From positions 1,255 through 35,302 of the forward strand of contig MTOH01000012.1 of NCBI GenBank assembly GCA_002011615.1: a stretch of DNA of 34,048 nucleotides, in the 5' to 3' direction. The notes beneath the pieces are model-generated. The model saw only the letters and a list, made by a program, of their open reading frames with translations, searched no databases and was not told the origin of the DNA. This stretch comes from Candidatus Hydrothermus pacificus (GTDB lineage: Bacteria; Hydrothermota; Hydrothermia; Hydrothermales; Hydrothermaceae). The position numbers were made by a program, and so were the translations under genes. This document shows positions 1-34,048 of this stretch, one piece after another (the stretch's first letter is position 1; each line of letters opens with the position of its first letter).

Positions 1-676
1 GGACTAAATATTCTACCACATTATATACCTCTTTGTAATCATAACTTTTTTCTCGAGGGGTATAAACCTTCTTTATACCTCCCATTTCTTTAATTCCCCA
101 TATGCCAAAATCCATCTGCACGGGTTCAAAAAAAGATGATTCATATCCTATACTATCTGCATATTTTTCATTGAACCCCCAAAACTTATCCAAGAATAGA
201 AAAAAAGTATCATGGGGATACCAGGGAAGTGAATTAAAGTTGTCAAATACTATTACATTCTTGCCCAGCCTTGTTTTTACTGTTATTATATCATTTCTGA
301 ATTCTCCCATAAATGATTTTATAATTTTTACTTTATATTCTTCCTCATATTCATAAATTTTCTTTTCCAAAAGTTCGCCTATTGCAACATGAGTAGAATG
401 TAAGAGTGCAGATATGGTAGTTTTTTCACCTTCTGTAAGTTGTGTAATTGGTACTCCTTTATGTTCAGCATACAGCTTTTCTACAATTCCTTTGAGATAT
501 TCTGCGGTTTTATATATCCTGAAATGCATTTCAGCAGGATAAAAAGGAGCAAATGTAGGACCATATGCTTCAAAATACGTTTCCACTATTTTTTTCACAT
601 CTATTTTTTTAACTATTTCTTCCGGGGTAAATGCCATTATCCCTATGGATAGAGATGCCAATAACAATTTTTTCAT
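1..676 (-). CDS. Secreted protein of unknown function, N-terminal part (runs off left edge)
   Basis: An open frame on the minus strand starts at ATG 676-674 and stays open to base 1, giving 225 residues with no stop, so the C-terminus lies outside the window. The N-terminus (MKKLLLASLSIGIMAFTPEE) is a short signal peptide. A strong Shine-Dalgarno (GAGGAGGG) lies a few bases before the ATG, and a TTGACT / TTAAAT promoter lies further upstream. The rest is rich in Glu, Lys and Tyr, with an early helical part and a later aromatic part containing SLPWYPHDTFF near residue 160. I do not recognise the family. The single Cys-free exported N-terminus suggests a periplasmic or surface protein. The coding call is firm because frame, signal peptide and SD agree; the function is unknown. 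Confidence 0.8.
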   Translation of the reverse strand, partial: MKKLLLASLSIGIMAFTPEEIVKKIDVKKIVETYFEAYGPTFAPFYPAEMHFRIYKTAEYLKGIVEKLYAEHKGVPITQLTEGEKTTISALLHSTHVAIGELLEKKIYEYEEEYKVKIIKSFMGEFRNDIITVKTRLGKNVIVFDNFNSLPWYPHDTFFLFLDKFWGFNEKYADSIGYESSFFEPVQMDFGIWGIKEMGGIKKVYTPREKSYDYKEVYNVVEYLV

Positions 677-717
677 CTCACCCTCCTCTCTATATTTTTT
701 AAATTAGATTTTGTAAT

Positions 718-747
718 ATTTAAAGGATTTTGAAAAAAAAAAGTCAA
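718..747 (-). promoter_or_regulatory. Promoter of the 676(-) gene
   Basis: On the minus strand TTGACT (747-742) and TTAAAT (723-718) are separated by 18 bases that include a run of nine T. The -35 box overlaps the TGA stop of the upstream hydrolase gene at 744-746. Transcription would start near 710, leaving a short leader with the GAGGAGGG ribosome site before ATG 676. Confidence 0.5.
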
Positions 748-1985
748 GTCAAAACACAAAGAGTGCTCCATCCAAAGTTTTTCATTGCTTTACCTGGATT
801 TCCTGTAAAGGGGTCATAGAATTCGCAAAATCCAAAATTTTCAATAAGATGTATACTTTTTTCTTTAATCTCTTCATAAACTTTTCTTTCATCATGCCTT
901 AAAAGACCTTTTGCTATAAACCAGTTGGTATTTATCCATGTGGTTCCCCTCCACAAAAACCTTGTATCTGTTAAAGGACCGAAAGATTTTTCATCCCTTG
1001 AAACAGAGGGAACTGGATAGGGTAGCCAGAACTCATCCTTATTTAAAAGATGATTTAATAAATTTTTCACATAATATTCCGGAATATCAAGACACAGGGG
1101 AAAAAGGGATGAAATTGTTTTTACTTTTGCTTTATTTTCTTTTCCGTCTTTATGATATATTCCGTAAAATATTTTATCCTCTTCGTCCCAGAATTTCTCC
1201 ATGATTTTTCTTTTAACATTCTCATAAAAACTTTTTACCTCTTCTGACTTGTCTCTATCAACAAAACTCCATAGATTTGAAAGGGATTTTAATGAAAGGG
1301 CATAGATTGTATTAAAGGCAACATCTTCAAAGTCAAAGATTTCCCTTTTAAAAATTTCCTTTAAATCCCATTTTAAATTTTTATATTCTTTAAGTGTTTC
1401 CCCTATTTTCTTTTTTGTTAAATATGGGTCATGGGAAAGATTTTCAAAGGCAATGTCAAACTGGGGCGCCATATCCATTCCTGATTCCATGGGTGTTATT
1501 ATTGAAATTAAAAAATCATTATCAGGGTCTCTTTCATTTTTTAAATAATCAAAAAACTTTTGAGCCTTTGGAAGATAAGTTTTTAAAAAGTTTAAATCCT
1601 TTGTTTTCTCAAAGATTTTTTCAAGAGTTATACCTATTACAGGAGGCTGAATTTCGGCTGTAAAGAACCTATACTCAGGATGAAGTTCACTCTTCCACCA
1701 TTTTTTAAATTTAAGAATATCCCTTAATCTTTTTTTCCAGAAGATTATATGGGGTATAAATCCGTTTTCCAGCTGACAGGAAAGAAGGGAATCAATTTCT
1801 TTTATGCTGAACTCAGGATTAAATTCTGCCATTACAATTGCATGAAAACATGAATCCCAGAACCATTGGTAATAATGATTTTCATCCGGAGAAACATAAA
1901 AATAATTTCTTTTTAAATCCTTTGAATAACCCTCTTTTTTGTTAGAAATTAAAAGATTAAAGGCTTTTTGCTTTAATTCTTTCAT
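744..1985 (-). CDS. GH63-like glycoside hydrolase, candidate mannosyl/glucosylglycerate hydrolase
   Basis: A 413-residue (alpha/alpha)6-barrel type hydrolase without signal peptide, so cytoplasmic. The N-terminal WFWDSCFHA (about residues 41-49) followed by Q-x-x-NGFIPH (about 91-98), the late RGTTWINTNWF (about 344-354) and EFYDPFTGNPG near the C-terminus are the conserved stretches of GH63/GH37-type enzymes. The Asp of WDS and the Glu of EFYDP are the likely catalytic acids. The length matches bacterial mannosylglycerate hydrolase rather than the longer eukaryotic glucosidase I. An MPGP-type phosphatase at 6604-7374 supports a role in mannosyl- or glucosylglycerate turnover, but substrate assignment is inference; another alpha-glycoside is possible. 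The stop is TGA. ATG 1985 is preceded by a TAAAAT box at 8 bases and no clear SD, suggesting a leaderless mRNA. Confidence 0.7.
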   Translation of the reverse strand: MKELKQKAFNLLISNKKEGYSKDLKRNYFYVSPDENHYYQWFWDSCFHAIVMAEFNPEFSIKEIDSLLSCQLENGFIPHIIFWKKRLRDILKFKKWWKSELHPEYRFFTAEIQPPVIGITLEKIFEKTKDLNFLKTYLPKAQKFFDYLKNERDPDNDFLISIITPMESGMDMAPQFDIAFENLSHDPYLTKKKIGETLKEYKNLKWDLKEIFKREIFDFEDVAFNTIYALSLKSLSNLWSFVDRDKSEEVKSFYENVKRKIMEKFWDEEDKIFYGIYHKDGKENKAKVKTISSLFPLCLDIPEYYVKNLLNHLLNKDEFWLPYPVPSVSRDEKSFGPLTDTRFLWRGTTWINTNWFIAKGLLRHDERKVYEEIKEKSIHLIENFGFCEFYDPFTGNPGKAMKNFGWSTLCVLT

Positions 1986-2056
1986 AGAGTTTTATTTTAC
2001 CCCAACAGAAATTGTTTTTGGAAATAAATCTTAAAATACTTTATTATTTTATCTTT
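1986..2056. promoter_or_regulatory. Divergent promoter region between GH63-like gene and SDR
   Basis: On the plus strand TTGGAA (2018-2023), 18 bases, then TATTAT (2042-2047) lies 9 bases before ATG 2057. On the minus strand TAAAAT (1999-1994) lies 8 bases before ATG 1985, with only a poor -35 near the complement of the same TTGGAA. Neither gene has a convincing SD. Both transcripts are therefore likely leaderless or nearly so, with overlapping -35 regions. Confidence 0.45.
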
Positions 2057-2776
2057 ATGAAAACCCTTTTTATAACAGGTGGTGCAAAAAGACTGGGAAG
2101 AGAAATAGCCCTTAAATTTGCAAAGGAAGGGTTTGATGTTTGTTTTACCTATTTAACTTCTGAAAAAGAGGCAATGGAGACGAAAAGAGAAATTGAAAAA
2201 CTCGGAAGGAAGTGTATGGCACTCAAAGGGAATTTAGGAAATATTAAAACAATTTTAAAATGGAGGGATGAGTTTTTTAAAAATTTTGAAAAATGCGATT
2301 GTCTTATAAACAGTGCAGGGATTTTTTATAAAACTCCCTTAAGAGAAATTGAAGAAAAGGATTTTGATGAAATAATAAATGTTAACCTCAAAGCCCCTCT
2401 TTTTATATCAAAATATTTCTCAGAGAAAATGCTCGAAGCAAGGGAAGGTGTTATAATAAACATTGCTGATGTTGCAGGAAGCGTTACCTGGAGGAATTAC
2501 ATTGCCTACAGTATTTCAAAAGATGGTCTTATAATGCTTACAAAAATACTTGCAAAGGAACTGGCTCCTTATATAAGGGTTTGTGGAGTTGCGCCCGGTC
2601 CTGTTTTAATGCCCGAGTATTTTAAAGAAGAGGAGAGGAAAAGGTCAATTGAGAAAACTCTTTTAAAAAGGGTCGGAAAGCCAGAAAATATTGCTGATAC
2701 CTGCTATTTTATTTACAAAAATGACTACATAACAGGAACTATAATATATGTGGATGGAGGAAGAAGTGTTGTTTAA
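2057..2776 (+). CDS. Short-chain dehydrogenase/reductase, pteridine-reductase-like
   Basis: A classical SDR of 239 residues. The nucleotide-binding TGGAKRLG (about residues 7-14) is the variant seen in PTR1/FolM-type pteridine reductases. NSAG (about 88-91) replaces the usual NNAG, and YSISK (about 153-157) is the catalytic YxxxK. VAPGPVLMPEY and the C-terminal TGTIIYVDGGRSVV are typical for the family. It would use NAD(P)H to reduce a carbonyl or pterin; the exact substrate cannot be read from sequence. I chose ATG 2057 because MKTLFITGG is the usual beginning. The longer frame from 2012 adds an improbable 15-residue extension running through the -10 box. The gene stands alone between a divergent and a convergent neighbour. 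Confidence 0.8.
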   Translation: MKTLFITGGAKRLGREIALKFAKEGFDVCFTYLTSEKEAMETKREIEKLGRKCMALKGNLGNIKTILKWRDEFFKNFEKCDCLINSAGIFYKTPLREIEEKDFDEIINVNLKAPLFISKYFSEKMLEAREGVIINIADVAGSVTWRNYIAYSISKDGLIMLTKILAKELAPYIRVCGVAPGPVLMPEYFKEEERKRSIEKTLLKRVGKPENIADTCYFIYKNDYITGTIIYVDGGRSVV

Positions 2777-2858
2777 ATAATACTTTGTTTATATCTTTAT
2801 TTCATTATTTTTAGTGTGAAGAGCTTTTGATTTTCTAATCTATTCTGGTTTGACTCCT

Positions 2859-3089
2859 TTAGTCCACTGCTATGCAGGTTACAGTTCTTGATACTCCGTT
2901 TATTGCCTGAATTTTGTTTACTATGAGTGAACCCAGGGATTTTAAATCATCAGCTGATACATAGAGTATAAGGTCATGTAGTCCTGTTACAAGATGTGAT
3001 TCATTCACACCATCTATTTTTTTAACATGTTCCAGTACTTCCATATGTTTACTTGCTTCAACATTTACGAGCACAAATGCTCTTACCAT
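2859..3089 (-). CDS. Stand-alone Lrp/AsnC ligand-binding (RAM) domain protein
   Basis: A 76-residue protein that is only the alpha-beta RAM domain (AsnC_trans_reg) of Lrp-type regulators. It begins with VRAFVLVNVEA, has the central GLHDLILYV with the ligand-loop Gly-x-x-Asp, and ends VTCIAVD. There is no helix-turn-helix, so it probably senses an amino acid or small ligand and acts on partner proteins rather than binding DNA. It ends the 7374-2859 operon, 13 bases after the radical SAM gene, with a strong GGGAGGTG ribosome site. The metabolic genes upstream (an amino-acid dehydrogenase-like enzyme) fit an amino-acid sensor, but that is inference. Stop is TAA. Confidence 0.8.
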   Translation of the reverse strand: MVRAFVLVNVEASKHMEVLEHVKKIDGVNESHLVTGLHDLILYVSADDLKSLGSLIVNKIQAINGVSRTVTCIAVD

Positions 3090-3102
3090 AGCACCTCCCT
3101 TT

Positions 3103-4059
3103 TTAAACTTTTAAAACATCGTATTCATAAGAACCTTTAATTTCTTTTTTATTCCTGATTTTCAAAACATACTGTCCACAGTTACTGCCTATTTTGTTCT
3201 CTTCAACTTCTCCTATACTCACCATAACCTCATAGCCCGAGGATTTTAATTTTTCAACGATTTCATATTTTTTATCAGGATTTTCTGCATCAATGTAAGA
3301 ATCCAAACCGTTTTTGACCGCGCGATATGTGGGATTTAAAGGAGTTATCTTTATAAAGAATTTTTCAGGGTCAAAGTATTTTAATAAAATCTCAGGTTCA
3401 AGGGGAATACCCTTTGCAAGGGCAAAGTTTAAGGTTATTTTCCTATCCCCATTTTTATAAAATTTTTCTCCGTATTCCGCTATTTCTTTAAAACCCCATT
3501 TCGGAGTAGGAATTATCCTTTCTCTTAATTTTTCATCGGTTGTATGAATAGAAAATTGAAGCTGAAAGTTTCCGTTGGAATAATTTTTGTCTTTTATCTC
3601 AATTAATTTCTCAAAAAATTTTTCTCTTGAACAGGGAGCGATGGTTGAAATTGAAGGTATAAAACCGGGTGCATAATATCTTTCAGGAAATTCTTTTAGC
3701 ACTTCTAATACAGCGTCATTAAACGCAGGCTCGCCCATCCTTGCAAACTGAATTTTAAATTTTTTTACAGGCACTCTGCCATCGGGAAAGTGCCTTTTTA
3801 CTATATAGTCTATCTGCATGAATATCTCTTGTTTATTCAACTTCCCCCTGTAATTCCCTCCTGCATCACACATAAGACATTCCACAGGACAGCCGTAAAG
3901 GGTGGAAACCATTAAAACCCATTTTTCTTCTCTTTTTAAAGGGGGCTGTAGTGCTTCAACAAATTCTATTAACCTTCCCTTTTTAATTTCTGCTATGTAA
4001 ACAATTGCTATATCTTCCCTTCCAGCCTTACCTGTTATTTTCATTTTTAATTCTCTCAT
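3103..4059 (-). CDS. RlmN-like radical SAM protein
   Basis: A 318-residue radical SAM enzyme. The cluster motif CxxxCxxC is GCPVECLMCDAGG (cysteines near residues 57, 61 and 64), and FARMGEP supplies the SAM-contacting GEP. The C-terminal SNCGQYV matches the ACGQ segment of the RlmN/Cfr family, whose Cys carries the transferred methyl group. The second RlmN cysteine, seven residues before the first cluster Cys, is Met here (VLMVSTLYGC). This suggests a diverged relative that may not be an rRNA or tRNA methyltransferase. It overlaps the flavoprotein gene upstream by 32 bases; a later ATG at 4044 is an alternative start, but GAGGA before 4059 favours the longer form. Its operon context is metabolic. 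Confidence 0.7.
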   Translation of the reverse strand: MRELKMKITGKAGREDIAIVYIAEIKKGRLIEFVEALQPPLKREEKWVLMVSTLYGCPVECLMCDAGGNYRGKLNKQEIFMQIDYIVKRHFPDGRVPVKKFKIQFARMGEPAFNDAVLEVLKEFPERYYAPGFIPSISTIAPCSREKFFEKLIEIKDKNYSNGNFQLQFSIHTTDEKLRERIIPTPKWGFKEIAEYGEKFYKNGDRKITLNFALAKGIPLEPEILLKYFDPEKFFIKITPLNPTYRAVKNGLDSYIDAENPDKKYEIVEKLKSSGYEVMVSIGEVEENKIGSNCGQYVLKIRNKKEIKGSYEYDVLKV

Positions 4060-4924
4060 AAATCCTCATCGCAGAAATAATTCCATCACCACAGGAAATC
4101 GCTGTTTGCCTGTATATTCCTCTTTTAACATCACCTGCAAGATACAAAAATCCTTCTTTTTCCAGTTTTCTTCTGTTTTTTTCCATGCCCTTAGATAGAA
4201 AATCAAGTTCGGGCTTTCTACCTGTTGCAAACAAAAGAAAATCAGTTTTTAATTTTAATAAATTTCCTTTTCTTTTGCAAATAACGTTTATTTTTCCATC
4301 TTTCCATAACAGTTCTTCTATTAAGGTGTTGTCCAGATATTTTATACTTTTTTCCCTTCTGGCTCTTTCTACAAGAAGAGGGAGGGATTTTATTTTTTCA
4401 GTTCTGTTAAGTATATAAACCCTGTTTTTCTTTGAAAGGTTAAGGGCATAATCAAAAGCAGCATCACCTGCACCCACGATTGCTATTTCCTTAAATGTTA
4501 AATTTTTTAAATTATACACTTCATAGAATATCTTTTTCTCTGGAATCCTCTTTATTCCTTTATATTTAACCTTTTTGGGTTTTGTTCCTGACGCAATAAC
4601 AAGAAATTTTGAAAAATATTCTTTATTCTTTGTTTTTACTGAAAATACACGATTTTTTTTATCAAAATCACATTCCACAACCTCCTGATTTTTAACCTTT
4701 ATTTTCAGAAATTTTAGATGCTTTGTAAATTTCTCCACAAGTTTTTCACCTTCTATTCCTTCTGGAAAACCGGGGTAATTTTCTACACAATTTGCATTGA
4801 GTAGAAGCCCTCCGACTTTGTTTTTTTCAAAGATTAAAAAATTTATTCCGTATCTTTTTAATTGTATTGCACATGAAATTCCTGCAGGGCCTGCACCTGT
4901 TATTATTACATCGTAAATTTTCAT
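4028..4924 (-). CDS. TrxB-like FAD/NAD(P) oxidoreductase lacking CxxC
   Basis: A 298-residue two-dinucleotide-domain flavoprotein of the thioredoxin-reductase fold. GAGPAG (residues 10-15) binds FAD, ASGTKPKK closes the first FAD segment, IVGAGDAAFDYA (about 150-161) binds NAD(P)H, and YLAGDVKRG...QTAISCGDG is the C-terminal FAD motif. The redox CxxC normally just before the second GxG is absent, so it cannot reduce thioredoxin in the usual way. It is more like ferredoxin/flavodoxin-NADP reductase or another TrxB-like electron carrier. Its start overlaps the end of the isochorismatase-like gene (ATGA). A possible role is passing electrons to the radical SAM protein encoded next, but this is inference. 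Confidence 0.75.
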   Translation of the reverse strand: MKIYDVIITGAGPAGISCAIQLKRYGINFLIFEKNKVGGLLLNANCVENYPGFPEGIEGEKLVEKFTKHLKFLKIKVKNQEVVECDFDKKNRVFSVKTKNKEYFSKFLVIASGTKPKKVKYKGIKRIPEKKIFYEVYNLKNLTFKEIAIVGAGDAAFDYALNLSKKNRVYILNRTEKIKSLPLLVERARREKSIKYLDNTLIEELLWKDGKINVICKRKGNLLKLKTDFLLFATGRKPELDFLSKGMEKNRRKLEKEGFLYLAGDVKRGIYRQTAISCGDGIISAMRIYERIKNENNR

Positions 4925-5589
4925 AAATTTTTAATTAAATTTTCACCCAGAACAGGAACAGCAAAACCGTGTGAAAGATTTAAAATTGTTGAAAGATGAA
5001 ATTTGTAGTTATATGTGGCGGTTCCATCAATCACGAAAAATACATCAAATCCTCTCATAAAGGCACTCCTTGCAGTTGTTTCACAGCAGAGATTGGTCAT
5101 AACACCTGTGATTACCACTTGTTTTACCCTTTTTGTCTTTAAAATTTTTTCAAGTTCTGTTTTATAAAAAGCATCGTACCGGGATTTTTTTATTATTATA
5201 CCCTGAGAAGTGTCAATCGCTTTATGGATTTTTGAATATCTGGAATTCCCTTTTATTAGATCTTTCCACCACTTCTTCATATTTCCTACATTTTTTAAGT
5301 TGTTTATATGTCTTGTGAAAATCACGGTGAGGTTTTTCTCATAGTATTTTTTGATTAATTTTTCAATCACAGGGATTATGGCAGGAGCAGATGGTATGAA
5401 GGCGTGAGATTTCCTGTCCAGAAAAAAATTTTGCATGTCAAGGACTAAAAGAGCGGAATTTTCAGAGTTGAATTTTATTTTCTTTATTTTTAAAGTCTTT
5501 TCTACTTCTCTACGAATCTCTACACTTTTTCTTATTAGATTTCTTTCAGTGAAATACTTTTCTTTTAGATTAAATTTTTCTCCAGTAAT
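4921..5589 (-). CDS. Isochorismatase-family hydrolase (start codon unresolved)
   Basis: A cysteine-hydrolase fold protein. The triad is the Asp of ALLVLD, the Lys in IIKKSRYDAF and the Cys of GVMTNLCCETTAR, with the downstream VIDGTAT typical of the family. The first canonical ATG (5436) lies inside the motif LVLDMQNFF and would remove the catalytic Asp, so translation must begin upstream. The frame stays open back to a TGA at 5610-5608 and encodes a family-like N-terminus (LKEKYFTERN, SENSALLVLD) but contains no ATG, GTG or TTG. ATT 5589 or ATA 5607 are the only near-cognate choices near the beginning; I place it at 5589 with low certainty. It overlaps the dehydrogenase gene upstream by up to 20 bases. 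Substrate unknown: nicotinamide, a carbamoyl amide or another amide. Confidence 0.75.
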   Translation of the reverse strand: MTGEKFNLKEKYFTERNLIRKSVEIRREVEKTLKIKKIKFNSENSALLVLDMQNFFLDRKSHAFIPSAPAIIPVIEKLIKKYYEKNLTVIFTRHINNLKNVGNMKKWWKDLIKGNSRYSKIHKAIDTSQGIIIKKSRYDAFYKTELEKILKTKRVKQVVITGVMTNLCCETTARSAFMRGFDVFFVIDGTATYNYKFHLSTILNLSHGFAVPVLGENLIKNL

Positions 5590-6568
5590 GGTTAAAGTAA
5601 ATTTTATTCAATGTCCACAGCCCTGCTGGCATGTTAAATGCCTTTTCTATCCAGTTCACGGCAATTGAGCAGGTTGCCTCATCTCCTGGAATTCCACCCG
5701 GAACCGTGAGCTTTAAACTGGGTTTTCCGTCAATGTATGTTGTATCATGAGGGTTTTCAGCGTCAAGGCTCATCTCAAGGAAAAGGTGAACTGGTATTCC
5801 CTCTTCTGTCTCAATCTTAACCTGATGCTGGATTCCACAGGCATATCCGGGATTTACCTCAAAAAACTCTGTCTTTATAAATTCCTTTGCAATTTTCGGG
5901 TCACAGGTTTCTTCAAGGTTTTTTATTTTTAGTCCCAGTATTTTTGCCAGTATTGAACCTGATTCTGCAAGCCCCACGTGTCCCAGCTCCCTTTTTTCCC
6001 ACTTTTCTTTGAACTCTTCGAGAGTTAATCCGGAACCTATCTTTTTCTGAAGCGGATATCTTCTTTTACTGGCGTTGTTTATCCTTTCAACCTTTATTGA
6101 GTATATTTCCTCAAAGATACCCGAGAATATTGCTGGCAGGAAGTCCATTGCAAAGCCAGGGTTAACACCTGTGGGAATTACAGGCTTACCCTTTTCCCTG
6201 GCCTTTTTATCAATTTTATCTGCGAGTTCAGGATTTTTCAAGTAGGGGTCTGTCATCTCCTCGGTTGTGGTTATTATAGCATGACCTTTATCAAGAATCA
6301 GGAAATACTGGTCTATCACATCCTTTACACGGGAGGAGGTGAGGTGAAGAACGACCGCGTTCTTTTCCCTCTCTAAAACTTTTTCTGCATCCTTTTCCAC
6401 ATATACCTCTTTAAACTCCTGAACTCCTGTTATTTCGGCAACCGATTTGCCCACTTTTTCAGGATGGATATCGATCACGCCTGCAAGTTTTATGCCATCT
6501 CTCTTTGCGAGGTTCCTTACGACGCCCTTACCAATTTCACCCAGTCCAAAAATAAATACAGGTTTCAT
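5570..6568 (-). CDS. DapB-like NAD(P)-dependent dehydrogenase, 2,4-diaminopentanoate dehydrogenase-like
   Basis: A 332-residue Rossmann oxidoreductase starting MKPVFIFGLGEIGKG (GxGxxG at about 8-13). GVNPGFAMDFLPA, NNASKRRYPLQKKIGSG and GHVGLAESGS are the landmark stretches of the Ord/2,4-diaminopentanoate dehydrogenase group, which deaminates diamino acids in ornithine fermentation and is related to dihydrodipicolinate reductase. Length agrees with that group. True DapB is shorter and has a different catalytic HH motif, which I do not see. The gene sits 35 bases after the phosphatase gene and overlaps the isochorismatase-like frame. The amide hydrolase and RAM domain in the same operon suit amino-acid catabolism. 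The exact substrate is inference. Confidence 0.7.
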   Translation of the reverse strand: MKPVFIFGLGEIGKGVVRNLAKRDGIKLAGVIDIHPEKVGKSVAEITGVQEFKEVYVEKDAEKVLEREKNAVVLHLTSSRVKDVIDQYFLILDKGHAIITTTEEMTDPYLKNPELADKIDKKAREKGKPVIPTGVNPGFAMDFLPAIFSGIFEEIYSIKVERINNASKRRYPLQKKIGSGLTLEEFKEKWEKRELGHVGLAESGSILAKILGLKIKNLEETCDPKIAKEFIKTEFFEVNPGYACGIQHQVKIETEEGIPVHLFLEMSLDAENPHDTTYIDGKPSLKLTVPGGIPGDEATCSIAVNWIEKAFNMPAGLWTLNKIYFNHYWRKI

Positions 6569-6603
6569 AGCCTATTAATTTTAAGAAAAATAAGAAATAT
6601 AAA

Positions 6604-7374
6604 TCAAACCCCTGTTATTTTTCTGATTGCCTCAACCCATCCTGAAGGACCTATCCCCTGAGTTTTATAGATATTTTTTAATTTTATATCTGCCCATTTC
6701 CCATCAGGATTTTTAACAAGAACAGGTATATCAACCTCTTTCAACATTGCCTCATCGGTATAGGAGTTTCCAATACCTATGGGTATAATTTTTTCTTTAA
6801 AGTTTTTTTCATAAAGTTTTTTCAAAATCCTCACTGCCTTTCCTTTATCCGCTTTCTTTCCAAAAACATGAAAGAATTTCCCTCCTATGACCACATTGTA
6901 TTTTTCCTTTAACTTTTTAATTGCCTCTTCTTCAACTTCAACAAGGGTTTCACTGAATTCCCTTTTTTTTGCAAATTCTGCAAGTTTCAAATCAAGCCCT
7001 GTGATTTTTGATATTTCAGAAGGTGCTAAATCGTGAAATCCTTTTATCCTGTAAAATTTTTTTAGTTCTTTTAAATCCTTTAAAATTTCCTTTATCTCCA
7101 CACTGAGTATAATAACCTCATATTTCTTTATCTTTTCGCCGACTTTTTCCTTAAAGTAATTTTCTGGTATGTAAATTGCAGAACCGTCTTCCACAATAAA
7201 GGGATGGTTTATATCAAATTTTTTTAAAAAAAATTCCTGTTCCTTTTTTGTTTTTGCGGAGCAGAATATTATCGGAATTTTATCTTTTATGCTTTTAACT
7301 AATTTAAATGCTTCTCCTGCGCTGTAACTTTCGTCTAAAAGAGTGCCATCTAAATCCGTAAATATTATATAAAT
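6604..7374 (-). CDS. mpgP: Mannosyl-3-phosphoglycerate phosphatase-like HAD protein, probable ATT start
   Basis: A HAD phosphatase of about 256 residues. FTDLDGTLLD (residues 5-14) is motif I, ADKGKA holds the motif III Lys, GIGNSYTDEAML is motif IV, and the C-terminal VKNPDGKWAD...GPSGWVEAI is characteristic of the MPGP/YedP group. It would dephosphorylate mannosyl- or glucosyl-3-phosphoglycerate. The first canonical start in frame, GTG 7197, would remove motif I. Upstream the frame is closed by TAA at 7398-7396 and contains no ATG, GTG or TTG. ATT at 7374-7372 lies 8 bases after a GGAG and begins a family-like N-terminus, so I take ATT as start. It is the first gene of the 7374-2859 operon. 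No synthase (MpgS) is in the window. Confidence 0.75.
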   Translation of the reverse strand: MYIIFTDLDGTLLDESYSAGEAFKLVKSIKDKIPIIFCSAKTKKEQEFFLKKFDINHPFIVEDGSAIYIPENYFKEKVGEKIKKYEVIILSVEIKEILKDLKELKKFYRIKGFHDLAPSEISKITGLDLKLAEFAKKREFSETLVEVEEEAIKKLKEKYNVVIGGKFFHVFGKKADKGKAVRILKKLYEKNFKEKIIPIGIGNSYTDEAMLKEVDIPVLVKNPDGKWADIKLKNIYKTQGIGPSGWVEAIRKITGV

Positions 7375-7401
7375 TACAGCTTCTCCTTTTAAATTTTAAA
7401 T

Positions 7402-7430
7402 ATTTTAAAGGCTTAATATATCTTTTTCAA
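7402..7430 (-). promoter_or_regulatory. Sigma-70 type promoter of the mpgP-led operon
   Basis: On the minus strand TTGAAA (7430-7425), exactly 17 bases, then TAAAAT (7407-7402). The start point would be near 7395, giving a leader of about 20 bases that contains GGAG (7386-7383), 8 bases before the ATT start. It is divergent from the DUF202 promoter, whose -35 lies only a few bases away. Confidence 0.6.
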
Positions 7431-7432
7431 AT

Positions 7433-7462
7433 TTGATTTATAACAAACTTCCTCAATATAAT
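7433..7462 (+). promoter_or_regulatory. Promoter of the DUF202 gene, leaderless type
   Basis: TTGATT (7433-7438), 18 bases, TATAAT (7457-7462). The ATG at 7470 is only 7 bases after the -10 box, so the transcript should begin at or next to the start codon. No SD precedes the ATG. Confidence 0.6.
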
Positions 7463-7469
7463 TAAAATC

Positions 7470-7724
7470 ATGAAAAATAAAGATATCTCAAATCGAGATT
7501 ATCTTGCTCTTCAGAGAACTCTTATGGCGAATGAGAGAACCTTTTTATCTTACGCAAGAACATCCCTTGCCTTTCTGGTTGTGGGAGGCTCTTTTATAAA
7601 GTTTTTTACCTTTTTGTGGACACTCATTGCAGGATGGATTTTTATTTCCCTTGCAATAATTGTGTTTTTCATTGGTGTTGTGAGATATAGAAAATTTAAA
7701 TCAAGAATAAGTCTTGGAAATTGA
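7470..7724 (+). CDS. DUF202 family small membrane protein
   Basis: An 84-residue protein with the DUF202 (YidH-like) signature: ALQRTLMANERTFLSYART at the N-terminus corresponds to the family's LAxERTxLAxxRT. Two hydrophobic helices follow (about 31-50 and 52-68), then a basic tail (RYRKFKSR). It is an inner-membrane protein of unknown function. The TGA stop overlaps the -35 box of the next gene's promoter, so the downstream FHA-GGDEF gene can be transcribed independently. Confidence 0.85.
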   Translation: MKNKDISNRDYLALQRTLMANERTFLSYARTSLAFLVVGGSFIKFFTFLWTLIAGWIFISLAIIVFFIGVVRYRKFKSRISLGN

Positions 7725-7749
7725 AAATAAATTAAAATTCCATTATAAT
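7721..7749 (+). promoter_or_regulatory. Promoter of the FHA-GGDEF gene, leaderless type
   Basis: TTGAAA (7721-7726), 17 bases, TATAAT (7744-7749): near-consensus spacing and boxes. The GTG start codon at 7756 begins 7 bases after the end of the -10, where the first transcribed base is expected. There is no SD between them. Confidence 0.65.
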
Positions 7750-7755
7750 TAAAAA

Positions 7756-8604
7756 GTGCTTTACATAATAGTCAAAAAAGGAAATGCAATTGTTAAAAGT
7801 ATTCCTTTTGAAAAGGAAGAGGTTGTCATAGGAAGGAACATTGATTGTGACCTCGTTTTAAATGACCCCCTTGTCTCAAGAAGACATTGTATTTTAAAGA
7901 AAACAGAAAACCGTATATTTCTGGAAGACAGAGAGAGCAAGAACGGCACCTTTTTAAACGGTAAGATTATTTCCTCTTCAAAAGTTGAAGCAGGGGATGA
8001 GATAGGGGTGGGTACCTTTAAAATAGAGATAAAAGAACTTGAGGACATCCCTGATGAAAGAACAAGGGAGTTAAAAAAGGAGATTGTTGGGACAGAGAGT
8101 GTAAAAGATTTTGAACTATATATTTATAGAGACGCGTTAACAGGTCTTTATTCAAGAAAATTTTTTGAAGATGAAATTAAAAAATGGGGAGAAGAAGTTT
8201 ATCCTTTATCTGTATTTTTTATAGATATAGATGACTTTAAAAAGTTTAATGATAGTTATGGGCATAGAGCGGGTGATTTGCTTTTGAATTCACTCGGTGA
8301 CTTTCTATTAAGAAACTATTCTAATGCTTTTCCTGTTAGATGGGGAGGAGAGGAGTTCCTGCTCTTTTTTAAAAACATTGAATTAAAATCTGCAGAAAAA
8401 ATTGCCAGAAAATTGAAAGATGAATTGACCGAATTCGTTGAAAAAAAAGTTGGGTTTAAAGTGACAATTTCTATAGGAGTCTCAGGAGTCCCTGAAAGTG
8501 CCTTTTCACTTGATGAAGCAATAGAGAAGGCTGATAGGGCAATGTATAAGGCAAAGGCAAAAGGTAAAAACACAGTTGTGATTTATGAAAGCGGGTCATT
8601 ATAA
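7756..8604 (+). CDS. FHA-domain diguanylate cyclase (GGDEF)
   Basis: A 282-residue soluble signalling protein. Residues 1-95 are a forkhead-associated domain: VVIGRNIDCDLVLNDPLVSRRH and ESKNGTFLNG carry the phosphothreonine-binding Arg, Ser and Asn. Residues about 125-280 are a GGDEF domain beginning DALTGLYSRKFF. The active loop is RWGGEEF (about 194-200), an active-type GGEEF, with GKNTVV near the end. No RxxD inhibitory site is seen five residues before GGEEF (the sequence there is SNAFP). It should make cyclic-di-GMP in response to binding a phosphoprotein. The kinase encoded immediately downstream, overlapping by 20 bases, is the obvious candidate upstream partner; that link is inference. 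Confidence 0.88.
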   Translation: MLYIIVKKGNAIVKSIPFEKEEVVIGRNIDCDLVLNDPLVSRRHCILKKTENRIFLEDRESKNGTFLNGKIISSSKVEAGDEIGVGTFKIEIKELEDIPDERTRELKKEIVGTESVKDFELYIYRDALTGLYSRKFFEDEIKKWGEEVYPLSVFFIDIDDFKKFNDSYGHRAGDLLLNSLGDFLLRNYSNAFPVRWGGEEFLLFFKNIELKSAEKIARKLKDELTEFVEKKVGFKVTISIGVSGVPESAFSLDEAIEKADRAMYKAKAKGKNTVVIYESGSL

Positions 8605-10033
8605 AATAGTTGAAACCATCAAAGCAGGTTCTTTTTTTAAGGTTTACAGGGCAATGCAACTTCCTTTTGAAAGGCATGCTTTTTTAAAAGAAGCGAAGAT
8701 GAGTTTACCCGACAATGTTATAGAGAGATTTGAAAGAGAGGCGCAAATTGCAGCCTTTTTAAATCATCCGAATATAGTGAGAATTTATGAGACCTTTACA
8801 AAGAAAGATAGCATCTACCATGCCTTTGAGTGGGTGGATGGTTTTGACCTTTCTAAAATAATGGAGGTAAGGGGTAAAATACCTCAGGATATTGCTCTTT
8901 TGATTGTTTATGAAGTTTTAAAAGCAGTGGATTATGCTCATTCAAAGGGTATTGTTCACAGAGATATAAAGCCTTCAAACATAATGGTATCAAAGGACGG
9001 GTTTGTAAAACTTACTGACTTTGGTGTGGCAAGATGGGAGGATTTACCCGATATAACCCAGCCAGGAATTGTTATAGGAACGCCCCATTATCTTTCGCCA
9101 GAACAGGTTAAAGGCGAAAAGCCTGTGCCTGCCTCTGATATTTTTGCTCTGGGGATTGTGCTTTATGAGATGGTTTTTGGTGAAAAACCCTTCAAAGGCG
9201 AAGATACAACAAGTATACTTCTAAAAATAGAAAAAGGGGTTTTTTCAATCCCGAAGGGTAAGAGAAAAGGACGCAGGGGAATACTGAAAATCATAAAAAA
9301 AGCTCTTGAGAGAGATAAAGATAAAAGATATAAGAATGCTTCTGAAATGATGATGGATATAGAAAAATTTCTCGGCGAGAAGAAAATGTTGCGAATAAAT
9401 GATGTTCTTAAAGATTTTATTGCGGTGGTAGAGGAGGTTGCAGTAACCCGGACAATGGAAAGGAGAGCGGAACCTGCCATATCGAGTCGTAAAAAAATTT
9501 TATACGCTTTTATTATCCCTGTCTGTTCTATAATTGTTTTGTTCTTTTCTCTTTTCTTATATTACAGTATTGCATTCCCTGACCTTTATTTTAATGTAAA
9601 AAACTTTAAAAATCCTGCTGTGAAAATTGGGGATTTGCACTTTTATGATAAAAATGAATTAAAAATACCCTCATTCCCTCCAGGAAACTATAGAATCATT
9701 TGTGAGGATAATAAAAGATATTTCTTAAAAGATATTGAAATTTCAAAGAAAAAATCAAAGATAATTCTTGAAGATGCTTTAAAAGATTCCACAATTCACA
9801 TAAAAGCTCAGGGAGAAATTTTCATAAATTCTGAATCCAGAGGAACAGGTGAATATACAGGAAAGATGGAAAATGTCCCCTATCTTATCGAAGTGAAAAA
9901 AGATGAAAAAATTCTTTTCAGCTTATTTATCAAAAGGAAGTCAAAAATTTATATTGATATCCAGAATAAACAAAACTCTTCAAATTTTCTTAAAAATCTG
10001 AGATTTTTTATATTTCATATCTTTAATCTATAA
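8585..10033 (+). CDS. Membrane-anchored Ser/Thr protein kinase
   Basis: A 482-residue Hanks-type (PknB-like) kinase. The Gly-rich loop is KAGSFFKVYRA (GxGxxxxV with one Gly replaced by Ala), the ATP-binding Lys lies in HAFLKEA, the catalytic loop is HRDIKPSN (about 125-132), the metal motif DFG is near 145, and GTPHYLSPEQ follows. A transmembrane helix spans about 302-325, and the last 150 residues are extracytoplasmic. They carry no PASTA repeats and resemble a PEGA-like or unknown beta domain. ATG 8585 lies within the end of the cyclase gene without its own SD, so translation is probably coupled. The last 11 bases overlap the convergent oxidoreductase gene, leaving no room for a terminator. 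Confidence 0.88.
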   Translation: MKAGHYKIVETIKAGSFFKVYRAMQLPFERHAFLKEAKMSLPDNVIERFEREAQIAAFLNHPNIVRIYETFTKKDSIYHAFEWVDGFDLSKIMEVRGKIPQDIALLIVYEVLKAVDYAHSKGIVHRDIKPSNIMVSKDGFVKLTDFGVARWEDLPDITQPGIVIGTPHYLSPEQVKGEKPVPASDIFALGIVLYEMVFGEKPFKGEDTTSILLKIEKGVFSIPKGKRKGRRGILKIIKKALERDKDKRYKNASEMMMDIEKFLGEKKMLRINDVLKDFIAVVEEVAVTRTMERRAEPAISSRKKILYAFIIPVCSIIVLFFSLFLYYSIAFPDLYFNVKNFKNPAVKIGDLHFYDKNELKIPSFPPGNYRIICEDNKRYFLKDIEISKKKSKIILEDALKDSTIHIKAQGEIFINSESRGTGEYTGKMENVPYLIEVKKDEKILFSLFIKRKSKIYIDIQNKQNSSNFLKNLRFFIFHIFNL

Positions 10034-11189
10034 AAGAAAAACCCTGTTTTATCTCAAACTTCTCTATTTCCTTCCCTTTAAATCTTTCTATGGAATAGGA
10101 AGATATGTCTATTTCTGTTCGATTTTCTGTTAGATAAGAAACAAAATTTTCTGCAATTGCAGGAATTCTCATAAACCCGAAGCCGTTGAATCCCGCAATT
10201 ATGTAAAGATTTTCAAATTCAGAGATTTTCCCGATTAAAGGCTGTCTGTCAGGTGTTGCAGCACACAGCCCTGCCCAGCCTCCCATATATTCCGCATCTT
10301 CAAAGTCGTTCACAATATTTGTTATTTCAGGAATAACGCCATAAATAAATTCTTCATCAGGATTTTCTTTGAAAATAAGAGAGGATTCTTTTGTCTCTGT
10401 TCCATTACCTATTATTGCCTTATCAGGAAACTCTTTTCGGATATAAAGCTCCGTATCAAGGTCATATATTACTGGTATATCAGTTAAATCTTTTTTTCTT
10501 AATACCGCTATCTGGGTTCTGTAGGGCAGTAAGGGTATTTTTATTCCAATTTTTTCAAGTATTTTTTTGCTCCATACCCCTGCACATATTATAAATATAT
10601 CAGCAGGATAATAAATTCCCTTAACCCACAACCCTTTTATTTCCCTGTTTGATGTTCTAAATCCTTCCACCTCCCTTAAAAGTTTAAGGTCAATTTTTTC
10701 CTTTCTGAGATAAGAATAAATGGTGTATAGGAACATACCTGAATCACAATAAATATCATCAGGTGTTTCCAGTATTAATTTATCTTCAGAATTCTTTAAA
10801 AATGAAAAAGCTTTTTCTGCCTCCTGACCCTGATATATTTTATAATTTATTTTTTCCCCTTTTAATATATCCATAATTCTATTAATATACTTTTTACTCT
10901 TTTCCTTTCCGGCAATGCTGATAAAACCTTTTTTATAAACCTTGAAATAGGGAACTTTTCTGGAAATTTCCTCAAATATCTCAATACTCCTTCTTGCAAG
11001 TTTTATATCTATTTCATTCCATAGTTGTGTGGAGACTATTCCTGCACATCTTCCGGTGGAACCTGAACCGAGTAATTCTCTCTCAAATACACAAATCTTT
11101 GATGCGCCACTTTTATATAAAAAATAGGCTGATGACATTCCTGATGCACCGGCACCTATTATTACAAACCTTTTATCCTGAATGTTCAA
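10023..11189 (-). CDS. DAO-family FAD-dependent amino-acid/amine oxidoreductase
   Basis: A 388-residue flavoprotein. VIIGAGASGMSSAY (about 9-22) is the FAD-binding GxGxxG, and GSGSTGRCAGIVS follows as in the DAO family. FIICAGVWSKKI is the mid-protein segment, and GLCAATPDRQPLIGKI...AGFNGFGFMRIPAIAE is the C-terminal FAD contact. It resembles glycine/sarcosine oxidase or the beta subunit of sarcosine or dimethylglycine dehydrogenases. The substrate is probably a secondary or primary amino acid, but cannot be set from sequence. It is cytoplasmic, overlaps the SpoIIE-like gene upstream by 17 bases, and forms an operon with radC. Confidence 0.8.
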   Translation of the reverse strand: MNIQDKRFVIIGAGASGMSSAYFLYKSGASKICVFERELLGSGSTGRCAGIVSTQLWNEIDIKLARRSIEIFEEISRKVPYFKVYKKGFISIAGKEKSKKYINRIMDILKGEKINYKIYQGQEAEKAFSFLKNSEDKLILETPDDIYCDSGMFLYTIYSYLRKEKIDLKLLREVEGFRTSNREIKGLWVKGIYYPADIFIICAGVWSKKILEKIGIKIPLLPYRTQIAVLRKKDLTDIPVIYDLDTELYIRKEFPDKAIIGNGTETKESSLIFKENPDEEFIYGVIPEITNIVNDFEDAEYMGGWAGLCAATPDRQPLIGKISEFENLYIIAGFNGFGFMRIPAIAENFVSYLTENRTEIDISSYSIERFKGKEIEKFEIKQGFSFID

Positions 11190-12045
11190 ATTTCTTCCTT
11201 TCCGCGATTATAAGTGAGATAACCATTCCTTGCTTTTGATTTGAAAGAATAAAATTTACAAACTCCACGAATTTTGCAAACTTTATCTCGGGTATTTGAA
11301 TTTTTTCTAAAGGTAATTCATCTGTATAAATAATAAAAAGAGAAGGAATTATAAGAAAAAGGGGATAGAAATCACATTTCAAAGCGGGTTCACCACCCAC
11401 TAGTATATTTTGAGGAAAAAGAGTATGATGGTATTTTGGGGTTATTGCACATCCCTGTATATTTCCGAGAAAAAGGAAATCAAGTGTTTTTTTCTTTATA
11501 TCTACTTTTATTAAAGAGCAGGAAAATACAGGTTCTCTGTATTTTTCATTAAATTCATATATTATGTTTTCAATCTCAAAATTTTTAAAAAGCACCCTGT
11601 CCCCTGATTTAAATTTTTCAAAGAATTTCTTGGCAATCCCTTTTTCCTCAACACTTTTCAGAGCGGTGAGCAAAAACCTGCCTTCACTCATTTGAAAAAG
11701 GAAGCATTCTTCTCCTTTTGGAGGGGGTACAGGCTGGGTAAAGGAAAAAAGAGTTATATACTCATCCATACCTTCTGGTTTTTTTAGTGTATTTCTTATC
11801 ATTCTTACATTAAGGAAATCTGGTTTTTCCACTGACATTTCTATAAAATTGAATACCTTCGAAAACTCCATGAGATTTAAAGGAGGAATAGGGCTATCCT
11901 CCTTTGCCTCAAACTCCCATACAGCTTCAATCAGATTACCTTCCAGATTTGTTTCATCCGGTTCTTTGAACTCTGCAATTATTTTTTCAAGAAAATCCAC
12001 ATCTTCCAGATTATTTTCCCTGAAAATTTGAAATAAATTTTTCAT
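11173..12045 (-). CDS. Unrecognised protein, possible divergent PP2C/SpoIIE-like phosphatase
   Basis: A 290-residue soluble protein that I do not recognise outright. The second half has the order of elements seen in SpoIIE-type PPM phosphatases: FSCSLIKVDIKKKTLDFLFLGN (strand with a glycine turn), a variable loop, then PSLFIIYTDEL, which matches the LLLYTDGL/D motif, and a final QGMVISLIIAERK strand. The metal-binding Asp positions earlier in the domain are not obvious, so it could be an inactive relative. The first 120 residues are acidic and unassigned. It overlaps radC by 4 bases and the DAO gene by 17. A phosphatase would complement the kinase and FHA protein encoded nearby on the opposite strand, but this is inference. 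Confidence 0.65.
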   Translation of the reverse strand: MKNLFQIFRENNLEDVDFLEKIIAEFKEPDETNLEGNLIEAVWEFEAKEDSPIPPLNLMEFSKVFNFIEMSVEKPDFLNVRMIRNTLKKPEGMDEYITLFSFTQPVPPPKGEECFLFQMSEGRFLLTALKSVEEKGIAKKFFEKFKSGDRVLFKNFEIENIIYEFNEKYREPVFSCSLIKVDIKKKTLDFLFLGNIQGCAITPKYHHTLFPQNILVGGEPALKCDFYPLFLIIPSLFIIYTDELPLEKIQIPEIKFAKFVEFVNFILSNQKQGMVISLIIAERKKFEHSG

Positions 12046-12722
12046 ATTATCCCCCTTTCTCGTAAAGAGAAATATTTTTCATTACCAATAATTAAATGGT
12101 CAAGTATTTCTATTTCTATAATTTTTGATGCCCTTAAAAGGGACTTTGTTATTTTTATATCGTCCTCAGAGGGTGCCGGGTCACCTGAAGGATGGTTGTG
12201 AACAAGTATTATTGAAACTGCATGATGTTTTATTGCGGGATAAAACACTTCCCTCGGGTGAACAAGACTCGCATTTATTGTTCCTACAGAAATTATTTCC
12301 TCATATATTAACCTGTTTTTGACATCAAGATAAAGCCCCTTAAATATCTCTTTTTTACTTCTTGACATTTCTTTTGCGTATTCAAAAACCTCCTTCGGAT
12401 TTCTCAGATAAATTTCTCCCTTATCTGAGAAAAGTCTTTTTGCCAGTTCAAAAAATGCTGTAATCTGACAGGAAGCAACAAAAGGAAGGTCAAATATTTT
12501 TTGAATTTTTACTACATTGATATTACCCGTGTATTTAAGATTTCCATAGTGATCAATAATTTTCTTTGAAATTTCAAGCACCCCCTCTTTTTTGGTTCCC
12601 CTGCCTATTATTATTGAAAGTAGTTCATGGTTTTTAAGGTATTCAGGACCGTGCTTTGAGAGTTTTTCTCTTGGTCTTTCATAAAGAGGCATATCTTTCA
12701 ATTTTTTTATGTAATTCTTCAT
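12042..12722 (-). CDS. radC: RadC family JAB/MPN+ protein
   Basis: A 226-residue protein of standard RadC length. The N-terminal RPREKLSKHGPEYLKNHELLSIIIGRGT is the usual UPF0758 beginning, followed by a helix-hairpin-helix-like region. The JAMM zinc site is the Glu in IYEEIISVGTINAS plus HNHPSGDPAPSEDD (about 175-188). A metal-dependent peptidase or deubiquitinase-like fold is known; the biological role of RadC remains uncertain. It heads the operon radC, SpoIIE-like, DAO. Confidence 0.93.
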   Translation of the reverse strand: MKNYIKKLKDMPLYERPREKLSKHGPEYLKNHELLSIIIGRGTKKEGVLEISKKIIDHYGNLKYTGNINVVKIQKIFDLPFVASCQITAFFELAKRLFSDKGEIYLRNPKEVFEYAKEMSRSKKEIFKGLYLDVKNRLIYEEIISVGTINASLVHPREVFYPAIKHHAVSIILVHNHPSGDPAPSEDDIKITKSLLRASKIIEIEILDHLIIGNEKYFSLRERGII

Positions 12723-12730
12723 TAAGTTGA

Positions 12731-12760
12731 ATTATAAAATAAATTCATTACATTTTTCAA
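12731..12760 (-). promoter_or_regulatory. Promoter of radC operon, leaderless type
   Basis: On the minus strand TTGAAA (12760-12755), 18 bases, TATAAT (12736-12731). ATG 12722 lies 8 bases after the -10, and there is no SD in between. A leaderless or nearly leaderless mRNA is expected. Confidence 0.6.
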
Positions 12761-12783
12761 TATGAAATTAAATTAACTCTTAT

Positions 12784-12811
12784 TTGACTTATACATCTTT
12801 TTAGTTTAAAT
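12784..12811 (+). promoter_or_regulatory. Promoter of the zinc ribbon-thpR-kdsD-lpt operon
   Basis: TTGACT (12784-12789), 16 bases, TTAAAT (12806-12811). A conventional leader with AAGGAGGT (12836-12843) follows before ATG 12851. This is the only promoter I see for the overlapping gene run that ends at 20683. Confidence 0.5.
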
Positions 12812-12850
12812 TAAAAAACTCAAATTGCTTAGAAAAGGAGGTTTTGTAAA

Positions 12851-13072
12851 ATGATATGTCCAGAATGTGGTTCAATGAATGTAGAGGAAATAGATAGAGG
12901 TTATTATTTCTGTCTGGATTGCGGTGCAGAATTCTATCAGGAGGTGGAAGACTTCCTTGAAGATGAAGGAAGTCCAATAGAGGGCATTTTTGATGAGGAA
13001 CTTGAAGAAGAAGAAATGTTCTATGAAGGTTACGAGGAATATGAAGAATATCCTGAGGAGGAAGAATTTTGA
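12851..13072 (+). CDS. Small zinc-ribbon protein with acidic tail
   Basis: A 73-residue protein. CPECG (Cys 3 and 6) and CLDCG (Cys 21 and 24) form a TFIIB/rubredoxin-like zinc ribbon. The rest is a strongly acidic tail of Glu, Asp and Tyr (about 40 residues). It has a strong SD (AAGGAGGT, 7 bases) and heads the operon. The function is unknown; such proteins often bind RNA polymerase or ribosomes, but nothing here proves it. The TGA stop overlaps the TTG start of thpR. Confidence 0.8.
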   Translation: MICPECGSMNVEEIDRGYYFCLDCGAEFYQEVEDFLEDEGSPIEGIFDEELEEEEMFYEGYEEYEEYPEEEEF

Positions 13073-13608
13073 GGACATTCATCGCAATTGAAATTCCTGA
13101 AAATATAAAAAACAAACTATATAATTCCTTTAATAAAGAAAGAGAAAAAACCGAAGGGGTGAGGTGGGTGGAGGAGAAAAATTTGCACATCACCCTTAAA
13201 TTCATAGGTGAAATAGAAGAAAGTAAGGTGTCCTTAATATCCAGAGTTCTGGAGGAAGTCAGGGATAAATTTAAAACATTTAAGGTATATTTAAAGGAAT
13301 CAGGAGCATTCCCTGATTTAAGGTTTCCAAGAGTTTTATGGGTCGGTATAGGTCCAGAAGAAAAAGTCAGGGAGCTCTTTGATTTTGTAGAAAAAAAACT
13401 TGAAAAAACAGGTATCCCGAGAGAAAAGAGAAATTTTCATCCCCATATAACAGTAGCCCGTGTAAAGAAAAGAGGCAAAATAAATTTTAAGAAAAAAAGC
13501 TTTGATGATGATTTTAAAATAAAAAAGATTGTCCTGTTTAAAAGTGAACTCAATCCAGAGGGACCGGTTTATACCCCTTTAAAAGAAGTGGAGTTAAAAG
13601 ATGGATAG
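13069..13608 (+). CDS. thpR: RNA 2',3'-cyclic phosphodiesterase (LigT/2H family)
   Basis: A 179-residue 2H phosphoesterase with both HxT motifs: LHITLKFIGE (His near 43) and HPHITVARV (His near 126). RTFIAIEIPENIK is the typical start, encoded from TTG 13069, which overlaps the zinc-ribbon stop codon. The enzyme hydrolyses 2',3'-cyclic phosphates to 2'-phosphates in RNA ends. It is the only complete gene here ending in TAG (13606-13608). That TAG lies within the kdsD start (ATGGATAG), and an in-frame TAA follows 15 bases later, so reading through would add only five residues. Confidence 0.92.
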   Translation: MRTFIAIEIPENIKNKLYNSFNKEREKTEGVRWVEEKNLHITLKFIGEIEESKVSLISRVLEEVRDKFKTFKVYLKESGAFPDLRFPRVLWVGIGPEEKVRELFDFVEKKLEKTGIPREKRNFHPHITVARVKKRGKINFKKKSFDDDFKIKKIVLFKSELNPEGPVYTPLKEVELKDG

Positions 13609-14572
13609 AGAAAGGATTATTAAAAAGGCAAAGGAGGTTATAGGGCTTGAAATTAAAGGTCTTCAGGGACTTTTTGATAGTATAAATGAGGATTTTTTAA
13701 AGGCTATAGAGCTTCTTATGTCCTGTGAAGGAAAGATAATAGTGACCGGGGTAGGAAAGTCGGGGATAATAGCCAAGAAGATTGCCTCTACTTTAACATC
13801 CACAGGAACACCTGCTCTATATCTTCATCCTTCAGAATCTCTTCACGGAGATATAGGGGTTGTTGACCAGAAAGATATTGTTATAGCAATTTCTAAAAGT
13901 GGAAGAACCGATGAGATAGCAATGATAATATCATTCTTAAAAAGGAGAAATATCCCTATAATAGCGATTACTTCCAATAGAAACTCAGAGCTTGCAAGAG
14001 AAAGCGACATATCTGTAATAATACAGGTTGAAAAAGAGGCCTGTCCTTTTGACCTGGCTCCCACTGTTAGCACAACAACTGTCCTTGCTCTTGGTGATGC
14101 CATTGCAATAATTCTCATGGATTTGAAGAGATTTAAGGCGGATGATTTTGCCGCTCTTCATCCCGGAGGCGATATAGGTAAAAAATTCTGGCTAAAGGTT
14201 AAGGATATGATGCTTACAGGCGAAAAAAATGTCCCGATAGTTAAACATGATGCCCCTATGAAAGATGTAATACTGGAGATGACCACCAAGAGAGGTATCA
14301 CTTCAGTGGTTGATGATAAAGGAAAACTTATTGGAGTCATAACTGACGGAGATTTAAGAAGATTACTTGAAAGGACAGACAGAGTTTTTTCCTTAACTGC
14401 AAAAGATGCGATGACCACCAATCCCAAGGTGATAGACCAGGATTCCCTTGCGGTTATCGCAGCAAAGAAAATGGAAAATTATGGAATTACTGCTCTCATA
14501 GTGATTGATGATGAGGAAAAACCCATAGGTATTATCCATCTTCACGACCTTATGAGAGAAAGAGTTATTTGA
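13601..14572 (+). CDS. kdsD: D-arabinose 5-phosphate isomerase (SIS + two CBS)
   Basis: A 323-residue protein with an SIS domain (about 1-190) and two CBS domains (about 205-323), the full KdsD/KpsF architecture. GVGKSGIIAKKIASTLTSTG, SESLHGDIGVV and APTVSTTTVLALGDAIA are the family landmarks around the active site. The enzyme interconverts ribulose 5-phosphate and arabinose 5-phosphate, the first step of Kdo synthesis. A GGAG lies 7 bases upstream of the start, and the gene overlaps thpR by 8 bases. Unlike the common kdsD-kdsC-lptC order, no kdsC phosphatase follows. Confidence 0.95.
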   Translation: MDRERIIKKAKEVIGLEIKGLQGLFDSINEDFLKAIELLMSCEGKIIVTGVGKSGIIAKKIASTLTSTGTPALYLHPSESLHGDIGVVDQKDIVIAISKSGRTDEIAMIISFLKRRNIPIIAITSNRNSELARESDISVIIQVEKEACPFDLAPTVSTTTVLALGDAIAIILMDLKRFKADDFAALHPGGDIGKKFWLKVKDMMLTGEKNVPIVKHDAPMKDVILEMTTKRGITSVVDDKGKLIGVITDGDLRRLLERTDRVFSLTAKDAMTTNPKVIDQDSLAVIAAKKMENYGITALIVIDDEEKPIGIIHLHDLMRERVI

Positions 14573-15436
14573 ATGAGGAAAGTATGGAAAAGGCTGAAAA
14601 GAAAAGTAATAAGCCTGGTTATAAAGTTTTTATTTTCATTTCTAAATGTAATACCCCTCAGGGTCTTAAAATATTTTCTCAAAACTTTATCTCTGTTCTT
14701 TTATTTTTCCCTTACCAGATTCAGAGTCATAGGTGGATGGACCCTTAAAACAGCGGGCTTTAAAAAGAATGTTCTAAAAAAATACTTTAAACACTTATCC
14801 GATTACTCCTTTGACCTTTTATGGATTCACAGAAATGGAGAGAAAATAAAAGATTTTGTGGAAGTTGAAGGAGAAGATATATTTGAAAACAAGTTCAAAG
14901 AGGGAAAAGGACTGCTTGTCCTTACTCTACATCTCGGGCTGTGGGAGTTGATACCTGTTTATTTCAGGCGAAAAGGCTATCCTGTTAATGTGGTTGTTTC
15001 CAGAATATATACAAAAGAGATTGACGAAATTGTAAACTCTTTAAGAAAAAAAGAGGACATAAATGTTATTCATACAAAGGAAGCCATAAAAATAATAAAA
15101 TCACTAAAAAAAGGAGAATGTGTGGGAATCCTTATGGACCACGACTTTGGGACCAAAAAAAGAGTTACCAGTATTTTTGGTAGGAAAGTTATGGCCCCCG
15201 AAGGTCCTCTTGCGATTGCTTATAAAGTTAAGCCTGAAATTGTATTGATGGGAATATTCAAAAAGCAGAACAGGTATAGAATAGAAATTAAAGATTTTAA
15301 ACTTTCCGGTGATAAAGATATGGATATGAGGACTATAATGGAAAACTTTGAGAACTGGATAACAAAAAACCCGGAACAATGGACATGGATCCATGATAGA
15401 TTCGGGTATGTGAAGAGATGGAAAAGAAAAAGATAA
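14573..15436 (+). CDS. Lipid A biosynthesis acyltransferase (LpxL/HtrB family)
   Basis: A 287-residue membrane-associated acyltransferase. An N-terminal hydrophobic anchor (about 14-48) is followed by LTLHLGLWE, giving the HX4E catalytic motif near residues 120-125. GILMDHDFGTKK and APEGPLAIAYK fit the substrate-binding region, and NPEQWTWIHDRF is the conserved C-terminal motif of LpxL/LpxM. It would add a secondary acyl chain to a lipid A precursor at the inner membrane. It starts directly after the kdsD stop and overlaps lptC by 19 bases. Which of LpxL or LpxM it equals is not decidable. Confidence 0.88.
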   Translation: MRKVWKRLKRKVISLVIKFLFSFLNVIPLRVLKYFLKTLSLFFYFSLTRFRVIGGWTLKTAGFKKNVLKKYFKHLSDYSFDLLWIHRNGEKIKDFVEVEGEDIFENKFKEGKGLLVLTLHLGLWELIPVYFRRKGYPVNVVVSRIYTKEIDEIVNSLRKKEDINVIHTKEAIKIIKSLKKGECVGILMDHDFGTKKRVTSIFGRKVMAPEGPLAIAYKVKPEIVLMGIFKKQNRYRIEIKDFKLSGDKDMDMRTIMENFENWITKNPEQWTWIHDRFGYVKRWKRKR

Positions 15437-15915
15437 TATTGGTAATTGCGTTGCTTCTTGGTCTGTGTGGAGAAAAGAGTGAAAAGAAAAAAAACAGTGT
15501 GCCTTCGGGTTTTGAAAAAGTCCATCTTATAGAGAGCAAAGGAGATATCCTTTCTTTTGAACTTTTTGCTTTCCATGTTGTGGATAGAGAAGATAGTGTG
15601 CTTCTTATTGATTTTAAAGTCATTTTTTACGATTCCCTGGCAAGGAAAACAGGCGAATTGAAAGCAGATTCAGGATGGGTTGACAGGAAGAGTTTGAACA
15701 TCCTGGCGAAAAAAAATGTTGTTCTTAAAACCGAAAAGGAAAGCCTTTTAACCCAGGAAGCCTTATGGATAGATAGTTTGAAGATAGCAAAGTCAGACAA
15801 GGATGTTGCTCTTTATCATGAAGGTAATATAACCTATGGGAAGGGATTTGTTACAGAAAAAAATCTCAAAGAAATCACAATAAAAGGAAGAGTTACAGGA
15901 GGAGAAAAAGATTGA
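15418..15915 (+). CDS. lptC: LPS export protein LptC-like
   Basis: A 165-residue protein with a short N-terminal membrane helix (about 5-17, IILVIALLLGLCG). The Cys could be a lipidation site, but the lipobox is imperfect. The remainder is predicted beta-rich with repeated strands such as LLIDFKVIFYDSL and TGELKADSGWV, as in the LptC periplasmic domain. Placement between lpxL and an OstA/LptA-like gene followed by lptB supports the call more than sequence alone. LptC would link the LptBFG transporter to the LptA bridge. lptF and lptG are not in this window. Confidence 0.75.
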   Translation: MEKKKIILVIALLLGLCGEKSEKKKNSVPSGFEKVHLIESKGDILSFELFAFHVVDREDSVLLIDFKVIFYDSLARKTGELKADSGWVDRKSLNILAKKNVVLKTEKESLLTQEALWIDSLKIAKSDKDVALYHEGNITYGKGFVTEKNLKEITIKGRVTGGEKD

Positions 15916-16826
15916 AATTATTGCTATTTTTAACTCTTTTAAAAATTACCTATGAAGCAGATGTTATAAAAATAATACCCCAGGAAAATATTGAAATAAT
16001 AGTTGCAAAGGGCAATATAAAATTAACCGATGGTAAAACAATTATAACAGGTGATAGCGCAATGATTTTTAAGAAGGAAGAAATAGATTCAGGTCTTATT
16101 TCAGGCAATGTTAATATAGAAGGAAAGGACATAAAAATTTCGTGTCTGAGGGCTGAGTATAACTTCTTAAAAGAAGAGGCACAGTTTTTTGAAAATGTTA
16201 GAGTTGAAACACAGGAAGAGTTCATTTCAGCTGATTTCATATTCTATTCTTCAAAGAATGACTCTTCCTTTGCGAAGGAAAATGTCCTTATAGAAAAGAA
16301 AAAAGAGGGACTCAAAATTTTTTGCGAAGAAGCAGACTATAACTTCAAAACTAAAAAAGGTAGGATTAGAATGATTGACAGGCTTGAACTGGAGTCAGAT
16401 AAGGACAAAATCATAATGCATGGCAGGGAAATAAATGTTCTATCTGATACCCTTTATCTTGTCGGAGATGTTGAAATTCAGGGCGAGAAAGAGAAAGCGA
16501 CCAGTGATACTCTTGTTTACTTCCAGAAAGAAGAATCTGCGCATCTTTTAGGCAACCCTGTTTTTTATTTTGAAAAAGGAATGGCAAAAGGAGATAAAAT
16601 AATACTCAAATTCAAGGACAGGAAGATAGAAAAAGCTTTACTTGAAAAAAATTCAAACCTAAGGATATTGACAGAAAAAGAGGAAGAGGTTATAATTAAT
16701 ACTTCTAATATAAACGCATTTTTTGATGAAGATGGAGAAATTAAAAAACTTGAAGGTTTCGAAAAAGCAGATGGATTTATATTTCTAAACAAAATTAAAA
16801 AAAATGAGAGACAGGATAAGGACTGA
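15912..16826 (+). CDS. lptA: LptA/OstA-like periplasmic LPS transport protein
   Basis: A 304-residue protein starting at TTG 15912, with GGAGG about 8 bases upstream and the start overlapping the lptC stop. The first about 15 residues (KLLLFLTLLKI) form a signal peptide. The body repeats the OstA motif of beta strands: IIVAKGNIKLTDGKTIITGD, GNVNIEGKDIKIS and GDVEIQGEKEKATSDT. It is about 1.6 times longer than E. coli LptA, more like the OstA-repeat proteins of other phyla. It should form part of the periplasmic bridge for LPS. The end overlaps the lptB start by 23 bases. Confidence 0.82.
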   Translation: MKLLLFLTLLKITYEADVIKIIPQENIEIIVAKGNIKLTDGKTIITGDSAMIFKKEEIDSGLISGNVNIEGKDIKISCLRAEYNFLKEEAQFFENVRVETQEEFISADFIFYSSKNDSSFAKENVLIEKKKEGLKIFCEEADYNFKTKKGRIRMIDRLELESDKDKIIMHGREINVLSDTLYLVGDVEIQGEKEKATSDTLVYFQKEESAHLLGNPVFYFEKGMAKGDKIILKFKDRKIEKALLEKNSNLRILTEKEEEVIINTSNINAFFDEDGEIKKLEGFEKADGFIFLNKIKKNERQDKD

Positions 16827-17529
16827 AAAACTCGTTAAAATTTATAAGAAAAGAAAAGTGGTAAATGAAGTTTCGATTGGAATAGAGAGAGGAGAAATAG
16901 TGGGTTTGCTTGGGCCCAACGGTGCAGGAAAAACAACCACCTTTTACATGATTACAGGTGTTATTAAACCGAATGATGGTAAGGTATACCTTAATGATAT
17001 GGATATTACGCCTTTGCCAATGTATAAAAGATCAAGAATGGGCATAGGTTATCTTCCTCAGGAGGCCTCAATTTTCAGAAAAATGAAAGTTTATGATAAC
17101 ATATACGGTGTTTTAGAAATTAATGGTTTTAAAAAAGAAGAGTGCAAAAGCAAAACAGAGGAGATTATGAAAAGGATGGGGGTGGCTCATCTTAGAGATT
17201 CCTATGGATATAGCCTGTCAGGTGGAGAAAGGCGTAGAGTGGAGATAGCGAGGAGTCTTGTATTAAATCCTAAATTTCTATTGCTTGACGAACCCTTTAC
17301 AGGTATAGACCCCAAGACAAGGGAAGAAATCCAGGAAATAGTTGTAAGTCTTAAAAAATATGGAATAGGGGTCTTAATTACAGACCATAATGTCAGAGAA
17401 ACCCTTGAAATCACTGACAGGGCATATATAATTTATGAAGGTAAAGTCCTTCTTGAGGGTGATTCCGAGTTTCTTGTGAATGATGAGCAAGCAAGGAAAA
17501 TCTATCTTGGTAAGAAATTCAGACTATGA
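16804..17529 (+). CDS. lptB: LPS export ABC transporter ATPase LptB
   Basis: A 241-residue ABC ATPase of LptB length. Walker A GPNGAGKTT (about 36-44), Q-loop LPQEASIFRKM, signature SLSGGERRRVEIAR (about 136-149) and Walker B FLLLDEPFTGIDP (about 157-169) are complete. The LPQEASIFRKMxVxxN stretch and the C-terminal region (LLEGDSEFLVNDEQARKIYL) are typical for LptB and distinguish it from LivF-type ATPases. It would power LptFG in the inner membrane. The stop overlaps rpoN by four bases (ATGA). Confidence 0.95.
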   Translation: MRDRIRTEKLVKIYKKRKVVNEVSIGIERGEIVGLLGPNGAGKTTTFYMITGVIKPNDGKVYLNDMDITPLPMYKRSRMGIGYLPQEASIFRKMKVYDNIYGVLEINGFKKEECKSKTEEIMKRMGVAHLRDSYGYSLSGGERRRVEIARSLVLNPKFLLLDEPFTGIDPKTREEIQEIVVSLKKYGIGVLITDHNVRETLEITDRAYIIYEGKVLLEGDSEFLVNDEQARKIYLGKKFRL

Positions 17530-18893
17530 AAGAGAGAAAAAGTTTTTTCCATAGAGAAGCTTTGAGACTTGAGACAAAGTTCACACCATTTATGGGAATT
17601 CTGTTAAGATTTTTCCATATGCCCAAAATGGAGCTGGCAGAATTTCTAAAAGCAGAGCTTGAAACAAATGTATTCCTTGATGAAAAAACCGAGCATGGTG
17701 AAAGTGAAGAGGAAGAAAAAGAAGATTTCGAACTTGAAGAATTTATTCAAGGAGTGGGTGAGGATGTTTACTCTCTAAAAACCCGTGACGAGGAAAAAGA
17801 TGACCCTTTAGAACTTGTAGCTGCCCCACCGCCTTCCCTTTATGAAAGAATGAAATATCAGATAGAATCTTATTTTAAAAAGGATATAGACAGAAAAATT
17901 GCTTATGTTATTCTGGAAAATTTGAACAGAGATGGTTACCTTGAGAAAGAGCCCAGGGAACTCGCGGAATTTGTGGGAGTGAGTGAAAATAAATTTGAAG
18001 AAATAAGAAAAAAATTTATGAGGTTTGATCCTGTTGGAATAGGTGCGAGAAATATTACTGAGTCTGTAGAAGTTCAGCTCAGAGAAAGAGGTGAGAAAGA
18101 AAAAATCATAGAGACGGTTATAAAATGTGTTCAGGGTTTATGTGAAGATAAAGAACTTCACGAAATAAAACAAAAATTTAACCTTACTGATAGAGAAATA
18201 GATAAAGTTTTTAAATTGGTGAAAACCATTTTGCCCCGTCCTGCCCTTAAATATTCAGAAGAGCAGATAAGATATGTATATCCTGAGGTGGTTGTTATAA
18301 AAAGGGAAAACAAATTAATTCCCATTGTTGATGAGTCAGGGCTTCCCAGGATAAAAATCAATCGCAGATACCTGAAACTCATGAAATCAAAATCTCTTGC
18401 TTCTCAGGAAAAAAAAGTTTTGAGAAAACATCTACAAAGGGCGGTTAATATTTTTAAAGCCCTTGTACAGAGAAAAATTAACCTTTTAAAAATAACTGAA
18501 TTTATAATAGAGCGTAACAGAGGCTTTTTTGAGGGAAAAAGCAACAAGGTTTCTCCTATTACCCAGAGCGACGCTGCTCAAGAAATCGGTATAAAAAGTT
18601 CCACATTTCACAAGCTTGTTTCGAGCAAATATATAGATACACCCAGAGGTATTTTTGAAATGAGATTCTTTTTCCCTGGTGGTATAAAGATAAGAGGTGG
18701 AAGAATGTCAAGAGAGAAAGTAAAAGAAATGATAAAAGAAATTGTGGATAAAGAGGATAAAAAAAACCCTTTTACTGATGAGGTGATAGCGGAAATTTTA
18801 CAGGCAGATGGAATTAAAATAAAAAGGAGAACAGTTCAAAAGATAAGGGAAGAAATGGGAATACCGAGTTCAAACAGGAGAAAAAAGAGGTGA
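17526..18893 (+). CDS. rpoN: RNA polymerase sigma-54 factor
   Basis: A 455-residue sigma-54. Region I contains glutamine-poor helices (LETKFTPFMGILLRFFHMPKMELAEFL), then an acidic region II (about 55-95), the core-binding domain (about 100-250), the DNA-binding HTH (QSDAAQEIGIKSSTFHKLVSSKYIDTPRG) and the RpoN box IKRRTVQKIREE (about 434-445). Region I lacks the usual Gln-rich LxxQ repeats, which fits the very low Gln content elsewhere. Its place after lptB is the same as in Proteobacteria. No sigma-54 activator is encoded in the window. Confidence 0.95.
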   Translation: MKERKSFFHREALRLETKFTPFMGILLRFFHMPKMELAEFLKAELETNVFLDEKTEHGESEEEEKEDFELEEFIQGVGEDVYSLKTRDEEKDDPLELVAAPPPSLYERMKYQIESYFKKDIDRKIAYVILENLNRDGYLEKEPRELAEFVGVSENKFEEIRKKFMRFDPVGIGARNITESVEVQLRERGEKEKIIETVIKCVQGLCEDKELHEIKQKFNLTDREIDKVFKLVKTILPRPALKYSEEQIRYVYPEVVVIKRENKLIPIVDESGLPRIKINRRYLKLMKSKSLASQEKKVLRKHLQRAVNIFKALVQRKINLLKITEFIIERNRGFFEGKSNKVSPITQSDAAQEIGIKSSTFHKLVSSKYIDTPRGIFEMRFFFPGGIKIRGGRMSREKVKEMIKEIVDKEDKKNPFTDEVIAEILQADGIKIKRRTVQKIREEMGIPSSNRRKKR

Positions 18894-20683
18894 AAAACTA
18901 CCGTTTCCTTTTTCCTTTTTTTAAGAAAAGAATATTTTTATTTTTTGCCTTTATAATTTCCACATTTTTCTTTTCCCTTTTTCAGGGACTTACAGTGGGT
19001 GTTCTTTTCCCTTTTTTAAAAGTTATATTTTATAATGAAGCTCCTCCAAAGGGTAATTTCATCCTTGATAGAGTATTTCATTTCATAGGTAAATATCTGG
19101 TTTCAGAACCCGGAGTTCCTGTTCTTTTAAAAATGGGTACCATAATTCTATTACTTTTCTTTTTTAAATCTCTTTTTGAATATCTGTCAAAATTTTTAAA
19201 CGCTGTTGTGCAGGAAGGAATATCAAAAGATGTTAGAGACCTGCTTTTTTCAAAAATTTTAAATCTTCCCTTGTCATTTTTTTCAAGGAAAAAGACAGGT
19301 GAAATAGCTTCAAGATTTACCCATGACATTCTTTACATAAAATATGCACTTACCAATGGATGGTTTTTAATCATAAGAGATGTAATGACGATTCTGATAT
19401 ATCTTATTGTGCTGTTCTGGGCATCCCTTGAACTTTCCCTTTTTTCCCTGATATTCATTCCACCATTGGTCCTGCTTGTCAAAAAAATAGGTGATTCATT
19501 AAAGAGAAAAGCAAAAAGATTTCAGGCAGAGATGGGTAAAATAGGTGCCTTTGTTGTGGAAAAGACTTATGGAATAAAAACAATAAAAGCCTTTGTTCAG
19601 GAAGAAAAAGAGATAAAAAACTTTAGACAGAGGACAGGAGAATATTTAAAAAGAATGCTGAAATTTGAAAACCTCAGACACCTCTCACCCTCTTTAACCG
19701 AGTTTCTGGTGGCACTCCTTGCGATTTTCATATTTCTTTATGGGGGAAAACTCATCTTCATAGACAAAAAACTATCACCTGAAAAATTTCTCGTATTCAT
19801 AGCGGGCGCCCTTTCCCTTTTACAGCATTTCAAGACAATAACAAATGCATGGGGGAATATACAGCAGGGAATAGCAGCAATCACAAGGGTGAGAGAGCTT
19901 CTTGAAGAGAAACAAGAGGAAAAAGGTGGAGTTCATATTATAAACAAAATAAACAAAGGGATAAATTTCAAAGATGTATGGTTCAGTTATGATGGTGAAA
20001 AATATGCTCTTAAAAATATAAATTTGTCCGTAAAACCTGATGAAAAAATAGCTCTTGTTGGACCTTCGGGTGCGGGCAAGTCAACCCTTGTAAACCTTGT
20101 TTCAGGCTTTTACTTTCCAACAAAAGGCAAAATATATTTTGATGATAAAGAAATAAAAGAATTAAATGTAAAAGAACTAAGAAAAAAAATAGCCATCGTT
20201 CCTCAAGATGTTTTCCTGTTCTCAGGGACTCTTTATGAAAATCTTGTATATGGTAACAGTAAAGTTTCAGAAGAGGATGTATGGAAAGCGGTAAAAGATG
20301 CTGCAATCTATGATTTTGTAAAATCATTACCTGAGGGTCTCAGGACAAAAATCGGAGAAAGAGGTGTTAACATATCAGGAGGGGAAAGACAGAGAATAGC
20401 TATTGCAAGGGCATTCCTTAAAAATCCCCTGATAATAATATTTGATGAAGCGACCTCTCAGATTGATGCAGAATCAGAGAAAAAAATTCAGGAGTCCCTT
20501 AAAAAGCTTGAAAAAGATAAGATAACATTTATGATAGCGCATAGACTTGCCACCGTTTTAAAAGCAGATAGGATAATTTTGCTGGAAAGCGGAGAGATCA
20601 AAGAAATTGGCAAACATGAGGAACTTCTAAAAAAATCCTCTCTCTACAAAAAACTCTATGAATTACAGTTCTCTGTAGCTTAA
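18890..20683 (+). CDS. ABC exporter, MsbA-like (ABCB type)
   Basis: A 597-residue half-transporter starting at GTG 18890, which overlaps the rpoN stop. The first about 330 residues contain six predicted membrane helices. The nucleotide-binding domain follows with Walker A GPSGAGKST (about 391-399), VPQDVFLFSGTL, signature ISGGERQR, Walker B IIIFDEATSQID and the H-loop AHRLAT. Adjacency to lipid A and LPS genes suggests lipid A flipping (MsbA), but multidrug or other lipid substrates are possible. It is the last gene of the 12851-20683 run. Confidence 0.85.
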   Translation: MKNYRFLFPFFKKRIFLFFAFIISTFFFSLFQGLTVGVLFPFLKVIFYNEAPPKGNFILDRVFHFIGKYLVSEPGVPVLLKMGTIILLLFFFKSLFEYLSKFLNAVVQEGISKDVRDLLFSKILNLPLSFFSRKKTGEIASRFTHDILYIKYALTNGWFLIIRDVMTILIYLIVLFWASLELSLFSLIFIPPLVLLVKKIGDSLKRKAKRFQAEMGKIGAFVVEKTYGIKTIKAFVQEEKEIKNFRQRTGEYLKRMLKFENLRHLSPSLTEFLVALLAIFIFLYGGKLIFIDKKLSPEKFLVFIAGALSLLQHFKTITNAWGNIQQGIAAITRVRELLEEKQEEKGGVHIINKINKGINFKDVWFSYDGEKYALKNINLSVKPDEKIALVGPSGAGKSTLVNLVSGFYFPTKGKIYFDDKEIKELNVKELRKKIAIVPQDVFLFSGTLYENLVYGNSKVSEEDVWKAVKDAAIYDFVKSLPEGLRTKIGERGVNISGGERQRIAIARAFLKNPLIIIFDEATSQIDAESEKKIQESLKKLEKDKITFMIAHRLATVLKADRIILLESGEIKEIGKHEELLKKSSLYKKLYELQFSVA

Positions 20684-20706
20684 AAGAGACTCTGAATCTT
20701 TTATTT
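20682..20706 (+). terminator. Weak possible terminator after the ABC exporter
   Basis: AAAAGA and TCTTTT form a six-pair AT-rich stem around a nine-base loop, followed by a T-rich stretch. The stem is weak and contains one GC pair, so this is only a candidate end for the long operon. Confidence 0.25.
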
Positions 20707-20730
20707 GTTCAACAAAGAATAAAGTCAGGA

Positions 20731-20802
20731 TTAAAATATAAAGGTAATAAGATAAATATTTTCACTTTTTATAAAAAATAGAGGTTAAAATATAAGGTAA
20801 TA
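20731..20802 (+). repeat. Imperfect direct repeat in the intergenic region
   Basis: TTAAAATATAAAGGTAATA (20731-20749) recurs as TTAAAATATAAGGTAATA (20785-20802), one base shorter and 54 bases downstream. The pair lies in the longest gene-free stretch of the window (20684-20890), upstream of the surface-protein cluster. It could be a tandem operator or a simple AT-rich duplication. Confidence 0.45.
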
Positions 20803-20834
20803 GATTTATAAAAACAATAAGATTTTTAATTTAT

Positions 20835-20863
20835 TTGAAAAAAGTTTTTTTATTTCCTTAGAT
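20835..20863 (+). promoter_or_regulatory. Possible promoter of the surface-protein cluster
   Basis: TTGAAA (20835-20840), 17 bases, TTAGAT (20858-20863). A leader of about 20 bases with GGAGGG (20882-20887) then leads to ATG 20891. The region is very AT-rich, so other boxes are possible. Confidence 0.4.
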
Positions 20864-20890
20864 TTTTAAATTAAATTTTTTGGAGGGAAT

Positions 20891-21754
20891 ATGAGAAGAT
20901 GGTTGATTGTATTGGTTATTTTACTTTTTTCCTGTGAAAAGAGGTGGTGGGAGGAGACGCGTTTTATTCAGGCACCTAATTGGGCACCTGACAATAAAAT
21001 ATTATTTCTTGAGGAGATATGGAAGACGAGGCATTTCAGGGATTGGTGGGGAGGGGCTGGTATAGATAAGATGATAAGCGAGATATATTTATGGGAGGTG
21101 GATACACATCAGAATTACAGGAATTTGGGATTGATATTTAAGATAGAGGGGAGGTATGTTGGATTTTCTTATCTTTCCTGTGCTGGTGATTGGGTTTTAA
21201 TTTCAGGGGATACTGATACAAATATTTATGCTATAAAAAGAAGCACGCTTGAAAAGAGGTATTTAGGTAAGGGTATGTATGCTGATTTATCGCCTGATGG
21301 GAAAAAATTTGTATATGTTAAGCCAAAAAAAGGGCTGTGGATAAAAAATATTGACGGAACTAATGACCATCAAATAATTTCTGATTCGAATGCAACTCAT
21401 CCTGCATGGAGCACAGATGGGGGGAGGATTGCATTTGTATTAAAAACTTCCGTTTCACTTAATACTGACAGTTTAATAATAATAGATACAGTGAATAATT
21501 TACTACATGGTTATGAATTAAGAATATATATACCTGATTGGGGACCTGCGGATTCTAATGCAATCTCTTTTAGTAACGGTTATTATGGATGTATTTTACA
21601 TATACAAGATGCTTTTATTGACACTTTAGAAAATATTCCCATGGGGGATGCTCCAATTTTATGGTCTCCATCAGGTTCATATTTTATAGCATATGATGGA
21701 AAGTGGTATGTAATAAAGCGTGATGGTTCGAAGAAATTTTATATAAAACCCTAA
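20891..21754 (+). CDS. Beta-propeller lipoprotein (TolB/PD40-like)
   Basis: A 287-residue lipoprotein. MRRWLIVLVILLFSC is a signal peptide ending in a lipobox Cys (residue 15). The mature part has TolB/PD40-type blades: APNWAPDNKILFL, ADLSPDGKKFVYV, HPAWSTDGGRIAFV and ILWSPSGSYFIAY, each with the W/LSPDGxxIxF pattern. It is probably anchored in a membrane facing the periplasm or outside. A strong SD (GGAGGG) precedes the ATG. The giant gene follows after 15 bases, so the two are probably co-transcribed. The ligand is unknown. Confidence 0.8.
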   Translation: MRRWLIVLVILLFSCEKRWWEETRFIQAPNWAPDNKILFLEEIWKTRHFRDWWGGAGIDKMISEIYLWEVDTHQNYRNLGLIFKIEGRYVGFSYLSCAGDWVLISGDTDTNIYAIKRSTLEKRYLGKGMYADLSPDGKKFVYVKPKKGLWIKNIDGTNDHQIISDSNATHPAWSTDGGRIAFVLKTSVSLNTDSLIIIDTVNNLLHGYELRIYIPDWGPADSNAISFSNGYYGCILHIQDAFIDTLENIPMGDAPILWSPSGSYFIAYDGKWYVIKRDGSKKFYIKP

Positions 21755-21769
21755 AAAGAAGGTTTTAAA

Positions 21770-24700
21770 ATGAGAAGTATAATTTTAATAATTGTGTCTT
21801 TTATTGGGCTTTATGCCTAGGGTGGTTATCCATATAAGCCTTATCCAATTCTTTTTGTTCATGGTATCACAGGTTCTTCAAAAGATTGGGGAGTTAAAAT
21901 TTCTGATGATTGCCTTTTCCCAAGATGTGATACCATTAATAAAGACTCAATAATTTCCGGGCATACTTATGATAGGGTTTTACCTTTGATGATACCTTAT
22001 GCAAAGGTATGGTTTTTCATTGATTCATCTTATACTTGGGATGAGGCTCAACCAGCCTACCCCAACAAATCCTTTTTAGAGGTGATAAATTTTGCAGACC
22101 CTATGGGTTCATTAGACCCTGATCCAGACAATTATCCCGAGCCTTTTACAGGACAGGGAGATGAGCTTGTTAAAAGGATAAGGTCTGTTTTAAAGGAGTA
22201 TTACGGTGAGAATTGGCAGGGTAATCCAGATGCAAAGGTTATATTAATGGCGCATTCACAGGGTGGTGCTGTAGTGAGGGAGGCATTAAAAGAAGATACC
22301 ACATTAATTCCACATATTGCAAAGATAATAACTGCTAATACTCCGCATCTCGGTACATGTTTTGCGAATTTGGGTTTCAGGGACTGGATGATACTTTCAA
22401 TGGCGAACTGGCATCCTTATATACATCCTATAAAATGGGGGTTGGGTAATGCTTTTAAATGGCTCGGCAGGAAATTACCTCCTTGGCTTGTAAATCCTGT
22501 AGCGATTGATTTGAGGAATCATTGTATAAAGATAGGCGGCAGGTGGGTGATAAATTTAGAGGGGGATCAGATAGCAATGAAAATAATAGAGAAGATGCCA
22601 TCCGCACTTTTTGAGATTCCCGGTATTGGGGAGTATCTTACTGCTTTTGCGGTTTTGGAGGGTATTTTGGGTCCTGCTGCGGAGGCAATAGCAGAGATAT
22701 GGGGCAAAGAGGGATTTCATGTAAGTATAGGTTCAATACCTGATGATGGGGAGGGTTCGACATTTTTCCGACATTTAGGAACACATGGTGCCGGTAAAAT
22801 ACCATTTGTATGTATTTTGGGCAGGGGTTTTTATGATGACCATGAATATGCTTTTGATGTGCCTGTATTTGGGAAGACTACATGGGGTAAAATTGGTAAA
22901 TTTAACAGGTCAGGTTGGGCTTTGACTGCTGGTTATTGGACTCTTTCTGTATGGTTTCCGAAGCCCTTTTTAGAATGGGCAATTAAGTCAACTGCTTCAG
23001 AGCTTATGTGGGAGTGGTGGAATCAGGATTCGGATATGATAGTAAGGTGGGGTTCCCAGAGTGTGAATCATGTTTCAAGTGAATTTAGAGCGAGGGAGAT
23101 AAAGGAGTGGGGAATATATCACGGGCGTGTGCTTCAAAGATATGACCTTGTTCTAAAAGCCCTTGAAGACCGCCCTTTAATAGATTCTGTTATGCTTATT
23201 CAGACCTTTACAGATTCCCAGGGAGTTCAGAGAACTGATACTGTATATTTAACTGAAAATAAAATAGACACAATCATTACTTCTTTTGAAAATTTAAGAA
23301 TAGAGGGAAAGCTCAAAAAAACTCATTTCCTCCATATAAGTGCCCCAAAAATCTGGATAAATGAAGTGCCCACAGGCAAACTAAAATACCCTGAAAGATG
23401 CGGATATGAAGGCAGAAAATTCTTCATAGATTCAACCCATTTAAAATACCTGGGTGCAGGATATAATAGATTAAAAATAGTTTCAAAAAACGTAGTAGGT
23501 GAAGAATTTACAAGGAATTATACCTTGTGGATGGTGCCGAGTGGCTGGTTCTGCATGCAGGAAAGTCCTGATTATCGTTCTGTTTTAAAGAATTTACTTG
23601 AAAATGATACCTTTAAAATAAGACTTATTAAGCTGGGTCTCTCAGACTCCCTTAAAACAATTGCCTGGGATACATTAAAAGTTAATTTTGTAAATTTAAT
23701 TCAGGATACAAATGGCTGGTTTGTTCCGGATTCAACAGATACCCAATTTGTTTTAATTCCCAATAATTTATACTTTTATGAAGATGTTGAGGGTGTTTAT
23801 AATGATACCAATTATCTTTTATGTCCTGGAAAAAGATTAAATTTACCTTTTATAAATTTAAAAAATTTTTTAATAGATACCTTTAATATTCAAAATTTTG
23901 AAGGCATTTATAATTTTTATTATGTTGTCAATGACTCTTTTAAAACAGTAAAGAGTTTTCATCAATTTTATGTAGATAAAACACCACCTTTTGTGGAGAT
24001 TATAGGTCCTGAAGGGGTTTATTCAATTAATACCTCAAGGGGCGGACCATCGGACAGTATAGCAATAATTGCAAAGATAAAAGATAACTTTGAAACAGAG
24101 CTTTTAACCCCAAAAGATTTAATCTGGATATTAAAAACAGAAAAAGGAGATTCAATATATTCAAAATATTATGATGAACCGGGCTTTTATTATTATGAGG
24201 ATTTATTCATTGATTTTATTCCGAAAGAGGTCTTAAAAAATCTTGAAGACGGAAAATACTATGTTGAGATAAGAACTTGTGACAGGGCTGATAATGAATC
24301 TATTGAGGCAAGATACTTTAAGATTGATACGGGTCCTCCTGAAATTTATGTAATCCAGAAAATGGATTCAATTTTGACCAAAGATAAGGAATATCTTGAG
24401 TTTAAATTCAGGGTAAATGAATGGGCAAGATTTAAACTTGTTTTAAAAAATAAAAATGATACAACGATAAAATACATCAAAGAGGTAAATGCTTTGCCCC
24501 ATGTTTTTTATGATACGTTGATTTCCGAAGCAGAAATAACAGGTAATAAATTTGTAATTTTAAACGAGGAGATTGATGATGGGGTATATTTAATTTATGC
24601 AGAACTTACAGATTCAGCCGGTAATACAAGGGAATTAACCGGAAAGGAAATTTGCGGAAATAGCACTTTGAGAGTTGATAAAACACCGATTTCTTTAAAA

Positions 24701-27700
24701 GATATTTTTATTCAGCCTTTTGTAGGTGAGGATTTTATAAATCTTTCATTAAAGGCGGAGCAGATAAATGATAAACCGGAAAATAAAAAAGGCGGGGTAT
24801 TAAAGATTTTCATTGACAGTTTATTTATAAAGGATTTTGAATTTCCTTCTGATTCGGATACCATAAAAATTTATCATCAGTTTGATATTAAAAATTTATC
24901 CTATGGAAAACATATTCTTGAAATAGAAGCAGAAGACCCGTTCGGAAGCAAAACCCGTAAGAGTAAAGTATTTTTCAGAAATACTTATGGAACAGAAATT
25001 ACATTTCCTTTAAAGGATACTCTTAAAAGGGGGATGATTGTAATTGAGGGAAGGGTGTCTGACCCTGATATTTACGATAATTTACCCTTTAAGAATTTTG
25101 AAATATACTGGACCGATGTAAAAAATCCTGAAATTACACCTGACAGCATTGATAAAAATGTATGGCATTCTGAATTTCTCGAAGTGAGAGAAGATTTGCG
25201 AAAAGAAAATGAGCCTTTAAATTTCGGATTTAAAGAGGTAAATAGTGAAAATATAATTGCTTTTTTAAATTCAGGGGGTATATCACCCGGCAGGATAACC
25301 CTTCTTTTAATTTCAAGGGACCAGATGAACTCGGTTTGGGACACAGCTTCCTTTTATCTGGAAAAGGAATTTGCTCAAAATCCCGATATTGAGCTCTATC
25401 TGAAAGTGGAAAGACCCAAACAGGATACACCGGGTATGATTGAAGGGGTGCCAGGGGCAGGTGATACACTGCTACTTGATTTAACTAAGGGCGAAAAACT
25501 TGCTGGAACTTATTTTTTAAAGGGTGTTCCATCACAGGTTAAATTTCAAATTCTTTCACAGGATAATGAAATTTTATTTGAGGAAACTGACTAGGAAATT
25601 TATCCTGTGGATGGTATTCCCCAGAAATTTGATTCAACAGGATTTTATGTTTATTCTGAAGATGAAAAAAATCTTTATGTTGTTTTTAAAAGTGAAGATT
25701 CTGTTATTGCAGGTCTGGGTATAATTGCGGAAAAAATATTTGAGGTTGATTCAATTTATGTGGATTCTGGTTTTAATTCCTTTTTATATGAAAACAACCT
25801 GAATATTTTTGCCCTTGGTAAATTTGAGAATTTAAACAAATTAAGGGTTAATTTAAAGCCAGAAGTTGCGCTTAAAAAAGGATTTTTAAAGGTCTTTCTT
25901 GGGAAAAATCTTTATTCACCTGATAAAGATTCTTTTAATATAATTGGTAAGACACACCTATGGGACGGAAAAGTTTATCCTTCAGGCAATTTTGTTGTTC
26001 CTGGAAATTATAGAGTTAAAATTATTGCCTATGGGAAAAATGGGAACGGATATGTTGAGAAAGAAAAAATTATAAAAGTAAAGTCAAAGTTTGAAATTGA
26101 TACAGTGTATGTCCAGCCTCAGGAAATCACTGTTAATGATACTGCTTTATCAAAGGTCTCTTTATTTTTCAAGGCGAATATGGATTTAAAGGCAGATATT
26201 TTTGTAATAAATTCTGAGGGAAATGGGGTTGATACCCTATGTATTGATAAAGGATTTTACGGCTCCTGGAATACCCACTCAATTATATGGGATGCAGGTA
26301 AAAAACCTTTCATAGATAGCGGACTTTACAGGTTTAAACTCCTTTTAAGACCTTTGCATACAAATTTTGATACGGTTTTATATTCTCCGAATTTTAGAAT
26401 AATAAATGTTCCTGTGATTTACGATACTCTTGATTTGTATATACCTGATGAGTATGCTCAGGATACTCTCTCAGATAAAAAAATTTACGATGCAAAACCA
26501 GAATATCTATTTTCATTAAAGGCAAAGGGAAGATTAACACCGCCTTTACCTTTTAAAATTAATGTTGAAAGAAAATCAGCAAAAATGCCTTTAAAGGTTA
26601 AGTGGAGAGTGGATTATTATACGGTTGATGTTGATACGCAGATTAATATGGTTAGACGCTTTTATCCTGATAATCCTATAAAGATTATTGGTCCGGGCGA
26701 AACTTGGAATACCCCATCGGACAGAAAATTGATTAAGGTTGTAAGAATATTTGGAGATACGAGTCTTATAGAATATAATTTTGATGGCAAGGATTACTAT
26801 TTCGGTAATTCAAGAGAATGGAAAGGTGCAGGATGCTGTTATAATTGGCAGCCCAATCCAATAAGATGGGGAATTTTTGAGAATTATCTTTTTACAGATA
26901 CAATAAATTGTGGTGGTTATAAATGTAGAAAATTGGTTGAAGCAATAGAGCCTGCATGGGATTATCTTAAAATCTATGATTCCACAAAGATTGTTCCTGA
27001 TACCGAGCTTGTTATAACCGACTCCCTTCTCGGAATCTCAGATTCAGGAACCTTTTATATAGTTGATACCGGTGCTGTTTATAAAGCCTATACGAGTTTT
27101 TATCCTGCTCAAAGGGATTCCTAGGCATATAAGATAAATTTTATTCCCTTTTATCCGGTGTTTATAAAGAGTTATAAAATTTTCACATACATGAATCCAT
27201 ATACCGGAGATACCGTGGTTAGACATCTTGATAATTACTATCCGCTTTCACAAAAAATTGAAACAATTGATTCTATTTCACCTGATAGCGTAATAAAAGT
27301 GAGTTTACTTATAAAGGGACATACCCCGAGTAATTATATTATTGATACACTTATCAAATTTTATAAGATAAAAGTTGATACAGATATTTATATTCATAGA
27401 GATTTTAATGGTAATAAAATTTTTATTCAAGAAATTCCTGTTTATGCAAATGATACTCCGCAGGTTTTTGATAAACCAGTTGTAAAATGGAAACTAAAGG
27501 CAAAAGTTTTTTATGAAAATAATTTGCTTGAAGAGTTTGAAGATACTTTTCATATATCTGAAGATTTAAACAGGGAGGATGGGATTGTTGAAATAAAGTC
27601 AACTTCTGCCAACTTTTTCAGGGAATTGAGGTTTATCTTACCGGAAAGCAATATAGAATATTTCAATGAAAATGCTTTGATTAAAGATACATTAAAATGG

Positions 27701-30700
27701 AATGAAAATCAGAAAAAATATTTCCAAAAAATAAGGTCCCTTGATTTTCTTGAAAACTGGCAGGGAAGCAATCATTTTGTGAGTTATGCCTGTTCCCTTA
27801 TAACAGGGAAAGTTGCATTTAACGATACAGGTCCTTTACCGGATTCAGGAAGATGTATAGTAATAAAGCCTTCCCTGAATATAGAAGATACTTTATGGAC
27901 AAGTAAGGAGGATAAGTTTATTGATACAACCGGAATTTTGTATACAGAGTTTCCTGCAATTTTTGGAAATACATTCCCCGATTCAGGATATTTATCAAAG
28001 ACCTACATCTCTGAAAAGTATTTTGAAAATTATAAAGATTCTATACTTTCTCATCCTGAATACGGAGATTCTTTAAACCAGATGTTCAATTATGAAGTTC
28101 AAAATGATACCCTCTTTAAAAAATCAAACCCCTGTTTGAATATAACCGCTTATGATTCTTTGAGGATCTTTTATATAAACAAAAGATTGCACCATGATTT
28201 GTCAGGTGAAAAAACAGAATTTCATTATTCAGGCTATGGTCAGGGAATAAACGACTTTTTAAGACCTTATCTGAAACTTACCTATCATCCAAGAGAGTAT
28301 ATTCCTTTAAGGGGCAAATCCTTTACAGGAAGTTATAAGATTTATATAATGCGTGAAGATAAAATTTATCCTCAATATGACAGCCTTTTGAGTGCACCAG
28401 AAGGAGTTGATACAATTCTGGGATTTATAGAAGTTTCTGAGATGGGAGAAAACATAAAGGTTTTACTTTATGAATATCAGGGGGGCAGTTTAAGTCAGAT
28501 AAGATATAGAGATTTTCTTATAGGAGATTTGTTTGACCCTGATAAAAATAAGTTGATTGCAAAAAGTCCCTACGCAAGAGCGGTAATCAATTTTTCTCCA
28601 AATTCTTTTAACTCTCCTCAGATTACAGGTATATGTCCTCTTTATCCTGATTCAATGAAAATTGAAGGACCGCAGCCCTATATAGGCGGTAATTTTGGAC
28701 CGCTTCTTTATTTAAAACTAGGAGGTGCAAAGTTTTCTGAGCCAGAACAAAAGCCCACCCTCTATTATTACTTTACTCAAAGGGAAAAACAGGAATACAA
28801 CATTGATATTGAGAATATAAAAATTTATGCAGTAAAAGAAGATGGTTCTTTAATTCCTTTAAATACAATAGTTTCAGAAGACCCAGGTACGGGTGAAATA
28901 ACTTTGCAGGTTATGGCTGATTCTTTTCCTGGTGAAGGTGATACTCCTTATTTTGCAGCACTTTGTGAAAATGAAACAATGGATGGGAAGATTTTGATAA
29001 TTAAGGAAAGAATTTATAATGGTAATATATCCCTTGAAGGCGTATATATACCTTATACCCAGCAGAGAAGCCTGGATGTTTTGTTTGTAGGAACCAGGGA
29101 AAAATTAGAAAACATATATGATTTAAAGAAGTACATCCTTTCAGAAGTTCCTGATACTGTTTTAAGGGCATCTACATTAAGAGAGGATAACGAGTTTTAT
29201 TTTAACTTTGAGACCGATTTTGATACTCTTTATTATTTTATTCTACCCGGTGTCAATGAAAACTTCTTAAATCAATTTAAAGGAGAGATTAAGAATTTTC
29301 CCGTTGCAAAGGGGGTTCTGGTTGATACTGCATTTGAGATAAAAATTTTGCCTCCTGAAAACCCTTATACAGGAATTGTCCATAATGATTTAAAGTTTTA
29401 TGTCAACAAAGATGCCCTTGTCCATTATTACCTGAAAACTCTTTCAGGAGAGATTATAAAAGATACATTTTTCAATGCGCAGGCTTTTGATACAGTGTCA
29501 ATTTTATGGTATGGTAGAATAGGGAATCAGAAGGCAGAGGAAGGTGATTACCCCTATGAGATTGAAGGTTTTGCCCCAAGTGGTGAGACAGATTACAAGG
29601 AGGGGGTATGGCATGTAATATGGAACTACTACGCGGTTATATTAAATCCTGAAGATGGCTCATTTTTCATACCAGGGAATGATATTGTTTTAAATGCAAA
29701 AATTCTGGGCACGAATTTGCCTCTGGAATGGAGTGCATACTCTAAGTCTGGGTGGGAGTTCATAGGGATTCAGAGCGATACCCTTTCACCGGTTGTATGG
29801 CATATTCCACAGAATTATAAAATACCTCTTACATTGAAGGCTTCACCTTTAGTCCCAGGTGTTCCTGATTTTGCAAGGATTTATCCTGTAAGGGACAGTT
29901 TTCCGCCTTTAATAAGTATAATTCCCCTTTCAAATTTTTATCAGGGGAATATTTTATGGATTTCAGAAGGAGGACAGGTTCTTATAAATACAGAGGATAA
30001 TGAATCCAAAATAGAGACTTCCTATGTGCTTGTAAACAGTTTGCAAAAAATAGACTTTAAGGATTCTCTAATTTTAACATCGCAGGATTTAAATCCTGGT
30101 GAAAACAATGTTTATGTATATACAAAGGATGTAATGAACAATGAAAAAGACACAAGTTTTATTCTGGGCGTAGATAATTTTAAACCGAATGTTCAGGTAA
30201 AATTTGGTGAACCTTATTATGCGCAGGGAGATACCTTTTTTGTGACTCCCTCAACCCCTGAAACCCTGTTTGCACGGGATAACGGCTCGGGTATTAATTC
30301 AATATTTTATAAAATAAATAATGCAGGTTATAGCCAGATAAATGATTCAATTTATGTTATCAATATACAGAATCAGGGCCTGAACAGACTTTATCTTTAT
30401 TCTGTTGATAATTTGGGAAATAATTCTGAAACCCTTATGGTTTTTGTAAGGGTTGAAGTTCCTGGAACCGCCACTGTTAAGTTGACATTTCCCTATGATT
30501 CAATAATATTCAACCAGAGTTTTGCAATAAGGGGATGTGCCTATAATATACAGAAATGGAGAGTTTTATACGGATATGGTTCAAATCCTGCAAATTATAT
30601 TTTGCTGAAAGAGGGAAATAACCAGATTTATGATTCATTAACCCCGATTGATACATTTCCGCCCTCTGTAATTCCGGATGGTGTTTATACAATAAGACTG

Positions 30701-31882
30701 GAAGGGATAAGTTATCAGGATACCTTTTATGACGAAAGGGTTATTTATAAGGGAAATTTTGAAATTTACGATTCTGTCCAGACCCCCTCTTTTGGTAAAA
30801 TTTCAGGAGATGATAAATTTCTTTATTATGCATATGTTGATACAAGTAATCAGGTAATAATCTATCTGAGAAAATATCAGATAATGGACAGTTTAATTTT
30901 TATAAAAGAAGATACACTTCGGGATACAATTCCCTTTTATCATAATTTAACAGATATGTGCGTATTTCCTGATTATAAAATTTTTATCCTTTTTGATGCG
31001 GTACCTCATAAAGTCTCACAAAGACAGATGGATATGGGATATATATGGAAGGGCAAGGAAGGGATGTATACTCTTTTTTATTTTAATAGTTTCTTTGGAG
31101 AAAGTGATTATGAGAAAAATAGAATATATACAGTTGAAAGACTACCTTTTGGGAATATTCGCTTTTTCATAAGGGATACCACCAGTTTAGATTCTTTACT
31201 CTCTTTTGGAAATTTTGAAAACCCAGTCTCAGGTTTTGCAGTCAGGGATTCTGTTTGCTATTATTCTCCTGATTTTGGCAATAAAATTTATTTTTTAAAA
31301 ACAGGAGAAAATATTCCCTTTGATAGTATAAATCATTATGCTGAAAGGCTTTTTATAGACAATAAGGGTCTTTTATGGGGAACCGCAGGGAGCGAGGTTT
31401 TCTGCTTCTCACCTTTTAAAGAGAAAATATTTTCCCAGAATATGGAGTGGGTTAATAGTTCTTTTTATGTTGTTAAAAATTATCTATTCATTTTATCGGG
31501 AAATAAGATCTGTTTTTACGGTTATAATATTCAGGATAAGATGTATTTAATGACTTCTCTTTCCGTAAATAAATCTTTAAAAATCCAGAAACTCTTTGCC
31601 TACCCTTCCCTTTATAATCCTGAGAAAGGATTTTTAAAAATAAACTTTTATCTACCAGCAGAAAATAGCGGAGAAGTCTTGATTTACACCCTTTCAGAAA
31701 AACTGGTTAAGAGAATAAAATTTTATGGAAAAAGGGGATTAAACACTATTTTATGGGACGGAAGAAATGAGATGGGTTTACCTGTAAGAAACGGGGTTTA
31801 TGTTGCCCTTGTAAAGGTTAAAAACGGATTTTTTAAGGATGAAAAGTATACAAAGTTTATTTTAAGGAGATGGAAACCTTAA
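21770..31882 (+). CDS. Giant secreted alpha/beta-hydrolase and Ig-repeat protein with three in-frame TAG codons
   Basis: One frame of 3,370 codons from ATG 21770 (GAAGG 7 bases before it) to TAA 31882, broken only by TAG at codons 17, 1275 and 1785. Codons 1-16 are a signal peptide (MRSIILIIVSFIGLYA). A lipase-like alpha/beta hydrolase follows: FVHGITGS near 30, nucleophile elbow MAHSQGG near 160 and NTPHLGT near 190. The middle is made of Ig-like and FlgD-like beta domains (for example KTPPFVEIIGPEG and HLWDGKVYPSGNFV). A ZU5-like piece lies near 2300-2420, an NHL-like propeller near 3000-3265 and a FlgD-like Ig domain at about 3290-3370 (LNTILWDGRNEMGLPVRNGVYV), which often serves surface sorting. 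Without read-through or correction only a 16-residue peptide is made. The intact frame between ambers argues against a decayed gene. PorV-like and propeller genes follow directly. Confidence 0.85.
21818..21820 (+). other. In-frame TAG 1, at the signal-peptide end of the giant gene
   Basis: Codon 17, context GCC TAG GGT. It follows GLYA, a good signal-peptidase site. Reading CAG gives YAQGGYPYKP, a natural mature N-terminus. The frame continues with FVHGITGS, which is essential to the hydrolase, so the TAG is within the gene and not its end. Confidence 0.85.
25592..25594 (+). other. In-frame TAG 2, in the giant gene
   Basis: Codon 1275, context GAC TAG GAA. The next ATG in the same frame is 25607, with no SD, and sense codons EIYPVDGIPQ lie directly after the TAG. 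Reading CAG gives EETDQEIYPVDG. Confidence 0.8.
27122..27124 (+). other. In-frame TAG 3, in the giant gene
   Basis: Codon 1785, context TCC TAG GCA (CCTAGG). The same frame continues as AYKINFIPFYPVF without a gap, SD or good start. Reading CAG gives RDSQAYKINF. Confidence 0.8.
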
Positions 31883-32694
31883 TTTTATTTTTAATCCTTC
31901 AAACAGGAGGAATGGGTGTAGATATTTTTGAACTTTCGGGTTCTGCAAGGGCAAAGGGTATGGGTGATGCCTTTGCCTCTGTTGCAGATGATGCGAGTTC
32001 TATTTTTTACAATCCTGCAGGGATTTTGAATACCGAGAAGTTCAGAATTCTTTACATGCATTCAGAACTTGCCTTTGAAAGTTATTTTGATAATGTATCA
32101 TTTGTTAAAAAACCTTTCGGAATTTCCTATCTCAGACTTGTCTCAAGTGATATTCCATATATTGTTTCAAAAGATACAAATATTTACGATACCACAGATT
32201 TGTATATAGAAAGAATCAATTATATTTCCCATGGAATTTATGTTTCCTCTGGTTTTTCTTTTAAGTCTTTTAACATTGGAGCAAACTTTAAAGTTTTTGA
32301 ACAGAGAACAAAATATTTTAAAGAAAAAGATTATAAGTTTGATCTGGGATTTTTTAAAAACTTTGAAATTCTGAGTTCAGGCATTCTTTTAAGGGATATG
32401 GACTTTAAGGGTAATGATTACTCCTTTTTATACTTTGGTTTATCATCTTTAATTTTTAAAGAAATTCTGATTTCCCTGGAGATAGAAAGGCCCTTTAAAA
32501 AAGATGTTTATAAATTTAAATCAGGATTTGAATGGAATTTTTCAAAATATTTTAAATTAAGGGGTGGAATTAAGGAAGGAGATTTCACAATAGGTGCGGG
32601 TATTTTAACAAAGTTTGTGGAGGTGGATTATGCCTTTATCATGCATTCTGAAATACCTTCTTCTCACAGGATTTCTGTTGAATTTTTCTTTTAA
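31870..32694 (+). CDS. PorV/PorQ-like outer-membrane beta-barrel protein
   Basis: A 274-residue protein. After a short hydrophobic start (METLILFLIL) comes LSGSARAKGMGDAFASVADDASSIFYNPAGI, the hallmark of the PorV/PorQ (UPF0164) group, followed by alternating beta strands and the C-terminal HRISVEFFF, which ends in an aromatic as outer-membrane barrels do. PorV-type proteins act as shuttle or anchor partners for type IX secretion cargo. Adjacency to a giant protein with a FlgD-like C-terminus fits that role, though no Por secretion core is in the window. ATG 31870 overlaps the giant gene by 13 bases, with AAGGAG directly abutting it. The internal ATG 31912 behind AGGAGG is less likely because it would remove the signal sequence. 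Confidence 0.8.
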   Translation: METLILFLILQTGGMGVDIFELSGSARAKGMGDAFASVADDASSIFYNPAGILNTEKFRILYMHSELAFESYFDNVSFVKKPFGISYLRLVSSDIPYIVSKDTNIYDTTDLYIERINYISHGIYVSSGFSFKSFNIGANFKVFEQRTKYFKEKDYKFDLGFFKNFEILSSGILLRDMDFKGNDYSFLYFGLSSLIFKEILISLEIERPFKKDVYKFKSGFEWNFSKYFKLRGGIKEGDFTIGAGILTKFVEVDYAFIMHSEIPSSHRISVEFFF

Positions 32695-33385
32695 AGAAAA
32701 AAGGGAGATAAAAATTGATTTTTCTGCACAAAGAATAACCCTTTTAAAGGATAAAATCGTTTTATACGGAGAAGGAAACATTTACTTTATAGATAAAAGG
32801 GGGGAGATAATTTTTTCAATTCCTGTTTTAGGATTTGAAAAGGGCAAAATTTCAGAATTTTTTGATTTTACAATAGATGGAAATAACCTTTTTATTCTTG
32901 GTAGAGAAAAGGTGGTAAGTTATAATTCTCATGGTGAATTTTTAAACGAATTTTATACAGACTTACCCCGTCCTTTTTTAATAGACGCAAGTTTTCCCTT
33001 TGGAATTTTTGTGTTTGATAAAGCACTCCAGAAGGTAATAAGATATGATTTTGATGGAAGAAAGAAAGGAGAATTTTATGTAAAATCCGAAAATATAAAG
33101 GATATGGATATAGACGAAAGTTATATTTATTTTTATGATGAAAAAGGGAAAATGTTTGTTTACAATTTTTATGGAAATAAGGTAAAGGAATTCAAATTGA
33201 TTTACGGCAAAAAAATAGAAGTTGAAAAAGGACTTATATTCTTAATGGATGGAAGTGGTTTGAAAGTTTTTGATGAGGACAGAGAAATATATTCTGAGAG
33301 GATAGCTTTGAGGGACATACATTTGAAAGAGGATAATCTGTACATTTTATCTGAAAACATTGAAGTAAGGAGATTTGAAAGATGA
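32630..33385 (+). CDS. Secreted NHL-like beta-propeller protein
   Basis: A 251-residue protein of propeller blades about 40 residues apart: ITLLKDKIVLYGEGNIYFID, FTIDGNNLFILGREKVVSYN, IRYDFDGRKKGEFYVK, MDIDESYIYFYDEKGKMFVYN and VFDEDREIYSERIA. The pattern (strand, D-x-x-G turn, V/F-strand) is that of 6-bladed NHL-type proteins. ATG 32630 is preferred over the TTG at 32615 because GGAGG lies 6 bases before it and the first 20 residues (MPLSCILKYLLLTGFLLNF) form a signal sequence. It overlaps the PorV-like gene by 65 bases, an unusually long same-strand overlap. Function unknown; probably an envelope scaffold. Confidence 0.75.
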   Translation: MPLSCILKYLLLTGFLLNFSFKEKREIKIDFSAQRITLLKDKIVLYGEGNIYFIDKRGEIIFSIPVLGFEKGKISEFFDFTIDGNNLFILGREKVVSYNSHGEFLNEFYTDLPRPFLIDASFPFGIFVFDKALQKVIRYDFDGRKKGEFYVKSENIKDMDIDESYIYFYDEKGKMFVYNFYGNKVKEFKLIYGKKIEVEKGLIFLMDGSGLKVFDEDREIYSERIALRDIHLKEDNLYILSENIEVRRFER

Positions 33386-34048
33386 ACCTATTTATTTTAA
33401 TTTTAATAATAAATTCTTCATCTGAAAAAATTGAAATAAAAGGAAGCAAAGGAATATTTTATGAAACAAGGGACTTTTCAGGAAACTATCCCTAGGGTTT
33501 TTATCCCTATTCTTTAAGACAGGAATATCTAAAATTGAATTTAAAGGGGTTTTTAAGGTTTTCTACTCAAATAAATGGTGAAATAATGCAGAATTCAAAT
33601 CCTTTAAAAGAGGACCATATATTTTTAAGTTTAAAAAATCCCTATTTCTTTTTAAATCTTGGAGACCAGAAGGTATTTCTTGAAGAAAATTCTCTTTTAC
33701 TTTCAAAAACATACAATCAGGGAGCAATGGGTAAGATTTTTTATAAAAATATAGAGGGAGGATTCATATATACAAGGGCAAAGGGTAAGAATCTTTATAA
33801 AAGGTTCAGGGGGAATAATACCCAGGGTCCTTTTTATCTTGACCCTGCTCCTTTGATTCAGGAAAGTGAAAGAGTTAGGATAATAAAGGAGGGGAAGTAT
33901 CAGGATTTGAAAAGAGGAATGGATTATGAAATTGATTGTTTTTCTGGGACGATAACATTTTTGAACAGGATAGTTAAAGAAGATGAAATTGTTGAGGTTT
34001 TTTATCAAAGTAAGGAAGAGAATCTGAATGAAATTTATGGTTTCAGAG
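33382..34048 (+). CDS. Surface/outer-membrane protein with in-frame TAG, cut by right edge
   Basis: A frame from ATG 33382 (AAGGAG 9 bases upstream, overlapping the previous stop as ATGA) stays open to the end of the window except for TAG at codon 38, giving 222 codons. The first 14 residues (MNLFILILIINSSS) look like a short signal peptide. The later part contains GPFYLDPAPLIQESERVRI and KRGMDYEIDCFSGTITFLNRIV. This is an order of elements (SErVxxxGxxLxRGxDYxIDYxxGxIxF) I associate with SprA-like and other large surface proteins of FCB bacteria, from memory only. The C-terminus is missing, so size and function are open. Conventional translation would end after 37 residues. Confidence 0.75.
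33493..33495 (+). other. In-frame TAG 4, in the last gene
   Basis: Codon 38, context CCC TAG GGT (CCCTAGGG). Open frame GFYPYSLRQEYLKLNL continues directly after it and stays open for 184 more codons. Reading CAG gives NYPQGFYPYSL. An intact ACC CAG GGT occurs later in the same gene near 33821. Confidence 0.8.

Follow-up and report, generated by a model that had tools for sequence, protein, structure and literature searches.

The window analysed here is a stretch of 34,048 nucleotides from Candidatus Hydrothermus pacificus (phylum Hydrothermota), on the minus strand of which all six predicted open reading frames were confirmed as adjacent. In the direction of transcription, they encode a HAD-IIB phosphatase of the MPGP family (positions 6604 to 7374/7), a dehydrogenase with a DAP_DH_C domain (5570 to 6568), an isochorismatase-fold cysteine hydrolase (hereafter ISO, 4921 to about 5577-5583), a TrxB-like flavoprotein with FAD and NAD(P)H domains that lacks the redox CxxC (TRX, 4028 to 4924), a short radical SAM protein of the RlmN type (RSAM, 3103 to 4059), and a stand-alone Lrp/AsnC ligand-binding domain (RAM, 2859 to 3089). 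RSAM and TRX overlap by 32 bp, TRX and ISO by 4 bp, and ISO starts at or inside the end of the dehydrogenase gene; the remaining gaps measure 35 bp (dehydrogenase to phosphatase) and 13 bp (RAM to RSAM). The phosphatase has no ATG, GTG, or TTG before its catalytic motif, and an ATT at 7374 is the probable start. Such codons are also missing before the catalytic Asp of ISO, of which the true start is uncertain; its homologues begin at about position 5571. Promoter-like sites across the locus occurred at chance level only, and an Rfam scan gave no match.

The six gene labels assigned in the preliminary description were borne out at family level, with equivalog cut-offs mostly missed. The phosphatase scored 203 bits against the MPGP family, which reaches the subfamily cut-off (165) but misses the equivalog cut-off (244). 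The dehydrogenase exceeded the Pfam gathering threshold for DAP_DH_C and, with 228.8 bits, stayed below the cut-off of 400 set for the NCBIfam equivalog of diaminopentanoate dehydrogenase. ISO matched Isochorismatase with 129 bits and RAM matched AsnC_trans_reg with 55 bits. TRX reached 161 bits against TRX_reduct (cut-off 343) and RSAM 46 bits against RlmN (cut-off 290); the cut-off of an NCBIfam model was reached by none of ISO, TRX, and RSAM.

Conservation of the ISO-TRX-RSAM cassette

Across 147 genomes of the window's phylum, a strong RSAM match (E <= 1e-60) was detected in 29, the window's own genome counted. In the 29 loci recovered from other genomes of the phylum, RSAM was usually preceded by ISO and TRX, and homologues of the phosphatase, the dehydrogenase, and RAM were found in none. 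A scan of a wider genome collection yielded at least 496 RSAM relatives, the best 80 of which were analysed as named loci. TRX was present in 75 and ISO in 62 of these best 80 of at least 496; RAM lay beside the cassette in two (L119 and L140, both Anaerolineae), and the dehydrogenase and phosphatase in none. RSAM was further found in 36 of 214 Thermoplasmatota genomes, mostly as ISO-TRX-RSAM.

Considering all 142 loci, TRX was located directly upstream of RSAM in 134 and ISO was present in 112, with many of the misses due to contig ends. In 116 testable loci, the sequence preceding RSAM was 2.5 kb or longer; here, TRX directly preceded RSAM in 113 and both partners were present in 102, with the identical order ISO-TRX-RSAM in 102 out of 102 and the three genes on one strand. 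Another 11 testable loci have kept TRX and lack ISO upstream. One of them (L224), from an archaeon of the Thermoplasmatota, encodes TRX and RSAM fused into a single protein of 622 aa. Three exceptions (L032, L043, and L064) contain RSAM without TRX or ISO nearby. The distance matrices of the three proteins were correlated across 104 loci (r = 0.84 for TRX-RSAM, 0.79 and 0.83 for the other pairs, with permutation maxima of at most 0.21), a result that shared species history could also yield. In the RSAM tree, phyla and domains are intermixed in places: Syntrophaceae L064 groups with Chloroflexota L065, and the row L034 from the window's phylum groups with the archaeal row L094.

The conserved unit is thus a three-gene cassette, ISO-TRX-RSAM, and not a set of six genes; the phosphatase, dehydrogenase, and RAM genes appear to be local neighbours outside it. 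The preliminary description had presented an operon of six genes and looked to co-occurrence in other genomes as its check. The reading frames and their overlaps are real and ISO, TRX, and RSAM stay together, but the phosphatase and dehydrogenase genes and, in all but two of the named loci, the RAM gene do not accompany them in the relatives analysed. As joint recurrence is limited to the three middle genes, the term six-gene operon is valid for this genome only. We regard the cassette as a portable, self-contained enzyme module of many anaerobic bacteria and archaea. It is apparently unstudied, and full-text literature searches retrieved no description of it.

Clustering of neighbouring genes revealed no constant fourth partner, and recurrent neighbours were lineage-bound. 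The most repeated neighbourhood theme was genes of biotin metabolism. In Anaerolineae, the cassette operon includes RACo, a pterin-binding protein, MTHFR, DUF3786, and CooC-like ATPases (one locus scanned), and a CooC-like gene also adjoins RSAM in Syntrophaceae L064. A role in the Wood-Ljungdahl pathway was rejected and this setting is viewed as lineage context only, with the CdhC family occurring in one of the 147 genomes of the window's phylum, outside the 29 carriers. PADLOC defence models gave no convincing match for ISO, TRX, or RSAM.

Features of the three cassette proteins

RSAM has a length of 318 aa, and its AF2 model reached a pLDDT of 91.9. Sequence and structure searches, including Foldseek, placed the protein with RlmN and Cfr. 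Like RlmN (3rfa, 5hr7) and Cfr (9p0p), it has the barrel and accessory strands, the CxxxCxxC motif (residues 57, 61, and 64), and the GEP motif (109-111), and it shares with these class A methylases the general-base Glu (E32) and the methyl-carrier Cys in the CGQ loop (C294, within GSNCGQ). The model aligned to RlmN 5hr7 with a VIA Z of 26.9 and an rmsd of 3.0 over 271 residues, covering RlmN residues 75-361. Since the alignment begins only at residue 75, the N-terminal RNA-binding domain of RlmN (to residue 74), which is helical, is missing from RSAM.

Residue conservation was assessed in an alignment of 143 different RSAM rows, with a canonical RlmN (L030) included for comparison. The cluster cysteines and C294, the counterpart of RlmN C355, were each present in 142 of 143 rows, the remaining row having a gap, and E32 (RlmN E105) was present in 140. 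In contrast, the resolving Cys of RlmN (C118) and Cfr (C105) occurred in 0 of 143 rows. Its position is occupied by I, L, M, or V, with one N and one gap (M50 in the window), and the canonical RlmN has the expected Cys in the same alignment. In a 2022 review (PMC9692996), E105 of RlmN is thought to activate the methyl-carrier C355, and C118 is described as indispensable for adduct resolution. Residues that are invariant or nearly so in RSAM and differ in the canonical RlmN are D65, K102, R107, P142, Q166, Q168, N211, K237, T239, and T244, with K102, R107, Q166, and Q168 each conserved in 142 of 143 rows. Among them, K102, R107, Q166, Q168, N211, and K237 set RSAM apart from both RlmN and Cfr, as do its own flavoprotein and hydrolase partners. 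Judged from strand positions, the RSAM-specific residues may line a pocket that accommodates a small, negatively charged substrate.

The similarity of TRX to TrxB and to the TrxB-like ferredoxin-NADP reductases extends across its full length and takes in both nucleotide domains, the FAD and the NAD(P)H domain. Unlike thioredoxin reductase, TRX carries IFYE in place of the redox-active CxxC, and none of 131 TRX homologues had a CxxC in this region. The preliminary description had suggested that the flavoprotein could feed electrons to the radical SAM enzyme. The adjacency in 113 of 116 testable loci, the correlation between TRX and RSAM distances, and the 622-aa fusion support this idea without proving it, and TRX is proposed here to serve RSAM as a dedicated reductase.

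The ISO model (pLDDT 95.2) was closest to PhzD, 3irv, and maleamate amidase (Z 25-29, none standing out). The fold is that of 3irv, maleamate amidase, RutB, biuret hydrolase, and PhzD/EntB, and ISO has the D-K-C triad of isochorismatase-fold cysteine hydrolases (D49-K133-C166). Over 110 rows, K133 was present in 110, C166 in 109 (one X), and D49 in 105 (five gaps). ISO resembles PhzD in its helical N-terminal extension but differs from it by the nucleophilic Cys. A nearly invariant W105-W106 pair over the same rows distinguishes it from the enzymes named above.

Proposed chemistry and alternative readings

We favour, tentatively and with somewhat less than even confidence, a reading in which electrons flow from NAD(P)H via TRX to RSAM, RSAM uses a cysteine-borne one-carbon radical to modify a small substrate, and ISO contributes a hydrolytic step by which a small substrate is delivered or processed. 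TRX would draw electrons from NAD(P)H and hand them to the [4Fe-4S] cluster of RSAM, and perhaps also reduce the cysteinyl radical left on C294; this electron-donor role is the best-supported part of the mechanism. For C294, we infer the chemistry from homology: RSAM would methylate this residue using one SAM, and a second SAM would generate a C294-S-CH2 radical. The carbon borne by C294 could then add to an unsaturated position in the substrate, which would be a small anion bound by the basic and amide residues K102, R107, Q166, Q168, N211, and K237. Because RSAM has no resolving cysteine, either a different residue or the substrate itself would have to free the adduct. The lack of this second class A Cys, which RlmN and Cfr cannot do without, counts against the proposed chemistry. 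For ISO, the predicted step is hydrolysis of an amide or a carbamoyl group, borne either by the precursor or by the product. The partners may also act separately, given the three loci with neither TRX nor ISO and the 11 loci without ISO.

A different role for C294 is possible, although we consider it a minority reading. The cysteine could serve as a hydrogen-atom donor instead of a methyl carrier, with RSAM being an enzyme of the epimerase or lyase type and TRX re-reducing the cysteinyl radical in each turnover. Spore photoproduct lyase, in which a cysteine donates hydrogen, came next after RlmN and Cfr in the Foldseek ranking. The lack of the resolving Cys in every RSAM row is consistent with such a role, and a dedicated flavoprotein fits a stoichiometric need for one electron. 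However, RSAM has retained both E32 and the CGQ loop, which suggests that cysteine methylation has been retained as well.

A second alternative, which we judge unlikely, is a function of the module in the salvage or modification of a biotin vitamer. Here, ISO would release biotin from biocytin or a similar amide, and TRX and RSAM would repair or convert another vitamer, whether imported through BioY or synthesised in the cell. In six Fermentibacterota loci, a biotin protein ligase-like gene, bioB, bioF, an alpha/beta-hydrolase-like gene, a bioC-like gene, bioD, and bioA are followed by the cassette; bioA and bioD exceeded the NCBIfam cut-offs in the members scanned, and the biotin genes other than bioA, bioD, and bioB were assigned by position, size, and similarity. 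BioY immediately precedes the cassette in L131 and lies at a greater distance upstream, in the same orientation, in L106 (two lineages), and a BioF-like gene directly follows the cassette in L093. Within the window's phylum, 22 of the 29 carriers have BioY, compared with 29 of the 118 other genomes (p 5e-7); none of 20000 permutations stratified by family reached this association. The control family ECF_trnsprt was also enriched (p 0.0025) before overlaps with BioY were removed, but it was not associated with the cassette once BioY's own hits had been subtracted (7/29 vs. 19/118, p 0.41).

The association was weaker in Thermoplasmatota (18 of 36 carriers vs. 46 of 178 non-carriers, p 0.005). 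Moreover, BioY was found in just 19 and BioB in 8 of 50 named carriers, BioY was missing from four of the five divergent f12 carriers, and most cassettes do not adjoin biotin genes. To our knowledge, there is no known chemistry that requires an RlmN-type enzyme acting on biotin, which also counts against this reading. We treat biotin as a lead and not as a result because the BioY association is weaker in Thermoplasmatota and not universal, and because other lineages differ in context.

A replacement of BioB by RSAM was considered separately, prompted by bioA and bioD adjoining the cassette and by BioB scoring above its cut-off in none of the 147 genomes of the window's phylum. The idea was rejected: BioB is encoded within the same operon in six Fermentibacterota carriers, and bioD was likewise above its cut-off in none of the 147 genomes.

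That RSAM modifies tRNA or rRNA, as RlmN does, appears quite improbable. The protein has the RlmN/Cfr fold, and some neighbours in Thermoplasmatota are translation genes (AspRS-like, Dus, KsgA-like, and aTrm56); RlmN itself methylates tRNA A37, according to the review (PMC9692996). However, RSAM lacks the N-terminal domain of RlmN, family-specific basic residues replace those of the RlmN pocket, and the partner ISO is a small-molecule hydrolase. In addition, a canonical RlmN seems to be present in several carriers, e.g., G067-G069, where weak longer matches were taken as RlmN. Finally, the amino-acid pathway of six genes with a product-sensing RAM protein, as proposed in the preliminary description, is highly improbable: the six same-strand genes are overlapping or closely spaced here and RAM recurs in two Anaerolineae loci, but the neighbourhoods reported above (dehydrogenase, phosphatase, and RAM in 0, 0, and 2 of the best 80 of at least 496 relatives, and in 0 of 29 other loci of the phylum) largely refute it, and the arrangement may be an adaptation of this one genome.

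Significance of the cassette

A fixed three-gene unit distributed over many bacterial and archaeal phyla is a promising starting point for exploring anaerobic metabolism that has yet to be described. RSAM would, if methylated at C294, show RlmN-type adduct resolution without the Cys thought indispensable in RlmN and Cfr. The near-constant neighbour TRX also offers a direct test of what reduces the cysteinyl radical, a reductant that, for RlmN, is called unidentified in the 2022 review (PMC9692996).

In its broadest form, and as a proposal that we hold with low confidence, RSAM may represent a new class of radical SAM enzymes that has kept the methyl-carrier Cys, releases its adduct without a second Cys, acts on a small metabolite, and is driven by a flavoprotein of its own. 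Its product would then belong to a so far unreported step in vitamin metabolism, perhaps the salvage of a biotin vitamer, that would be common to many uncultured bacteria and archaea.

Genes flanking the cassette

A stand-alone RAM domain gene (Lrp/AsnC ligand-binding domain) accompanies the cassette, i.e., the conserved order of isochorismatase-fold hydrolase (ISO), TrxB-like flavoprotein (TRX) and RlmN-type radical SAM protein (RSAM), in the window and in two Anaerolineae loci. In the window it lies downstream of RSAM (2859-3089, minus strand), and in the Anaerolineae loci it is found upstream of ISO (L119:4073-4297 and L140:5891-6118).

Other genes occur near ISO as well. Two archaeal loci carry an AspRS-like class II tRNA synthetase gene that overlaps the ISO start (L233:9324-10688 and L235:2625-3914). 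A dihydropteroate synthase gene adjoins the cassette upstream of ISO in the Dehalococcoidia loci L067 (called by family scan), L068 and L069 (both called by grouping of neighbour genes). A gene for a small DUF7508 protein lies immediately 5' of ISO in three genomes of the same family (L031, L033, L036) and near ISO in a fourth (L047:11626-11934).

Fusion and in-frame stops in Thermoplasmatota

TRX and RSAM form a single 622-aa ORF in one Thermoplasmatota genome (L224:390-2258, minus strand). The gene upstream, of 200 aa, overlaps the fusion ORF by 4 bp and gave no Pfam match.

In-frame TAG, TGA or TAA codons were observed within the matched stretch of RSAM at five Thermoplasmatota loci (L188, L189, L197, L208, L209), and two further matches without an assigned locus likewise contain an in-frame stop. 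Some may be read-through codons, e.g., for pyrrolysine, and others may reflect match ends extending beyond the stop.

Start codons and long ORFs in the window

In two of the six window genes, ISO (region 4921-5607) and the MPGP-family phosphatase (region 6604-7395), the first catalytic motif is not preceded by a standard start codon. Window ISO has CTA at the position of the homologues' ATG, and the phosphatase probably starts with ATT; odd starts or an assembly error may account for the anomaly. Elsewhere, three very long plus-strand ORFs of 1202, 505 and 1574 aa (21986-31882) look like one broken or split giant extracellular protein set.

Follow-up and report, generated by a model that had tools for sequence, protein, structure and literature searches.

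In-frame TAG codons of a large gene in Candidatus Hydrothermus pacificus and their probable origin in base changes at CCAGG

In-frame TAG codons in otherwise open genes accompany the recoding of UAG as pyrrolysine, which depends on PylS and tRNA-Pyl and occurs in archaea and some bacteria. In code 15-type phage recoding, TAG is read as Gln. In-frame TAGs of similar appearance occur in the 34,048-nt stretch of Candidatus Hydrothermus pacificus DNA analysed here (the window). However, as opposed to pyrrolysine users, the genome has no PylS and no CUA tRNA, TAG is not depleted as a stop, and the residues at the TAG sites are variable or Gln in homologues. In MsrB, a TAG stands in the place of Gln, which resembles code 15-type recoding, but the genome is cellular, has RF1 and no suppressor tRNA, and its in-frame TAGs lie largely in CTAGG.

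Two other kinds of described systems are closer to the present case. In-frame stops of bacteria have been reported to be under purifying selection (Belinky et al. 2021, PMC7918605), with the frame open past the stop, as in our locus; the stops studied here differ in sharing one DNA motif and in being accompanied by changes of other residues. In native nanopore sequences of Dcm-methylated DNA, CCAGG/CCTGG sites are a focus of consensus errors (PMC6591954), and Kit 14 data widely show R/Y transition errors at strain-specific motifs (PMC11610573). Like these errors, the changes described below are transitions in a short motif that are blind to coding. In contrast, no Dcm-type methylase was found here, and the change is from CCAGG to CTAGG only.

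A large gene with in-frame TAG codons

The frame at 21770-31882 consists of 3370 codons followed by TAA, and its only stops, at codons 17, 1275 and 1785, are all TAG. Translation thus agrees with the preliminary description of this DNA, which had claimed one frame with TAG at these codons and no frameshift. Such an open frame is beyond chance, as an unselected 10-kb sequence at 35% GC would carry many stops of all three kinds. Residues 1-2908 align to the homologue of the same-order relative G003 in one HSP (44% identity), which passes all three TAG sites, bearing out the earlier claim that protein features run across each TAG. The G003 homologue is one ORF of 4227 aa without a stop, and the genome G044 also has a long open frame for the large gene. 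Since the G003 homologue is a single uninterrupted ORF, 21770-31882 is, judged by this comparison, one ordinary protein-coding gene. Homologues that are truly separate genes with their own starts, which the preliminary description had named as evidence to the contrary, are thus not what G003 shows. The only candidate starts after the TAGs in the ORF list are TTG 21986, GTG 25607 and GTG 27158. Conserved residues GGYPYKPYPILFVHG are found already upstream of TTG 21986, the earliest of them, which disfavours a division into separate genes.

The first 600 residues of the large protein match the PGAP1 and DUF676 hydrolase profiles, and its N-terminal part is predicted to be a PGAP1/DUF676-like alpha/beta hydrolase. 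A search of the genome contigs with this hydrolase part revealed no relative. Most genomes of the phylum contain proteins that match its C-terminal ~90 residues, which would fit a sorting or anchoring domain. The product of the gene is probably a large, secreted protein.

The gene order around the large gene is equal to that in G003: the products of 313, 4227, 274, 250 and at least 662 aa in the latter correspond to products of 287, 3370, 274, 256 and at least 222 aa in the window (Table 1). The last of these genes contains the fourth in-frame TAG of the window, at 33493, which was absent from the preliminary description.

Table 1. Genes and CTAGG sites discussed in the text (positions of the window unless a locus is named)
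Feature	Position	Strand	Observation
Upstream cluster gene, 287 aa	20891..21754	+	In G003, a 313-aa homologue lies ahead of the intact gene
Large multi-domain gene split by three TAG	21770..31882	+	Translation and homology; single gene in G003
CTAGG in CCTAGG, TAG codon 17 at 21818	21817..21821	+	G004 has CCCAG (Gln) there
CTAGG, TAG codon 1275 at 25592	25591..25595	+	Homologue residues A, D, Y, Y
CTAGG in CCTAGG, TAG codon 1785 at 27122	27121..27125	+	Homologue residues K or G
CTAGG in Leu-Gly frame, no stop	28718..28722	+	Relative has Pro at Leu (28719)
Downstream gene, 274 aa, UPF0164-like	31870..32694	+	274-aa ORF in the same place in G003
Later cluster gene with in-frame TAG at 33493, runs off the window	33382..34047	+	G003 copy intact over 662 aa
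CTAGG in CCTAGG, TAG at 33493	33492..33496	+	G003 has Lys (AAG)
msrAB in-frame TAG	L059:14960 = G000:C11:34959		CTAGG context

TAG and in-frame stops in the rest of the genome

The genome is a 2.06-Mb, 19-contig draft that is 95% complete, and our sample of it comprised 41 stretches that add up to 826 kb with the window counted in, roughly 40% of the total. Among the proteins of the window, that at 13601-14572 has its best named match in a candidate division WOR-3 MAG (63% identity), so that the genome probably belongs to this phylum. The preliminary description had offered two alternatives, that TAG codes for an amino acid here or that the bases are misleading, and had proposed a search for a CUA tRNA and for the pyrrolysine genes. 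RF1 is present (prfA, 467.8 bits vs. a cut-off of 423.25), its PVT and GGQ motifs being normal, and the genome also has RF2. None of the 46 tRNAs over the cut-off in the 95% complete genome has the CUA anticodon, their anticodons being ordinary throughout, which speaks against general TAG decoding, and PylS is absent at its cut-off (best match 22 bits vs. 178). A loose pattern search for CUA tRNA-like sites gave chance matches only, fewer than the backward control, and the tRNA genes among these matches all carry other anticodons. In the examination for a CUA tRNA, 150 of 205 candidates were scored. The anticodon arm of tRNA-Gln(CUG) appeared regular by eye, with a 5-bp stem. In the 826-kb sample, TAG ends 78 of the 602 ORFs that reach 150 aa or more (13%), as compared with 6 to 10% in three relatives. 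TAG works as a normal stop in this genome, and there is no sign of its general decoding as sense, so that the first of the two alternatives is disfavoured.

A tRNA-Ala-like gene at L055:11438-11508 (G000:C1:271437) is read by ARAGORN as having a four-base anticodon, cgca, and its fold has a 6-nt loop; it could be an odd real tRNA or the result of a one-base assembly error.

In-frame stops were identified with a hexamer coding model and homology, a codon-only coding score having been dropped as too weak. The 826-kb sample contains eight convincing in-frame TAGs. Four of them belong to the window, and single ones were found in msrAB, in a large repeat protein (L066), in a 404-aa protein that matches nothing in Pfam (L070) and in a katG-like gene (L100:14645-16738, minus strand), which has also lost its C-terminus. 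The frame of L070 was at first guessed to be RtcB-like, but this was abandoned as it had no Pfam match. The TAG site of the katG-like gene, which we take to be usually Trp in homologues, lies in a gene that is probably decaying and may be a true pseudogene. One in-frame TAA (L053) is located in what we read from the sequence as an apparent depolymerase fragment. TAG thus accounts for 8 of the 9 convincing in-frame stops (p = 2e-4 with all substitutions equally likely). We initially took this excess as evidence of recoding, but dropped it, because it shrinks when transitions alone are allowed (p = 0.06).

The homology results extend over about 400 kb of subject sequence, and in our reading their sole clear gene interruptions are the window's four TAGs; the remaining reported stops belong to antisense frames, to rRNA or to extensions upstream of genes. 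The 315 kb covered by homology yielded no frameshift. In-frame stops are also present in the relatives G001 and G004, where TAA or TGA predominate, indicating that some background of in-frame stops exists in these assemblies. In G004, in-frame TAA/TAG codons are present in genes of cysteinyl-tRNA synthetase, lumazine synthase, dihydroorotase and TPR proteins (L153:10984 and L148:9394-12879); such stops in essential genes are unlikely to be real and are probably base errors of another type.

The CCAGG-to-CTAGG pattern

All four in-frame TAGs of the window, as well as that of msrAB, are in the C-TAG-G context. This makes 5 of the 8 convincing in-frame TAGs of the 826-kb sample, vs. 5.3% of CAG codons in the C_G context (p = 2e-5); the 3 TAGs outside CTAGG are individually unexplained. 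The tetranucleotide CTAG is about tenfold under-represented, with 49 sites in 826 kb, of which 32 are CTAGG or its complement; one CTAGG site is in 16S rRNA. The CTAGG:CCAGG ratio is about 3-fold above that of relatives (p = 2e-4), and five CTAGG sites occur locally in a span of 13 kb (p = 1e-4), a clustering that is biased upward, as the window was picked for its TAGs. The whole-genome count was made with CCTAGG, which is not especially common here in comparison with the rest of the phylum. At six of its 15 sites, TAG falls in frame within an apparent gene, including two new cases, at codon 17 of a gene for a membrane protein (L214:1503) and in a gene for a large, probably secreted protein (L218:1503). 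Site counts of these motifs are small throughout. Another motif, GGATCC, is unusually rare in this genome (G000), with 33 sites vs. 150 to 200 in same-order relatives.

The distribution of the sites among reading frames tells what kind of change is involved. On the sense strand, the numbers of sites in the stop, Leu and xCN frames are 5/7/4 for CTAGG, 180/153/127 for CCAGG and 0/14/9 for CTAGH; in other words, the stop frame takes 5 of 16 CTAGG and 180 of 460 CCAGG sites, vs. none of 23 other CTAG sites. The CTAGG frames match the CCAGG frames, so the CTAGG sites resemble CCAGG sites in which the second base was replaced regardless of meaning, with no selection by frame.

The residues found in relatives point in the same direction. 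Where Leu CTA precedes GG, 2 of 3 best-hit alignments show Pro in relatives, vs. 5 of 487 for other CTA codons (p = 5e-4). Examples of Pro to Leu are at 28719 in the large gene, in pyruvate phosphate dikinase (PPDK; L056:13176) and in an M42-like peptidase (L056:19457). The dikinase reads VP[L]GFT here vs. VP[P]GFT in G003, and the best-matching solved PPDKs have Gln at this position. The sequence GE[L]GIGKT at L104:3636 resembles a Walker A motif, which presumably reads GEPGIGKT as a rule. Among the TAGs, the MsrB position is Gln in 27 of 29 homologues (22 CAG, 5 CAA), and the DNA around codon 17 is CTTTATGCCCAG in the relative G004 vs. CTTTATGCCTAG in the window, with GCCCAG and GCCTAG, respectively, at the codon itself. 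The alignment with relatives that the preliminary description had suggested thus gave Gln at codon 17, but not at codons 1275 and 1785 (Table 1). As the replacement of Pro by Leu is beyond any UAG decoding rule, a base change in CCAGG accounts for the Leu codons and the stops alike. The C-to-T change in CCAGG is blind to function and is not a TAG-specific decoding. The corresponding CCTGG-to-CTTGG change was not seen (1/226), and symmetric CCWGG methylation, which we also considered, is unsupported, there being no Pro excess at CTTGG.

Origin of the changed bases

Wrong or freshly changed bases are more likely than a new genetic code, and the second alternative of the preliminary description, misleading bases, is favoured by the CCAGG-to-CTAGG pattern and by its extension to Pro-to-Leu sites. 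In our view, the in-frame TAGs are probably consensus base errors at CCAGG, for example at a modified cytosine. The cytosine in CCAGG would be written as T, turning C-CAG-G (Gln) into C-TAG-G at the three TAGs of the large gene and at 33493, and elsewhere in the genome the same change replaces Pro by Leu or falls on xCN positions. A consensus error at this motif is the likeliest cause, and could stem, for instance, from miscalling of a modified cytosine when native long reads are used; in that case, the gene would consist of sense codons in the cell and be translated normally. Motif specificity, the lack of selection by frame, Gln or Pro in relatives and the ordinary role of TAG as a stop are directly shown by the data, whereas sequencing error as the cause and base modification as its source are what we infer. 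Against base errors count the lack of frameshifts over 315 kb, unlike in older nanopore assemblies, the one-sidedness of the effect, the ordinary frequency of CCTAGG for the phylum, the 3 of 8 TAGs off the motif, and the small number of sites.

A further point against base errors is that no DNA 5mC methylase was found, the sole PF00145 match being in an ORF that we read as RlmI-like. DNA methylases of the N4/N6 type are present, and one of them contains a TSPPY motif and may be an m4C enzyme; none of them could be tied to CCAGG. On the contig of the window, an N4/N6-type methylase adjoins a DpnII-family restriction enzyme (L065:6576-9231; G000:C8:81575-84230), and elsewhere an HpyAIV-like restriction enzyme adjoins a CcrM-like methylase (L258:548-2379; G000:C4 near 175000). 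The latter, GANTC-type (HpyAIV-like) restriction-modification system was rejected as the source, as it is unrelated to CCAGG.

The motif and residue evidence would also fit with real C-to-T hotspot mutations, recent or segregating, which would arise by deamination of a modified cytosine in CCAGG and would leave several genes broken. Some genes indeed look decayed (the katG-like gene L100 and the depolymerase-like fragment L053 with its TAA), and G001 and G004 likewise have in-frame stops. However, the 10-kb gene and the 315 kb covered by homology are free of frameshifts, whereas decaying genes gather indels, the lack of selection by frame at CTAGG is hard to reconcile with fixed mutations, and the 5mC methylase was not found. 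We therefore regard real mutations as unlikely, if still worth serious consideration. It is distinctly improbable that C-UAG-G is read through as Gln by a normal or an undetected tRNA-Gln, giving a low-level product from the DNA as written. Every in-frame TAG of the window is C-TAG-G, none of the true ORF ends in the sample has this context, the MsrB site is Gln in relatives, and nothing else breaks the frame over 10 kb. But CTAG is avoided genome-wide, which makes its absence at true stops uninformative, Pro to Leu at the same motif cannot arise by decoding, RF1 and the anticodon stem of tRNA-Gln(CUG) look normal with no suppressor tRNA seen, and three readthrough events in one gene would leave very little product. 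Slightly more doubtful still is a rule by which UAG is generally a stop but Gln in C-UAG-G, owing to a property of tRNA-Gln(CUG), RF1 or the ribosome, with several large secreted proteins and MsrAB being expressed in this way.

A genome-wide reassignment of TAG to Gln or pyrrolysine would explain why 8 of the 9 convincing in-frame stops are TAG under equal substitutions, but this excess is unremarkable with transitions alone, and TAG ends more ORFs here than in relatives in a genome with RF1, no CUA tRNA and PylS below the cut-off. Such a reassignment is largely refuted and very improbable. Hardly credible at all is the division of the large gene into separate genes: although ORFs start mechanically at the TTG and the two GTG codons listed above, the single G003 ORF aligns across the three junctions and the long frame of G044 is open, which refutes it.

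If base errors at CCAGG are the source of the in-frame TAGs, the present case illustrates that metagenome assemblies can imitate stop-codon recoding. A simple comparison of how a suspect motif and its parent motif are distributed among frames distinguishes a function-blind base change from codon reassignment, and could be extended to in-frame TAGs reported from other uncultured organisms. If, on the other hand, the bases of Candidatus Hydrothermus pacificus are real, context-dependent decoding of UAG would be new.
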